A DNA stretch of 64,000 nucleotides. Origin: Afipia birgiae 34632 (GTDB lineage Bacteria > Pseudomonadota > Alphaproteobacteria > Rhizobiales > Xanthobacteraceae). This document shows positions 1 to 64,000 of this stretch, one piece after another. Where the stretch lies: positions 932,392 to 996,391 of the forward strand of contig NZ_HG326652.1 of NCBI RefSeq assembly GCF_000308295.2. The letters run 5' to 3'. A program made the translations under genes and the position numbers. The notes under the pieces were generated by a model, which saw only the letters and a list, made by a program, of their open reading frames with translations, was not told the origin of the DNA and ran no database searches. Position 1 is the stretch's first letter, and each line of letters starts with the position of its first letter.

Positions 1-97
1 GGCGAGACCAGCACCGCAGCCGCCGGGCTGACGTCCAAACGGCGACCGGCCCGCGCCGGATTGGCGCGGCGGGGACCGTAAAATCGGCCGGATTTGC

Positions 98-126
98 TTG
101 CTTAACTAGGGTGGCGTGGGTATAAG
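98..126 (+). promoter_or_regulatory. Candidate rpsB promoter
   Basis: TTGCTT at 98-103 and TATAAG at 121-126 are separated by exactly 17 bp, a good match to a housekeeping promoter. It lies about 140 bp before the rpsB start, leaving a long 5' leader. Sequence match only. Confidence 0.45.
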
Positions 127-264
127 CCGCGCATCTCACACGGAAGCATGGCTCTAAACAGCCGTCCGGTGGCAACCGGGCCAAGTACTTTTGTCATTCG
201 TGACTTTTGTCGTTGGCTTGTCTTGCTCACACGCTTCCGGAGGAACCAACCGGAGAACACAACT

Positions 265-1260
265 ATGGCGTTACCTGAATTCTCTATGCGTCAGCTATTG
301 GAAGCTGGCGTGCACTTTGGTCACCAGTCTCACCGATGGAATCCGAAAATGGCGGATTACATCTTCGGTGCCCGCAACAACATTCACATCATCGATCTCG
401 CGCAGACCGTGCCGCTGCTTCATCGCGCGCTGCAGGCTGTCAGCGACACCGTCGCCAAGGGCGGCCGCGTGCTGTTCGTCGGCACCAAGCGTCAGGCACA
501 GGACGGCGTGGCGGAAGCCGCGAAGCGCTCCGCGCAGTACTTCGTCAATTCGCGCTGGCTCGGCGGCACGCTGACCAACTGGAAGACCGTGTCCGGTTCG
601 ATCAAGCGTCTGCGTCAGCTCGACGAGATGCTGGGTTCGGGCGAAGGCCATCAGTACACCAAGAAAGAGCGTCTGACGCTGACGCGCGAGCGCGACAAGC
701 TCGACCGCTCGCTCGGCGGCATCAAGGACATGGGCGGCTTGCCCGACCTGATCTTCGTGATCGACACCAACAAGGAAGACATCGCGATTGCGGAAGCCAA
801 CCGCCTGAACATTCCGGTGGCGGCGATCGTCGATACCAACTGCGATCCGAAGGGCATCTCGTATGTCGTTCCCGGCAACGACGACGCCGGCCGTGCGATT
901 TCGCTGTACTGCGATCTCATCGCGCGAGCGGTGATCGACGGCATTTCGCGTGCACAGGGCGGCGCAGGCATCGATATCGGCGCAATGGCCAATCCGACGC
1001 CGGAAGCTGTCGCTCCTGCGAAGTCGGAAGGCTTCCAGGGTCTTGCCGGTCCGCGCGGCGTTGCCGACGACCTCAAGAAGCTCACCGGCGTGTCCGGCGC
1101 GATCGAGAAGAAGTTCAACGACCTCGGCATCTTCCACTACTGGCAGCTTGCTGAACTCGATCACGACACCGCCCACAAGATCGGCGAAGAAGTCGGTCTT
1201 CCGGCGCGTGCTGACGGCTGGGTCGCCCAGTCCAAGGCGCTGACCGCGGAAGCGGAATAA
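265..1260 (+). CDS. rpsB: 30S ribosomal protein S2
   Basis: S2 is a structural protein of the small ribosomal subunit, placed at the head-body junction. The 331-residue product begins [20 protein letters not shown], the usual S2 N-terminus, and carries the conserved [21 protein letters not shown] and [15 protein letters not shown] segments. It is longer than the E. coli protein because of a C-terminal extension of roughly 80 residues, common in alphaproteobacteria. The start is set by GGAG about 9 bases upstream; an open frame reaching back to 148 adds 39 residues unlike any S2 and is rejected. It heads the cluster and is followed by tsf, the classic rpsB-tsf pair. Confidence 0.97.
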
Positions 1261-1276
1261 GCCTCACAAGGTATCG

Positions 1277-1299
1277 CGCGGCCGGTTCATCCGGCCGCG
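1277..1299 (+). other. Hairpin between rpsB and tsf
   Basis: A perfect 9-bp GC-rich stem (1277-1285 with 1291-1299) has a TTCAT loop, 17 bp after the rpsB stop. No T-run follows, so it is more likely an attenuation or RNA-processing element than a full intrinsic terminator. Confidence 0.45.
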
Positions 1300-1431
1300 A
1301 CTTCCCCCGACGGCGCGTATTGGTTCAGCGACCAGAATACGCGCAAACTTGTATGTAAATCCTGCGCGTCGAATCCGGCTTGCCAGCTCACGCTGCGCCG
1401 CGCGGCCCGCACAGGCAAAGGACATCCCACG

Positions 1432-2355
1432 ATGGCAACGATCACTGCAGCGATGGTCAAGGATCTGCGCGAGAAGACCGGCGTAGGCATGATGGACTGC
1501 AAGCAGGCGCTCAATGAGACCAGCGGCGACATGGAAGCCGCCATCGACTGGCTGCGCAAGAAGGGCCTTTCGAAGGCCGCCAAGAAGGCCGGCCGCGTCG
1601 CGGCGGAAGGTCTGATCGCTGCCATCACCGCCGGCACTAAGGGCGTCGTCGTCGAGGTCAACTCCGAGACCGACTTCGTCGCGCGCAACGAACAGTTCCA
1701 GGGCCTCGTGAAGATGGTCGGTCAGGTCGCGCTCAAGGCCGGCACCGATGTCGAGAAGATCAAGGCCGCCAAGGTTGGCGACATCACCGTCGAGCGTGCG
1801 ATCGCCGATGCAATCGCCACCATTGGTGAGAATATGACGCTGCGCCGCGCGGCCGAGCTTTCGGTCAGCGATGGCGTCATCGCGAGCTACATCCACAATG
1901 CCGTGTTCGACGGCCTCGGCAAGATGGGCGTGCTCGTTGCGCTCGAATCGACCGGCGCGAAAGATGAACTGGCGACTCTCGGCCGTCAGATCGCGATGCA
2001 TGTCGCCGCCGCCAATCCGCAGGCGCTCGATGCCGCAAGCCTCGATCCCGAGGTTGTGCGCCGCGAGAAGGACGTCATGGCTGACAAGTACCGTCAGCAG
2101 GGCAAGCCGGACGCGATGATCGCCAAGATCGTCGAATCGGGTCTGAAGACCTACTACAAGGAAGTGACCTTGCTGGAGCAGGCGTTCATTCACGACAACG
2201 CCAAGTCCGTGGCGCAGGCTGTGAAGGATGCTGAGGGCAAAGTCGGCGCACCTATCAAGGTGACCGGCTTTGTGCGCTATGCTCTGGGCGAGGGAATCGA
2301 GAAGCAGGAATCCGATTTCGCCGCTGAAGTCGCCGCCGCTGCAGGTCAGGGGTAA
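1432..2355 (+). CDS. tsf: Elongation factor Ts
   Basis: EF-Ts is the nucleotide exchange factor that recycles EF-Tu-GDP during translation. The 307-residue length is normal. The N-terminal UBA-like segment [16 protein letters not shown] lies at about residues 12-27 and the EF-Tu contact motif [12 protein letters not shown] at about 79-90; the dimerisation/core domains follow. The ATG is preceded by AAAGGA. It lies 171 bp after rpsB, with a strong hairpin between, so it may have partly independent expression. pyrH follows. Confidence 0.97.
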
Positions 2356-2450
2356 CGAGACTTCGCGCGAGCCGGTCGGACTCCGAGCGCATTGAGCAAC
2401 GCCGATTGTTTGCTCCGGAATGCGCTCAATTCGAAAGAGTGAGCGATCGC

Positions 2451-3167
2451 ATGGGTGAACCGGCTTATCGACGTGTCGTGATCAAGGTGTCCGGCGAGTA
2501 TCTCGCCGGGGACCAGTCCTTCGGTATTCACCAGCCCACCATCGACCGGATCGCCGGCGACCTCATCAAGGCCCGTGAACTTGGCGTTGAGATCGCTGTC
2601 GTCGTCGGCGGCGGTAACATCTTCCGCGGCGTCGAGGTCTCGTCCCGCGGTGTGTCCCGCACCACCGGCGACACGATGGGCATGCTTGCCACCATCATGA
2701 ACTGTCTCGCGCTGGAATCGGCGCTTGAGCGCAAGGGTCAGTCGGCGCGCGTGCTGTCGGCTTTCGTCATGCCGCAGGTCTGCGAACTGTTCACGCGCAG
2801 CGCGGCTCACCGGTATCTCGCCGAGGGCCGCATCGTGGTGCTCGCCGGCGGCACCGGCAATCCGTACTTCACCACCGACACCACTGCGGTTTTGCGCGCG
2901 GCCGAGATCGGCGCGCAGGCGGTTCTCAAGGCCACCAACGTGGACGGGGTTTACAGCGCCGATCCGAAGAAGGACAAATCCGCCAAGCGATTTGAACGGC
3001 TGAGCCATTCGCAGGCGGTTGAAGGTGGCTATAAGGTGATGGATGCGACGGCCTTCGCGCTTGCCCGCGAGACGTCGTTGCCTATCATTGTGTTCTCGAT
3101 CGCGGAGCCGGAGTCGATCGGTGCCGTGCTGAGCGGCAAGGGCAAGAGCACCATCGTCTCCGGTTGA
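2451..3167 (+). CDS. pyrH: UMP kinase
   Basis: PyrH phosphorylates UMP to UDP with ATP, the committed step feeding UTP and CTP pools; it is a hexameric cytosolic kinase of the amino-acid kinase fold. The product of 238 residues starts [20 protein letters not shown], with the P-loop-like [27 protein letters not shown] and [13 protein letters not shown] motifs in the expected order. ATG at 2451 is chosen over in-frame GTG 2439 and TTG 2406 because the family starts at MGEP-type sequence and AAAGAG lies 11 bases upstream. It sits between tsf and frr, the standard bacterial order. Confidence 0.95.
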
Positions 3168-3276
3168 CGCGCTACGCTTCTGCTGACGCTTAAGCCGAAA
3201 AATTGAGCCTGAACAATAAGATACGAGATGCGGCCCAGACGTTGATCCGCATCGGACTTGAAGGGAGTACCATCGC

Positions 3277-3840
3277 ATGGTCGCCGGGAATTTCGACATC
3301 AACGATCTGAAGCGCCGGATGGAAGGCGCGATCAATGCGCTCAAGCACGAACTGGGCGGGTTGCGCACCGGCCGCGCTTCGGCCTCGATGGTCGAGCCCG
3401 TGCAGGTCGAAGCTTACGGCAGCCACATGCCGCTCAATCAGGTTGCGACGGTCAGTGTCCCAGAGCCGCGTCTGCTCTCGGTTCAGGTGTGGGACAAGTC
3501 GATGGTGAAAGCTGTCGAAACAGCGATCGTTAATTCGAACCTCGGTCTGAATCCGGCCACCGAAGGTCAGGTCATTCGTTTGCGCATTCCCGAACTCAAT
3601 GAAGAGCGCCGCAAGGAACTCGTGAAGGTCGCGCACAAGTACACCGAGGCTGCGCGCGTTGCGGTACGCCACGTGCGCCGCGACGGTCTCGACGTGCTCA
3701 AGAAACTCGAGAAGGATCACCAGATCTCCGAGGACGACGAGAAACGCCTTTCGAACGAAGTTCAGAAGGCCACCGATGCGGCCATCGCTGACGTCGACAA
3801 GGCGCTTGCGACCAAGGAAAAAGAAATTCTCACGGTTTAA
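3277..3840 (+). CDS. frr: Ribosome recycling factor
   Basis: RRF, with EF-G, splits post-termination ribosomes. The 187-residue protein has the diagnostic LRTGRAS segment near the N-terminus, the [14 protein letters not shown] region and the Arg-rich helix [26 protein letters not shown]-like ribosome binding site precedes the ATG. It lies about 110 bp after pyrH, and uppS begins 11 bp after its stop, so co-transcription with the lipid-carrier genes is likely. Confidence 0.97.
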
Positions 3841-3851
3841 GAGATCGCGCG

Positions 3852-4622
3852 ATGTCGAACGGCGCCATGCCAAAGCCAGAGGACTCGGGTCGTGCCGATG
3901 CGCCGCGGCATGTCGCGATCATCATGGATGGCAACGGGCGCTGGGCGGCGGCGAGGGGACTGCCCCGCGCGGAAGGCCATCGCCGCGGCGTCGATGCGCT
4001 CCGCAAGGTGGTGCGCGCGACGTACGAACTCGGGATTTCCTATCTCACGATCTTCTCCTTCAGCTCGGAAAACTGGTCACGTCCTGCAAGCGAGATCGGC
4101 GATCTGTTCGGACTGCTTCGCCGTTTCATCCGCAACGATCTTGCGACATTGCATGCCGACGGCGTGCGGGTTCGCGTGATCGGCGAGCGTGAGGGACTCG
4201 AATCCGACATCTGCTCGCTTCTCAGCGAAGCTGAAGAACTGACGCGAAACAACACACGGCTGACGCTCGTCGTTGCGTTCAATTATGGATCACGGCAGGA
4301 GATCGCCAATGCGGCGCAGCGCCTTGCGCGCGAAGTCGCTGAGGGCAAGCGCGATCCGGCAACGATCACGACCGACGCGCTCGGCAGTTATCTCGACACC
4401 TCGGACATTCCAGATCCCGACCTGATCATCCGCACCAGCGGTGAGCAGCGGCTGTCGAATTTCCTGATGTGGCAGGCTGCCTACAGCGAACTGGTGTTCG
4501 TTCCGGTTCACTGGCCGGATTTCGACAAGGCCGCGCTTGAAGGCGCGATTGCCGAATACGCGACCCGCGAGCGACGCTTCGGCGGCCTGGTCGCTAAAAA
4601 CGTCGCAAAGACGGGATCGTGA
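3852..4622 (+). CDS. uppS: Undecaprenyl diphosphate synthase (cis-prenyltransferase)
   Basis: UppS condenses isopentenyl diphosphate onto farnesyl diphosphate to make the C55 lipid carrier for peptidoglycan and other envelope glycans. The 256-residue protein carries [11 protein letters not shown] with the catalytic Asp at residue 26, the [10 protein letters not shown] segment, and the C-terminal signature [19 protein letters not shown]. The first roughly 18 residues are a non-conserved leader. Its TGA overlaps the GTG of cdsA by 4 bp (GTGA), indicating translational coupling. Confidence 0.96.
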
Positions 4623-5473
4623 GCGGCGTGGGCCCCGATACGCCAGCGACACCCGAGGCTGCGAAAGGTTCGAGCAATCTCTTCATGCGTGTCGTTGCGG
4701 CGCTGATCATGGCTCCGCTGACGATTGCGATTGTCTGGATCGGCGGCTGGCCATGGGCCTGCATCGTGATCGCCGCCGCTGCGTTGCTGTATTTCGAATG
4801 GTTGATGATCGTTGGCGCCTCCGGCAACCGATTTGCCGTCGTCGCCGGAATAGCCGCACTGGCGATTGCGGGCATTTGTCTGATGATGCGGCGGACGGAC
4901 CTTGCGCTCGGGATCGTGGCTGTGGGCATTGCGCTCGCTGCTGTTGCCGCACGCGGCCAGCGCGGATGGGTTGCCAGCGGACTGGTTTATGCGGCGGCAG
5001 CCCTGATCGCCTCGATTGTGGTCCGGCGTGACGCTGACCTCGGTTTTGTCGCGCTGATGTTCGTACTTCTGGTCGTCTGGGTGACCGATATTGGCGGTTA
5101 CTTTGCCGGGCGAGGCATCGGCGGACCGAAGCTCTGGCCGCGCGTCAGTCCCAAGAAGACATGGGCGGGCGCGATTGGCGGATTGGTGCTTGGCCTTGCG
5201 ATCGCGGCGGTATTCGCGTGGCTCGGGTTCGGCGCGATGCTTCCGCTCCTTCTGCTTGGCGCTGTGCTGTCGATTGTTTCCCAACTCGGCGACCTGTTCG
5301 AATCTGCGATCAAGCGCCGTTTCGACGTCAAGGATTCGAGCCACATCATTCCCGGTCATGGCGGATTGCTGGATCGGCTCGACGGTTTCGTTGCGGCGAT
5401 CGTTTTTGCCGCTCTTATTGGTTTTATGCGCGGCGGCCTCGATGGCGTCGGCCGTGGTTTCATGGTTTGGTGA
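4619..5473 (+). CDS. cdsA: Phosphatidate cytidylyltransferase
   Basis: CdsA makes CDP-diacylglycerol from phosphatidic acid and CTP, the branch point for all phospholipids. The 284-residue integral membrane protein has about seven or eight hydrophobic helices. The C-terminal family signature is visible as [20 protein letters not shown] followed by DRLDG. It starts with GTG overlapping the uppS stop. dxr starts 2 bp after its stop. The first roughly 20 residues are polar and poorly conserved. Confidence 0.95.
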
Positions 5474-5474
5474 T

Positions 5475-6701
5475 ATGATGAACGCTGTTCCGTTGCGTAA
5501 CAACAAGGCTGCGGCCACCACGGTGCGGACCGTTACGGTGCTCGGCGCCACGGGATCGATCGGCGACAGCACGATGGATCTGCTGCGCGCGTCGCCGGAA
5601 CGCTATCAGGTCGAGGCGTTGACGGCGAACAGCAACGTCGAAGGGCTCGCCAGGCTCGCAAAGGAGTTTGGTGCGCGCTTTGTTGCGGTCGCGGATGCGT
5701 CGAAACTCGGCGAACTGCGTGACGCGCTGGCCGGAACGAGCATTGCCAGCGGGGCGGGCGACAGTGCCATCGTCGAAGCAGCCCAGCGGTCGGCCGATTG
5801 GGTGATGGCCGCGGTTAGCGGCGCGGCTGGCCTGAAGCCTGCGCTCGCGGCGGCGGATCGCGGCGCGACGATCGCGCTCGCCAACAAGGAATGTCTCGTT
5901 TGCGCCGGCGACTTCTTCATGGATCGCGCCGCGAAAGCGGGTGCCTGCATCCTGCCGGCGGATTCCGAACACAACGCGCTGTTTCAGGCGCTGGCCTCCG
6001 GCAACCGCGAGGAACTGGTACGCGTCATCATCACGGCATCGGGTGGCCCGTTCCGGACCTGGAAGGCGGCCGACATCGCACAAGCGACACTGGCGCAGGC
6101 CTTAAAGCATCCGAACTGGAGCATGGGCCAGAAGATTACCATCGATTCCGCGTCGATGATGAACAAGGGGCTCGAGGTGATCGAAGCCTCCTATCTGTTC
6201 GCCCTGTCGCCCGACGAGATCGATGTGTTGGTGCATCCGCAATCCATCGTTCACGGCATGGTGGAGTTTTCTGACCGTTCCGTCATGGCGCAGCTCGGGA
6301 CTCCCGACATGCGCACGCCGATTGCGCATTGCCTCGGCTGGCCCGATCGCATTGTGGGGCGCGCAGCGACGCTGGATCTCGCAAAAATCGGCTCGCTGAC
6401 GTTCGAGGCACCTGATTACGACCGGTTCCCGGGATTGAAACTCGCCTATGACGCACTGCGCACGGGCAACGGCGCGACGACCGTCTACAACGCGGCGAAC
6501 GAGGTCGCGGTGGCGGCGTTCGTCGCACAGAGAATCCGGTTTGGCGGCATCGCGCAGCTCGTCGAAGCCACCTTGAACCACTGGGTACGGGCAGGGAATC
6601 TCGCGCCGCTGACGTCGGCTGATGACGCGATTTCCGTTGACCATGATGCGCGAAATAGGGCGGTCACCCTCTTGCCTCAAATTGCCTTAAAGGCATCCTA
6701 G
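5475..6701 (+). CDS. dxr: 1-deoxy-D-xylulose 5-phosphate reductoisomerase
   Basis: Dxr catalyses the committed step of the MEP isoprenoid pathway, turning DXP into MEP with NADPH. The 408-residue protein has the dinucleotide-binding motif [14 protein letters not shown] near residue 20, the metal/substrate segment [20 protein letters not shown], and the signature [23 protein letters not shown] 5475 (or 5478) is the start; the frame is open back to 5091 but that part lies inside cdsA. It supplies precursors to the upstream uppS. Spacing to cdsA is one base, so coupling is likely. Confidence 0.96.
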
Positions 6702-6747
6702 ATCGTTGGGGATCGGGCCGGCCGGCCTGCTGGTGAGGGATTGGGTT

Positions 6748-7896
6748 GTGGATTTTTTCCTGAATAGTTTCAATGCGTTGAGTCATGGATTGATCGGCTA
6801 CATCATCCCCTTCCTGTTTGTCCTGACCATCGTTGTCTTCTTCCATGAGCTTGGCCATTTCCTCGTCGCCCGCTGGGCCGGGGTGAAGGTTTTAACGTTC
6901 TCGCTCGGCTTCGGCCCGGAACTGTTCGGTTTTAACGACCGTCACGGCACGCGCTGGAAGGTGTCGGCGATCCCGCTCGGCGGCTACGTCAAGTTTTTCG
7001 GCGACGAGTCGGAGGCCAGCACGCCGTCAGCCGATACGCTCCAGACCATGACGGCCGAAGAGCGCAAGGTCAGCTTCCATCACAAGGGCGTTGGCGCTCG
7101 CGCGGCGATCGTCGCGGCGGGTCCGATTGCGAACTTTCTGCTCGCGATCGTGATCTTCGCTGCTCTCTTCACCTTCTTCGGCAAGCCGAGCCAGACCGCG
7201 CGCGTCGATTCCATCCAGGAAAACAGCGCTGCTTCGGCCGCCGGGTTCAAGCCTGGCGATGTCGTGACGGCGATCAACGGCGACCCGATCGAAAGCTTCA
7301 CCGACATGCAGCGCATCGTGAGCACCAAGGCGGGTACGCCGCTGGTGTTCACCATCAAGCGCGGCGATGAGGTCGTGAAACTCAACGGCACGCCTCAGCT
7401 TCGCGAGATCAAGGATTCGTTCGGGAACGTCCACCGGGTCGGCATTCTCGGTATCACCCGTGCCACCGGACCGGGTGATACCGTCACCAAACCAGTGAAC
7501 CCAGCGACCGCTGTTTGGCTGGGCGTCAAGGAGACATGGTTCGTCGTTGACCGGACTGTTGCCTATATCGGCGGAATTTTCACCGGCCGGGAGAATGCCG
7601 ATCAGGTCGGCGGCCCGATCCGGATCGCCCAGATCTCCGGCCAAGTGGCCACCATCGGCCTTTCGGCCCTGATTCACCTTGCGGCCGTCCTCTCGGTTTC
7701 CATCGGCCTGCTGAACCTGTTTCCGGTGCCGCTTCTGGATGGCGGACACCTTTTGTTCTATGCGGTGGAGGCGATTCGCGGAAAGCCTCTGTCGGAGCGT
7801 TCGCAGGAGCTTGGTTTCCGTGTCGGACTGGCGCTTGTGCTGATGCTGATGCTGTTCGCGACTTACAACGACATCCTGCATTTGGCCGCGTCCTGA
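6748..7896 (+). CDS. rseP: Site-2 intramembrane zinc metalloprotease RseP
   Basis: RseP-type proteases cut transmembrane anti-sigma factors and remnant signal peptides in the inner membrane. The zinc motif HELGH lies at residues 33-37 in the first membrane helix. One PDZ domain is clear in the middle (AGFKPGDVVTAINGDPIESF), and the second catalytic motif is LNLFPVPLLDGGH near the C-terminus. GTG 6748 gives VDFFLNSFNALSHG, the family-like start; GTG 6733 and TTG 6706 are in-frame alternatives. It sits between dxr and bamA, the usual arrangement linking envelope stress control with outer-membrane assembly. Confidence 0.93.
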   Translation: MDFFLNSFNALSHGLIGYIIPFLFVLTIVVFFHELGHFLVARWAGVKVLTFSLGFGPELFGFNDRHGTRWKVSAIPLGGYVKFFGDESEASTPSADTLQTMTAEERKVSFHHKGVGARAAIVAAGPIANFLLAIVIFAALFTFFGKPSQTARVDSIQENSAASAAGFKPGDVVTAINGDPIESFTDMQRIVSTKAGTPLVFTIKRGDEVVKLNGTPQLREIKDSFGNVHRVGILGITRATGPGDTVTKPVNPATAVWLGVKETWFVVDRTVAYIGGIFTGRENADQVGGPIRIAQISGQVATIGLSALIHLAAVLSVSIGLLNLFPVPLLDGGHLLFYAVEAIRGKPLSERSQELGFRVGLALVLMLMLFATYNDILHLAAS

Positions 7897-8066
7897 TTGC
7901 GGCTTTTTTGCAGGCGTGGCCGATCAGCAACGTCTTGTAGGGAAATTGGAATTGCCCTGTGAAAGGTCGTTTGCCCATGAGGCAAAATTGGCTACAAGCA
8001 GTGCAATAATTGGGGAATCTCCCGGCCCGGTTTGGCCGGCTTTGGAATGACAAGGGCGCCTAGCGC

Positions 8067-10562
8067 ATGATGGTTGGATTGCGAGTGCTAAGGGGTGGTC
8101 TGGCCGCCGCCCTTATCATGATTGCTTTGCCGGTTGCCGCAGTGGCGACGGCTTCGCTCGTATCGTCACAGGCCATTGCCCAGACTGCGGCCTCCATTGG
8201 CGTGGAAGGCAACCGCCGTATCGAGGCTGATACCATCCGTTCCTATTTCAAGCCGGGCCCCGGCGGTCGCCTCGACAGCGCCCGTATCGATGACGGCCTG
8301 AAGGCCCTGATCGAAACCGGGCTGTTCCAGGATGTGAAGATCAACCAGGCGGGCGGCCGGCTGGTCGTGGTGGTCGTCGAGAACCCGGTCATTGGCCGCG
8401 TCGTTTTCGAAGGCAACAAGAAGGTCAAGGACGAGCAGCTTAACGCCGAAGTCCAGTCCAAGGCGCGCGGAACGCTGTCGCGAGCCATGGTCCAGTCCGA
8501 CACCGCGCGCATCACTGAAATCTATCGCCGCAACGGCCGTTTTGACGTCAAGGTCGAACCCAAGATCATCGAGCAGCCGAACAACCGCGTCGACCTCGTC
8601 TTCGAGGTTACCGAAGGCGCGAAGACCGGCGTGAAGTCGATCGAGTTTATCGGCAACAAGGCATACTCGTCCTATCGTCTGAAGGACGTGATCAAGACCC
8701 GCGAAAGCAACTTCCTCAGCTTCCTCGGTTCCAACGACGTTTATGATCCGGACCGCATCGAGGCCGACCGCGATATCCTGCGCAGGTTCTACCTCAAGAA
8801 CGGATATGCCGACATTCAGATCGTCGCGGCGCTGACCGAGTATGATCCTCAGCGCAAGGGATTCCTTGTGACCTTCAAGATCGAGGAAGGCCAGCAGTAC
8901 CGTGTCGGTTCTGTCGATTTCCAGTCCAGCATTGCGTCGTTCGATGGCAGCTCTCTCCGCAGCCTGTCGCGCGTCAGCGTCGGTTCGATCTACAACGCCG
9001 AAGCCGTTGAAAAATCGGTCGAGGAAATGTCGATCGAGGCGTCCCGTCGCGGTTATGCGTTCGCAACCGTGAAGCCGCGTGGCGACCGCAATTTTGAGGC
9101 GCACACCGTGTCGATCGTGTTCGCGATCGAAGAAGGTCCGCGCACCTATATCGAGCGAATCAACGTTCGCGGGAATACGCGAACCCGCGACTATGTCATT
9201 CGCCGCGAGTTCGATATTTCGGAAGGCGATGCCTACAACCGTGCGCTGGTCGATCGCGCCGAGCGCCGCCTCAAGAACCTCGACTACTTCAAGAGCGTCA
9301 AGATCGTGCCCGAGCCCGGCTCGTCGACGGATCGCGTCGTTCTGAACGTCGATCTCGAAGAGAAGTCGACCGGCGACTTCTCGGTCTCCGGTGGTTATTC
9401 GACCGCGGACGGATTCCTCGGCGAAGTCAGCGTCTCGGAACGCAACCTGCTTGGTCGTGGCCTGTATGCGAAGGCGTCCGTGCAATACGGACAGCGCACG
9501 CAGGGCTACCAGCTCTCGTTCGTTGAACCTTATCTGCTCGGCTATCGCGTGGCCCTGGGTCTCGACTTCTATCAGCGCAAGCAGCTCGCCTCGACCTACG
9601 TGTCCTACGACTCGAAGTCGATGGGCTTCAGCCCGCGCCTCGGTTTCCAGCTGCGTGAAGATTTGAACCTGCAGCTGCGCTATTCGATCTCGCAGCAAGA
9701 AATCACGCTGCCGTTGAATCTGACGAACTGTAACAATAACATCAACAATCCGAACTTGGCGTTCAATCCAACGCCAGCCTATGTCGGAGCCAACTTAGCC
9801 GATCCAAATGTAATTGCTGGCGGGTTTAGCCCGCTAATCGGGGGCAAGAATTGTTTCCAAGATGGCGAAGCTTCTGTCGCTGTGAAGGAAGGACTTGCCA
9901 ACGGGCGTGTCATTACCTCGGCCGTGGGTTACACGCTGGCCTACAACACGCTCGACAACAACAAGGATCCAACCACCGGTATCCTGGCAACCCTGAACCA
10001 GGATTATGCTGGTGTTGGCGGCGACGTCAGCTACCTGAAGACAGTCGGCGACGTGAAACTGTATACGCCGATCGTGTCAGATATCGTCGGCGTGCTGCGC
10101 ATTCAGGGCGGTGTGCTTACGGATACCGGCAAGGGCATCCGCATGCTGGATCATTTCCAGATGGGTCCAAACCTCGTACGCGGTTTCGCGCCGGTCGGCA
10201 TCGGTCCGCGCGATATCACCGAGGGCACCTACAAAGACGCGTTGGGTGGCACCAAGTATTGGGGTGCCTCGGCTGAACTGCAGATGCCGTTCTGGTTCCT
10301 GCCGAAGGAAATCGGCCTGAAGGGCGCGGTCTACGCTGATGCAGGATCGCTGTTCGATTACCAGGGGGCAACTTGTCGGGCAGCGACTTTGGAGTGCCTG
10401 ACGGTCGGCGGTGATGACGGTTTGATCCGGTCGTCAGTCGGTGTCGGTTTGATCTGGCAGTCGCCGTTCGGACCGCTGCGGTTCGACTATGCGGTCCCGC
10501 TGACCAAGGGTAAGTACGACCGGACGCAGGAATTCCGGTTCGGCGGCGGTACGTCATTCTGA
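8067..10562 (+). CDS. bamA: Outer membrane protein assembly factor BamA
   Basis: BamA is the essential Omp85 barrel that inserts beta-barrel proteins into the outer membrane. The 831-residue precursor has a signal peptide of about 38 residues ending near SSQAIAQ, five POTRA domains to about residue 390 (for example GVEGNRRIEADTIRSYF and INVRGNTRTRDYVIRREF), then a 16-strand barrel ending in Phe. Around 9720-9890 the barrel has a long Asn-rich loop with a Cys pair, locally AT-richer than the rest of the gene. A second Cys pair lies near 10375-10400. It follows rseP by 170 bp and precedes lpxD. Confidence 0.96.
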   Translation: MMVGLRVLRGGLAAALIMIALPVAAVATASLVSSQAIAQTAASIGVEGNRRIEADTIRSYFKPGPGGRLDSARIDDGLKALIETGLFQDVKINQAGGRLVVVVVENPVIGRVVFEGNKKVKDEQLNAEVQSKARGTLSRAMVQSDTARITEIYRRNGRFDVKVEPKIIEQPNNRVDLVFEVTEGAKTGVKSIEFIGNKAYSSYRLKDVIKTRESNFLSFLGSNDVYDPDRIEADRDILRRFYLKNGYADIQIVAALTEYDPQRKGFLVTFKIEEGQQYRVGSVDFQSSIASFDGSSLRSLSRVSVGSIYNAEAVEKSVEEMSIEASRRGYAFATVKPRGDRNFEAHTVSIVFAIEEGPRTYIERINVRGNTRTRDYVIRREFDISEGDAYNRALVDRAERRLKNLDYFKSVKIVPEPGSSTDRVVLNVDLEEKSTGDFSVSGGYSTADGFLGEVSVSERNLLGRGLYAKASVQYGQRTQGYQLSFVEPYLLGYRVALGLDFYQRKQLASTYVSYDSKSMGFSPRLGFQLREDLNLQLRYSISQQEITLPLNLTNCNNNINNPNLAFNPTPAYVGANLADPNVIAGGFSPLIGGKNCFQDGEASVAVKEGLANGRVITSAVGYTLAYNTLDNNKDPTTGILATLNQDYAGVGGDVSYLKTVGDVKLYTPIVSDIVGVLRIQGGVLTDTGKGIRMLDHFQMGPNLVRGFAPVGIGPRDITEGTYKDALGGTKYWGASAELQMPFWFLPKEIGLKGAVYADAGSLFDYQGATCRAATLECLTVGGDDGLIRSSVGVGLIWQSPFGPLRFDYAVPLTKGKYDRTQEFRFGGGTSF

Positions 10563-10705
10563 GCTCACATCGGGCTCGCACTTCGACATAGCGGGTTCCA
10601 GCCGTCCGGCTGGAGCCCGCTCAAGTATTTTGTTGCAGGCATTTTCCTTCTGCGGTTCGAGTTCGCGTCGCGGGAAAGTGCATTTTCCTGACCGCGGCGG
10701 GTGGA

Positions 10706-11791
10706 ATGACGCAGAGGACGTTCTTTAAAAGTCCTTCACCGGTGACGCTGGCGGATCTTGCTGCGTTGACCGGCGCTCAGCTTGCCGACCCGTCGTGCGC
10801 CGGCAAGGCCATCGCGGGAGCGGCATCGCTGGACCGTGCAGGCCCCTCTCAGCTGACATTCTGCGAGAGCAAGAAATACGCTGCTCAGCTCGAACAGACG
10901 CATGCAGGCGCGTGTCTGGTGAACGAGCGCATGGAGGGCAGCGTTCCTTCACACGTTGCCGTGCTGCGCGTGGCGGAGCCGTACCGCGCCTTTGTCGCGG
11001 CGATGCGATCATTCTACCCCGATACCCTGCGTCCTGCCTCGTGGTTCGACAACAGCGGCGTCGCGGCCGGTGCGGTGGTGCATTCGTCCGCGTATCTCGA
11101 GGACGACGTTGTGGTCGATCCGCTCGCGGTGATCGGGCCGGACGTCGAAATAGGTTCCGGAACAGTGATCGGCTCGGGAGCGGTGATCGGCGCGGGCGTC
11201 CGGATCGGGCGGGACTGCAACATCGGCGCGAATGCGTCGATCCTGTGCGCGTTCATCGGCAACGACGTTATCATCCATCCGGGCTGCCGGATTGGCCAGG
11301 ACGGGTTTGGATACCTGATGGGCGCCCGGGGGCATCAGAAGGTGCCACAGGTGGGGCGGGTCATCATTCAGAACGGGGTAGAGATCGGCGCCGGCACGAC
11401 GGTGGACCGGGGTGCCCTGAACGACACCGTGATCGGCGAGGGCAGCAAGATCGACAACCTCGTCCAGATCGGCCACAACGTGACCATCGGGCGGAACTGT
11501 ATCGTCGTCAGCCAGAGCGGGATCGCAGGCAGTTCGACGCTCGGTGACGGGGTTATCCTCGGAGCGCGGATCGGCGTGAGCGATCATGCCACCATCGGCG
11601 ACGGGGCGCAGATCGCGGCACGAAGCAGCGTCGTCGGCGAAGTGCCGCCCGGCGCGCGCTGGGGCGGCTCGCCGGCGAAGCCGATCAAGCAGTTCTTTCG
11701 CGAGCTGTTTGAGGTGGAGCGCCTCGGCCGCGAAGGCAGTGCGAAATCGAAATCGAAGCCGTCCGGTTCGGGCGACGAGGAACAGACATAA
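10706..11791 (+). CDS. lpxD: UDP-3-O-acylglucosamine N-acyltransferase
   Basis: LpxD adds the second 3-hydroxyacyl chain, from acyl-ACP, to UDP-3-O-acylglucosamine in lipid A synthesis. The 361-residue protein has an N-terminal uridine-binding domain (residues about 1-110) and a left-handed beta-helix built of hexapeptide repeats such as [17 protein letters not shown]. The catalytic His lies in QIGHNVTIG. The C-terminal part ends in a Lys/Ser-rich tail. The stop overlaps the fabZ start (TAATG), so the two are translationally coupled. Confidence 0.96.
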
Positions 11792-12249
11792 TGGACGAGA
11801 AGGCGCCTATCACCATCGAGGCCGTGGATATCGGGCAGATCTTGAAAACACTGCCCCATCGCTATCCCATGCTGCTGATCGACAGGGTGATCGACATCCG
11901 CAAGGACTTCAGCGGGATCGGTATCAAGAATGTATCGGCCAACGAACCGCAATTCCTGGGGCATTTCCCTAACCGTCCGATCTATCCCGGTGTCCTGATG
12001 ATCGAAGGCATGGCGCAGACTGCCGGCGTCATCGGCATGCTGTCGACCGAGACTGATCGCCCGACTGCGGTGTATTTTCTGACCATCGACAAATGCAAGT
12101 TTCGCAAGCCGACGGGGCCGGGCGACATTATTCACTATCACATGCGGCTGGTTACGCGGCGGCGGGACATGTGGTGGTTTCACGGCGACGCCAAGGTTAA
12201 CGGCGAAGTGGTCGCGGAAGCCGATGTTGGCGCGATGCTTGCCGACTGA
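11791..12249 (+). CDS. fabZ: 3-hydroxyacyl-ACP dehydratase FabZ
   Basis: FabZ dehydrates 3-hydroxyacyl-ACP in fatty-acid elongation, competing with LpxA/LpxD for the same substrates. The 152-residue hot-dog protein has [11 protein letters not shown] and the active-site segment [20 protein letters not shown] with catalytic His and Glu. Its ATG overlaps the lpxD stop. Placement inside the lpx cluster is the common proteobacterial arrangement balancing phospholipid and lipid A synthesis. Confidence 0.97.
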
Positions 12250-12258
12250 CCTGTTTTT

Positions 12259-12283
12259 GTCATCATGCGTAACAATTGATGAC
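12259..12283. promoter_or_regulatory. Inverted repeat upstream of lpxA
   Basis: Perfect 7-bp arms GTCATCA (12259-12265) and TGATGAC (12277-12283) flank an 11-base spacer in the 149-bp fabZ-lpxA gap. It starts 10 bp after the fabZ stop and has no following T-run, so it could be an operator or a 3' hairpin. Function unknown. Confidence 0.3.
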
Positions 12284-12398
12284 CATGCTTGTGTCGTCTT
12301 TCATTCCTGATGGCGGGCGGGCTTGCACTATAACGAAGTCATATCGTCTGCACGGCTAGTTTTCAGCTGAGCGAAAGGCATGCAGGCATGAGGGGCTG

Positions 12399-13229
12399 AT
12401 GAGCAAGATCGATCCAACGGCGCGAATTGAGGATGGAGCCATCATCGGCGAGGACGCCTCGATCGGGCCTTATTGCATCGTCGGGCCGAACGTGACGATC
12501 GGTGCGAACTGCACACTGCACGCTCATGTCAACGTGAGTGGCCACACGACCCTTGGCGACGGCTGTACGGTGTTTCCGTTTGCATCGCTCGGCACGCCGC
12601 CGCAGTCCTCCGGCCACCGCGGAGAGCCGACAAGGCTGGAGATCGGCGACAATTGCACCATCCGCGAGTCGGTCACAATGAACGCAGGTACGGCCGCCGG
12701 AGGCGGTGTGACCCGTGTCGGGTCGCGCGGATTTTTCATGGCCTACAGTCACGTCGCGCATGATTGCCAGATCGGCAATGATGTCATTCTTGCCAATGGC
12801 GTGCAGCTAGGCGGCCACTGCGAAGTCGGCGATTACGTTTTTTTTGGCGGCTTATCGGCGGCGCATCAGTTTGTCAGGGTGGGAACACAGGCCATGGTTG
12901 GCGGCGTTTCCGGTTTACGCGGTGATGTCATTCCATTTGGCCTTGTCAGCGGCCAATTCGCGCATCTCGAAGGGTTGAATGTCGTCGGCATGCGGCGGCG
13001 AAAGTTCACGCACAAGCGTCTTCAGCTAGTGCGTGATTTTTATCAGCAGCTGTTTCACGGCGGCGGAGTCTTCTCCGACCGGCTTGCGGCTGTGCGCTCC
13101 ATGGCCCATAGCGATCCTGCCATTGCGGAAATCCTGAAATTCATCGATGAGAGCGACAAGCGCCCGCTCTGCATGGCGCACAACAACCCCAACAAATCGA
13201 CTGAGCGCGCGCGCCTCGAACCCCGATGA
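12399..13229 (+). CDS. lpxA: UDP-N-acetylglucosamine acyltransferase
   Basis: LpxA performs the first step of lipid A synthesis, 3-O-acylation of UDP-GlcNAc. The 276-residue protein is a hexapeptide-repeat left-handed beta-helix (IGEDASIGPYCIVGPNVTIG). The catalytic His is in SHVAHDCQIGND, at residue 121. A C-terminal helical domain follows (GMRRRKFTHKRLQLVRDFY). The last codons overlap the lpxI ATG by 4 bp (ATGA). A 149-bp gap separates it from fabZ, the longest break in the lpx group, so an internal promoter is possible. Confidence 0.96.
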   Translation: MSKIDPTARIEDGAIIGEDASIGPYCIVGPNVTIGANCTLHAHVNVSGHTTLGDGCTVFPFASLGTPPQSSGHRGEPTRLEIGDNCTIRESVTMNAGTAAGGGVTRVGSRGFFMAYSHVAHDCQIGNDVILANGVQLGGHCEVGDYVFFGGLSAAHQFVRVGTQAMVGGVSGLRGDVIPFGLVSGQFAHLEGLNVVGMRRRKFTHKRLQLVRDFYQQLFHGGGVFSDRLAAVRSMAHSDPAIAEILKFIDESDKRPLCMAHNNPNKSTERARLEPR

Positions 13230-14080
13230 CAGCTGGTCCCGAAATATCCGCAACAGTCGGCATCATTGCAGGAGGCGGTGTGCTGCCGTTCTCAGTGGCG
13301 GAGGCGCTGCGCGCGCGAGGGATCGCACCGTTCATATTCGCCGTCAGGGGCTTTTGCGATCCGGTTCGCGTGACGCAGTTTCCGCATCATTGGGTTGCGC
13401 TCGGCCAGGTCGGCCGGTTGACCCGGCTGATACGGTCCGAGGGATGTCGCGACATCGTGTTTCTGGGCGGGATGGTGAGGCCGGCACTGTCGGACATTCG
13501 TCTCGACTGGGGGACAGTGCGTGCCATCCCCTCTATTGCGGCAGCGCTGCGCGGCGGTGACGATCATCTGCTGACGGGCATCAGCCGGATTTTCGAGCGC
13601 CATGGCTTTCGCGTCGTCGGCATCCAGGATGTCGCTCCCGAACTTCTGATGCCGGAAGGCAGTATCACGCGCCGCACGCCAGATGCCGAGGCGATCGCGG
13701 ATATCGCGAAGGGACGTGAACTGATGCATGCGATCAGTCCGTTCGATGTCGGTCAGGGCGTCGTGGTCATCGACGGTCACGTCGTCTGCGTCGAAGACAT
13801 CGAAGGTACCGACGGGCTTCTGGCGCGGGTAGCCCGGTTGCGCGCAGACAAGCGAATTCGCGCGAAACCCGGCCGTGGCGTTCTGGTGAAGATGCCGAAG
13901 GTGCAGCAGGACCTGCGGTTTGACCTTCCGACGCTTGGTCCAAAGACGATCGATGGCATCGTAGCAGCCGGACTCGCAGGCATCGGCATTGTCGCCGGAC
14001 GTACGCTGGTCGCCGAAGCGGATGTGATGACCGCCAAGGCCGATCAGGCCGGCGTGTTTGTCACCGGATTGCCGTTGTGA
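13226..14080 (+). CDS. lpxI: UDP-2,3-diacylglucosamine pyrophosphatase LpxI
   Basis: LpxI hydrolyses UDP-2,3-diacylglucosamine to lipid X, the step done by LpxH in enteric bacteria. This 284-residue protein belongs to the DUF1009/LpxI family: an N-terminal domain starting VGIIAGGGVLPFSVAEALRA and a C-terminal domain with FDVGQGVVVIDG and KMPKVQQDLRFDLPTLGP. It sits exactly between lpxA and lpxB, overlapping both by 4 bp (ATGA and GTGA), which supports the assignment strongly. Confidence 0.93.
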   Translation: MTAGPEISATVGIIAGGGVLPFSVAEALRARGIAPFIFAVRGFCDPVRVTQFPHHWVALGQVGRLTRLIRSEGCRDIVFLGGMVRPALSDIRLDWGTVRAIPSIAAALRGGDDHLLTGISRIFERHGFRVVGIQDVAPELLMPEGSITRRTPDAEAIADIAKGRELMHAISPFDVGQGVVVIDGHVVCVEDIEGTDGLLARVARLRADKRIRAKPGRGVLVKMPKVQQDLRFDLPTLGPKTIDGIVAAGLAGIGIVAGRTLVAEADVMTAKADQAGVFVTGLPL

Positions 14081-15246
14081 ACATGCCCGAGCCTCACGCA
14101 GGCCCGAAGATATTCCTGATCGCTGCAGAAGAATCCGGCGACCGGCTTGGGGCGGGTCTCATCAAGGCGTTGCGCGAACGGCTCGGACCGGCGGCGACCT
14201 TTACCGGAATAGGCGGCCGCCACATGGCGGAGCAAGGGCTCGCGTCGCTCGTTTCGATCGACGGACTGTCGATCATCGGTCTTGCCGCGATCCCGAAGCG
14301 ATTGCCGATGATCCTGCGGAGAATCCGCGAGGCGACCGATGCGGTCCTGAAGGAGCAGCCCGACGTCCTGGTGATCATCGACAGTCCGGATTTCACTCAT
14401 CGTGTGGCCCGACGCGTCCGCGCGCGCGATCCTTCGATTCCTATTGTCGATTACGTATCGCCGACGGTTTGGGTCTGGCGTCCCGGCCGCGCCCGGAAGA
14501 TGCGGGCGTATGTCGATCAGCTTCTCGCCGTGCTGCCGTTCGAGCCCGACGTTCACCGCAAGCTAAGCGGTCCGCCGTGCAGCTATGTCGGTCATCCCTT
14601 GCTGGACGAACTCGATACGCTGCGGCCGAACGCTGAGGAACTTGCGCGCCGGACCGCGGCGCCGCCGTTGATTGTTGTGCTACCGGGAAGCCGCCGCAGT
14701 GAGATCAAGCGTAACATGGCGATCTTCGGCGAGACGCTGCGGCTGTTGCGCGCGCAGGGCGTGGCATTCGAGCCTGTGCTGCCGACCACGCCTGAATTGC
14801 TGGACAGTGTCCGCGCAGCTGCCGAAAGCTGGCCTGTGCAGCCGAAGATCGTCGTCAGCGACAGCGACAAGAGGGCTGCGTTCCGGACGGCGCGCGCCGC
14901 GCTCGCGAAGTCCGGCACAGTGACACTTGAGTTGGCGCTCGCAGGCGTGCCGATGGTGACGGCCTATCGTGTCACGGAGATCGAAGCGTTCGTTGCGCGC
15001 CGCGTGATCCAGACTTCCTCGATCATTCTGGCCAATCTCATCCTTGGCGAAAACGTGATCCCGGAATTCCTGCAACAGGATTTCACGACGGAAAAGCTCG
15101 CACCGGCATTGCGGGACATTCTGGGCGATACACCGGCACGGCAGCGGCAGGTGGATGCATTCGCGCGTCTGGAAGAGATCATGTCCACCGGCGGAAAGCG
15201 GCCGAGCGAACTGGCCGCGGACGGCGTGATCGCGAAGCTTCGCTAG
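14077..15246 (+). CDS. lpxB: Lipid-A-disaccharide synthase
   Basis: LpxB is a GT-B glycosyltransferase that joins lipid X to UDP-2,3-diacylglucosamine. The 389-residue protein shows FLIAAEESGDRLGAGLIKAL at the N-terminus, DSPDFTHRVARRVRA, YVSPTVWVWRPGRA, VLPGSRRSEIKRN and the KSGTVTLELALAGVPMV substrate loop. GTG 14077 overlaps the lpxI stop; ATG 14083 is an alternative two codons later. It is the last gene of the cluster and is followed by a repeat and a strong terminator. Confidence 0.95.
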   Translation: MNMPEPHAGPKIFLIAAEESGDRLGAGLIKALRERLGPAATFTGIGGRHMAEQGLASLVSIDGLSIIGLAAIPKRLPMILRRIREATDAVLKEQPDVLVIIDSPDFTHRVARRVRARDPSIPIVDYVSPTVWVWRPGRARKMRAYVDQLLAVLPFEPDVHRKLSGPPCSYVGHPLLDELDTLRPNAEELARRTAAPPLIVVLPGSRRSEIKRNMAIFGETLRLLRAQGVAFEPVLPTTPELLDSVRAAAESWPVQPKIVVSDSDKRAAFRTARAALAKSGTVTLELALAGVPMVTAYRVTEIEAFVARRVIQTSSIILANLILGENVIPEFLQQDFTTEKLAPALRDILGDTPARQRQVDAFARLEEIMSTGGKRPSELAADGVIAKLR

Positions 15247-15294
15247 GGCACGGTCCCGAACAATGGCAACCGGTTTTCGGAAAAGGATCATGCC
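15246..15294. repeat. Dispersed imperfect-palindrome repeat
   Basis: A segment with GGTCCCGAA, then ACCGGTTTTCGGAAAAGGAT and CATGCC forms an imperfect inverted repeat. From memory it matches a very abundant intergenic repeat of Bradyrhizobium-type genomes (CATGATCCCGAAAAGTGG... followed by ...TTTTCGGAAAAGATCATG). It begins at the lpxB stop codon. Confidence 0.6.
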
Positions 15295-15299
15295 TAACT

Positions 15300-15330
15300 A
15301 AAAAGGCCGGTGCAGAGCACCGGCCTTTTT
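15300..15330. terminator. Bidirectional rho-independent terminator
   Basis: A perfect 14-bp stem (15300-15313 with 15317-15330) around an AGA loop has five A on one side and five T on the other. It lies between the convergent lpxB and gltA and can stop transcription from both sides. Confidence 0.93.
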
Positions 15331-15355
15331 GCTGCGCCACTCAATGGCGGCGCAT

Positions 15356-16660
15356 TTATTTGCGCTTGTCGATCCCGACATAGTCGCGGGTCGTGGCGCC
15401 GGTGTAGAGCTGGCGCGGACGGCCGATCTTCTGCTGCGGGTCCTGGATCATTTCGCTCCACTGGCTGATCCAGCCGACGGTGCGTGCGACCGCGAACAGC
15501 ACGGTGAACATCGAGGTCGGGAAGCCCATCGCCTTCAGCGTGATGCCCGAATAAAAATCGACGTTCGGATAGAGCTTGCGCTGGATGAAGTATTCGTCGC
15601 TCAGCGCGATCTTCTCAAGTTCCATGGCGACATGAAGCAGCGGGTCATTCTGGTGGCCGGTTTCCGCCAGCACCTTGTGACACATCTGCTGCATGATCTT
15701 CGCGCGCGGATCGTAGTTCTTGTAGACGCGGTGGCCGAATCCCATCAGGCGGACGGTGCTGTTCTTGTCCTTCACCTTGGCGATGAATTCCGGAATCTTG
15801 TCGACAGTGCCGATCTCGGCCAGCATCTGCAGCGCGGCTTCGTTCGCGCCGCCGTGGGCCGGTCCCCACAGACAGGCGATGCCGGCGGCGATACAGGCGA
15901 ACGGATTGGCGCCTGACGAGCCCGCGATGCGGACGGTCGATGTCGACGCGTTCTGCTCGTGGTCGGCGTGAAGGATGAAGATCTTGTCCAGGGCTTCCGC
16001 CATCACTGGATTGACCTTGTAATCCTCGCACGGCACCGCGAAGCACATGCGCAGGAAGTTCGACGCGAAATCGAGCGAATTCTTCGGATACACGAAGGGC
16101 TGGCCGATGTTGTACTTGAAGGCCATCGCAGCCAGCGTCGGGATCTTCGCGATCATCCGTATCGAGGCGACCATCCGCTGATGCGGATCGTTGATGTCGG
16201 TCGAGTCGTGATAGAACGCGGCCAGTGCGCCAACCGAGGCCACCATCACGGCCATCGGGTGAGCGTCGCGGCGGAAGCCCTGGAAGAAGCGAGCGACCTG
16301 CTCATGAACCATCGTATGGTTCGTGACGCGCTGATCGAAATCTTCCTTCTGCGCCTTGTTCGGCAGTTCGCCGTACAGCAGCAGGTAACAGGTCTCGAGG
16401 AAGTCACCTTTCTCGGCGAGCTGTTCGATTGGGTAACCGCGATACAGCAGGATGCCGGCATCGCCGTCGATGTAGGTAATCTTGGATTCGCAACTACCGG
16501 TCGAGGTAAAGCCGGGGTCGTAGGTGAACATCCCGGTCTGGGCGTAAAGCTTGCTGATGTCGATAACGTCAGGGCCGACCGTGCCGGTCAAAACCGGGAA
16601 ATCGACGGTTTTCCCTTCAACCGTCAGCGTTGCTTTTTTGGTGTTGGTCTTTGCATCCAT
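15356..16660 (-). CDS. gltA: Citrate synthase (type II)
   Basis: GltA condenses oxaloacetate and acetyl-CoA at the entry of the TCA cycle. The 434-residue protein is of the large hexameric bacterial type, with the N-terminal beta-rich region ahead of the catalytic core. Catalytic residues are visible: His in HADHEQNAS and [13 protein letters not shown], His in [14 protein letters not shown], and Asp in NVDFYSG. It is convergent with lpxB. Acetyl-CoA for it comes from the PDH complex encoded at 44.8-50.8 kb. Confidence 0.97.
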
Positions 16661-16814
16661 CGTGAAGTCCCCGGTAAGTGTTGCTCAGGGCGAGTGACGC
16701 TTACGGCCATATGGGGGCCTAAGCGCTTTATTCCAGAAGTGTGGCCCGAATGGGTAGCTTATTGCTGTGTGCGCTGCAAGATAGATGGGCTCGACCTAAA
16801 GTTAGGCAGGTCTG

Positions 16815-16831
16815 CGCCAGTGTGACTGGCG
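16815..16831 (-). other. Hairpin just after gltX
   Basis: Perfect 7-bp stem CGCCAGT / ACTGGCG with a GTG loop lies five bases beyond the gltX stop. There is no T-run, so it may be a weak or rho-assisted terminator before gltA. Confidence 0.4.
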
Positions 16832-16835
16832 TGTA

Positions 16836-18260
16836 TTATCCCAAAGACTGATCCTTCAGGCGATCCAGGCAGGTTTGCTTGCCCAGCACGGCCAAAACGT
16901 CGAAAATTCCGGGTGAGGTGGTCCGTCCGGTCAGGGCCACGCGTAGCGGTTGTGCAATCGCCCCGAGTTTGAGGTTCTTCGTCTCGGCAAAGGTGCGCAT
17001 GGCAGCCTCCGCGGTGTCTGCTGCCCACGGACTGACCGTTTCGAGTGCCGAACGCAGCTCCCCGATCAGCTTCCGCGTGTCAGGTGTAAGCACCGCCGCG
17101 GCCTTTGGCTCAAGCTCCAGCGGCCGGTCGGCAAAGATGAAGTTTGCGCTGTCGATCAGCTCGACGATGGTTTTTGCGCGCTCCTTCAGGCCCGGCATGG
17201 CGGCAAGCAGTTGAGCCCGGGTCGTGTGGTTCAGCTTGGCGCGGATAGCCGGGCCATTGGGGACGAACTGGAGTACGTCCTCGAAGGCGGCGACCAGCGC
17301 CTTGTCGTCGGTGTTGCGGATGTAATGGCCGTTGAGATTTTCGAGCTTGGCGAAATCGAACCGCGCAGCGGAGCGACCAATGGCCGGCAGGTCAAATTCC
17401 TTGATCATCTCTTCGGTCGAGAAGATTTCCTGATCGCCGTGGCTCCAGCCGAGGCGCACGAGGTAGTTCCGTAATGCCTCCGGCAGGTATCCGAGGGCGC
17501 GATACGCATCGACGCCAAGTGCGCCATGTCGCTTCGACAGTTTTGAGCCGTCCGGACCGTGGATCAATGGAATGTGAGCCATAACAGGCACGGTCCAGCC
17601 GAGTGCGTCATAGATGTGCTTCTGGCGTGCGGCGTTGATCAGGTGGTCGTCGCCGCGAATGACATGGGTGACGCCCATGTCGTGATCGTCCACGACCACC
17701 GCGAGCATGTAGGTGGGGTTGCCGTCGGAACGCAGCAGCACAAGGTCGTCGAGATTTTCGTTCTGCCAGACCACGCGGCCCTGGACCTGATCCTCGATCA
17801 CGGTCTCGCCGGACTGGGGCGCGCGGAGCCGGATGACGGGCTTGGCGTCGGCCGGCGCCTCGGATGGATCGCGGTCCCGCCAGCGGCCATCGTAACGGAT
17901 CGCGCGGCCTTCGGCCTTGGCGGCCTCCCGCATCTTCGTCAGTTCCTCCGCGGTCGCGTAGCACCGATAGGCCTTGCCGTCCGCGAGCAGTTGCTCGGCG
18001 ACTTCACGATGCCGCGTAGCGCGGGAAAACTGATAGATCGTCTGGTCGTCCCATTCGATTCCGAGCCACTGCAGGCCATCGAGGATCGCTGTGATGGCGG
18101 CATCGGTCGAGCGCTCGCGGTCGGTATCCTCGATCCGCAGCAGCATCTTGCCGCCGCGTTTGCGTGCGTAAAGCCAGTTGAACAGCGCGGTGCGCGCGCC
18201 GCCGATGTGGAGGAAGCCGGTCGGGGACGGCGCAAAGCGGGTAACAACGGTTTCGGTCAT
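16836..18260 (-). CDS. gltX: Glutamate--tRNA ligase
   Basis: GluRS charges tRNA-Glu. The 474-residue class I synthetase has the HIGH-type motif in [19 protein letters not shown] near residues 11-29, [10 protein letters not shown], the tRNA-binding segment [14 protein letters not shown], and KMSKS-type [11 protein letters not shown]. The C-terminal anticodon-binding domain is present at normal length. It faces glnS divergently across 213 bp. Having a separate GlnRS suggests this enzyme need only charge tRNA-Glu, but that specificity cannot be read here. Confidence 0.95.
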
Positions 18261-18410
18261 TTCGGGCGGTTCGATCGATCTCTGTGACGGTTATCGGCGG
18301 GCGTTTATCACAACAACGGCACACTGTCTCAGCAGGAATTACAGAGGATTTGACACGCTCGGGTCACCCGATCCGGGGCGCGGCCAGCAAAACGTCCGGT
18401 CAGGTCACCA

Positions 18411-18438
18411 CCGGGCGGCACTTGGCGTGGCCGCCCGG
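18411..18438 (+). promoter_or_regulatory. Leader hairpin before glnS
   Basis: Perfect 9-bp arms CCGGGCGGC (18411-18419) and GCCGCCCGG (18430-18438) around a 10-base loop lie 35 bp upstream of the glnS ATG. This could be a 5' leader structure in the transcript. No T-run follows. Confidence 0.4.
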
Positions 18439-18473
18439 ATTTGGCACATAGGGCCAAGCTTGAAAGGGTAAAA

Positions 18474-20144
18474 ATGACTGACGAATCGTCGAACGCGGGC
18501 CGCGATTTCATCCGCGATATTGTCGCTGCGGATCTGGCCTCGGGGCGTGAAAAGGGCGTGGTGACGCGCTTTCCACCGGAGCCCAACGGATACCTGCATC
18601 TTGGCCATGCCAAATCGATCTGTCTGAACTTCGGGATCGCCGAGGAGTTCGGCGGCCGCTGTCACCTGCGTTTCGACGACACCAATCCGACCAAGGAAGA
18701 ACAGGAATACATCGATGCGATCGAGCGCGATGTGCGCTGGCTTGGCTTCGACTGGGGCGAGCATCTTCATTTCGCGTCGGATTATTTCGAGCAGCTTTAT
18801 GCCTGGGCGCAGCATCTGATCCGCACCGGCAAGGCCTATGTCGACGATCAGACACAGGAAGAGATCCGGCTGACCCGCGGAACCCTGACCGAGCCGGGAC
18901 AGAACAGCCCGTTTCGTGACCGCTCGGTCGAGGAAAACCTGGACCTGTTCACCCGCATGCGGGCGGGCGAATTTCCAAACGGCGCGCGCGTGCTGCGCGC
19001 CAAGATCGACATGACGTCGGGCAACATCAATCTGCGCGACCCTGTGCTCTACCGCATCCTGAATGCGCATCACCCGCGCACCGGAAATACGTGGCATATC
19101 TACCCGAGCTACGACTTCGCGCACGGCCAGTCCGACGCGATCGAGCACATCACGCATTCGATCTGCACGCTGGAATTCGAGGATCATCGGCCGCTCTACG
19201 ACTGGTGCCTCGAAAATCTTCCGGTGCCGTCGCGGCCGCATCAATATGAGTTCGCGCGTCTCAACGTGACCTACACGCTGCTGTCCAAGCGAGTGCTCAA
19301 CGGACTGGTGCACGGCGGCCATGTGTCCGGCTGGGACGACCCGCGCATGCCTACACTTGCAGGCCTGCAGCGGCGCGGCATTCCGGCTGAGGCATTGCGC
19401 GAGTTCGTCAAGCGCATCGGCGTGGCCAAGGCCAACAGCACCGTGGACATCGGCATGTTCGATTTCGTGGTGCGCGAAGTGCTGAACAAGACCGCGCCGC
19501 GCCGCATGGCCGTGCTGAATCCGCTCAAGGTCGTGATCGAGAACTATCCTGAAGGGCAGAGTGAGACGCTCGAGGCCGTCAACCATCCCGACGATCCGTT
19601 ACAGGGCTCGCGGCGGATTCCGTTCGGCCGCGAGCTTTACATCGAGCGCGATGACTTCATGGAAGACCCGCCGAAGAAGTTCTTCCGCATGGCGCCGGGC
19701 AGGGAAGTGCGGCTGCGCTACGGTTATTTCATCACTTGCCGCGAGGTGATCAAGAACGCCGCAGGCGAGGTGGTTGAGTTGCGTTGTACTTACGATCCCG
19801 CAACCAAGGGCGGCAATGCACCCGACGGGCGCAAGGTCAAGGCGACGATTCACTGGGTCAGTGCCGCCGAGGCTGTGCCGGCCGAGGTGCGCCTTTACAA
19901 TCTGCTGTTCACGACACCACAGCCCGACGCCGCGAACTTCGCCGCGCAGATCAATCCGGGATCGCTCGAGACCGTCACCGGGATGCTGGAGCCTGCGCTG
20001 GCCAGCGACAATTTCGAAGGCGCGATTCAGTTCGAGCGGCAGGGATACTTCTGTCGCGACAAGGACTCCGCGCCGGGCAAGCCGGTCTTCAACCGCACCG
20101 TCGGCCTGCGCGACACCTGGGCCAAAGTCTCGACCACGGGCTAG
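18474..20144 (+). CDS. glnS: Glutamine--tRNA ligase
   Basis: GlnRS charges tRNA-Gln directly. The 556-residue protein matches the bacterial GlnRS layout: [20 protein letters not shown] with HLGH at residues 42-45, [43 protein letters not shown]-type LLSKR, then two beta-barrel anticodon domains. ATG 18474 is preceded by AAAGGG; an in-frame TTG at 18441 is less likely. GlnRS is patchily distributed in alphaproteobacteria, most of which use GatCAB instead. Here it sits next to divergent gltX. Confidence 0.95.
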
Positions 20145-20162
20145 GTTTTTCATCGCTGGAAG

Positions 20163-20185
20163 CGCGAGCACCGGCGGTGCTCGCG
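20163..20185 (+). other. Strong hairpin after glnS
   Basis: A 10-bp perfect stem (20163-20172 with 20176-20185) with a GGC loop lies 18 bp beyond the glnS stop. No T-run follows; it may be a 3' end-stabilising or rho-dependent terminator structure. Confidence 0.45.
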
Positions 20186-20274
20186 GCGCAATTGTCTTGC
20201 GCATTCTGCATCCGTTCCGCTGTTCAGCCTGATCGCTTCCGCTAGCATTGCGGGAGCGATGCCGGAGCGAAGCG

Positions 20275-22560
20275 ATGGCGGGCGGGGGCGAGGATCAGAC
20301 GCGATCCCAAGGCCGGGCGGGCCGGGCCATTACATGGCCGCCGCGTGGTGCCGTGCGCGCAGATGCCGACGATGTCGGCGAGAGCGGATCGGCATTTCTG
20401 GTTGAAAAGATCCGGAGCTGGGTCGCGGCTGAAGCCGGACCGGGCCGGTTGTTGCCGTGGGTGCCGGTCGCGTTCGGCACCGGGATTGCAATCTATTTCG
20501 CGGCAGACCGCGAGCCCGTGGCTTCGGTTGCCGTTGCGACCGCCTTCGCACTTTGTGTCGCGGCCTTCGTCGCGCGGCGAAGCCGTATCTTTCCCTTCGT
20601 CGTGATGCTGGCTGCGTCGTCTGCGGGGTTCGCCACGGCCGCGCTGAAAACTGCACGCGTCGCCCATGATGTGCTCGCGCGCCCGATGTTTTCGGTGACG
20701 ATGAAGGGTTTTGTCGAGACCCGTGACGAGCGCGAACGCACCGATCGCTTCGTCCTGCGCGTTGAAGAAATGGAATCGCCGCGCGGCGGAATCAAACTTG
20801 AACGCGTGCGGCTGTCGGTCAAAAAGGGGACCGCGCCTGCGGTCGGCAGCTTTGTCGAACTGAAGGCGAGGTTGCTGCCGCCGCTTTCGCCATTGCGTCC
20901 GGGGAGCTACGATTTCGGACGTGACCTGTACTTCGCTGGGATAGGCGCGTCGGGTTTCGCCATGGGCGCGATCAAGACCGTCGAAGCCCCGCGCAGCGGC
21001 GGCACGTATCTGCGCTATGCAGCCGCGATGCAGGGCATGCGCGATGCCATCGACGCGCGCATCCGCAGCGTGCTCAGCGGCGACAACCGCGCCATTGCGA
21101 CGGCGCTGCTCACCGGACGGCGCGACGCGATTTCCGCGCCGGTCAACGACGCGATGTTCATTTCCGGGCTCGGCCATGTGCTGTCGATCTCCGGCTATCA
21201 CATGGCGGTGGTGGCGGGCGTGGTGTTCTTTGCGGTGCGAGCGCTGCTGGCGCTGTTTCCCGCGCTGACCGTGACATTCCCGATCAAGAAGTGGTCGGCT
21301 GTTGCGGCGCTCGCCGCCGCGGCGTTCTACCTTCTGCTGTCGGGCGCGGAGGTCGCCACGCAGCGCTCGTTCTTCATGACGGCGGTGGTGCTGATCGCGG
21401 TCATGGTTGACCGCCGCGCGATCACGTTCCGCACGCTCGCAGTGGCGGCGATGATCGTGTTGCTGATCGCGCCGGAAGCGCTGGTCCACCCGAGTTTCCA
21501 GATGTCGTTCGCGGCGACGCTCGGGCTGGTGGCGCTGATCCAGATCGGCATGCCGAACCTGTTCGCCTCGCCCGATAACTCGCAGGTGGCGCGCGCGGCG
21601 CTCTGGGGCGGGCGTGAAATCACGATGCTGGCGCTGGCGTCGCTGGTGGCCGGGTTCGCAACCATGCCGTACGCCGCATTTCATTTTCATCGCGTGACGC
21701 CTTACGGCGTGCTCGCCAATCTCGCCGCGATGCCGGTGGTCTCGATACTGGTGATGCCGGCGGGACTGCTCGGGCTGCTGGCGATGCCGTTCGGCTTTGA
21801 CGGCGTGTTCTGGCGGCTGATGGATGTCGGCATCGGCTGGATGGTGGCGGTGTCGCAATGGGTCGCAGCACTTCCCGGCGCCGTCGGACAGATCGCGTCC
21901 TTCGGCACCGGGCCGCTGGCGGCGATGAGCGCGGGCATCATCGCGCTGGGTTTGCTTAGAACACCCTTGCGATGGACAGGAGCGGGGCTGATTGCACTGG
22001 CGACCGTTTGGGCGTTAACCGCGCCGCAGCCTGACATCCTAATTGCGGGGGACGGTCACTCGGTCGCAGTACGACGCAAGGACGGCAAATTGCGCCTGAT
22101 GCGTACCGGAAAGGATGCCTTCCTGTCGCGCGAATGGCTCGCGGCCGATGCCGACATGCGCACGGCAACCGACGCGTCGCTGGCCGACGGCGTCTCGTGC
22201 GACACCTCCGGATGCGTGGTGCAGGCTGCGGATGGTTCGATTATTGCGCTGACGCTGAGACCCGAGGCGTTCGCGGACGATTGCGCTCGGGCCGCGGTGA
22301 TCGTGACGCTGCGGCAGCCGCCGTCCGATTGCGCGGCCATGGTGCTGGATCAGGAAACGCTGCGCAGGCGCGGGACGCTTGCCCTGCGCAAAACCGCGGA
22401 CGGCTACACGATCACGGCAAACCGTCCGCCCGGTGTGGACCGTCCATGGTCACCGGCAAATGTTGATGATGAGCCTGACGCGCCCGCCGTCCGGTCAAAT
22501 CGTCCGGCACAGCCCGTCGATACGACGCCTGCGGAGAGCGATCTCCAGCCGGACGATTGA
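20275..22560 (+). CDS. comEC: ComEC/Rec2 family DNA-uptake channel protein
   Basis: ComEC forms the inner-membrane channel that passes single-stranded DNA during natural transformation. The 761-residue protein has two N-terminal helices, a soluble OB-like domain (DUF4131, about residues 90-215), then the Competence domain of many helices with the signature GLGHVLSISGYHMAVVAG. The C-terminal metallo-beta-lactamase-like domain of Gram-positive ComEC is absent or degenerate; only about 170 soluble residues remain, without the HxHxDH motif. ATG 20275 follows GGAG. No other competence gene is in the window. It is convergent with lexA, 13 bp apart. Confidence 0.85.
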   Translation: MAGGGEDQTRSQGRAGRAITWPPRGAVRADADDVGESGSAFLVEKIRSWVAAEAGPGRLLPWVPVAFGTGIAIYFAADREPVASVAVATAFALCVAAFVARRSRIFPFVVMLAASSAGFATAALKTARVAHDVLARPMFSVTMKGFVETRDERERTDRFVLRVEEMESPRGGIKLERVRLSVKKGTAPAVGSFVELKARLLPPLSPLRPGSYDFGRDLYFAGIGASGFAMGAIKTVEAPRSGGTYLRYAAAMQGMRDAIDARIRSVLSGDNRAIATALLTGRRDAISAPVNDAMFISGLGHVLSISGYHMAVVAGVVFFAVRALLALFPALTVTFPIKKWSAVAALAAAAFYLLLSGAEVATQRSFFMTAVVLIAVMVDRRAITFRTLAVAAMIVLLIAPEALVHPSFQMSFAATLGLVALIQIGMPNLFASPDNSQVARAALWGGREITMLALASLVAGFATMPYAAFHFHRVTPYGVLANLAAMPVVSILVMPAGLLGLLAMPFGFDGVFWRLMDVGIGWMVAVSQWVAALPGAVGQIASFGTGPLAAMSAGIIALGLLRTPLRWTGAGLIALATVWALTAPQPDILIAGDGHSVAVRRKDGKLRLMRTGKDAFLSREWLAADADMRTATDASLADGVSCDTSGCVVQAADGSIIALTLRPEAFADDCARAAVIVTLRQPPSDCAAMVLDQETLRRRGTLALRKTADGYTITANRPPGVDRPWSPANVDDEPDAPAVRSNRPAQPVDTTPAESDLQPDD

Positions 22561-22573
22561 GCCCGTGGCGATC

Positions 22574-23281
22574 TCAGTACTTGCGGACAAGCCCGATCAG
22601 CTTGCCCTGAATGCGCACGCGGTTGGGCGGCAGGATACGAACCTCGTAGGCCGCATTGGCAGGCTCCAGCGCGATGGACGCGCCGCGCCGCCGGAAGCGT
22701 TTCAGCGTGGCTTCTTCCTCGTCGATCAGCGCCACGACAATGTCGCCGGTGTCGGCGGTCTCGTTGCGCTGGATCAGCACGGTGTCGCCGTCGAGAATGC
22801 CGGCTTCCATCATGGAATCGCCGCGCACTTCGAGGGCGTAATGTTCGCCGGACCCGAGCATGTCGGGCGGCACGCTGATGGTGTGGCTGCGGGTTTGCAG
22901 CGCCTCGATCGGCGTACCGGCCGCGATCCGGCCCATAACCGGCACGGAAACGGGAAAGCTCGCATCTTCATCGGGACCAGCGGAGGTGTTCGTGCGCACC
23001 TTGCCGAGATTGCCCTCGATCACGCTGGGGGTGAAGCCGCGGCGGGCGCCGCCCGGGCTAGCGCCCAGTTCCGGAAGCTTGATGACCTCGATGGCGCGGG
23101 CCCGGTTGGCCAGCCTGCGGATGAAGCCGCGCTCTTCAAGGGCGGTAATCAGCCGGTGGATGCCGGACTTGGAGCGCAGGTCCAGCGCGTCCTTCATTTC
23201 GTCGAAGGAGGGCGGCACACCAGCTTCCTTGAGCCGCTCGTTGATAAAGCGCAGAAGTTCATACTGTTTGCGTGTCAGCAT
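22574..23281 (-). CDS. lexA: LexA repressor
   Basis: LexA represses the SOS regulon and self-cleaves when RecA filaments form. The 235-residue protein has the winged-helix N-terminal domain ([20 protein letters not shown], recognition region [17 protein letters not shown]), an alphaproteobacterial-length linker, the Ala121-Gly122 cleavage site, catalytic Ser156 in RGDSMMEAG, and Lys194. ATG 23281 gives the family start MLTRKQ; the frame runs 22 codons further upstream without conservation. A GTTC-N7-GTTC box lies upstream, implying autoregulation. Confidence 0.97.
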
Positions 23282-23417
23282 CTGAATTGGTCCCCGATCC
23301 CTAGAATCCCGCGTTTTGATCCGAAGCCGCGCCTCTCTGGATCCCACTGAGAAAGAATGGAATGGGACACTCAGGAGTTGCGAGTCACTCGAAACAAATC
23401 ATGAACGAACACTATCT

Positions 23418-23432
23418 GTTCCATATGTGTTC
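23418..23432 (-). promoter_or_regulatory. LexA (SOS) box of lexA
   Basis: GTTC at 23418-23421 and GTTC at 23429-23432 are separated by 7 bases (CATATGT), exactly the alphaproteobacterial LexA box GTTC-N7-GTTC. It lies 137 bp before the lexA start, in the moeA-lexA gap, so it should control lexA rather than moeA. Confidence 0.85.
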
Positions 23433-23473
23433 CGCAACCCCTTAATTTCACGTGAACACGCGCGAGTGCGAGA

Positions 23474-24682
23474 TCAACCGGGGAGCCGCAGGATCGTGCA
23501 GGGCGAGCCGGCGGGGGCGGCCGGGGCAAAGGGCGGGCGGACGATCAGCGCATCGGACGCGGCCAGATTGGCCACCAGCGAACTGTCTTGCGCGCCCACC
23601 GAGGTTGCGACAGGCACGCCGTTGCTGCCCGGTGCGAGCCGCGCCCGCAGATAGTCCTGCCGCTTGTCGTTGGCGGGTAGTTCGCGTCCAAGCAGGGCGT
23701 GCTCAAGGGGGTGGTCGATGCTCGTTCGTCCGGACAGAGCGCGGATCAGCGGCACCAGGAACAGGAAGGCACAGACGTAGGACGACACCGGATTTCCGGG
23801 CAGGCCGAGGACCCGCATCGATCCGAGCCGCCCGTTCATCATCGGCTTGCCTGGCCGCAGCGCGATCTTCCAGAAGGCCATGTCGAAGCCTTCGGCCCTC
23901 AGCGCGGCCTGAACCAGATCGTGATCGCCAACTGACGCGCCGCCGGTGGTCAGCAGAACATCCGCGCCGAGATCGCGTGCGCGCCGGATGCCGCTCGAAG
24001 TGTCGTCGAGCGTGTCGCGCGCGATGCCGAGTTCGATCACGTCGGCGCCTTCGCTGCGCGCCAATGCCGCCAGCGCGAAGACGTTGCTGTAGACGATCTG
24101 GCCGGGGCCGGGGATCGTGCCCGGCGCGACCAGTTCGTCGCCGGTGGCGAGGATCGCCACCTTCGGGCGGCGGTGAACCGGCAATTGCGGATGGTTCATG
24201 CCTGCGGCCAGCGCAAGGGCGCGGTCATTGAGCAGCGAGCCGCGCGGCAACAGCATGTCGCCCTCGCGGAAGTCGATGCCAGCCGGTCGGATGTTCTTTC
24301 CCGCGGTGATGGCTTCGTTGACGATCACGAGCTCGCCGTCGCGCGTGGTGTCTTCCTGAATGACCACGGCGTCCGCGCCGCCGGGAATGACGCCGCCGGT
24401 GAAGATGCGCGCGGCCTGTCCCGCGCCGATGCTTTGATCGAACGGCCGTCCTGCAGCGACTTCGCCGATCACTTTCAACCGCGCGCCCGGCACGGAATCG
24501 GCCGCACGCACCGCGTAGCCATCCATTGCCGACAGGGCGACGGGAGGCTGGGTGCGAAGCGCCGAGATGTCGCGGGATAGGATGCGATGAAACGCATCGT
24601 GGAGCGCAACCGTCTCTTCGGGCAACGCAGCGGCGTCCTTGAGAACGGCGGCATAGGCCTCGGCGACCGGCATCAGCGCCAT
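23474..24682 (-). CDS. moeA: Molybdopterin molybdenumtransferase MoeA
   Basis: MoeA inserts molybdate into adenylylated molybdopterin to finish the molybdenum cofactor. The 402-residue protein shows MDGYAVRAAD, the gephyrin-type GRPFDQSIGAGQAARIFTGG, ATGDELVAPG, TTGGASVGDHDLV and GLPGNPVSSYVCAFLF. A C-terminal beta domain completes it. It lies 10 bp downstream of moaC in the same direction, so the two cofactor genes are co-expressed. Confidence 0.95.
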   Translation of the reverse strand: MALMPVAEAYAAVLKDAAALPEETVALHDAFHRILSRDISALRTQPPVALSAMDGYAVRAADSVPGARLKVIGEVAAGRPFDQSIGAGQAARIFTGGVIPGGADAVVIQEDTTRDGELVIVNEAITAGKNIRPAGIDFREGDMLLPRGSLLNDRALALAAGMNHPQLPVHRRPKVAILATGDELVAPGTIPGPGQIVYSNVFALAALARSEGADVIELGIARDTLDDTSSGIRRARDLGADVLLTTGGASVGDHDLVQAALRAEGFDMAFWKIALRPGKPMMNGRLGSMRVLGLPGNPVSSYVCAFLFLVPLIRALSGRTSIDHPLEHALLGRELPANDKRQDYLRARLAPGSNGVPVATSVGAQDSSLVANLAASDALIVRPPFAPAAPAGSPCTILRLPG

Positions 24683-24692
24683 GGTGTAATCC

Positions 24693-25208
24693 TCAGTAGT
24701 CGGCCAGATAGTGACCGGACTTTCCGCCCTTTTTCTCGACCAAACGGATGGCCTCGATCTGGATACCGCGCTCCACGGCCTTCACCATGTCGTAGATCGT
24801 GAGGCAGGCCACCGACACCGCGGTCAGTGCTTCCATCTCGACACCGGTGGGGCCTTTCACCTTCGCCGTGGCGCGTACGCGGCAGCCCGGCAGCTTGGTG
24901 TCGGGCGTGATGTCGAGCGTGACCTTTGACAGCGCCAGCGGATGACAGAGCGGAATGAGGTCGGACGTGCGTTTCGCCGCCATGATCCCGGCGACGCGCG
25001 CGGCGCCCAGCACATCGCCCTTCGCGGCGTTGCCCTTGACGATGAGATCGAGCGTCTTGCGGGTCATGACGACGCGGCCTTCGGCCACCGCCACGCGCTC
25101 GGTGTCCGGCTTGGCCGAGACGTCGACCATGCGGGCTTCGCCCTTGGCATCGATGTGAGTGAGGGCGGAGCCCTGTTTCGCGACCTTGCCTGCGCTTTTG
25201 CGGGCCAC
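24693..25208 (-). CDS. moaC: Cyclic pyranopterin monophosphate synthase MoaC
   Basis: MoaC, with MoaA, converts GTP through 3',8-cyclo-7,8-dihydro-GTP into cyclic pyranopterin monophosphate, the first molybdopterin precursor. The 171-residue length is normal. Conserved parts are [37 protein letters not shown] with the metal/substrate His, and [20 protein letters not shown]. It starts 3 bp after the trpC stop, so it is read in one unit with trpD-trpC and moeA. moaA is not in the window. Confidence 0.96.
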
Positions 25209-25211
25209 GGT

Positions 25212-26030
25212 TCAGCGCGTCCCGGTGGCGCGTTGCGGATCGCGTGCAAGCAGGTTGCGGGTTGCCGCCGTCACGTCGGCCTGGCGCATCAGGCTTTCGC
25301 CGACGAGGAAGGTCGACATGCCGACCTTATCGAGACGCGCGAGATCTTGCGGCGCGAAGATGCCGCTTTCACCGACGCTAATGCGATCCTTCGGGATCAG
25401 CGGCGCGAGTTCTTCGCTGGTGGCGAGCGTGGTCGCAAAAGTGCGCAGGTTGCGGTTGTTCACACCGAGCAGCGGTGAGCGCAGCTTCAGCGCGCGGTCG
25501 AGTTCCTCGCGGTTATGAACTTCCAGCAGCACGTCCATGCCGTGCGCGAAGGCCGCGTCCTCAATGTCCCTGGCTGCCGCGTCATCGAGCGCGGCCATGA
25601 TGATCAGGATGCAGTCCGCGCCGTGGGCGCGGGCCTCCGCCACCTGGTAGGTGTCGTACATGAAATCCTTGCGCAGCACCGGCAGCGAGACGGCGGCGCG
25701 CGCAGCGACCATGAATGCGAGCGAGCCCTGAAACGACGGCGTATCTGTCAGCACCGAGAGACACGCAGCGCCACCGGCCTCGTAAGCCTTCGCCAGCGCG
25801 GGCGGATCGAAGTCGGCGCGGATCAATCCCTTCGATGGCGACGCCTTCTTGATCTCCGCGATCAACGCGTAGTCGCCATTGTCATGTTTCGCGCGAATGG
25901 CCTTGACGAAACCGCGCGGCGCGGGAGCGGCGCTGGCGCGCGCCTCGACCTCGGCGAGCGGAAGCGCGCGCTTGGCGGCGGCGATTTCCTCGCGCTTGTA
26001 GGTTTCGATCTTTTCGAGGATGTCCGACAA
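25212..26030 (-). CDS. trpC: Indole-3-glycerol phosphate synthase
   Basis: TrpC closes the indole ring in tryptophan synthesis. The 272-residue single-domain enzyme (no TrpF fusion) has a TIM-barrel with [59 protein letters not shown] and SVGESGIF. The start is ambiguous: TTG 26030 gives [16 protein letters not shown] and has GAGGAG 9 bases upstream, while in-frame ATG 26051 adds seven residues and overlaps the trpD stop. The TTG is preferred because of the ribosome binding site and the usual MSDIL start. Confidence 0.92.
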
Positions 26031-26043
26031 AGGTAATCGCTCC

Positions 26044-27057
26044 TCAAGCATTGGAGACAGCGACGAGGCGCTTGAGCCTGTCCGCCGCCGCGCCAGTGTC
26101 CAGCGCTCTGGTGCCGAGCGCAACGCCTTCCTTCAGATCCTTGGCCTTGCCGGCGACCACGAGGGCCGCGGCGGCATTCAGAAGCGCGACATTACGGTAG
26201 GCGTTCTGTTTGCCCTCCAGCACATCGCGGAGCGCCTTCGCATTGGCGTCGGCATCACCGCCCTTGAGTTCGGTGCTTGTGGCGCGCGGCAGTCCGGCGT
26301 CCTCTGGCGTGACCTCGAACGTGCGAATGTTGCCGTCCTCCAGCGCCGCGACGAAGGTTGGGCCGGTGAGGGTGATCTCGTCGAGGCCGTCGGAGCCGTG
26401 CACGACCCATGCCGATTCCGCGCCAAGGTTCTTCAGCACCTGCGCCAGCGGCTGCACCCAGTGCTTCGAGAATACGCCGACCATCTGCCGTCTAACGCCG
26501 GCGGGATTGGACAGCGGTCCGAGCAGATTGAAGATCGTCCGGGTGGCGAGTTCGACGCGGGTGGGTCCGACATTCTTCATTGCCGGATGATGCGTCGGCG
26601 CGAACATGAAGCCGATGCCGGCTTCCGCGATGCAGCGGCCCACAGCATCCGGTGTGATGTTGATGTTGACGCCGAGCGCCGCCAGCGCGTCGGCAGCGCC
26701 CGATTTGGACGACAGCGCGCGGTTGCCGTGCTTGGCGACCGGGACACCTGCGCCCGCGAGAATGAACGATGCGCAGGTGGAGACGTTGACGGAGCCCGAG
26801 CCGTCGCCGCCGGTGCCGACGATATCAACGGCGTCGGCGGGGGCCTTCACCGTCAGCATCTTGGCGCGCATGGCCGAGACAGCGCCGGTGATTTCGTCGA
26901 CCGTCTCGCCGCGCACGCGCAGCCCCATCAGCAGGGCACCCATCTGCGAGGGCGTCGCTTCGCCGGACATCATGCGGTCGAAGGCCGACGCGGCTTCGTC
27001 GCGTGACAGGGCAGCGCCAGTGGCGACTTTTCCGATAATGGCTTTCAGGTCGTCCAT
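26044..27057 (-). CDS. trpD: Anthranilate phosphoribosyltransferase
   Basis: TrpD joins anthranilate to PRPP in the second dedicated tryptophan step. The 337-residue protein carries [14 protein letters not shown], the glycine-rich PRPP loop, then [20 protein letters not shown] and [20 protein letters not shown]. It is followed by trpC, with which it is almost contiguous. trpE and trpG are not nearby, which fits lineages where they are fused and unlinked. Confidence 0.96.
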
Positions 27058-27111
27058 AGGGCTTCCGCTTGACGTGACTTCCGCTCGAATGAGCCTAGAT
27101 GGGGTGGCTCA

Positions 27112-29019
27112 TCATTGAGCCGAGGCCGCGCCGGTCGCCACGGCGAACGCATTCTGGTTGATGGTGACGCCGATCTCGCTCTCGATCTTCGCGATATAGG
27201 CGGAGAGCTGCTCCTCCATCTCGGCGCGTTGAAGATTTTCCTTCAGCTTCTTCACGTCCTCGGATGCGAGATCGACCGGCGGCACGACAACGTCGGTCAC
27301 CTTGAACACGATCCACTCGCTTGCGCCGCTGCCTTCGGTTTGGCCAATGCCGTCCTTCGGGGTCCGGAACGCAGCCGCGACCAGCCGCTCGGGCACGTCC
27401 TTGGCTTCGGCATCGCGCTTGAACAGCTTCGCCGTTTCGACCTTGACGCCCGCAGCCGCGGCTTCGGCGTTGAATACCGCGCCCTTTTCAAGCTTTCCGA
27501 CCATCTCGGCGGCCTTGGCGCGCAGGCGGGTCGAGATCTGTTCGTCGCGCCAGCGGGCCTCGACCTGATCCTTCACTTCGTCGAGCGAGCGGTCGCGCGA
27601 CGGCGTCACGCCAAGGACATCGAACCACAGTTCGCCGCCGTTGTACTGCACCTGTTCGTTCTCGACGCCGATATTGCTGGCGAACGCGGGGGCGATAATG
27701 TCGACGCCCTGCGGCAGACCGGTCACCGGCTTGCCGTCCGGTCCGCGGCCGGAGCGATCGACGGCTTCGATTGTGGTGGCTTTGAGCCCGAGCTTCTGGG
27801 CAGCTTCGGCGATATTCGCGCCGCCGCCGCGCTCGTCCTCGATCTTGTTGTGCAGGTCCTGGAGCTGCGCCCGCGCGCGCTCCAGCGCGATCTCGCGCTT
27901 GATGGCGGGGGCGATGCTTTCAAAGGTCGGATTGGTCCCGGGTTCGACCTTGGTGACCTTCAGCAGGGCCGTGATCAGCGCAGCTTTAACCGGCTCGCTG
28001 ACGGTGTCCGGCGCGAGCGCAAACGCGGCGTCGGCGATCGCGGAGTCGCCGATCGACGATTTCGCTACAATGCCGAGATCGATATCGGCCGTCGTAAGCT
28101 TGCGCTCCTTGGCGATATCCTCGAACGACGTTCCGGCAGCGATGCGATCGCGCGCCGCCTTGGCCTCGTCCGCGTTCTGGAATGGAATCTGGAGTACCTG
28201 ACGGCGCTCTGGCGTCGCATATCGTTCGCGACGCTGTTCGAAGATTTTCTTCGCGTCGTCGTCGGACACGTTGATCCATTTGGCGAGATCGTCCGGCGTC
28301 AGCGTCAGCACGGCGATCTTGCGATATTCTGGCGCGCGGAACAGTTGCTTGCGGTCCTCGAAATAGGTGGCGAGCGTTTCGGGCGAGGGCTGGGCGATGG
28401 TGCCGGCCTGGGCGGCAGTCAGCCTGACGAAGTCAGCCGAGCGCTGCTCGTTCTGGAAACGGACCAGAGCTTCGATCTGGGTTTTCGGCGGCTCGAGACC
28501 GGCAACGATCGTACCGGTGAGCTGGCGGCGCGTCGCTGCTTTGCGCTGCTCGGCGATGTATCGCTGTTCGGTGTAGCCGGCCTGGCGGATCGTCTGCACG
28601 AACCGCTCATGTTCGAACTTGCCGTCGAGACCCCTGAAGGTCGGATCGTTTTGAATCGCGCGCACGATATCCGCGTCGGACTGTCCGAGGCCCATGCGGC
28701 GTGCGGTCTCATCCAGCGCGGCGTCGGCGATGACGTCCTGAAGGACCTGGCGATCGAGACCGAACTGGCGTGCCTGCTCCATGGTCAGCGGCCGGCCGAA
28801 GCGGCGGCCGATCTGCTGCACCCTGTCAGTAAACAGGTTTCGGAATTGCTCGGTGGTGATCTCGGTGTTGCCGACCTTGGCGAGAGACGACTGTCCGAAT
28901 CCCTTGAAGATGTCGGCGATACCCCAGACACCGAAACTGATGATCAGCACGCCGAACAGGACGGACATGACCGTCTTGCCGAGCCAATTCGATGAGGCTT
29001 TGCGCATTCCTCGGAGCAT
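27112..29019 (-). CDS. ppiD: Membrane-anchored SurA/PpiD-type peptidylprolyl isomerase
   Basis: PpiD-like proteins are periplasmic folding factors held by one N-terminal helix and acting at the Sec exit. The 635-residue product starts MLRGMRKASSNWLGK followed by one membrane helix (about residues 16-38), then a SurA_N-like helical domain (residues about 40-200) and a parvulin-like PPIC region around residues 245-390, and a long C-terminal part. The parvulin part looks divergent, so isomerase activity is uncertain. ATG 29019 is chosen; ATG 29007 is possible. It is upstream of trpD by 55 bp and divergent from tpiA. Confidence 0.88.
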   Translation of the reverse strand: MLRGMRKASSNWLGKTVMSVLFGVLIISFGVWGIADIFKGFGQSSLAKVGNTEITTEQFRNLFTDRVQQIGRRFGRPLTMEQARQFGLDRQVLQDVIADAALDETARRMGLGQSDADIVRAIQNDPTFRGLDGKFEHERFVQTIRQAGYTEQRYIAEQRKAATRRQLTGTIVAGLEPPKTQIEALVRFQNEQRSADFVRLTAAQAGTIAQPSPETLATYFEDRKQLFRAPEYRKIAVLTLTPDDLAKWINVSDDDAKKIFEQRRERYATPERRQVLQIPFQNADEAKAARDRIAAGTSFEDIAKERKLTTADIDLGIVAKSSIGDSAIADAAFALAPDTVSEPVKAALITALLKVTKVEPGTNPTFESIAPAIKREIALERARAQLQDLHNKIEDERGGGANIAEAAQKLGLKATTIEAVDRSGRGPDGKPVTGLPQGVDIIAPAFASNIGVENEQVQYNGGELWFDVLGVTPSRDRSLDEVKDQVEARWRDEQISTRLRAKAAEMVGKLEKGAVFNAEAAAAGVKVETAKLFKRDAEAKDVPERLVAAAFRTPKDGIGQTEGSGASEWIVFKVTDVVVPPVDLASEDVKKLKENLQRAEMEEQLSAYIAKIESEIGVTINQNAFAVATGAASAQ

Positions 29020-29260
29020 GGGTCCAACTTGATGTTCAGGGGGTGGGGCGGCTCGCCACAGAGGCGTTACCGCGTTGTTTCGCCAACATATAAAGAGGTG
29101 CCGGTTCCCTAGCAACCATGCTGTCGGCGGCGCATCAGCGCGGTTAACGGCATGAGCCTGAAAAACGGGAACCGCAGTGTGGAAAGCCGGCCTCGGAACT
29201 GGCTTCTGCGGGAGGCCTCTGCTAGCGCAGATCGACCAATATTGTCATGCGAGATCAACG

Positions 29261-30016
29261 ATGACCGACAAGCGCCGCCCCCTGATCGCCGGGAACTGGA
29301 AGATGAACGGCCTCAAGGCCGCGGTGAATGAACTTGCCGCCATCGGGCAGGGCGCTGAAGCCGTGTCGCGCAAGGCTGATCTCCTGATTTGTCCGCCCGC
29401 GACGCTGCTGTTTACCTCCGCGGCCGCTGTGATCGGATCGAAAGTGGCCATCGGCGCGCAGGACTGCCACCCGGCAGCCTCTGGTGCCCATACCGGCGAC
29501 ATCTCGGCGGAAATGCTGGCTGATGCCGGGGCAACGGCCATTATCGTCGGCCATTCCGAGCGCCGCACGGACCACGATGAGACGGATGCGCTGGTCCGCG
29601 CCAAGGCCGAGGCGGCGTGGCGTACAGGGCTTGTCGCAATCGTCTGCGTGGGTGAGACGCAAGCCGAGCGCGCCGCCGGACAAACGCTTGAGGTCGTTGG
29701 ACGCCAGGTCGCCGGGTCTGTCCCGGACGGAGCGACTGCCGCCAATCTGGTCGTCGCCTATGAGCCGGTCTGGGCGATCGGAACCGGCCGGACACCGACA
29801 ACAAAAGATGTCGAGGAAGTCCATAAGCTTATCCGCGATCGGTTGAAGGATCGGTTCAGCGGCGAGGGCGATCTGGTCCGTATTCTCTACGGAGGCTCCG
29901 TAAAGCCCTCCAACGCTGCCGAACTGATGGCCGTTGCCAACGTGGATGGTGCTCTGGTGGGTGGCGCGAGCCTCAAAGCGGTTGATTTCCTTGCGATTGC
30001 TGCTGCGTGCCCCTAA
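29261..30016 (+). CDS. tpiA: Triosephosphate isomerase
   Basis: TpiA interconverts dihydroxyacetone phosphate and glyceraldehyde 3-phosphate. The 251-residue TIM barrel has the substrate Lys in AGNWKMNG (residue 14), the electrophilic His in IIVGHSERR, and the catalytic Glu in [12 protein letters not shown], followed by the flexible loop and YGGSVKP. ATG 29261 is the family-like start ([16 protein letters not shown]); an open frame upstream to 29177 is not conserved. secG and pyrG follow, the usual alphaproteobacterial order. Confidence 0.96.
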
Positions 30017-30151
30017 ATGGCCTTCAGGTCCGAGCGGTCCATCGGGGGTGACAATCACCCCTGCAATCGTGTACAGACCGCGCAACTTCAACCCCCGCAA
30101 GCATCGACGCGACTGGCTGCCGGCGTTCGATCCTTGTGACGGAAGGTAACG

Positions 30152-30523
30152 ATGCAGACTGTCATTATCGTCATCCATCTCATGCTTGTCCTTGGCCTGA
30201 TCGGCGTCGTGCTGTTGCAGCGCTCGGAAGGCGGCGGCCTCGGTATCGGCGGCGGTGGAGGCGGCGGATTCATGTCCAGCCGCGGCACGACCAATCTGCT
30301 CACCCGCACCACCGCAATTCTGGCGGCAGGTTTCTTCGTGACCAGCCTGTTCCTGTCGTGGCTTGCGAACTACGAGCGCAAGCCATCATCGATTATCAAC
30401 AGCACCAGCCCAGCGCCGATCTCGCAGCCTGGTGCTCCGGCGGCTCCTGCAGGCGGTCTGCTGGATTCGCTTCCGAAGGCCCCGGCGGCGCCATCCGCTC
30501 CGCAGGCCCCGCAGTCGAAGTAG
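30152..30523 (+). CDS. secG: Preprotein translocase subunit SecG
   Basis: SecG is the small two-helix partner of SecYE in protein export. The 123-residue protein has helix 1 at about residues 3-22, the conserved cytoplasmic loop LLQRSEGGGLGIGGG, a Gly-rich stretch with FMSSRGTTNLLTR, and helix 2 at about residues 51-71. The C-terminal 45 residues are Pro/Ala/Gln-rich, as in other alphaproteobacterial SecG. It stands between tpiA and pyrG. Confidence 0.95.
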   Translation: MQTVIIVIHLMLVLGLIGVVLLQRSEGGGLGIGGGGGGGFMSSRGTTNLLTRTTAILAAGFFVTSLFLSWLANYERKPSSIINSTSPAPISQPGAPAAPAGGLLDSLPKAPAAPSAPQAPQSK

Positions 30524-30537
30524 TGCTGTTGTCGCGA

Positions 30538-30580
30538 TAAGACTTGCAGCCATGCGCAAGCTGCTTGCCTGCAAGTCTTA
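30538..30580 (+). other. Nested long hairpin between secG and pyrG
   Basis: Perfect 12-bp arms TAAGACTTGCAG (30538-30549) and CTGCAAGTCTTA (30569-30580) enclose a second 5-bp stem GCAAG/CTTGC (30556-30560, 30564-30568) with a CTG loop. It starts 15 bp after secG. No T-run follows, so it may be an RNA-stability or processing structure. Confidence 0.6.
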
Positions 30581-30697
30581 GAGTTGCCTTCCAAGTATCT
30601 GGCTGAACTCACATATCGAAGTCACCCACAGCGTCGCGATTTATCGGCGTGCGCGTGGGTTTAGTTTTGCGAATCACACCGGCGGAGATAAAGGTAG

Positions 30698-32973
<2,276 letters not shown>

Positions 32974-33144
32974 TGGTGCTCCGGTGGCGATCTGTGCGGC
33001 GGGCGCCGCTCGTGACAGCCTCGAATCGCAACTGATGACGAGGCGTGCGGAATATCGCGGCGGCGGATTGCGCGAGCATTGCGCGCAGCCCAACGATGTA
33101 AGTGAAGATTGATTTCCGCTGCCGTCTGGTCGCGGTTGGCACGC

Positions 33145-34515
33145 TCAGAACATCGGCGGCAGTGTTATCCTGAAGCAGGCGCCGCCATGCTGATTGTCGA
33201 GCACTGCCACGCGGCCCTCATGCAGATGAACGATCTCGCGCACGAGATTGAGGCCCAGCCCGGCGCCGCGATTGAGCGGCTGCACCCGGTAGAAGGGCTC
33301 GAAGATGCGCGCACGTTGCTCCTCCGGAATGCCTGCTCCCTGATCCATGACATCGATGGTGGCGGGCAGGGTGACGCGAACGCCGATCGTGCCCCGTCGG
33401 CCTCCATGTTCGATCGCGTTCTGGATCAGATTGGTGAGCGCGCGCTCGAGCGCCGTTTGGTCACCCATCGTCTCGATGCGGCTTGCCGCGGACTCAAACG
33501 ATATGTCGTATCCTGCTCTGATTGCGAGCGGCGCGAGATCGGCGACAACGCGTTGGCCGATCGCGACGAGATCCACCCGGGCAAAGGGCGCCCGATTTTG
33601 GTCAAGGCGCTGAATGTCGAGCAATTGCTCGGCCAGTGTTGCGAGACGGGCTGCATCCTCGGTCAGGCGAACTTTGTCGGGTCCCTGTGGCAACGATTCG
33701 AGTCGCGTGCTCAGAATGGCAATCGGCGTGCGAAGTTCATGCGCCGCATCGGCGGCAAAGCGTTTGTGCCGCGCGTAGCCTTCGTCGAGCCGTGCCAGCG
33801 CGTCGTTGACCGCGTTGACCAGCGGCACGATTTCGGCAGGCACATGCTCCACGGGCAGCCGCGCGCCGCGTCTTTCTATGTCGATCCGGCGGGCCTGATC
33901 GGCCGCGGCATCCAGACCGGTCAGGGCGCGGCGGACCACGACCGGTGTTGTGATTACTGTCGCTAGCGTCATGAGCAGCAGGCTCGGAAGAGCGAAGCCC
34001 AGAAAGACGAAGGATGTCACCAGGGCTGCCTTGCCTGCGGACATGCTCCCCTGTGTCGCCGTCAGGATTTGCACGTTACCTGCGGCGGTATCGACGCGCT
34101 TGAGGCGGGCGGCGGGCTTGCGCGGATCGTCATCGAGAAGTTGCCAGCCAAGCCGCGCCTGGCTGATGTGGTCGAGTGCGTTGCCTATCCGGGCGAATTC
34201 GACCGGTACCGACCCTTCCGACAGGGATTGTCCCTGCTTGTCCCTGATGATGAACCAGAGGTCCGGGACACTGGATCGCAAGGCCTTGAGTGCAGGTGTC
34301 GACACGAGATCGAGCTTGCCCTCTGCGTCACGTTCGACGGCCTTTTGCAGGACGTCGATGACATGCTCCTCGTCGCGGGTGTCGAGAAGAAGACCCGTTC
34401 CCCACAAGGTGCCAACCACCAGCAGAACCAGGAACGTCAGCAAAGCCGCCTGCAGCGGCACCAGCCGCCAGACGAGCCGCGATCTGAGCGACGGTGTTGC
34501 GGATTGCCGCATCAT
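33145..34515 (-). CDS. Two-component sensor histidine kinase
   Basis: This 456-residue membrane kinase has helix 1 at residues 17-43, a periplasmic sensor of about 120 residues, helix 2 at about 164-189, a HAMP linker, a dimerisation domain with phospho-acceptor His259 in AADAAHELRTPIA, and an ATPase domain with NLIQNAIEHGG, DQGAGIPEE and GAGLGLNLV. The upstream response regulator overlaps its start by ATGA, so they form one operon and a cognate pair. The signal is not predictable. It resembles the QseC/PmrB class in layout. Confidence 0.9.
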   Translation of the reverse strand: MMRQSATPSLRSRLVWRLVPLQAALLTFLVLLVVGTLWGTGLLLDTRDEEHVIDVLQKAVERDAEGKLDLVSTPALKALRSSVPDLWFIIRDKQGQSLSEGSVPVEFARIGNALDHISQARLGWQLLDDDPRKPAARLKRVDTAAGNVQILTATQGSMSAGKAALVTSFVFLGFALPSLLLMTLATVITTPVVVRRALTGLDAAADQARRIDIERRGARLPVEHVPAEIVPLVNAVNDALARLDEGYARHKRFAADAAHELRTPIAILSTRLESLPQGPDKVRLTEDAARLATLAEQLLDIQRLDQNRAPFARVDLVAIGQRVVADLAPLAIRAGYDISFESAASRIETMGDQTALERALTNLIQNAIEHGGRRGTIGVRVTLPATIDVMDQGAGIPEEQRARIFEPFYRVQPLNRGAGLGLNLVREIVHLHEGRVAVLDNQHGGACFRITLPPMF

Positions 34516-35186
34516 GACTGTTGCTTCAGCAGATAGCCGACGCCACGGATGCCATGAATTTCAACGCCTGCATCGGCGCCGGCAAGCTTGCGGCGGAGCC
34601 GCGACACATGTGTGTCCAGCGCATTCGATTGTATTTCGTCGTCGAAATTATAGACCGCATTCTCTAGCGAGGACCGCAGCACTGTGCGGCCCATGCGCCG
34701 CAGCAGAGCCTCGAGCACAAGTAGCTCGCGGCGCGGCAATTCCAGCGAACGCCCTTCGATGCTTGCCTCGCGATGGCTGAAATCGAAGATGAGGCGGCCG
34801 GCGCGCACCTGATGAGACTGAAGGCCGGTGGGTCTGCGCAGAACGGCGCGCAGCCGGGCCAGCAACTCCTCGACGGCAAATGGCTTTGGCAGGTAGTCGT
34901 CCGCGCCGCTGTCGAGACCGGCGACCCTGTCTGCAAGGTCGCTGCGGGCGGTCAGGACAATGATTGGTATTCCGCCGGCCCGCGACCTGATTTTGGGGAT
35001 CAGTGTAAGGCCGTCGCCGTCAGGAAGCCGGCGATCGAGGATCACGGCATCATGAACGTCTGCCGAAATAGCCTCCTCGGCTTCGGCAACGGTCGGCGCA
35101 TGGTCCACCACCATGTCGTAGCGCTTCAACGCGGCAGACAAGGCAGCGGCCATTGCAACTTCGTCTTCTACCAGCAGGATCCGCAT
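34512..35186 (-). CDS. OmpR/PhoB-family response regulator
   Basis: The 224-residue protein has an N-terminal receiver (MRILLVEDEV, phospho-acceptor Asp51 in VILDRRLPDGDG, Thr in VLTARS, Lys in YLPKPF) and a C-terminal winged-helix DNA-binding domain (LELPRRELLVLEALL, TVLRSSLENAVYN, NALDTHVSRLRRKL, IRGVGYLL). ATG 35186 is chosen since MRILLVEDE is the family start; the frame is open upstream to 35273. It is co-transcribed with the kinase and divergent from the zinc-finger gene at 35338. Confidence 0.93.
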   Translation of the reverse strand: MRILLVEDEVAMAAALSAALKRYDMVVDHAPTVAEAEEAISADVHDAVILDRRLPDGDGLTLIPKIRSRAGGIPIIVLTARSDLADRVAGLDSGADDYLPKPFAVEELLARLRAVLRRPTGLQSHQVRAGRLIFDFSHREASIEGRSLELPRRELLVLEALLRRMGRTVLRSSLENAVYNFDDEIQSNALDTHVSRLRRKLAGADAGVEIHGIRGVGYLLKQQS

Positions 35187-35268
35187 TCCACACTCTCGCT
35201 GAAGGTGGGACGTACAGCATGTGGATTGCGGCTGCATTACGAATGTGCCGGGGCGTAGTCGCGGTCCC

Positions 35269-35285
35269 GTCAAGTCATCCTTGAC
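35269..35285. promoter_or_regulatory. Palindromic operator candidate 1
   Basis: GTCAAG-N5-CTTGAC, a perfect 6-bp-arm palindrome. Its right arm overlaps the TTGACA -35 element at 35281-35286. An identical-arm copy lies 40 bp downstream, about four helical turns away. Confidence 0.6.
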
Positions 35286-35310
35286 AGTTTTGCGGAGGCA
35301 GACGTATCGT
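35281..35310 (+). promoter_or_regulatory. Candidate promoter of the zinc-finger/HTH gene
   Basis: TTGACA (35281-35286) is a consensus -35. TATCGT (35305-35310) at 18 bp is the best -10 and is a weak match. The promoter lies between two copies of the same palindrome, which would fit repression. Confidence 0.5.
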
Positions 35311-35325
35311 CAAGACAACCTTGAC
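35309..35325. promoter_or_regulatory. Palindromic operator candidate 2
   Basis: Second GTCAAG-N5-CTTGAC palindrome with the same arms and a different spacer. It spans from the likely -10 end into the ribosome binding region of the gene at 35338. Confidence 0.6.
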
Positions 35326-35337
35326 GGAATGTTCGCC

Positions 35338-35739
35338 ATGGCTCTGAAATCGAAGGCCAGGACATCGAAAACCGCTGAGACGGCGAAGTCCGCTGCCTCG
35401 AACGAGACTGTGGACATTCTGTTCTGTTCCTTCTGCGGCAAGTCGAAGGACGCGGTCAAAACGCTGATCGCCGGTCCGACTGTTTTCATTTGCAATGAAT
35501 GTGTTGCGGTCTGCACCAAGTTTATCAGCGGCGAAGCTTCGCCCGAGCCGACGGACTGGGACCGGTGTTCCGACGAGTTCCTGCTCAGTCAGCTTCCGCG
35601 CACATCAGCCATCGCAGATGCTGCCAGCAATCACCTGGCGTCGCACGTTGCGACGCTGCGCAAGCGGGAGGTAACGTGGGAGCTGATCGGCAAGGCTCTC
35701 GGCGTTTCGCGTCAGGCAGCGTGGGAGCGCTTCTCCTAG
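35338..35739 (+). CDS. ClpX-type C4 zinc-finger protein with C-terminal helix-turn-helix
   Basis: The 133-residue protein has a Lys/Ala/Thr-rich start, then a C4 zinc-binding domain like that of ClpX: Cys30 and Cys33 in FCSFCGKSKD, and Cys52 and Cys55 in FICNECVAVC. No AAA+ domain follows. The C-terminus TWELIGKALGVSRQAAWERF (residues 113-132) looks like a helix-turn-helix. This suggests a small DNA-binding regulator rather than a protease adaptor. ATG 35338 has GGA 10 bases upstream; ATG 35329 is possible. Two palindromes at its promoter suggest autoregulation (inference). Confidence 0.75.
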   Translation: MALKSKARTSKTAETAKSAASNETVDILFCSFCGKSKDAVKTLIAGPTVFICNECVAVCTKFISGEASPEPTDWDRCSDEFLLSQLPRTSAIADAASNHLASHVATLRKREVTWELIGKALGVSRQAAWERFS

Positions 35740-35764
35740 ACGACGACTGCAAATCGGACTGACC

Positions 35765-36556
35765 ATGAATCCCGACGAGAAATCCCAACCTGGCCTATCG
35801 GACGTTCCTCTGCGACCGTGGGGCGAGCCATCGGCCGGTCAACAGCCGCCGCCGCAGGAGCATCAGCCCGGCCCGCGCCGCCGGCGATCGTTGTGGTCCG
35901 CTCTCTTCGTTGTGCTGTTGATCGCCACCTATGGCGTTAGCGCGTATCGGGATTTGTCGTCGCCGGGCATATGGTCGTACTGGAAAGACTTCTTCGGCTC
36001 TCCCAGCATGACGGCGTCGGCCATCAGCATGACGGACGGCCGCAAGGCGCTCGCACTCGAAGGACGGATCGGACCTGCCTCCGCAAGCTGGTTTCGCGAA
36101 CAGCTCGATGCAGCCAAGCTGACCAGCGGAGATGTGGTCTTGCTGTCGTCGCCGGGCGGCTCGCTCGATCAGGGTTTGATCATGGGCGCGGTGGTCCGGT
36201 CGCGCGGACTGACGACCGTGGTGGGGAGAGCGGATTCCGCCGGCCGTTTGCAACCGTCGCGCTGTGCCAGCGCATGCGTATTCGTTTTTGCGGGCGGCAA
36301 GGTCCGTGAAGCGATGCCGCGCTCCATGCTTGGCGTTCACCAGTTCAGCAGCACTTCTGCGAAAGGCGAAGAGTCCGCAAGCGACCTGGTGGCGCGGACC
36401 CAGCAAACCACCGGCATCATCCTCGATTACATGACGCGGATGGGCGTTTCGCCCTCGATCATGCAGGCGATGACGGCGAGCAAGGACATTCGCTGGCTCA
36501 CGGAGAAAGAGGCGTTTGAGCTGAACCTGGTCACGGCTCGCTACGCGGGAGCCTGA
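35765..36556 (+). CDS. Membrane-anchored ClpP-like (COG3904-type) protein
   Basis: The 263-residue protein has a Pro-rich cytoplasmic start, one membrane helix at about residues 43-62, and a periplasmic ClpP/crotonase-fold domain. Protease-like landmarks are LLSSPGGSLDQG (residues 127-137), Ser169 within a CASAC motif (Cys167, Cys171), and His192 in LGVHQFS, 23 residues after the Ser, close to the ClpP spacing. I infer a possible serine peptidase; activity is not established for this family. It lies 25 bp after the zinc-finger gene in the same direction, so the two may share a transcript. Confidence 0.7.
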   Translation: MNPDEKSQPGLSDVPLRPWGEPSAGQQPPPQEHQPGPRRRRSLWSALFVVLLIATYGVSAYRDLSSPGIWSYWKDFFGSPSMTASAISMTDGRKALALEGRIGPASASWFREQLDAAKLTSGDVVLLSSPGGSLDQGLIMGAVVRSRGLTTVVGRADSAGRLQPSRCASACVFVFAGGKVREAMPRSMLGVHQFSSTSAKGEESASDLVARTQQTTGIILDYMTRMGVSPSIMQAMTASKDIRWLTEKEAFELNLVTARYAGA

Positions 36557-36568
36557 TCGCGCGAAAGC

Positions 36569-36892
36569 CTACTTCGGACATCTCGATGTCTGGTCGCCGG
36601 TGCGGGCGGCAGGCTTGCCATTGATATAAATGCCGCCTGCGCCGCCAACGACAACGCCGCCGCATCCGGTCTTGCCGCTCGATATGGCGGCCGGCTTGCC
36701 GTTGATGAAGACGTTCGGAGATCCCTCGACGATCACGCTGCCGTCGCTGGTCGTATCGCCCTGACGTGCAGCGGGCTTGGCGTTGAAGGTGACGCCCGCC
36801 GCGCCGCCCGTGACCACGCCGGGTGTTTGCGCATGTGCCGAGCCCGAAAGAACCGCAGCGACAAGGATCGGGCAAAGCAGCATGGTCCGCAT
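36569..36892 (-). CDS. Small secreted PAAR-like protein
   Basis: The 107-residue product begins with a clear signal peptide (MRTMLLCPILVAAVLSGSAHA, cut after residue 21). The mature part has the PAAR-type motif KPAARQGDTT, repeats of INGKPAA, and a glycine-rich GGVVVGGAGGIYINGKPAA segment ending KPAARTGDQT. PAAR proteins cap type VI secretion spikes but are normally cytosolic when loaded, so a signal peptide is odd; it may be a periplasmic relative. No type VI gene is in the window. Tail-to-tail with the ClpP-like gene. Confidence 0.6.
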   Translation of the reverse strand: MRTMLLCPILVAAVLSGSAHAQTPGVVTGGAAGVTFNAKPAARQGDTTSDGSVIVEGSPNVFINGKPAAISSGKTGCGGVVVGGAGGIYINGKPAARTGDQTSRCPK

Positions 36893-37026
36893 GACAAACC
36901 TCTTATGGGCGCGAGACCGGGAAGCGCTTGATAACCAGCCGGGCAGGCGACTATATGCCGGATCTGGAGAGCCTGCATAACATCAGTCGGCGCCGTCCGT
37001 GCGCCGGTTCAATCAACAAGGGGGCC

Positions 37027-37359
37027 ATGACCATGATCCAAGAAATGCGCGTGTATCGCTGTGTTCCGGGGCGGCTTCCCAATTTGCTGAAGCGCTTCGA
37101 GAACCACACGCTGAAGATCTGGGAGAAGCATGGCATCCGTCAGGCCGGCTTTTTTACCACGGTGATCGGCCAGTCCAATCAGGAACTGACCTATTTCCTC
37201 GCATGGGAGTCGCTGGCTGAACGCGAGCAGAAGTGGACCGCGTTCATGAACGATCCCGCCTGGCTGTCGGTGCGCGAGGAAAGCGAAAAGGATGGTCAGA
37301 TCGTCGAGAATATCGTCAGCCAGCTTCTGACGCCGACAGCATTCTCCTTGGTGAAGTGA
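37027..37359 (+). CDS. NIPSNAP family protein
   Basis: The 110-residue protein is a single NIPSNAP-type ferredoxin-like (dimeric alpha-beta barrel) domain: IQEMRVYRCVPGRLPNLLKR, LKIWEKHGIRQAGFF, and TYFLAWESLAEREQKWTAF. Biochemical role is unknown; relatives often lie in catabolic gene sets. AAGGGGG just upstream supports ATG 37027 (or 37033). A VOC protein gene starts 22 bp downstream, suggesting a two-gene unit. Confidence 0.85.
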   Translation: MTMIQEMRVYRCVPGRLPNLLKRFENHTLKIWEKHGIRQAGFFTTVIGQSNQELTYFLAWESLAEREQKWTAFMNDPAWLSVREESEKDGQIVENIVSQLLTPTAFSLVK

Positions 37360-37381
37360 GGGCGCGTTTCGCGTATCGGTC

Positions 37382-38254
37382 ATGCCCCGCGGTCTCGATC
37401 ATATTGTCCATGCCGTCCGCGATCTCGATGCCGCGGCGGACTTCTATCGCCGCGCCGGATTCAAGGTCGGCGCGCGCAACAAGCATCCGTGGGGAACGCA
37501 CAATCATGTGGTGCAGTTTCCCAATTTCTTCATCGAAATCCTGACGGTCGGCGAACCCGAAAAGCTGGTCGGCGAGGGATTGCCGCAGATCTTCGGCATC
37601 GCCAATCGCGATGCGATTGTGCGCGGCGACGGATTCTCGATGTTGATCCTTGAGAGCACGGACATCGAGGCCGATGTCGCGGACTTCAAGACATCGGGGA
37701 TCGGCGCCTCACGCGCGCTGCCGTTTTCGCGCCAGGCTGTTTTGCCCGACGGCACCACTACCACGGTGGGCTTCTCGCTGGCCTTTGCACGCGATGCGAT
37801 GTCGCCGCATACAGGCTTCGCAACCTGTCAGCAGCATAACCCCGCGGCGTTCTGGAAGCCGGACTATCAGCAGCACGCCAACGGCGCGAGCGGCGTTCTC
37901 GGTGCGGTGTTGGTCGCAGACAATCCGGCAGATCATCATATCTTCCTCAACGCGTTTACCGGTGTGCGCGAGCTGCATGCCAGTTCGATCGGTATCACCG
38001 CGCCGACGCAGCGCGGCGATGTCGAGATCATGGAAGCCGTGTCGTTTCGCGATCAGTTTGGAACCGCGCCCAGGCTGGACGGCGAGGGCGCCTCGCTGAA
38101 GGGGCTGCGCCTTGCGGCGCCGGACATTGATGCCACCGAGCGTGTCCTCAAAAGCGGCGGGGTGGCGTCGCACCGGCAGACCGGACGGCTCGTGGTGCTG
38201 CCGGAGGCCGCCTTTGGCGCAACCCTGATATTCGAGAGACCGGCCAGGATTTAG
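37382..38254 (+). CDS. VOC-superfamily (glyoxalase-like) protein
   Basis: The 290-residue protein has two vicinal-oxygen-chelate modules. The first starts GLDHIVHAVRDLDAAADFYR with a potential metal His and has NHVVQFPNFFIEIL; the second covers about residues 165-285. It matches the Glyoxalase_3-like group (PF13468 type), whose substrates are mostly unknown. It is probably co-expressed with the NIPSNAP gene upstream and ends 66 bp before kdsA. Confidence 0.82.
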   Translation: MPRGLDHIVHAVRDLDAAADFYRRAGFKVGARNKHPWGTHNHVVQFPNFFIEILTVGEPEKLVGEGLPQIFGIANRDAIVRGDGFSMLILESTDIEADVADFKTSGIGASRALPFSRQAVLPDGTTTTVGFSLAFARDAMSPHTGFATCQQHNPAAFWKPDYQQHANGASGVLGAVLVADNPADHHIFLNAFTGVRELHASSIGITAPTQRGDVEIMEAVSFRDQFGTAPRLDGEGASLKGLRLAAPDIDATERVLKSGGVASHRQTGRLVVLPEAAFGATLIFERPARI

Positions 38255-38320
38255 CGGGCCAGACTTGATACGCAGCCGCCAGGTCGGCATGGTCAATTCA
38301 ACTTCTGAAAAGGATATGCC

Positions 38321-39169
38321 TTGAACGCCAAGATTTCCGCGGCACCGGTGGTTTCCGCAGGCAACGTCAAGTTTGGCAACGCGCTGCCGCTGGCTGTGAT
38401 CGCCGGGCCATGCCAGCTCGAAAGCCGCGCGCATGGACTGGAAGTCGCCTCCGCGCTGAAGGAGATCGCCGCACGCCTCAAGATCGGGCTCGTCTACAAG
38501 ACCTCGTTCGACAAGGCCAACCGCACCAGCGCGTCCGGCGCGCGGGGCATGGGCCTCGACAAAGCGCTGCCGATCTTCGCGGAGATCCGCTCGACGCTCG
38601 GGCTGCCGGTGCTGACGGATGTGCACGAGATCGAGCAGTGCGCCCGCGTCGCGGAAGCCGTCGACGTGTTGCAGATCCCCGCGTTCCTATGCCGGCAGAC
38701 TGACCTGCTGCTGGCGGCTGCCGCGACAGGGAAGGTTGTCAACGTCAAGAAAGGCCAATTCCTAGCGCCCTGGGATATGGCCAACGTGGTCGGCAAGGTG
38801 ACGGGCGGTGGCAATCCGAACGTCATGGTGACCGAACGCGGCGCATCGTTTGGCTACAACACGCTGGTGTCCGACATGCGGGCGCTGCCAATTCTGGCGC
38901 GTTCCACCGGCGCGCCGGTGATCTTCGATGCGACCCATTCGGTGCAGCAGCCGGGCGGTAAGGGCACGTCGTCCGGCGGCGAGCGGGAGTTCGTACCGGT
39001 GCTGGCGCGCGCCGCAGTCGCGGTCGGCGTGGCCGGTGTTTTCATCGAAACGCATCCCGATCCGGACAACGCGCCATCGGATGGTCCGAACATGGTGCCG
39101 CTCAAGGACTTCGAGGCCCTCATGAAGAATTTGATGGCCTTCGACGCGCTCGCAAAATCAAAATCGTGA
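38321..39169 (+). CDS. kdsA: 3-deoxy-8-phosphooctulonate synthase
   Basis: KdsA condenses arabinose 5-phosphate and PEP to Kdo 8-phosphate for the LPS inner core. The 282-residue protein has [63 protein letters not shown] and [12 protein letters not shown]. The start is a TTG with AAAAGGA 8 bases upstream; no in-frame ATG lies close. It complements the lpx genes at 10.7-15.2 kb and uses PEP from the enolase encoded at 41 kb. Confidence 0.96.
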
Positions 39170-39235
39170 TGGCCAGATCATAGCAATCAAAACATAAAAA
39201 GGGCCGCGAGCGTAACGCGGCATCCGCCGGACCAG

Positions 39236-40411
39236 ATGCTGCCAATCCTCAATGTGATCGCCGCGACAACCTTCGCGGCAGCCCTGTCCTCGCGTGCGAT
39301 GGAGCCGGTGCTGCCGCTGGTGTCCAGCGATCTCGGCGTCACTGTCGCCACGGCGGCAAGTCTGTCGGCGGCTGTCGCCCTGACATTTGCGCTGGTGCAG
39401 CCTATCCTGGGCGCGGCTGCGGACATGTTCGGCAAGGCGCGGCTGATGATCGGTTGCCTCGCGATGCTCGGCGCAGCCAACATCATCGGTGCGATGGCGA
39501 CATCGTTTGAAATGCTGTTCCTGTCGCGCATTCTCTGCGGCATCGCGGCAGGCGGCACGTTTCCGATCGCGATGAGCCTGACCAGCGACCTCGTTCCGAC
39601 CGCGCAGCGGCAGGTCGCGTTGAGCCGCATTCTCGCGGGCGCGATGACCGGCAATCTGCTCGGCTCATCCGCAGCCGGCGTGATCGGCGATTTTTTCGGA
39701 TGGCGCGGCGTGCTTGTCATCCTCGGCCTGCTGGTGATCGTCGCGTCGGTAGCCGTTTGGATCGGTTTTCGAAAAGGCGGGGTATCCAGTCCCAAGCAGA
39801 GCGTCAGTTTTGGAGCACTCAGGGACGGTTACCGGACGATCCTCGCCAACCCGAATGCGCGCGTGTGTTTCACGGCGGTGTTTATCGAGGGACTTTGCGT
39901 TCTTGGGTTGTTTCCGTTCGTCGCCGCATTTCTGTTTGAGCTGGGCGAAACCCGTGCATCGATTCCTGGCGTGGTCATCGCAGCGTTCGCAGTCGGCGGT
40001 TTGTTTTACACCCTGAGCGTGTCGCGCATGCTGCCGCGATTTGGCGTCAGGGGCCTGATGGTCGGCGGCGCCGTGGTCATGGCGCTGCAATTTATCGTTA
40101 TCGCGCTCGGACCGCGCTGGGAGATTCAGGCGATCTCCTTCCTCGTCATGGGCTGGGGCTTCTATTCGCTGCACGGCTCATTGCAGGTGTTCTCGAGCGA
40201 TCTCGCGCCTGAAGCGCGCGCCTCGGCGCTGTCGCTCCATGCCTTCTGCTTTTTCATGGGGCAGGCAGCAGGACCGATCGTGTACGGTTTCGGATTGTCT
40301 CATTTCGGCAAAATGCCGACGCTGATCCTGAGCGCGACCGCCATTCTCGTGCTGGGAATCGTCGCCGCTCGTCTGCTGCATCAGAAGCCGGCGGAGATGG
40401 TGGATATCTAA
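39236..40411 (+). CDS. Major facilitator superfamily transporter
   Basis: The 391-residue protein has about 12 membrane helices and the MFS motif between helices 2 and 3 in the form [15 protein letters not shown]. It resembles the DHA1-type drug:proton antiporter and sugar-efflux group ([18 protein letters not shown] in helix 4), with no substrate evident. It lies 66 bp after kdsA and could be read from the same transcript. Its stop overlaps the opposing queF stop by a few bases. Confidence 0.88.
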
Positions 40412-40887
40412 CCTCTTCCCCGATACGGGGCGACGCCCTGATCGGGCACCCACACATCCTTCGGCAATTTGCCGGTCTGCCAGAACACGTCGATCGGCAT
40501 GCCGCCGCGCGGATAGAAGTAGCCGCCGATCCGCAACCAGCGCGGTGCCAGCAGTTTCGTCAGCCGCTTGCCGATGGACACTGTGCAGTCTTCGTGAAAC
40601 GAACCGACGTTGCGGAAGCTGTTGAGATAGAGTTTGAGGGTCTTCGATTCGACGAGCCATTTGTCCGGCACGTAGTCGATGACGAGAATTGCGAAATCCG
40701 GCTGGCCTGTGACCGGGCAGATCGAGGTGAATTCCGGCATTGTGAAACGCGCAACGTAGTTCGTGTCGGAGTGCGGATTCGGCACCCGGTCGAGTTTTGC
40801 CGTATCAGGCGAGGTGGGCGTTTCGACCTGCTGGCCGAGCTGCAACGGCTGCGCGGCGGCTTTGGGGACGCGGGGTTTTCTGGACAT
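40408..40887 (-). CDS. queF: NADPH-dependent 7-cyano-7-deazaguanine reductase
   Basis: QueF reduces preQ0 to preQ1 for queuosine in tRNA. The 159-residue unimodular enzyme (B. subtilis type) has the nucleophile Cys57 and Asp64 in [12 protein letters not shown], the QueF motif [15 protein letters not shown], and [11 protein letters not shown] 40887 is supported by CGGAG 7 bases upstream; the open frame further back is not conserved. It is divergent from eno with 139 bp between. I see no preQ1 riboswitch-like element. Confidence 0.95.
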
Positions 40888-40984
40888 CTGTGTCTCCGTT
40901 TGCCCTCTGATACATATTCCTGGCCAAAACGTCACGGGACTAAAGACTTCAGATGGCCTTTTCCGGCGCGGCGCGTTCCTGTAG

Positions 40985-42310
<1,326 letters not shown>

Positions 42311-42441
42311 GGCGGGCTGCGCCGGAAGACACGGCGACGCATCGCAGGGTTTCGTTTTGACATCGCGCTTGCGGCTTGCCTTGGCGGGCCGCACTCGCTT
42401 GAGTGGCGTCCGCGAAAATCAAGCTGCGGGAGAACGACGCC

Positions 42442-43566
42442 ATGAACGGTCCACTCGCCGGTATCAAGGTCATCGAGATCGGGCAAGCGCTTGCGGGGCC
42501 GCTCGCCGGCGCGATCCTCGCTGACATGGGCGCGGACGTTATCAAGATCGAGAAGCCTGACGGCGGCGATGACGCGCGCAGTTGGGGGCCTCCGTTTATC
42601 GAAGACGCATCGATCATGTTTCATGTCACCAATCGCAACAAGCGATCGGTGACGCTCGACATGAAGAACGCAGCCGATATCGAGAAGCTCAAGACGCTCG
42701 TGCGTGACGCCGACATCCTGATCCAGAACCTCCGCTCGGGTGTGGTCAACGATCTCGGCATCGGTCCCAAGCAGATGTGTGCGATCAATCCGCGATTGAT
42801 CTACTGCTCGATCTGGGCGTTCGGGCCGAAGGGGCCGTTGTCGAAGGCGCCGGGATTCGATCCGCTGCTTCAGGCCTATGGCGGCGTGATGATGCAGACC
42901 GGCCGCCCGGACGATCCGCCGACATTCTGCGCGCCCGCGATCAACGACAAGGCCACCGCGCAGTGGTGCGTGATCGGCGCGCTCGGCGCGTTGCAGCAGC
43001 GTCACGTCTCGGGGAAGGGCTGCGTGATCGATACCTCGCTGCTCGACAGCGCGGCGTCCTGGGTGGATTCATCGCTCGCGACCTATCACGTGACGCAGGA
43101 GCTTTCGCCGCGCACCGGAGCTGCGACGCCGACCATCGTGCCGTATCAGGCATTCGAGACGGCCGATCATCCGCTGGTCATCGCCGCCGGTTATGACCGG
43201 CTGTTTCACAAGCTCGCCACGGTGCTCGGATTTCCGGAATGGTGCACCGATCCGCGGTTCGCACGCGGCCGCGACCGGTTTGTTAACCGGGACACGCTGC
43301 TCGGATTGCTGAAGCCGGTTCTGCTGACCAAAAAGCGGGCCGAGTGGCTAGCGGCTTTCGAGGCGGTGGGAGTCCCGTGCAGTCCGGTCAACACCATCGC
43401 GGAGTTGTCACAGACCGAACAGTTCAAGGCGTCGGATTTGATGCGCACATTGCCCGGCAGCGATCTGCCGGTGGTCGGTCTGCCGATATCGTTCGACGGC
43501 GAACGCCCGCATCCGCATTCCGGTGCGCCCCGGTTGGGACAGCACAACGACGAGTTGCTGGGTTAA
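42442..43566 (+). CDS. CaiB/BaiF family (class III) CoA-transferase
   Basis: Class III CoA-transferases move CoA between carboxylic acids through a covalent aspartyl-CoA intermediate. The 374-residue protein starts MNGPLAGIKVIEIGQALAGP, with the CoA-binding region DVIKIEKPDGGD and NRNKRSVTLDM. The catalytic Asp is Asp140 in APGFDPLLQAYGG. GGGAGAA lies ahead of ATG 42442; an upstream in-frame ATG at 42403 is less likely. Substrate unknown; relatives act on formyl-, crotonobetainyl- or succinyl-CoA. It sits 131 bp after eno. Confidence 0.88.
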   Translation: MNGPLAGIKVIEIGQALAGPLAGAILADMGADVIKIEKPDGGDDARSWGPPFIEDASIMFHVTNRNKRSVTLDMKNAADIEKLKTLVRDADILIQNLRSGVVNDLGIGPKQMCAINPRLIYCSIWAFGPKGPLSKAPGFDPLLQAYGGVMMQTGRPDDPPTFCAPAINDKATAQWCVIGALGALQQRHVSGKGCVIDTSLLDSAASWVDSSLATYHVTQELSPRTGAATPTIVPYQAFETADHPLVIAAGYDRLFHKLATVLGFPEWCTDPRFARGRDRFVNRDTLLGLLKPVLLTKKRAEWLAAFEAVGVPCSPVNTIAELSQTEQFKASDLMRTLPGSDLPVVGLPISFDGERPHPHSGAPRLGQHNDELLG

Positions 43567-43568
43567 CC

Positions 43569-43587
43569 CGCAGGACCTGTTCCTGCG
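43569..43587 (+). other. Hairpin after the CoA-transferase gene
   Basis: Perfect 7-bp stem CGCAGGA / TCCTGCG with a CCTGT loop lies 3 bp after the stop. A T-rich stretch (CTTTTTCCCCC) occurs only 20 bp later, so terminator function is doubtful. Confidence 0.35.
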
Positions 43588-43676
43588 ATCCGAAGTTAAT
43601 GCACTTGCATCCTTTTTCCCCCAAGGCTAAGCCGGGCTGCCCGGTGTTCTGTTGCCGTTGCTGAAAGGATGTTCTG

Positions 43677-44228
43677 ATGGCCCATACCGTTGCCGTTATC
43701 GTCGGCAGTCTCCGCAAGGAGTCGTTTTCGCTCAAGATCGCCAACGCCTTCACCAAGATCGCGGCACCATCTCTCAAACTTGAGATTGTGACGCTTCATG
43801 GTCTGTCGTTCTTCAATCAGGATCTGGAGGCGACACCGCCAGCGGACTGGGTCGCGTTTCGCGAGAAGATCCAGAAATCCGATGCGGTTCTCTTTGTGAC
43901 ACCGGAGTACAACCGCTCCATCCCGGGTGTGCTGAAAAACGCCATCGACGTCGGTTCGCGTCCGTCCGGCAAGAGTTCGTTCCTCGGCAAACCTATCGGC
44001 ATTGTCGGCAGTTCGCCCGGGCCACTTGGCGGCGTCTGCGCCGCGATGAACCTCAAGCAGATCCTGCCCGGTTACAGCGGCCCGATCCTCCAGCAGCCCG
44101 AAATCTATCTGAACGGCGTGGGGGACGCATTCGACGACAAGGGCAACCTGGTCAAGGAAGCCCTTGAGAAGGTTCTGAAGACCTATATCGATGCCTTCGC
44201 GGCATGGGTCGATAGGCTCAAGAAATAA
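43677..44228 (+). CDS. NADPH-dependent FMN reductase
   Basis: The 183-residue flavodoxin-fold protein has the FMN phosphate loop VIVGSLRKESFSLKIA and the conserved LFVTPEYNRSIPGVLKNAID, followed by GKPIGIVGSSPGPLGG. It belongs to the ChrR/azoreductase/SsuE-like group, soluble quinone or FMN reductases active in oxidative protection. AAAGGA precedes the ATG. It stands between the CoA-transferase and ftsB-like genes without clear operon ties. Confidence 0.9.
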   Translation: MAHTVAVIVGSLRKESFSLKIANAFTKIAAPSLKLEIVTLHGLSFFNQDLEATPPADWVAFREKIQKSDAVLFVTPEYNRSIPGVLKNAIDVGSRPSGKSSFLGKPIGIVGSSPGPLGGVCAAMNLKQILPGYSGPILQQPEIYLNGVGDAFDDKGNLVKEALEKVLKTYIDAFAAWVDRLKK

Positions 44229-44293
44229 TTGCGCGGCGATGAGGCAGTCCGGCTGTTAGCAATGGGTTAACCGGGCTGTCGCATCGTGCGGGT

Positions 44294-44611
44294 ATGGTTT
44301 CACGCACGCGACTCAAAGCAATCATGACCGGCCTTGCGCTGTACGCGATCGCGGCGGCGCTGATTGCCTATTTTGGGGTCAATGCCTACACCGGCAAGTA
44401 CGGCCTGAACGCGCGGCAGGAACTTGATCAAGAGATCGTGTTGCTGACCACCGAACTGGCCCGGCTCAAGGCCGAGCGTGTTGCGGCAGAACAGCGCGTC
44501 TCGCTGCTTCGTTCGGACCGAGTCGATCCCGACATGCTCGACGAACGCGCGCGCTACCAGCTCGACTACGTGCATCCGCGCGATCTCGTCCGGATGATCG
44601 GTCAGAACTAG
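44294..44611 (+). CDS. FtsB/DivIC-family septum formation initiator
   Basis: The 105-residue protein has one membrane helix at about residues 10-29 and a following coiled coil (about 40-75, LDQEIVLLTTELARLKAERV), then RARYQLDYVHPRDLVRM. This is the bitopic DivIC/FtsB layout, a scaffold of the division site with FtsL and FtsQ. The location between eno and pdhA is the usual alphaproteobacterial context of this gene, supporting the call. Confidence 0.87.
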   Translation: MVSRTRLKAIMTGLALYAIAAALIAYFGVNAYTGKYGLNARQELDQEIVLLTTELARLKAERVAAEQRVSLLRSDRVDPDMLDERARYQLDYVHPRDLVRMIGQN

Positions 44612-44723
44612 TTTCAAATTTCAAAAATCTCGCTCTTTCGATTTTAAAATTGCTGTCGCTGCATTGCGTCATAGATGCGCGATGCGTTTGTGCACGCTAT
44701 CCTTTTCATTGCGATACGAGTTG

Positions 44724-44744
44724 GGGTACAGAAGTCGAGTACCC
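44724..44744 (+). promoter_or_regulatory. Inverted repeat in the pdhA leader
   Basis: GGGTAC (44724-44729) and GTACCC (44739-44744) flank 9 bases, 21 bp before pdhA, in an unusually AT-rich upstream stretch (44612-44660). It may be an operator or mRNA hairpin for the PDH operon. No clear Shine-Dalgarno is seen before pdhA. Confidence 0.35.
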
Positions 44745-44765
44745 GCTCTCTTATCCGGACAAGCA

Positions 44766-45788
44766 ATGGCAACAGCGAAGAAAACGGCGACACAGGATGC
44801 CGGCAACGGCTCCCGTCACCCGACGAATCTGAAGTTCACCAAGGAACAGGAGCTTCACGCGTTCCGCGAAATGATGCTGATCCGCCGTTTTGAAGAGAAG
44901 GCCGGTCAACTCTACGGAATGGGTGCAATCGGCGGCTTTTGCCATCTCTACATCGGACAAGAGGCCATCGTTGTCGGGATGCAGTTGGCGCTCAAGCCCG
45001 GCGATCAGGTCATCACCGGTTACCGCGATCACGGTCACATGCTTGCATGCGGCATGGAAGCCAACGGTGTGATGGCCGAACTGACCGGCCGCAGGAGCGG
45101 ATATTCCAAAGGCAAGGGCGGCTCCATGCACATGTTCAGCAAGGAGAAGGCCTTCTACGGCGGACATGGCATCGTCGGCGCGCAGGTCTCGCTTGGCACC
45201 GGTCTCGCCTTCGCCAATCGTTATCGTGAAAACGATCATGTCAGCGTCGCGTATTTCGGCGATGGCGCCGCCAATCAGGGACAGGTCTACGAGAGCTTCA
45301 ACATGGCGGAGCTGTGGAAGCTTCCCGTGATCTACGTCATCGAGAACAATCGCTACGCCATGGGCACATCGGTCACGCGCTCGTCGGCGCAGACGGATTT
45401 CTCCAAGCGCGGCGTGTCGTTCAACATTCCGGGCAAGCAGGTCGACGGCATGGACGTCCGCGCTGTCAAGGCTGCGGGCGACGAGGCCGTGGCGTGGTGC
45501 CGTGCGGGCAAGGGCCCCTACATTCTTGAAATGCAGACCTATCGCTATCGCGGACACTCGATGTCCGATCCTGCGAAGTACCGGACGCGTGAGGAAGTGG
45601 ACAAGGTGCGCCACGATTCCGATCCGATTGAACAGGTGAGATTGCGTTTGCTCGACATGAAGGTCACCGAAGCGGAGCTGAAGGCGATCGACGCCGAGGT
45701 GCGCGAGATCGTCAACGCATCAGCGGATTTCGCGCAGCGTGATTCCGAGCCTGACGCGTCCGAGCTTTACACCGACATTTATCGATAG
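44766..45788 (+). CDS. pdhA: Pyruvate dehydrogenase E1 component, alpha subunit
   Basis: E1-alpha binds thiamine diphosphate and with E1-beta decarboxylates pyruvate. The 340-residue protein carries the ThDP motif GDGAANQGQVYESFNMAELW ending at NN in VIENNRYAMGT, plus GFCHLYIGQEA and the phosphorylation-loop-like YRYRGHSMSDPAKYRTREE. ATG 44766 (MATAKKTATQ) is the family start. pdhB begins 42 bp downstream. Confidence 0.96.
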   Translation: MATAKKTATQDAGNGSRHPTNLKFTKEQELHAFREMMLIRRFEEKAGQLYGMGAIGGFCHLYIGQEAIVVGMQLALKPGDQVITGYRDHGHMLACGMEANGVMAELTGRRSGYSKGKGGSMHMFSKEKAFYGGHGIVGAQVSLGTGLAFANRYRENDHVSVAYFGDGAANQGQVYESFNMAELWKLPVIYVIENNRYAMGTSVTRSSAQTDFSKRGVSFNIPGKQVDGMDVRAVKAAGDEAVAWCRAGKGPYILEMQTYRYRGHSMSDPAKYRTREEVDKVRHDSDPIEQVRLRLLDMKVTEAELKAIDAEVREIVNASADFAQRDSEPDASELYTDIYR

Positions 45789-45830
45789 GCGCGCAGTTCG
45801 CGCAATTCAGAGATTACGTCCGGAGCGACC

Positions 45831-47249
45831 ATGCCGATTCAAGTTTTGATGCCCGCGCTTTCGCCCACGATGGAAAAGGGCAACCTTTCCAAATGGCTGA
45901 AAAAAGAGGGCGAAGCCATCAAGTCCGGCGACGTGATCGCCGAGATTGAAACCGACAAAGCCACGATGGAAGTCGAGGCCACCGATGAGGGAACACTCGG
46001 CAAAATCCTCGTCGCCGAAGGCACCAACGATGTTGCGGTCAACACGCCGATCGCGACCATTCTGAGCGACGGCGAAAGCGCCGCCGATCTGGGCAAGGCT
46101 CCAGCCGTTGCTGCCAAGGCCCCGGAACCTAGCGTTGAAGTTAAGCAGGAAGTTGAAGAGTCTCGCGCACCCGTCGGCGAGGGCAAGCCGCAGATCAGCG
46201 CTCCGGCGGCTGTCGCAGCCCCGGCCGCGCCGGTGGAGCCCGATCCGGAAGTGCCGCCCGGCACCGAGATGGTGAAGATGACGGTGCGCGAAGCGCTCCG
46301 TGACGCCATGGCCGAGGAAATGCGCCGCGACGGCGACGTGTTCGTGATGGGCGAAGAGGTTGCCGAATATCAGGGCGCTTACAAGATCACGCAGGGGCTG
46401 TTGCAGGAATTCGGCGCGCGCCGCGTGATCGACACGCCGATTACCGAACACGGTTTCGCCGGCGTCGGCGTCGGCGCCGCGTTCGCCGGGCTCAAGCCCA
46501 TCGTGGAATTCATGACCTTCAACTTCGCGATGCAGGCGATTGACCAGATCATCAACTCGGCGGCGAAGACGCTCTACATGTCCGGCGGGCAGATGGGCTG
46601 CTCCATCGTGTTCCGTGGTCCGAACGGCGCGGCTGCGCGCGTCGCCGCCCAGCACAGCCAGGACTACTCGGCGTGGTACTCGCAGATACCCGGCCTGAAA
46701 GTGGTTTCGCCGTATTCGGCGGCGGATGCGAAAGGCCTGCTCAAGGCCGCGATCCGCGATCCGAATCCGGTGATCTTCCTTGAGAACGAAATTCTCTACG
46801 GCCACTCTGGCGACGTGCCGAAGCTCGACGATTACGTTGTTCCGATCGGCAAGGCACGCATCGCGCGCGCCGGCAAGGACGTGACGCTGATCGCGTGGTC
46901 GAACGGAATGACCTACGCGCTGAATGCCGCCGATGAACTCGCCAAGGAAGGCATTGAGGCCGAAGTCATCGACCTGCGTACGCTGCGTCCGATGGACACC
47001 GAAACGATCATCAGCTCCGTGAAGAAGACGTCGCGCGCTGTGGTGGTCGAAGAGGGCTGGCAGCAGTCGGGTGTCGGCGCGGAAATCGCCGCGCGGATCA
47101 TGGAGAACGCGTTCGATTATCTCGACGCGCCGGTCGCGCGCGTCTCGGGCAAGGACGTGCCGATGCCGTACGCCGCCAACCTCGAAAAGCTTGCGCTGCC
47201 GACGGTGGCGGAAGTCGTCGCCGCCGCCAAAGCCGTTAGTTATCGCTGA
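45831..47249 (+). CDS. pdhB: Pyruvate dehydrogenase E1 component, beta subunit with N-terminal lipoyl domain
   Basis: The 472-residue protein joins a lipoyl domain (residues 1-80, lipoyl Lys43 in [12 protein letters not shown]), an Ala/Pro/Glu-rich linker (about 85-140), and the E1-beta domain ([60 protein letters not shown]). An E1-beta with its own lipoyl domain is known from rhizobia and other alphaproteobacteria. It lies between pdhA and pdhC, each within 45 bp. Confidence 0.96.
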
Positions 47250-47267
47250 GAGAGCAGGACCAGGATC

Positions 47268-48638
47268 ATGCCGATCAACATTCTGATGCCTGCACTGTCT
47301 CCCACGATGGAGAAGGGCAACCTTTCCAAGTGGCTCAAGAAGGAGGGCGACAAGGTCAAGTCCGGCGATGTGATCGCCGAGATCGAGACCGACAAGGCGA
47401 CGATGGAAGTCGAAGCCGTCGACGAAGGAACGATCGCGAAGATCCTTGTGCCGGAAGGCACGCAGGATGTTCCGGTCAACAACGTCATTGCAGTTCTCGC
47501 CGGTGACGGCGAAGACGTGAAGGCTGCGGGAGCAGGGGCTGCATCTGCGCCTGCTCCAAAGTCCGAAGCACCAAAAGCCGAAGCTCCGAAGGCTGCGGCG
47601 CCTGCAGTGGCGTCAGCACCTGCTGCGCCTGCGCCGAAAACCCCGGCGCCTGCTCCGCAGGCGGCTGCGCCTCAAGCCGCACCAGCCGCCAGCAATGGTA
47701 CGCGCGTGTTTTCGTCGCCGCTGGCGCGGCGGCTTGCGAAGGAAGCGGGGATCGATCTCGCCCGCGTCACCGGTTCGGGGCCGCATGGCCGCGTCGTGGC
47801 GCGCGACGTCGATCAGGCAAAGTCGGGCCAGGGCCTCAAGCCCGCTGCCAGCGCCGGCGCTCCCGCCGCTGGCACTGGCGCGGTCGGCGCGCCGGCGATG
47901 TCCGATCAGCAGATTCTCGCGCTGTATGAGGAGGGCGCTTACGAAAGCGTGCCGCACGACTCGATGCGCCGGACCATCGCGCAGCGTCTAACCGCTGCGA
48001 CCAATTCGATGCCGACGTTCTATCTCACGGTCGATTGCGATCTCGGCAAGCTCAACGCGGCGCGCGAGGAGATCAACGCCGCTGCGGGCAAGGACAAGGA
48101 CGGCAAGCCGCTCTACAAGCTTTCGGTCAACGACTTCGTCATCAAGGCGATGGCGCTGGCGCTGCAGAAGATTCCCGAGGCAAACGTATCGTGGACCGAG
48201 GCCGCGATGCTTCGCCACAAGCATTCGGACATCGGCGTCGCAGTGGCGCTGCCGTTTGGTCTGATCACGCCGATCATTCGCCAGGCCGAGATCAAGACGC
48301 TGTCGGCAATCTCCAGCGAGATGAAGGATCTTGCCGCGCGGGCAAAAGCCAAGAAGCTCAAGCCGAACGAATACCAGGGCGGCACATCGTCAGTGTCGAA
48401 CCTCGGCATGTACGGCATCAAGGACTTCACCGCGGTGATCAATCCGCCGCAGTCCTCGATCCTTGCCGTCGGTACCAGTGAGGATCGGGCGGTGGTGCGC
48501 AACGGCCAGATCGTGGCGGCGTCCATGATGAGTGTGACACTGTCCTGCGACCACCGCGCCATCGACGGTGCGCTCGGCGCGGAGCTGATCACCGCGTTCA
48601 AGAGGCTGATCGAAAATCCGGTGATGATGGTGGTGTGA
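47268..48638 (+). CDS. pdhC: Dihydrolipoamide acetyltransferase (PDH E2)
   Basis: E2 is the core of the PDH complex, passing acetyl groups to CoA. The 456-residue protein has one lipoyl domain (Lys43), a long Ala/Pro linker (about 85-145), a peripheral-subunit binding domain ([30 protein letters not shown]), a second linker, and the catalytic domain with [20 protein letters not shown] and the active-site [14 protein letters not shown]. Its lipoyl domain is nearly identical to that of the neighbouring pdhB product. Confidence 0.96.
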
Positions 48639-48660
48639 CGGACCGGCGCGGGAGATTCCG

Positions 48661-49092
48661 ATGAAACTCTTCGGCGTCGTTCTTCTCGCGGGCCTGCTGT
48701 CGTTGATCGTCGGCGTTGGGGTGACCATCGCGATCAATGCGGTCGCACCGTGCTACAGTGACAAGGCCGGATGCGGGATGGCCGAGGCCTATCGCCTTTT
48801 CTTCGTGCCGGGCTTCGCCTTGCTGGGGATGGTTGCGTTCGGATTTTCCGCCGCGGGCAAGAACCGCGAGCGGCCGCTCTGGCTGACGTTGATCACGCTG
48901 TGTCTGGTGCCCGTGTTTCTATTTCTGTTTGCCGTCGGTTCGGATTTGTCGTCGGGCCGCACGACGAGCAAGGGGGACATCTCCGATTCATTGCTGGCCG
49001 CGCTCGCGTATTTGTCGGTCATTTATGTGCAGTGGCGCGTGATCCGCGATTTTCTTCGCCGGCGCGAGGCCGCATTGCAGGCGGCGGCATGA
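48661..49092 (+). CDS. Hypothetical four-helix membrane protein in the pdh operon
   Basis: The 143-residue protein is not recognised. It has hydrophobic stretches at about residues 5-28, 47-66, 75-94 and 108-124, with a conserved-looking PCYSDKAGCGMAEAYR segment holding two Cys in the first loop. GGGAG precedes the ATG. It lies 22 bp after pdhC and overlaps the next gene by 4 bp (ATGA), so it is part of the PDH transcript between pdhC and lpdA. Function unknown. Confidence 0.75.
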   Translation: MKLFGVVLLAGLLSLIVGVGVTIAINAVAPCYSDKAGCGMAEAYRLFFVPGFALLGMVAFGFSAAGKNRERPLWLTLITLCLVPVFLFLFAVGSDLSSGRTTSKGDISDSLLAALAYLSVIYVQWRVIRDFLRRREAALQAAA

Positions 49093-49358
49093 CGATGGCC
49101 GTGAACACAAACATCCGAACGTCCTGGCCATGGATTACGATGCTGCTCGCCGCGGCCGCAGCGCTCCATCCGGTCGTCTACGACATCATCATCTACTATG
49201 CTTGGCATTCGGGTGAACAACTGGCGCGTAGCCGCGGACAATTTCTCGTCTATATGGTGCTTGCGATCGCGGCAGGTGTCGGCCTGATCGAGTTCGGCAT
49301 CAGGAAATTTTTGATTTCAAGACAAAGCCGGTTGGCTGGTGGAGCGAAGAATGGCTGA
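49089..49358 (+). CDS. Hypothetical small membrane protein in the pdh operon
   Basis: The 89-residue protein has two predicted membrane helices (about residues 16-40 and 56-75) and a basic C-terminus. I do not recognise a family. The ATG overlaps the preceding stop (ATGA), and its 3' end overlaps the lpdA start by 8 bp, so it is tightly coupled on both sides. It could be a membrane partner of the upstream protein. Confidence 0.65.
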   Translation: MTMAVNTNIRTSWPWITMLLAAAAALHPVVYDIIIYYAWHSGEQLARSRGQFLVYMVLAIAAGVGLIEFGIRKFLISRQSRLAGGAKNG

Positions 49359-50769
49359 TACATCTTTCGACGTCGTTGTGATCGGCTCCGGCCCCGGCGG
49401 TTACGTTACCGCGATCCGCGCAGCGCAACTCGGCTTCAAGACTGCCATTGTCGAGAAGGCGTATCTCGGCGGCATCTGCAACAACTGGGGCTGCATTCCG
49501 ACCAAGGCGCTGCTGCGCTCGGCGGAAATCTATCACTACATGAAGCATGCCAAGGACTACGGCCTGTCGGCGGACAATGTGTCGTTCGATCCGAAGGCTG
49601 TGATCGCGCGCTCGCGCGGCGTGGTGAAGCGCCTCAACGGCGGCGTCGAGTACCTGATGAACAAGAACAAGATCACGATCATCTGGGGCGAGGCGACGCT
49701 GGACGGCAGCGGCAAGTTCACGGTGAAGAAAACCGAGGCGGCTGCGCCCAAGGGCGCGCTGGGCGAGGGTGCGTATACCGCCAAGCACATCATTGTCGCC
49801 ACCGGCGCGCGTCCGCGTGTGCTGCCGGGTCTCGAACCCGACAAGAAACTGGTCTGGACCTACTTCGAGGCGATGAACCCGGACAAAATGCCGAAGTCGC
49901 TGCTGGTGGTCGGCTCCGGCGCCATCGGCATCGAGTTCGCGTCGTTCTATCGCACCATGGGCGCGGAGGTGACGGTGGTCGAGGTGTTGCCGCAGATTCT
50001 TCCTGTCGAAGACGCGGAAATCGCCGCGGTCGCGCGCAAACAGTTTGAGAAGCAGGGCATGAAGGTTCTTGCCAACACCAAGGTGACGAAGCTCGACAAG
50101 AAGGCCGACAGCGTCGTCGCCACCATCGACGACGGCAAGAAACCCGTCACGCTGGAAGTCGACCGTGTGATCTCGGCGGTCGGTGTGGTCGGCAATATCG
50201 AAGGCTTCGGGCTTGAGAAGCTCGGCGTGAAGACGGATCGCGGCTGCATCGTCATCGACGGATACGGCAAGACCAACGTGCCCGGCATCTATGCCATCGG
50301 CGACGTCGCCGGTCCTCCGATGCTGGCCCACAAGGCCGAGCATGAAGGCGTGATCTGCGTCGAGGCCATCAAGGGTCTGCATCCGCATCCGATGGACAAG
50401 CTGCTGATCCCGGGCTGCACCTACTGCCATCCGCAGATCGCATCGGTCGGTCTCACCGAGGCGAAGGCGAAGGAAGCGGGCAAGGACGTCCGGGTCGGCC
50501 GCTTCCCGTTCGTTGGCAACGGCAAGGCCATCGCGCAGGGCGAAGACCAGGGCATGGTGAAGGTGATCTTCGACAAGAAGACCGGCCAGCTTCTCGGCGC
50601 GCATATGGTGGGCCACGAGGTCACTGAACTCATCCAGGGCTTCGTCGTGGCGATGAACCTCGAGACGACCGAGGAAGAGCTCTTCCACACCATCTTCCCG
50701 CATCCGACCATCTCGGAAACGATGAAGGAAGCGGTGCTGGATGCCTATGGGCGCGTGCTGAACATGTGA
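49351..50769 (+). CDS. lpdA: Dihydrolipoyl dehydrogenase (PDH E3)
   Basis: E3 reoxidises dihydrolipoyl groups with FAD and NAD+. The 472-residue protein has the FAD motif VVVIGSGPGGYVTAIRAA, redox-active Cys43 and Cys48 in GGICNNWGCIP, the NAD motif VVGSGAIGIEFASFY, and the C-terminal catalytic HTIFPHPTISETMKEA. GGAG lies 7 bases before ATG 49351. It completes the PDH gene set. The last 132 bp recur in diverged form at 51760-51891. Confidence 0.96.
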   Translation: MADTSFDVVVIGSGPGGYVTAIRAAQLGFKTAIVEKAYLGGICNNWGCIPTKALLRSAEIYHYMKHAKDYGLSADNVSFDPKAVIARSRGVVKRLNGGVEYLMNKNKITIIWGEATLDGSGKFTVKKTEAAAPKGALGEGAYTAKHIIVATGARPRVLPGLEPDKKLVWTYFEAMNPDKMPKSLLVVGSGAIGIEFASFYRTMGAEVTVVEVLPQILPVEDAEIAAVARKQFEKQGMKVLANTKVTKLDKKADSVVATIDDGKKPVTLEVDRVISAVGVVGNIEGFGLEKLGVKTDRGCIVIDGYGKTNVPGIYAIGDVAGPPMLAHKAEHEGVICVEAIKGLHPHPMDKLLIPGCTYCHPQIASVGLTEAKAKEAGKDVRVGRFPFVGNGKAIAQGEDQGMVKVIFDKKTGQLLGAHMVGHEVTELIQGFVVAMNLETTEEELFHTIFPHPTISETMKEAVLDAYGRVLNM

Positions 50770-50795
50770 GTGGCGTTGGGAACGCCGCTGTCGCT

Positions 50796-51632
50796 TCAGA
50801 ACCTGTAATTCAAGCCGACCCGGGCGATGTTCAGGTCGGTGGTGAGTTTCGCGGTATAGGTGTTCGGCTGCGTCCCAGCCGTCGGCGTCACCGCTGCCGC
50901 GGTCACTGTCTGCTCGAAACGCGCGAAGAGATACTCGCCCTTCAACGACCAGTTTTGCCCCAGCGCATATTCAAGTCCGCCGCCGACCGCCCATCCCGGT
51001 GTCAGGCTGTTTGACGAGCCGGCGAAACAGGTCGTCGTGAAGCCGACGCCGCAATTGGTCGAGGCGGGCACGCCATTCACGACACCGTTGATTTGCATGA
51101 TGGCGGCGGGCGAGATGGTCATCGCCACGTCGCTGTTCAACTGCGCATAGGCGAAGCCGCCGGTGGCATAGACCAGCAAGCTATTGGTCGCCAGATAACC
51201 AAGCCGCGCGCGAACCGTGCCGAAGTACTTGATGTCCTGACTTGCCGATGAGACCAGAACGCCGAAGTAGGGCGTTGAGCCGGAGCCGTTGACACTGGTG
51301 AACTGGAAGTCGGCCTCGACGCCGGCAATCCACGCCGGCTGGAACTGGTAGTTGTAGCCGATCTGCACGCCACCCAGCGCGCCCGACGATCTGATGCGGT
51401 CGCCATTCGCGGGAAGATTGACGATTCCATCGAACACCGGCTGTATCAGCGGGTCGCTTGTGCCGTAGCCGACGCCGGAATCGGTCCAGCCTCCGCCGAC
51501 GTTTACGCCGGCGTAAAATCCCGTCCAGCTTGCAACCGGAGCCGGCGGCGGCGCCTTGCGATAGAGGTCAGCGGCTTGGGCCGAGCCTGAGAGCAGGGCG
51601 ATAACTGTTGCGGCGTATGCGATCTTTGTCAT
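50796..51632 (-). CDS. Outer-membrane beta-barrel protein (Omp25/RopB-like)
   Basis: The 278-residue precursor has a signal peptide cut after residue 20 (SGSAQA), then DLYRKAPPPAP and the typical ASWTGFYAGVNVGGGW start of the small OmpA-like porin family common in rhizobia. Repeated alternating strands follow, for example GGVQIGYNYQFQPAWIAGVEADFQF, given here as a family-type segment, and the protein ends in Tyr-Arg-Phe as barrel proteins do. One Cys pair lies near residues 195-208. It is convergent with lpdA, 26 bp apart. Confidence 0.88.
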   Translation of the reverse strand: MTKIAYAATVIALLSGSAQAADLYRKAPPPAPVASWTGFYAGVNVGGGWTDSGVGYGTSDPLIQPVFDGIVNLPANGDRIRSSGALGGVQIGYNYQFQPAWIAGVEADFQFTSVNGSGSTPYFGVLVSSASQDIKYFGTVRARLGYLATNSLLVYATGGFAYAQLNSDVAMTISPAAIMQINGVVNGVPASTNCGVGFTTTCFAGSSNSLTPGWAVGGGLEYALGQNWSLKGEYLFARFEQTVTAAAVTPTAGTQPNTYTAKLTTDLNIARVGLNYRF

Positions 51633-51759
51633 GAAATTAATAGCCCGCGAATGAATGCGCCAAAGCTATCTGAATCGGGAACCCGAGTCTGTAGCGGCGG
51701 AACAACACCCCGGGGCGGACGCGGGCTGGCGGCGGTGGCGTTCTGCGGCGTGCGTGCGG

Positions 51760-51891
51760 GGCTTCGTCGTGGCGATGAACCTCGAGACGACCGCGGAAGA
51801 ACTCTTCCACACCATCTTCCCGCATCCGACCATTTCGGAAACGATGAAGGAAGCGGTGCTCGACGCCAACGGGCGCGTGCTCAATATGTAA
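51760..51891 (+). pseudogene. Fragment of a second lpdA (3' end only)
   Basis: This 132-bp stretch matches the last 132 bp of lpdA (50638-50769) at 122 of 132 positions and ends in its own stop. Most differences are silent; the two amino-acid changes are Glu to Ala and Tyr to Asn. The similarity begins abruptly at GGCTTCGTCG. An open frame from 51655 adds unrelated residues, so no functional protein is expected. It lies beside an insertion sequence. Confidence 0.85.
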
Positions 51892-52024
51892 GGGCAAGCA
51901 CACCAATCGCCGGCCGCAAGTTTGGTTCCTTGCAAAGGGAGCAATAAAGTGGTGCGCCCGGAATTGCAGTTCTGGTATCTTTCTGCCGCCGCACCTGAGA
52001 GCCGGCTCCGCAAATTTGAACAGG

Positions 52025-52045
52025 TCGATAAGTGGAATTTCTGCC
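52025..52045. repeat. Left inverted repeat of the IS3 element
   Basis: Twenty-one bases beginning TCGATAAGTGGA and ending TCTGCC, matching the complement of 53222-53242 except for three adjacent bases. Confidence 0.75.
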
Positions 52046-52084
52046 TGACAGCGGGCACGCTGAGCCTGCGAATCAGGAGAGACC

Positions 52085-52393
52085 ATGAACAGACGACCGC
52101 GCCGGAACCACACCCCGGCCTTCAAGGCGAAGGTGGCACTTGCCGCCGTCAAGGGTGACCGGACGATAGCCCAACTGGCCGAGCATTTTGACGTCCACCC
52201 CAATCAGATTACCGCCTGGAAGGCCCAGTTGGAGGGCGGTGCTTCCGGAGTTTTCGGATCGGGGAACATGGCGGCGGCCGCGCCTGCTATCGACGTGAAG
52301 TCGCTGCACGCCAAGATCGGGGAGCTGACGCTGGAGAACGATTTTTTAGAAGGAGCGCTCACCAAGGCGGGATTGCTGAGCGCAAAGCGATGA
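52085..52393 (+). CDS. IS3-family transposase OrfA
   Basis: The 102-residue protein is a typical IS3 OrfA: a helix-turn-helix DNA-binding part (RRNHTPAFKAKVALAAVKGD, AQLAEHFDVHPNQITAWKAQ) followed by a leucine-zipper-like helix (LHAKIGELTLENDFLEGAL). GGAGAG precedes the ATG. Its stop overlaps the OrfB ATG (ATGA). IS3 elements often make an OrfAB fusion by -1 frameshift; I see no classic A-rich slippery run here, so reinitiation may operate. Confidence 0.93.
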   Translation: MNRRPRRNHTPAFKAKVALAAVKGDRTIAQLAEHFDVHPNQITAWKAQLEGGASGVFGSGNMAAAAPAIDVKSLHAKIGELTLENDFLEGALTKAGLLSAKR

Positions 52394-53217
52394 TCGACCG
52401 TGAGCACGATCTGTCGATCACCAGGCAGGCTGAGGTTCTGCGGATCAGCCGCGGCAGCGTCTATTACCTGCCGCGTCCGGTGCCGGACGCCGATCTCGCG
52501 ATCATGCAGCGTCTCGATCGGCTGCACCTGGAGTATCCCTTCGCCGGTTCGCGTATGTTGCGAGGCCTGCTGGCTTTGCAGGGGTGCAAGATCGGCCGCC
52601 GGCATGTGAAGACGCTAATGAAGCGGATGGGGATAGAGGCGCTCTATCGCCGTCCGCGCACCACGAAGCCCGAGCCGAGCCACAAGATCTATCCGTATCT
52701 GCTGCGCGGCATGCAGATCACGCGGCCGAACCAGGTCTGGGCGATGGACATCACCTACATCCCGATGGCGCGTGGCTTCGTCTATCTCGCCGTCGTGCTG
52801 GACTGGGCGACCCGCCGGGTTCTGTCCTGGCGGCTGTCGATCACGATGGAGGCGGCCTTCTGCGTAGAGACCCTGGAGGATGCTCTGGCTCGTCACGGCA
52901 AGCCGGAGATATTCAACACGGACCAAGGCTCGCAGTTCACCGGCTCGGCCTTCACCGGCCTGCTCGCCAGCAACGGCATTGCCATCAGCATGGACGGCAA
53001 GGGCGCATGGCGCGACAACGTCTTCGTCGAACGGCTGTGGCGCAGCGTCAAATACGAGGAGGTGTACCTGCGGGCCTACGAAAGCGTCGGCGAGGCGCGC
53101 GACTCGATCGGCCGATACCTCGACTTCTACAATGGTCGCCGACCGCACCAAAGCCTTGACGACGCCACACCCGATCAAGCCTACTTCAACCAGCCGCCAT
53201 TCCGCTTGGCGGCCTAA
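52390..53217 (+). CDS. IS3-family transposase OrfB (DDE integrase domain)
   Basis: The 275-residue protein holds the rve-type catalytic core. Visible acidic residues are Asp in VWAMDITYIPM, Asp in IFNTDQGSQFTG, and Glu in NVFVERLWRSVKYEEVY. The HTH_21 region (FAGSRMLRGLLALQG) and the C-terminal FYNGRRPHQSLDDATP are intact, so the element looks complete and potentially active. No frameshift or internal stop is present. Confidence 0.94.
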   Translation: MIDREHDLSITRQAEVLRISRGSVYYLPRPVPDADLAIMQRLDRLHLEYPFAGSRMLRGLLALQGCKIGRRHVKTLMKRMGIEALYRRPRTTKPEPSHKIYPYLLRGMQITRPNQVWAMDITYIPMARGFVYLAVVLDWATRRVLSWRLSITMEAAFCVETLEDALARHGKPEIFNTDQGSQFTGSAFTGLLASNGIAISMDGKGAWRDNVFVERLWRSVKYEEVYLRAYESVGEARDSIGRYLDFYNGRRPHQSLDDATPDQAYFNQPPFRLAA

Positions 53218-53221
53218 ACCC

Positions 53222-53242
53222 GGCAGACGCTCCACTTATCGA
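53222..53242. repeat. Right inverted repeat of the IS3 element
   Basis: Begins GGCAGA and ends TCCACTTATCGA; complement of the left repeat except for three bases. It starts 5 bp after the OrfB stop. Confidence 0.75.
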
Positions 53243-53355
53243 GGCGGAGATTCTGTTCAGACAACCGGGACCGGCTCTCCTGCGTCGCGAATGAAATGGC
53301 TGATTCTCTCAATTAAGGAATCATCTGTGTTCGCCTGATGGATGCAGGGCGATAA

Positions 53356-55335
53356 ATGCCGATGGACAAGAGAATTGCTTCACTGACCGATGAAGGCCGC
53401 TACAGGCTGCTGGTTGAATCGGTGACCGACTACGCAATATACATGCTTGATCCGAACGGGATTGTCACAAGCTGGAATCCGGGGGCTCAGCGATTCAAGG
53501 GCTATCTGCCGGATGAAATCATCGGGCAGCATTTTTCAAGATTTTACACGCCGGAAGATCAGGCCACGGACCTTCCTGCGAGGGCGCTGCAAACCGCCCG
53601 CACCGAAGGAAAGTTCGAGGCGGAAGGCTGGCGCGTCCGGAAAGACGGAAGCTGCTTCTGGGCTAACGTCATTATTGATCCTATCCGCGCGCAGAATGGC
53701 GAGCTTATCGGCTACGCTAAAATAACGCGCGACCTTACCGAGCGGAAAGCGTCGGAAGAGGCATTGCGCCAAACTCAGGAACAGTTCCGGCTGCTTGTCC
53801 GTGGCGTGACCGACTACGCACTCTATCTGCTGGATACGGACGGGCGCGTCAGCAACTGGAATATCGGCGCCCAGCGCATCAAGGGTTATCTTCCGGAAGA
53901 AGTCATCGGAACCCATTTTTCCCGTTTCTATACGGATGAGGATCGCGAAACAGGCGAGCCGCAAAAGGCGCTCGATACCGTGCGGCGCGAAGGGCGTTTT
54001 GAGAAGGAAGGCTGGCGCCTGCGCAAGGACGGTTCGCGCTTCTGGGCGCATGTCGTCATCGACGCCATCCGCGATGATGACGGTCAGCTCATCGGCTATG
54101 CGAAGATTACCCGCGACATCACCGAGCGGCGCGAGATCGCGCTGAAGCTGGAACAAACCCGCGAAGCCTTACTTCAATCGCAGAAGATGGAAGCCATCGG
54201 CCAGCTCACTGGCGGCATCGCGCATGATTTCAACAATCTGCTCATGGCGATTATGGGCAGCCTTGAGTTGATGCGCAAACGAATGCCTGACGATCCTCGG
54301 CTGATGTCACTGCTGGCGAATGCAGTTCAAGGCGTCGAACGCGGGACGCTGCTCACCAAGCGTATGCTGGCGTTTGCGCGCCGGCAGGAACTGAAACAGG
54401 AAGCCGTCGATGTACCCGAGCTCGTGCGGGGCATGAGCGACTTGATGCGCCGGTCCCTCGGTCCTTCGGTGAACATCGAGACGCGCTTTCCGCTTCAAAT
54501 CCGCCCCGTGCTTGCTGATGCCAACCAATTGGAAATGGCGATTCTCAATCTGTCGGTGAATGCGCGAGACGCGATCGGAGACCGCGGCGACATCATCATC
54601 GGTACGCGCGAAGTCACTGTGGGTGCCGCCGACGATCAGTTGAGCCCGGGCGACTATGTTTGCATTTCCGTGACAGACAACGGGAGCGGCATGGATGAGG
54701 AAACCCTGCGCCGGGCCATGGAGCCGTTCTTTACCACCAAAGGAGTCGGGAAGGGCACGGGACTTGGATTGTCGATGGTGCATGGCCTTGCCGAACAGTC
54801 GGGCGGCCGCTTCAACCTGAAAAGCAAGGTCGGTGAAGGCACGACCGCGGAGCTCTGGCTGCCGGTCGCGGAGCCGGCCTCCGGCAAGGCAAGATCCAAT
54901 CTGAAAGCTGCTTCGCGGGTTGCGACGGCCGAACTGACGATCCTCGCGGTTGATGACGATCCGCTGGTATTGACCAACACGATGGCGATGCTTGAGGACC
55001 TTGGGCATCTCGTCCATTCAGCGAGCTCCGCCAAGGGCGCACTCAAGATTTTGGCGGGATATCCCGACATTGAACTGGTCATCACTGACCAGGCCATGCC
55101 GCAGATGACGGGAGTTCAACTCGCGAAAGCCATCGAGCGGGATTGGCCACACATTCCGGTTCTCATCGCGACAGGCTACGCGGAAATCGAGCCCGGTACT
55201 GCGAACGTTAGGCCGAAACTGGCCAAGCCTTTCACGCAGGCGGAATTGGCCAACGAAATTGCGCGGCTATCGGCTCGTACACGCAAGGCTGGCCGCGTTG
55301 TCAAAGTCCCGCGGACCGAGGCGAAGGACAAGTGA
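53356..55335 (+). CDS. Hybrid sensor histidine kinase with two PAS domains and a receiver
   Basis: The 659-residue soluble kinase has PAS-A (about residues 15-130) and PAS-B (about 140-258), both with FSRFYT and GYAKITRDxTER, then a dimerisation domain with His290 in GGIAHDFNNLLMAI, an ATPase domain (NLSVNARDAIGDRG, TDNGSGM, GKGTGLGLSMV) and a C-terminal receiver with phospho-acceptor Asp578 in VITDQAMPQMTG. No membrane helix is seen, so it senses inside the cell. The PAS repeats are so alike that they look like a recent internal duplication. No separate regulator gene is adjacent. Confidence 0.92.
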   Translation: MPMDKRIASLTDEGRYRLLVESVTDYAIYMLDPNGIVTSWNPGAQRFKGYLPDEIIGQHFSRFYTPEDQATDLPARALQTARTEGKFEAEGWRVRKDGSCFWANVIIDPIRAQNGELIGYAKITRDLTERKASEEALRQTQEQFRLLVRGVTDYALYLLDTDGRVSNWNIGAQRIKGYLPEEVIGTHFSRFYTDEDRETGEPQKALDTVRREGRFEKEGWRLRKDGSRFWAHVVIDAIRDDDGQLIGYAKITRDITERREIALKLEQTREALLQSQKMEAIGQLTGGIAHDFNNLLMAIMGSLELMRKRMPDDPRLMSLLANAVQGVERGTLLTKRMLAFARRQELKQEAVDVPELVRGMSDLMRRSLGPSVNIETRFPLQIRPVLADANQLEMAILNLSVNARDAIGDRGDIIIGTREVTVGAADDQLSPGDYVCISVTDNGSGMDEETLRRAMEPFFTTKGVGKGTGLGLSMVHGLAEQSGGRFNLKSKVGEGTTAELWLPVAEPASGKARSNLKAASRVATAELTILAVDDDPLVLTNTMAMLEDLGHLVHSASSAKGALKILAGYPDIELVITDQAMPQMTGVQLAKAIERDWPHIPVLIATGYAEIEPGTANVRPKLAKPFTQAELANEIARLSARTRKAGRVVKVPRTEAKDK

Positions 55336-55492
55336 GATCGCAGCCCGGGTGTCGTTGCAGCAACGTGGCCGCTTGCTGAAGATGCAAATGTAGAGACGTT
55401 CAAGGTCATCCGGCTTTCGAAGTGTCGCCGAACTGCGGTAAAGTCCGCAGGTTCGCTGGCGATTCCGGCGGAAGCTACGGGTGGGGGATTTG

Positions 55493-55768
55493 ATGGACGC
55501 ACAAGCATTTTTCAGCCAGCCGGGAGTTGGTTTTTTCACCATGCTCCTGATCGGCGCCATCGCCGGCTGGATCGCGGAGCGGGTCACCAAGTCCAACCAC
55601 GGCATCTTCACCAACATCCTGGTCGGCATCGCGGGCTCGTTCGTGGGCGCCAAGCTCGCGGAAATCGCGCAAGTGCCGGTGTTTGGCTTCTGGCGTACGC
55701 TGATTTCAGCCTCGATTGGCGCGGTCCTCCTGCTGTTTGCCTGGCGCATGATCCGCGGCGGTCGTTAA
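55493..55768 (+). CDS. GlsB/YeaQ/YmgE family membrane protein
   Basis: The 91-residue protein of the transglycosylase-associated family has three hydrophobic segments: FFTMLLIGAIAGWIAERVTK, ILVGIAGSFVGAKLA and LISASIGAVLLLFAWRMI. The GxxAGWxA and GxxGSFxG patterns are typical. These proteins are often stress-induced; their role is unknown. ATG 55493 has GGGGGA upstream; GTG 55481 is an alternative. A repeat copy follows 34 bp after the stop. Confidence 0.88.
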   Translation: MDAQAFFSQPGVGFFTMLLIGAIAGWIAERVTKSNHGIFTNILVGIAGSFVGAKLAEIAQVPVFGFWRTLISASIGAVLLLFAWRMIRGGR

Positions 55769-55801
55769 CCGCTCATCGGTCCTCAGCATCGAGCGGGCAG
55801 T

Positions 55802-55869
55802 CGCGGCATCGTTGCCGCGGCGCAACGGATGTTGCGTGCCTACAACACTTCGTGAACATTTAACCGTCG
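55802..55869. repeat. 68-bp double-hairpin repeat, copy 1
   Basis: Identical at 66 of 68 positions to 60595-60662. It contains two adjacent short stems: CGCGGCA-TCGT-TGCCGCG and GCGCAAC-GGAT-GTTGCGT (last pair broken in this copy), followed by TTCGTGAACATTTAACCGTC. Weaker similarity extends about 25 bp to the left in both copies. Copies are direct repeats 4.8 kb apart. Confidence 0.88.
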
Positions 55870-55968
55870 TCGCAGGCGCACAAGAAGAAGGCGAAGAAAT
55901 CCAAAGCCAAGAAAGCCGCGCCAGCGAGCGCAACACCAGCGCAGACGGCGCCGAAGAGTTCCTGTTAG
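55864..55968 (+). pseudogene. C-terminal remnant of a Lys/Ala-rich protein
   Basis: A 34-codon open stretch directly after a TAA encodes a basic tail (HKKKAKKSKAKKAAPASATP and onward to SSC) and ends at TAG 55966-55968. There is no start codon in frame. It is followed by a good terminator (55996-56024), so it looks like the 3' end of a gene whose 5' part was lost. Parent family not recognised. Confidence 0.5.
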
Positions 55969-55995
55969 CGTTTGTTCAATCGCCGCGGACGCGAA

Positions 55996-56024
55996 AGGCC
56001 GGCTGCAATGCCGGCCTCTTCTTT
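55996..56024 (+). terminator. Rho-independent terminator
   Basis: Perfect 8-bp stem AGGCCGGC / GCCGGCCT with a TGCAAT loop, followed by CTTCTTT. It lies 27 bp after the Lys/Ala-rich remnant and would insulate the XapX-FmdA operon from upstream transcription. Confidence 0.85.
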
Positions 56025-56326
56025 GGCGGTTATCACAACCATCCAGCATGTGCGACTCTGATGCATTCGGCAGCAACGCTCCTTCGGAGGGGGCGCGTTG
56101 GCCATCTGACCGGTGCTGACCTTTGACCGCACACGCCGAAAAACTTGACCATATGCACCCGCGTGCTCCGATTTTGTCGTCGTGCGCGCGTTTTAGACAA
56201 TTGAAAACGCGAGTTTATTTCCGCTCAGCGAGGCGGCGTGCGCCATAGGCTGTTCGCGACGCATCACGTTGCAGTCGCCGAAACGCTCGCTAAGCTTCAA
56301 GCATAAGAAAACATCGGAGAGGAAAC

Positions 56327-56362
56327 GTGACCCAGACTATCGTGATTGATGACGCAGCGTGA
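56327..56362 (+). other. Possible 11-residue leader peptide
   Basis: GTG start after GGAGAGGAAAC, encoding VTQTIVIDDAA and then TGA. The spacing is right for translation. It may be a leader peptide or the first codons of a deleted gene. Very short, so the call is weak. Confidence 0.25.
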
Positions 56363-56378
56363 TCGCGCATCGCCACTC

Positions 56379-56404
56379 GTAGTAATTCAAATCTGAATCA
56401 CTAC
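56379..56404. promoter_or_regulatory. Inverted repeat upstream of the XapX-FmdA operon
   Basis: GTAGTAATTCA (56379-56389) and TGAATCACTAC (56394-56404) pair at 10 of 11 positions around AATC. It lies 124 bp before the first XapX ATG. A candidate operator or mRNA hairpin; no link to the AraC-type protein is shown. Confidence 0.4.
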
Positions 56405-56527
56405 AGGCGAAGCAACCGGACCATTCAAATCTCTGATGACTGCACAACCGAGGGAGATTCCCGCGGCAGGAGATGTTTGTCCGCTGATGGCGATGTGCAT
56501 TCAACCCAAGTCAAAAAGGAGGAAACG

Positions 56528-56761
56528 ATGGAATATCTCTACGTCGGCCGTAACGAGCTCGTTGCCCTTGTCGTTGGGCTTGTCACCGGATTCCTGTACT
56601 CGCTGCTCAACCTGCCGATCCCGGCACCGAATGTGCTCGGCGGCATTCTCGCGATCATCTTCACCTTCGCCGGCTACGTGATCGTGAAGCTCATTCGCAA
56701 GCAGATCACGTTCGGCCGGCCTGAATCCTCCGAAGCGAAACCGCTTCGGGTCGAAGTCTAA
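56528..56761 (+). CDS. XapX (DUF1427) family membrane protein 1
   Basis: The 77-residue protein has two membrane helices flanking the XapX hallmark LPIPAPNVLGGILAI, then FTFAGYVIVKLIRKQ and a polar C-terminal tail of about 20 residues. XapX-domain proteins are small membrane proteins of unknown biochemical role. A perfect AGGAGG lies just before the ATG. It is followed 28 bp later by a paralog and then by an acetamidase/formamidase gene, so an amide-related membrane role is an inference from context. Confidence 0.85.
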   Translation: MEYLYVGRNELVALVVGLVTGFLYSLLNLPIPAPNVLGGILAIIFTFAGYVIVKLIRKQITFGRPESSEAKPLRVEV

Positions 56762-56789
56762 AGCATCAAAAAAATCAGGAGGAACGAAC

Positions 56790-56984
56790 ATGGTTCAGAT
56801 CAGTCTTGGTCTCATCGAACTACAGGCCGCCATCGTCGGTCTCATCACCGGCGTTCTCTACACGGCAGTGAATGCGCCGATCCCCGCGCCAAATGTTCTG
56901 GGCGGCATTTTCGCCATCGTCGGTACGTTCGTCGGCTATGTCGCCGTCGCCGCGCTTCGCCATCAAGTGACTTTCGTATTTTGA
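56790..56984 (+). CDS. XapX (DUF1427) family membrane protein 2
   Basis: The 64-residue paralog of the preceding product shares about 60 percent of residues in the core (APIPAPNVLGGIFAIVGTF against the same motif) but lacks the polar tail. Two membrane helices are predicted. AGGAGG precedes the ATG. Its stop is 20 bp before the fmdA ATG. Tandem unequal pairs of tiny membrane proteins often work as hetero-oligomers, which is worth testing here. Confidence 0.85.
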   Translation: MVQISLGLIELQAAIVGLITGVLYTAVNAPIPAPNVLGGIFAIVGTFVGYVAVAALRHQVTFVF

Positions 56985-57004
56985 ACACAAGGAGACTCAA
57001 TCTC

Positions 57005-58060
57005 ATGCTCAAGTCCATGATCAAAGGCACGACCGGACCGCAGCTTCACGATTTGAAGGCTACTCTCGAAACCATTCAGTGGGGCGCGTTCGACGGTTCG
57101 GTCGACCCGGTCCTTCACGTCAACTCCGGCGACATCGTGAAGATCGAATGCCTTGCTCACCATGCCGGCGATGCGCCGGATCTGCTGATGGATGATGTGA
57201 TCCGCGAAATTTACGAGACGGTGCCGCCGGAGAGCCGTACGCCTGGCGTCCATATCCTCACCGGCCCGATCTATGTCGAAGGCGCCGAGCCGGGCGATAC
57301 GCTGGAATGTCGCGTGCTGCACATGGAGCCGCGCCTCAAGTACGGTGTCAACTTCATCGCAAGCTGGGGTCTTCTGCACGAAGAATTTGGCCGGAAAGAA
57401 CACGTCATCATCTATGAGGCGGACGTTGAATCCCAGCTCGCCCGCGCTGTGTTCAAGTACGAATACGACACGCCCGAGAAGTCGTATCCGGGCATGATCA
57501 CGCCTGTCGATCATGCCAAGCGCAAGCCGGCACTCGAGAACGTCGTCGTTCCGCTCCGCCTGCACTTCGGCACTGCGGGTGTTTGTCCGGCGGCCGAGGG
57601 CAAGATCAGCACTGTGCCTCCGGGTGTGCACGGCGGCAACGTCGACAACCGCGAGTTCATCGCCGGCACCAGCATGTTCTACCCGGTGCATCGTGAAGGC
57701 GCGTTGTTCTGGGCTGGCGATACTCATTTTGCCGAAGGTGATGGCGAAGTGAACGGCACCGCCATCGAAGCGCACGTCAATGCCACCATCCAGCTCATCC
57801 TGCACAAGGGCGGCGCGGGCAAGAACCCGGTGTTGGAAACGCCGCGCGAGTGGATCTGCCACGGGTTCAGCGAGGACCTCGACGAAGCTGTCCGCGAGTG
57901 CGTTCTGGAGACCATTGGTCTGCTGCAGCGCAAATGGGGCATCACGCGCGAGGAAGCCTACTCGATCTGCAGCGTTGCTGGCGATCTGCGCGTCACCCAG
58001 GTGGTCGACGGCGTCAAGGGCGCACACATGGCGGTGCGCCGCGATCTGCGCCGACCGTAA
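57005..58060 (+). CDS. fmdA: Acetamidase/formamidase family protein
   Basis: FmdA-family enzymes hydrolyse formamide or acetamide to ammonia and the acid. The 351-residue protein has HVNSGDIVKIECLAHHAGD near the N-terminus, VHILTGPIYVEGAEPGDTLE, VPPGVHGGNVDNREF, and the metal/active-site motif GDTHFAEGDGEVNGTAIE at residues 238-255. ATG 57005 has AAGGAG 10 bases upstream; TTG 56981 is rejected. A strong terminator follows 20 bp after the stop. Exact substrate is not readable from sequence. Confidence 0.88.
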   Translation: MLKSMIKGTTGPQLHDLKATLETIQWGAFDGSVDPVLHVNSGDIVKIECLAHHAGDAPDLLMDDVIREIYETVPPESRTPGVHILTGPIYVEGAEPGDTLECRVLHMEPRLKYGVNFIASWGLLHEEFGRKEHVIIYEADVESQLARAVFKYEYDTPEKSYPGMITPVDHAKRKPALENVVVPLRLHFGTAGVCPAAEGKISTVPPGVHGGNVDNREFIAGTSMFYPVHREGALFWAGDTHFAEGDGEVNGTAIEAHVNATIQLILHKGGAGKNPVLETPREWICHGFSEDLDEAVRECVLETIGLLQRKWGITREEAYSICSVAGDLRVTQVVDGVKGAHMAVRRDLRRP

Positions 58061-58080
58061 AGTCACCCAGCGACTGGAAA

Positions 58081-58112
58081 GGGGAGGAAATACATTTCCT
58101 CCCCCTTTTTTT
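58081..58112 (+). terminator. Rho-independent terminator after fmdA
   Basis: Perfect 10-bp stem GGGGAGGAAA / TTTCCTCCCC with a TACA loop, followed by C and seven T. It ends the XapX-XapX-fmdA transcript, so the downstream fusion gene needs its own promoter in 58113-58265. Confidence 0.93.
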
Positions 58113-58265
58113 GGATTCCGGAATGATCCGTTTGTGCGTTGCATTCTGCCAGGACGGGATATCGCAGACGGAATGATGCACAGCGGATCGGCCTCGCCTA
58201 ATCATTGGTTTGAGAAAGGGCGCAGAGTTGTCATAGTTGTCGGTTCGGGCGATGGAGGAGACGCC

Positions 58266-60557
58266 GTGCAGTCATGGCACTTCGCAAGCGATGACTATCC
58301 ATCCACGCTGCGCGAAACCGCGTGGCGGGCTGCGATCGAGCGCGCCGGGCTGTCTACGGAAATCGGCCCGGATGAGCTGCGGGCTTATTCCCATCATCGT
58401 CTTTCGCCGCTCGGCGGATCATTTTCGGTGGTCGCCGCCAGATCACAGCGTTTCCATTCGCTCGGGCAGGGCGACGGCGCGATGCTCGTCGTCCTTCATC
58501 TTGAAGGCAAAGGCCTCCTCAATAACGATCAGCAGGCCCACGCGTTGGCGGTCGGAGATTTCGCCATTTTTCCCGAGGGCGTGGATTTCGATCTTGTTTG
58601 CGACGGGCCGTTCCGCCAGGTCTGGCTGCGTCTGCCGAGCGTTGCGTTCAGCCGGCGGATGCTGCCGCCTCAAGCCTTCAGGGTGCGCCCGATCGCGGGC
58701 GATAGCGGATTAGGCCACGTGCTGTCGCAGCTTTTGCGCTCAGTCTCGGATTCCCTGCAGGAACTGGATGACGATGAGCTATCGGCGATCGAGATCGCGA
58801 TCTCCGATCTGATTGTTGCCACGTTCAATCGGCAGGGCGACGGCGGGACCTCGTCAAATCAAGCGACGATCCTTCATCGCATCTGTCAGTTCATCGAGAC
58901 GCGGCTGGGCGACACTAATCTAAGCCTTGCCGAAGTCGCGCGGGCGCAGCGTGTCTCTCCGCGCTATCTTCAGAAACTGTTCGAGTCGGCGGACGGTAAT
59001 TTCACGCGCTATATCCGCGAGCGGCGTCTTGAGCGCTGCCGCGCCGAGCTTGCCAAATCTGATGACGATGCCACGTCGGTGTCAAGCATCGCCTTTCGTT
59101 GGGGATTTACCGACGCTGCGCATTTCAGCCGCGTGTTTCGCGACAAGTATGGGATGTCGCCGCGCGACTATCGCCTCAACATCCGCAAGATCGAGAGTAG
59201 CGCAGCGGAGGCTTTGCATCGTGGCCGGCCGCCGCGCGCGTCGGAAAGCAGTAAGGCGGAGGCGCCGCCGCTGGTTGCATCCGATGGATCGGTGGCGGTG
59301 GAGGCGGGCAGCCAGACCCACTACATTCCGGCCAACGCCAAGACGGTGCATTGGGGCTATTTCAGCCAAAACCTGGCGCCGGTTGCAGTGGTCAACTCCG
59401 GCGATACGGTAACAGTCGAGACGTTGACCCAGCATGCCTCAGACGATCTTGAGAAGATGGTCGTCGGCGATCCCGGTGCGGAAAGTGTTTTCCGTTGGAC
59501 CAAGGACGACAAGGCCGTGGACCGGCGCGGCGCCGGTCCGATGGATGCCTCGATCTACGGGCGCGGAGCGGGCGAGGGGTTTGGCGTCCACATCATGACC
59601 GGGCCTATCGCGGTCATGGGGGCGATGCCCGGCGATGTGGTCGAGATCGGCATTCGCGACATCCTGCCCCGGCGCAGCGCAAATCCTGATTTCGCCGGTC
59701 GCTGCTTTGGCTCCAACGCCGCTGCATGGTGGGGGCTGCACTATCAGGAACTCATGACCGAGCCCAAGCAGCGTGAGGTCGTAACCATCTACGAGTGCAT
59801 GCTCGACGCCGCACCGCCGTTCGCCAAGGCGCTCTACAGTTTCCGCTGGACGCCGCAGACGGATCCGTTCGGTCGGGTGCATCCGACCATCGACTATCCG
59901 GGTATCCCGGTGGACCATGCGACGATCGACAAGGTTCACGGCATTCTCGATGGTGTCACTATTCCGCTGCGCCCGCATTTCGGCGTGATCGGCTGTGCGC
60001 CGCGCGAGGCGGGGCTGATCGATTCCGTGCCGCCAGCCTACTTCGGCGGCAATCTCGACAACTGGCGGATGGCCAAGGGCGCGAAGGTTTTTCTGCCGGT
60101 TTCGGTACCGGGCGCGCTGATTTCGGTTGGCGACCCGCATGCGACGCAGGGCGATTCCGAACTCAACGGCACCGCGATCGAATGTTCGCTCACCGGCGTG
60201 TTCGACATCGTGCTGCACAAGAAGGCCCGCCTTGGCGGAAGTCCATTGGCCGACCTCGCTTATCCGCTGATCGAGACCGAGACCGAATGGATACTGTTCG
60301 GCTTCAGCCACCCCGATTACCTGGCTGAATTGGGTGCGAAGGCACAGAGCGCCGTTTACCGTTCGTCGTCGCTTGATCTTGCGATGAAGGACGCCTTCCG
60401 GAAGGTTCGGCGCTTCCTGATGGTGACCCGCGGCTTGTCTGAAGACGAGGCGATCACCTTGATCTCGGTGGCGGTCGATTTCGGCGTCTCGCAGGTGGTT
60501 GACGGCAACTGGGCGGTGCACGCCATCCTTCCCAAGAGCTTGTTCGGGCCGGGGTAG
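58266..60557 (+). CDS. AraC-type regulator fused to an acetamidase/formamidase domain
   Basis: One uninterrupted frame encodes 763 residues. Residues about 1-200 are an AraC sensor domain (LAVGDFAIFPEGVDFDLV near residue 96). Residues about 205-303 are the AraC DNA-binding domain with both helix-turn-helices (SLAEVARAQRVSPRYLQKLF and SIAFRWGFTDAAHFSRVF, then YGMSPRDYR). A Pro/Ala/Ser-rich linker (about 304-347) leads to a full FmdA-like domain with VHIMTGPIAVMGAMPGDVVE, PPAYFGGNLDNWR and GDPHATQGDSELNGTAIE at 622-639. GTG 58266 follows GGAGGAG; the frame continues upstream across the fmdA terminator, which is rejected. It may regulate, and act on or sense, small amides. Confidence 0.85.
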   Translation: MQSWHFASDDYPSTLRETAWRAAIERAGLSTEIGPDELRAYSHHRLSPLGGSFSVVAARSQRFHSLGQGDGAMLVVLHLEGKGLLNNDQQAHALAVGDFAIFPEGVDFDLVCDGPFRQVWLRLPSVAFSRRMLPPQAFRVRPIAGDSGLGHVLSQLLRSVSDSLQELDDDELSAIEIAISDLIVATFNRQGDGGTSSNQATILHRICQFIETRLGDTNLSLAEVARAQRVSPRYLQKLFESADGNFTRYIRERRLERCRAELAKSDDDATSVSSIAFRWGFTDAAHFSRVFRDKYGMSPRDYRLNIRKIESSAAEALHRGRPPRASESSKAEAPPLVASDGSVAVEAGSQTHYIPANAKTVHWGYFSQNLAPVAVVNSGDTVTVETLTQHASDDLEKMVVGDPGAESVFRWTKDDKAVDRRGAGPMDASIYGRGAGEGFGVHIMTGPIAVMGAMPGDVVEIGIRDILPRRSANPDFAGRCFGSNAAAWWGLHYQELMTEPKQREVVTIYECMLDAAPPFAKALYSFRWTPQTDPFGRVHPTIDYPGIPVDHATIDKVHGILDGVTIPLRPHFGVIGCAPREAGLIDSVPPAYFGGNLDNWRMAKGAKVFLPVSVPGALISVGDPHATQGDSELNGTAIECSLTGVFDIVLHKKARLGGSPLADLAYPLIETETEWILFGFSHPDYLAELGAKAQSAVYRSSSLDLAMKDAFRKVRRFLMVTRGLSEDEAITLISVAVDFGVSQVVDGNWAVHAILPKSLFGPG

Positions 60558-60594
60558 CGGGCCGCCACTCGGTTCTCATCGCCAACCGGGCGTG

Positions 60595-60662
60595 CGCGGC
60601 ATCGTTGCCGCGGCGCAACGGATGTTGCGCGTCTACAACACTTCGTGAACATTTAACCGTCG
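60595..60662. repeat. 68-bp double-hairpin repeat, copy 2
   Basis: Direct repeat of 55802-55869 with two differences. Here the second stem is fully paired (GCGCAAC-GGAT-GTTGCGC). It starts 38 bp after the fusion gene stop and lies 160 bp before ilvD. The sequence after the repeat does not match the Lys/Ala-rich remnant behind copy 1. Confidence 0.88.
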
Positions 60663-60821
60663 CCCCAGCAAGCGCTTGCGCGCGCCGCGATTTAGCCACA
60701 CGCCTCCATGAGATCATTGTTCGTAGGCTAAACGCCACGGCCTTTGCGAAGGTGTTGGAAAAACCTCCCATTTTCAGGGGTTTTCTGGATCTCACGGAGT
60801 GGCCGCGGGACAGGGTTCACG

Positions 60822-62546
60822 ATGGACGCGAAGAGCAACATCAAGGCGCGACTCCCGAGCCGTCACGTGACGGAAGGACCGGCGCGTGCGCCCCATCGCT
60901 CCTACCTCTACGCCATGGGCCTCACCACCGAGCAGATCCACCAGCCGTTCGTCGGCGTGGCGTCCTGCTGGAATGAAGCTGCTCCCTGCAATATCTCCCT
61001 GATGCGCCAGGCGCAGGCCGCCAAAAAGGGCGTTGCCGCCGCCAGCGGCACCCCGCGCGAGTTCTGCACCATCACCGTCACGGACGGCATCGCCATGGGC
61101 CATGACGGCATGCGGTCGTCGCTTCCGTCGCGCGAAACCATTGCGGATTCAGTGGAATTGACCGTCCGCGGCCATGCCTACGACGCCCTGATCGGGCTCG
61201 CGGGCTGCGACAAGTCATTGCCCGGCATGATGATGGCCATGCTGCGCCTCAACGTGCCTTCGATTTTCATCTACGGCGGGTCGATCCTGCCCGGCAACTT
61301 CCGCGGCCAGCAGGTCACCGTCCAGGACATGTTCGAGGCGGTCGGCAAGCATTCGGTCGGCGAGATGTCCGACGAGGATCTGGACGAAATCGAGCGGGTG
61401 GCGTGCCCATCGGCGGGCGCCTGCGGTGCCCAGTTTACCGCCAACACCATGGCGACCGTGTCCGAGGCCATCGGCCTTGCCCTGCCGTACTCGGCCGGCG
61501 CACCGGCGCCCTACGAAATCCGCGACGCCTTTTGCATGGCGGCCGGCGAGAAGATCATGGAATTGATCGCGCTGAACATCCGTCCGCGCGACATCGTCAC
61601 CCGTAAGTCATTGGAAAATGCCGCCGCCGTGGTGGCTGCGTCGGGCGGCTCGACCAATGCTGCGTTGCATCTGCCGGCCATGGCGCACGAATGCGGAATT
61701 GAATTCGATCTTTTCGACGTTGCCGAAATCTTCAAAAAGACACCGTATATCGCGGATTTGAAGCCGGGCGGTCGTTATGTCGCCAAAGATATGTTCGAGG
61801 CTGGTGGAATACCGCTTCTGATGAAGACGCTCTTGGACAACGGTTACTTGCACGGCGACTGCATGACGGTCACCGGGCGCACAATCGCCGAAAACCTCAA
61901 GAGCGTGAAATGGAATCCTCATCAGGATGTAGTGCGTCCTGCCGATAATCCGATCACCGTGACTGGTGGCGTGGTCGGCATGAAAGGTAATCTCGCGCCG
62001 GACGGTGCGATCGTGAAAGTCGCTGGAATGTCGGTGCTGAAGTTCACGGGACCCGCGCGTTGCTTCGATTGCGAAGAAGACGCGTTCGAATCTGTGAACA
62101 AGAAGACCTACAAGGAAGGCGAAGTTCTCGTGATCCGCTACGAGGGCCCCAAGGGCGGCCCCGGCATGCGCGAAATGCTTCAGACCACCGCCGCTCTCAC
62201 CGGCCAGGGCATGGGCGGCAAGGTTGCTCTCATCACAGACGGACGCTTTTCGGGAGCTACTCGCGGCTTCTGCGTCGGCCATGTTGGACCGGAGGCTGCG
62301 GTCGGCGGCCCGATTGGCCTGATCCGGGACGGCGACATTATTGAACTCGACGCGGTCAACGGCACGCTTAGCGTCAAGCTGACGGATGCCGAACTAGCCG
62401 AGCGCAGGAAGGCCTGGAAGCCGCGTGAAACCAAGGTCGGCTCCGGCGTACTCTGGAAATATGCCCAGCAGGTAGGTCCGGCGGTCAAGGGTGCCGTCAC
62501 CCATCCCGGTGGATCGGCTGAGAAGGTTTGTTATGCGGACATCTGA
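60822..62546 (+). CDS. ilvD: Dihydroxy-acid dehydratase
   Basis: IlvD dehydrates 2,3-dihydroxy-3-methylvalerate and -isovalerate in isoleucine and valine synthesis. The 574-residue protein has iron-sulfur ligand candidates Cys49 ([11 protein letters not shown]), Cys129 ([15 protein letters not shown]) and Cys201 ([17 protein letters not shown]), plus [19 protein letters not shown] near the C-terminus. ATG 60822 has a weak ribosome site (CAGGG). The last 14 bp overlap the next gene. It is of the longer, Cys-rich [2Fe-2S] IlvD/EDD type; sugar-acid dehydratases are related, but the length and motifs fit IlvD. Confidence 0.92.
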
Positions 62547-63360
62547 ACGCATAGGCCTTGCCGCAGTCCTGACGGCCGCATTCTTTGCGGCCGGTCGGGG
62601 CGTTGCCTTCGAGGGCACGTCGCCGGGCGGGCAGGAGGCTGCATTGCCGATGGTGGCCGCGCCCACCGGCGTCCCCGTTCTGAAGAAGCCAGTTCCTCCT
62701 GCGGATATCCCGCAGGCGGCGGCGTCGCTGACCGCGCTGCAATATGCCGCCGAGGGTGGCCATCCGGTGGCGCAGTGGAGGCTCGGCCGCATGTACGCCA
62801 AGGGCGATGGCGTGGCGCAGGACGATCTGCGCGCCTATGACTACTTCAGCAAGATCGCGAACGCCCACGCGGAAGACAGCCCGTCTGCGCCGCAGGCGGC
62901 CATCGTCGCCAATGCCTTTGTGGCGCTGGGACGATATTACGTCTCCGGCATTCCGAATTCGCGCGTGAAGGCCGATCCGGAGCGGGCGCGGGAAATGTTC
63001 TCCTACGCCGCGTCGTATTTCGGCAATGCCGAAGCCCAGTACAATCTGGCGCGGATGTATCTCGACGGCGTCGGCATGCCGCGCGATGTCAAGTACGGCA
63101 TTCGCTGGCTTGGGCTGGCGGCACGCAAGGGCCAGCATCAGGCGCAGGCGCAGCTCGGCCTGATGCTGTTCAACGGTGACCGCCTGCAGCGTCAGGCCGC
63201 CCGCGGCCTGATGTGGCTGACACTGGCGCAGGATAGCGCCGGGCCGGACGAGACGTGGATCAAGGACAGCTACAAGACGGCAATGGCCAAGGCGTCCGAG
63301 GACGACCGGGCGATGGCGCTGCAGATGCTGGAGCGCTGGGTTCAGGGCCGCCGGGACTGA
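62533..63360 (+). CDS. Secreted Sel1-repeat protein
   Basis: The 275-residue protein has a signal peptide to about residue 26 ([20 protein letters not shown]) and then Sel1-like helical repeats, for example [40 protein letters not shown] and [16 protein letters not shown]. Sel1 repeats are protein-interaction scaffolds; a periplasmic role is inferred. ATG 62533 lies inside the ilvD 3' end with GAGAAGG upstream, so it is probably co-translated with ilvD, though no functional tie is known. Confidence 0.88.
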
Positions 63361-63427
63361 GATTTGTCATTCCGGACACAGCGCTCTTTGCGCGATGATC
63401 CGGAGTTCATCGGAAACAGCCACAGGA

Positions 63428-63465
63428 TTCCGGGTTCGCTCGCCAGCGCTCCTCGCGCCCCGGAA
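63428..63465. repeat. Intergenic palindromic repeat
   Basis: TTCCGGG (63428-63434) and CCCGGAA (63459-63465) flank a loop rich in CGCTCG/CTCGCG. From memory this type of CCGGGTTCGCTCGC-type palindrome is frequent between genes in Bradyrhizobium-like genomes. It lies between the convergent Sel1 and xthA genes and may act as a terminator. Confidence 0.45.
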
Positions 63466-63474
63466 CGGTCTCCG

Positions 63475-64000
63475 TCAATTCAGATCCAGGTCAACCCACA
63501 CCGGAACGTGATCTGACGCCTTTTCCCATCCCCGGACGTGACGATCGATGCCGGCGTCGCGCAGCCGGTCGCTGGCCTGTGGCGACAGCAGCAGGTGGTC
63601 GATCCGGATGCCGTTATTCTTCGGCCAGGCTCCGGCCTGATAATCCCAGAACGTGTACTGCCCGGGCTGATCGGAAACGGCGCGGATCGCATCGGTCAGA
63701 CCGAGGTTGAGCAGGGCGCGGTAGTGCTCACGCGTCTTCGGCAGGAACAGTGCGTCGTTGGCCCAGGCCGCCGGATTGTAAACGTCGCCGTTGGCGGGAA
63801 TGACGTTGAAGTCGCCCGCCAGCACCAGCGGCTGTTCGCCTTTCAAGCGCTCCTTCGAGTACTCAAGAAGGCGTTCCATCCATTTGATTTTATATGGATA
63901 TTTTTCCGTCTCGGGCGGGTTTCCATTGGGCAGATAGAGGCACGCAATCCGCAGTGAGCCGTTCGGATACGACACCACGCCCTCGAGGAAGCGGGCGTGC
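63475..64000 (-). CDS. xthA: Exodeoxyribonuclease III (partial, 5' end outside window)
   Basis: XthA is an AP endonuclease and 3'-5' exonuclease of base-excision repair. The visible 175 C-terminal codons belong to the endonuclease/exonuclease/phosphatase fold, with LVLAGDFNVIPANGDVYNP, YTFWDYQAGAWPKNNGIRID and the catalytic HLLLSPQ and SDHVPVWVDL. The gene runs off the right edge of the window, so the start is not seen. The C-terminus is complete. Confidence 0.93.
   Translation of the reverse strand, partial: HARFLEGVVSYPNGSLRIACLYLPNGNPPETEKYPYKIKWMERLLEYSKERLKGEQPLVLAGDFNVIPANGDVYNPAAWANDALFLPKTREHYRALLNLGLTDAIRAVSDQPGQYTFWDYQAGAWPKNNGIRIDHLLLSPQASDRLRDAGIDRHVRGWEKASDHVPVWVDLDLN

Follow-up and report, generated by a model that had tools for sequence, protein, structure and literature searches.

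A single gene of Afipia birgiae 34632 joins an AraC-type transcription factor in frame to a complete acetamidase/formamidase (FmdA) domain, within a 64,000-nucleotide stretch of DNA analysed here (the window). With a confidence somewhat better than even, we consider this fusion to be a transcription factor that governs amide use and has taken over an FmdA-type amidase to bind its effector; the captured domain would switch the AraC part via the linker. A broader proposal, put forward tentatively and at slightly less than even confidence, is that the fusion belongs to an undescribed large family of AraC regulators that respond to amides and carry, as effector domain, a relative of the enzyme under control. 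This family would preserve a record of an enzyme becoming a sensor—that is, one ancient fusion, a basal group with the full enzyme motif, a majority with a fixed change of His389 to Gln, and an RGxP motif born with the fusion and coupling its halves.

Architecture, distribution, and ancestry of the fusion

A preliminary description of this DNA had proposed one open frame containing an AraC sensor domain, two HTHs, a linker, and an FmdA domain that keeps the family motif, with a stand-alone fmdA upstream; domain profiles and homologues bear out this arrangement, including the motif and the upstream gene (Table 1). HTH_18 scored 73.2 bits (cut-off, 33.6), marking the AraC-type two-HTH domain, and AraC_binding_2 scored 44.6 bits (cut-off, 27), marking a cupin-type N-terminal sensor/dimerisation domain, which is also matched by the sensor domains of AraC and BgaR. 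Pfam PF03069 (FmdA_AmdA) was above its cut-off and covered the whole fold. Two NCBIfam equivalog models fell below their cut-offs, namely FeaR for the AraC part (135.2 bits; cut-off, 199) and FormamaseFmdA (NF045496; 52.9 bits; cut-off, 500).

Table 1. Features of the fusion gene and its surroundings (window coordinates).
Feature	Position	Strand	Remark
TCAAATCTCTGAT, candidate half-site upstream of xapX-fmdA genes	56425..56437	+	pattern picked after viewing sites; lead only
XapX-domain small membrane protein, copy 1	56528..56761	+	
XapX-domain small membrane protein, copy 2	56790..56984	+	
Stand-alone FmdA, short subfamily	57005..58060	+	351 aa
Terminator-like hairpin then T run, between fmdA and fusion	58081..58104	+	-21 kcal/mol, z -2.8
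TCAAACCAATGAT, candidate half-site; overlaps promoter-like site of fusion	58201..58213	-	pattern picked after viewing sites; lead only
Promoter-like TTGAGA-16-CATAGT ahead of fusion	58210..58237	+	1 found vs 1.4 expected in shuffles
AraC-FmdA fusion gene	58266..60557	+	763 aa, GTG start
AraC N-terminal sensor/dimerisation domain (AraC_binding_2), residues 1-195	58266..58850	+	AraC, BgaR, ToxT-like matches
AraC DNA-binding domain, two HTHs, residues 196-304	58851..59177	+	profile and model/family matches
Linker, residues 305-345	59178..59300	+	disordered from 312 in predicted model; protein's highest dN/dS
RGxP motif (RGRP), residues 319-322	59220..59231	+	invariant in fusions
FmdA (acetamidase/formamidase) domain, 3b9t subfamily, residues 346-763	59301..60554	+	
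Gln389 codon	59430..59432	+	His in 33/33 compared stand-alone relatives
GDPHATQGDSELNGTAIE family motif, residues 622-639	60129..60182	+	

An artefact or chance read-through was ruled out, since the frame is kept in three orthologues, 89–91% identical to the window's fusion, and in 120 of 120 homologues among the matches listed. The linker, in which a stop or frameshift was looked for, contains neither. Nor are the homologues always two separate genes: a protein search with precomputed Pfam lists gave 3,023 matches above threshold, and the 120 of them listed all carry both HTH and FmdA domains. Many homologues bear the source name "acetamidase/formamidase/AraC-like DNA-binding protein," and the architecture is therefore already known to databases; no description of an AraC-FmdA protein in print was found in a search limited to open-licence literature. 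The family is widespread, and apparently unstudied. Whole-genome samples contained a full-length fusion in 5 of 61 relatives, 4 of 385 members of the class, and 8 of 398 of the phylum, with the window's own genome included each time. For a sample of the genus of genome G421, a count of the rows gave 89 of 195 (76 at 51–55% identity and 11 at 46–48%), a figure that includes one cut fusion and one partial at 50% identity.

Among 75 FmdA domains placed in a tree, all 42 that are fused group as one clade (support, 100/99), apart from a clade holding 13 of the 14 cytoplasmic enzymes (100/100); the fused domain is therefore no recent copy of the enzyme encoded next door. Tat-type rows, possibly ancestral to the fusion, adjoin the fused clade with a support of 88/97, not starred, in this tree of unknown root. 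The fusion label also changes once in a larger, more quickly built tree (171 rows), and the simplest account would be a single old fusion that spread between Alpha- and Betaproteobacteria. Relatives consisting of AraC alone are at most 41% identical over almost the entire AraC part, and the mapped surroundings of one of them (L102) lack FmdA and contain genes of the SDR, amidohydrolase, and MFS types. A plasmid copy of the fusion in Rhizobium johnstonii (L031, 8379–10788) is annotated as a hypothetical protein and an acetamidase/formamidase family protein of shorter length; the AraC half is read in a different frame, which probably makes this a broken copy.

Within the linker, all 120 fusions among the matches listed share R319, G320, and P322, although the remainder barely aligns. 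The RGxP motif is likewise present in all 22 locus fusions, is absent ahead of the FmdA domain in all 29 stand-alone enzymes, and is absent in 28 of 34 AraC-like relatives without a full FmdA domain. The other six, of 401–471 aa and with fusion-like tails, are probably cut fusions. The motif thus seems to have arrived together with the fusion, and may couple the AraC and FmdA halves.

Gene neighbourhood and candidate operators

Gene context supports the earlier suggestion of a regulator of amide use. A stand-alone FmdA gene adjoins the fusion in 23 of 27 mapped loci (22 and five more), several of which are close relatives, so these counts do not represent independent events. Thirteen loci have a stand-alone FmdA of ~413 aa in or beside an SBP/ABC/FmdA operon with an amino-acid-type ABC importer (10 in line, two tail to tail, and one on the divergent side), six have the fusion divergent from a Tat-type FmdA, and four, the window among them, have a short FmdA preceding the fusion. 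No FmdA is adjacent in L069, L067, L023, and L028; the contig of L023 ends immediately upstream of the fusion, and an FmdA lies 6.7 kb off in L028. Among the fusions sampled from the genus of G421, each of the 12 in the 46–50% group has a Tat-type FmdA in divergent orientation on its contig. Genomes without an adjacent fusion also commonly encode Tat-exported enzymes of the 3b9t FmdA subfamily (L070–L082).

A RidA gene lies in the vicinity of the rhizobial copies of the fusion. In Caballeronia zhejiangensis (L024, 1263–3007), genes for nitrile hydratase and for CbtA/CbtB cobalt transport were found near the fusion and an amidase operon, a gene set that possibly encodes a nitrile-to-amide-to-acid pathway. 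Together, the ABC importer, FmdA, nitrile hydratase, and RidA neighbours suggest amide uptake and hydrolysis, and the amide handled by these loci is perhaps made from a nitrile.

At the window's locus, the promoter-like stretch before the fusion is kept in three relatives, and this conservation, together with the terminator-like hairpin, indicates that the fusion probably has a transcript of its own. The order XapX, XapX, fmdA, fusion is identical in genome G010, and genome G008 retains the fusion and lacks the xapX-fmdA segment. DUF1427, to which the window's two XapX proteins before fmdA (56528–56984) are related, is given in a 2005 survey as limited to plant-associated proteobacteria (PMC554113). 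These two proteins may have a part in amide uptake or efflux. DNA at 51.9–56.1 kb of the window is missing from G010, and that at 51.9–58.2 kb from G008; the window's genome therefore has additional DNA there, which includes transposase-like open reading frames (52085–53217) and a PAS/histidine-kinase-like one (53356–55335). Two pairs of direct repeats were also observed, the first of 134 bp (50638–50771 and 51760–51893; 92.5% identical) and the second of 73 bp (55803–55876 and 60596–60668; 95% identical). The latter brackets the xapX-xapX-fmdA-fusion block, has only these two copies genome-wide, and is found downstream of the fusion in relatives. Rfam gave zero matches in the window.

Exact matches to TCAAAYCNNTGAT occur in the window at 56425 and 58201 only, with eight in the whole genome, and these candidate half-sites are a lead only, the pattern having been picked after the sites were viewed. 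In other genomes, 18 of 20 regions upstream of the SBP gene score at least 14/18 against CCAATTTTTTGTACGCCC, and conserved blocks also occur in the fusion/Tat-FmdA intergenic region (11 aligned); all of these regions belong to a single genus, and common ancestry therefore accounts for part of the conservation. The window contains no CCAATTTTTTGTACGCCC site, where 1.26 would be expected, whereas TTTTTGTGCAGCC, when three or fewer mismatches are allowed, has 20 (13.7 expected), none of them upstream of the xapX-fmdA or fusion genes.

State of the fused FmdA domain and its proposed working

In the proposed mechanism, the AraC part would dimerise and attach to DNA ahead of the amidase genes next door and, probably, of the fusion's own gene. 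The FmdA domain would bind the amide used by the adjacent amidase and, through the linker, shift the AraC part to activation of the amidase genes, its own amide hydrolysis being weakened or lost in most members, including the window's. We infer amide binding, activation, the target promoter, and the loss of activity from the conservation and context described here; the AraC part's own sensor domain could instead be where the effector truly binds.

Over the 120 fusions listed, conservation is highest in the FmdA part, where 114 of 418 sites are invariant; the sensor has 2 invariant sites of 195, the HTH part 12 of 109, and the linker 3 of 41. N596, D598, D623, H625, D630, E632, and E639 are invariant in all 120 fusions among the matches listed; the GGNxD and GDxHxxxGDxE core is kept in the window's fusion, and all these residues except E639 were noted in solved relatives as well. 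Furthermore, both enzyme groups share 163 conserved sites, 128 of which persist in at least 90% of 142 fusion rows (the 120 homologues listed and 22 loci, the window's own protein being counted in both). The FmdA part is under purifying selection: its dN/dS is 0.056–0.078 against orthologues of the window's protein, near that of the stand-alone fmdA (0.064), and 0.072–0.109 in a Bradyrhizobium-type set, in which the partner enzyme has 0.03–0.061. The intact core residues count against a loss of hydrolysis.

Position 389 gives a different picture. It is His in 33 of 33 stand-alone relatives compared (all 14 cytoplasmic, all 15 Tat-type, and all 4 short enzymes) and Gln in 118 of the 142 fusion rows, the remaining 24 having His. 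The conserved histidine is thus lost in most fusions, including the window's, in which the HH motif (389–390) of 3b9t-like stand-alone relatives reads QH. In the 75-domain tree, the seven His389 rows group as a basal clade next to the other 35; at least three changes of this residue are required in the 171-row tree, and one His row (P0104) lies within the Gln group, so the change from His389 to Gln, with 24 His rows, has not been one-way. Position 610 is Tyr in 28 of 29 cytoplasmic and Tat-type enzymes (Phe in one) and Leu in all 142 fusion rows. Gln389 may amount to the loss of a catalytic or metal residue. Catalytic residues for the FmdA family were not found in the open-licence literature; the mechanism of the FmdA-like 2WKN enzyme is said to have stayed elusive (PMC5353710), and the enzyme is described as related to a bi-zinc formamidase (PMC4602302).

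These observations bear on the earlier statement that the FmdA domain may sense or destroy the inducer. Sensing is favoured over destruction: the core motif is kept, but His389 has given way to Gln in most fusion rows. A self-limiting trigger enzyme, in which an active FmdA domain destroys the inducer and the sensing takes place either in the AraC sensor domain or, while the enzyme turns over, in the FmdA site, is nevertheless the strongest alternative, unlikely though far from negligible. The invariant core, the retained enzyme sites, the dN/dS close to that of stand-alone fmdA, and the 24 His389 rows speak for it, whereas Gln389 in the majority, against a uniform His in stand-alone relatives, and the replacement of Tyr610 by Leu in every fusion row speak against it, and a low-abundance regulator would presumably contribute little beside an adjacent amidase.

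Still less probable is partner sensing, by which the FmdA domain would enter mixed oligomers with the stand-alone FmdA, whose amount or ligand state would control the regulator. The linker would permit such oligomers in the predicted model, and the neighbouring FmdA is usually of the same subfamily (~55–61% identical to the fused domain); however, in four mapped loci, the window's included, the neighbour is a distant short FmdA (~32–38%). A bifunctional enzyme of the PutA kind, serving as the main amidase in some genomes and repressing or activating its own gene, is very improbable: G008 (L069) and L067 do have the fusion without an adjacent FmdA, but a separate FmdA adjoins it in 23 of the 27 loci, Gln389 predominates, and G008 has a Tat-type FmdA elsewhere.

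Should the preferred reading of a captured, effector-binding amidase be correct, it would give a function to many proteins named only "acetamidase/formamidase family protein," a name that would mislead counts of amidases, and would offer a ready source of amide biosensors.

Comparison with known systems

The best NCBIfam match of the fusion's AraC part is FeaR, of the AraC/XylS family, whose model spans that part only. CdhR and GbdR combine an AraC DNA-binding domain with an enzyme-derived sensor like DJ-1/PfpI or GATase-1. In these regulators the enzyme-like domain takes the place of the cupin sensor, whereas the fusion has both, with the enzyme part after the HTH domain. The FmdA part has the fold of 3b9t, a Tat-signal FmdA-like protein of Methylobacillus flagellatus, and is ~60% identical to it; unlike the fusion, 3b9t is stand-alone, exported, and has the HH motif.

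As in the fusion, a linker in the MocR/GabR regulators joins a DNA-binding domain (GntR-type HTH) to a large enzyme-derived domain (aminotransferase-like), which binds the pathway's substrate as effector (PMC6917764). The fusion differs in its AraC-type DNA binding, its extra sensor-like domain, and its C-terminal FmdA in place of a PLP enzyme, and its effector role is putative. The closest precedent in print, with an enzyme domain turned effector-binding as proposed here, is BzdR, which consists of an HTH-XRE and a shikimate-kinase-like domain. Loss of enzyme activity is described there as important for the in-vivo response, and a laboratory chimera with an active enzyme domain gave no response in vivo, whereas an inactive one responded (PMC3602430). 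The Gln389 majority fits this picture, and the basal His389 group would be a natural earlier stage. Thus, if the proposal holds, an amidase joins the short list of enzymes turned effector domains, and natural intermediates become available for a transition until now rebuilt in the laboratory (PMC3602430). BzdR-like intermediates were laboratory-built, whereas natural fusion members with and without His389 coexist. Overall, regulators with an effector domain derived from an enzyme are known; the combination with a second sensor domain and with natural intermediates is new.
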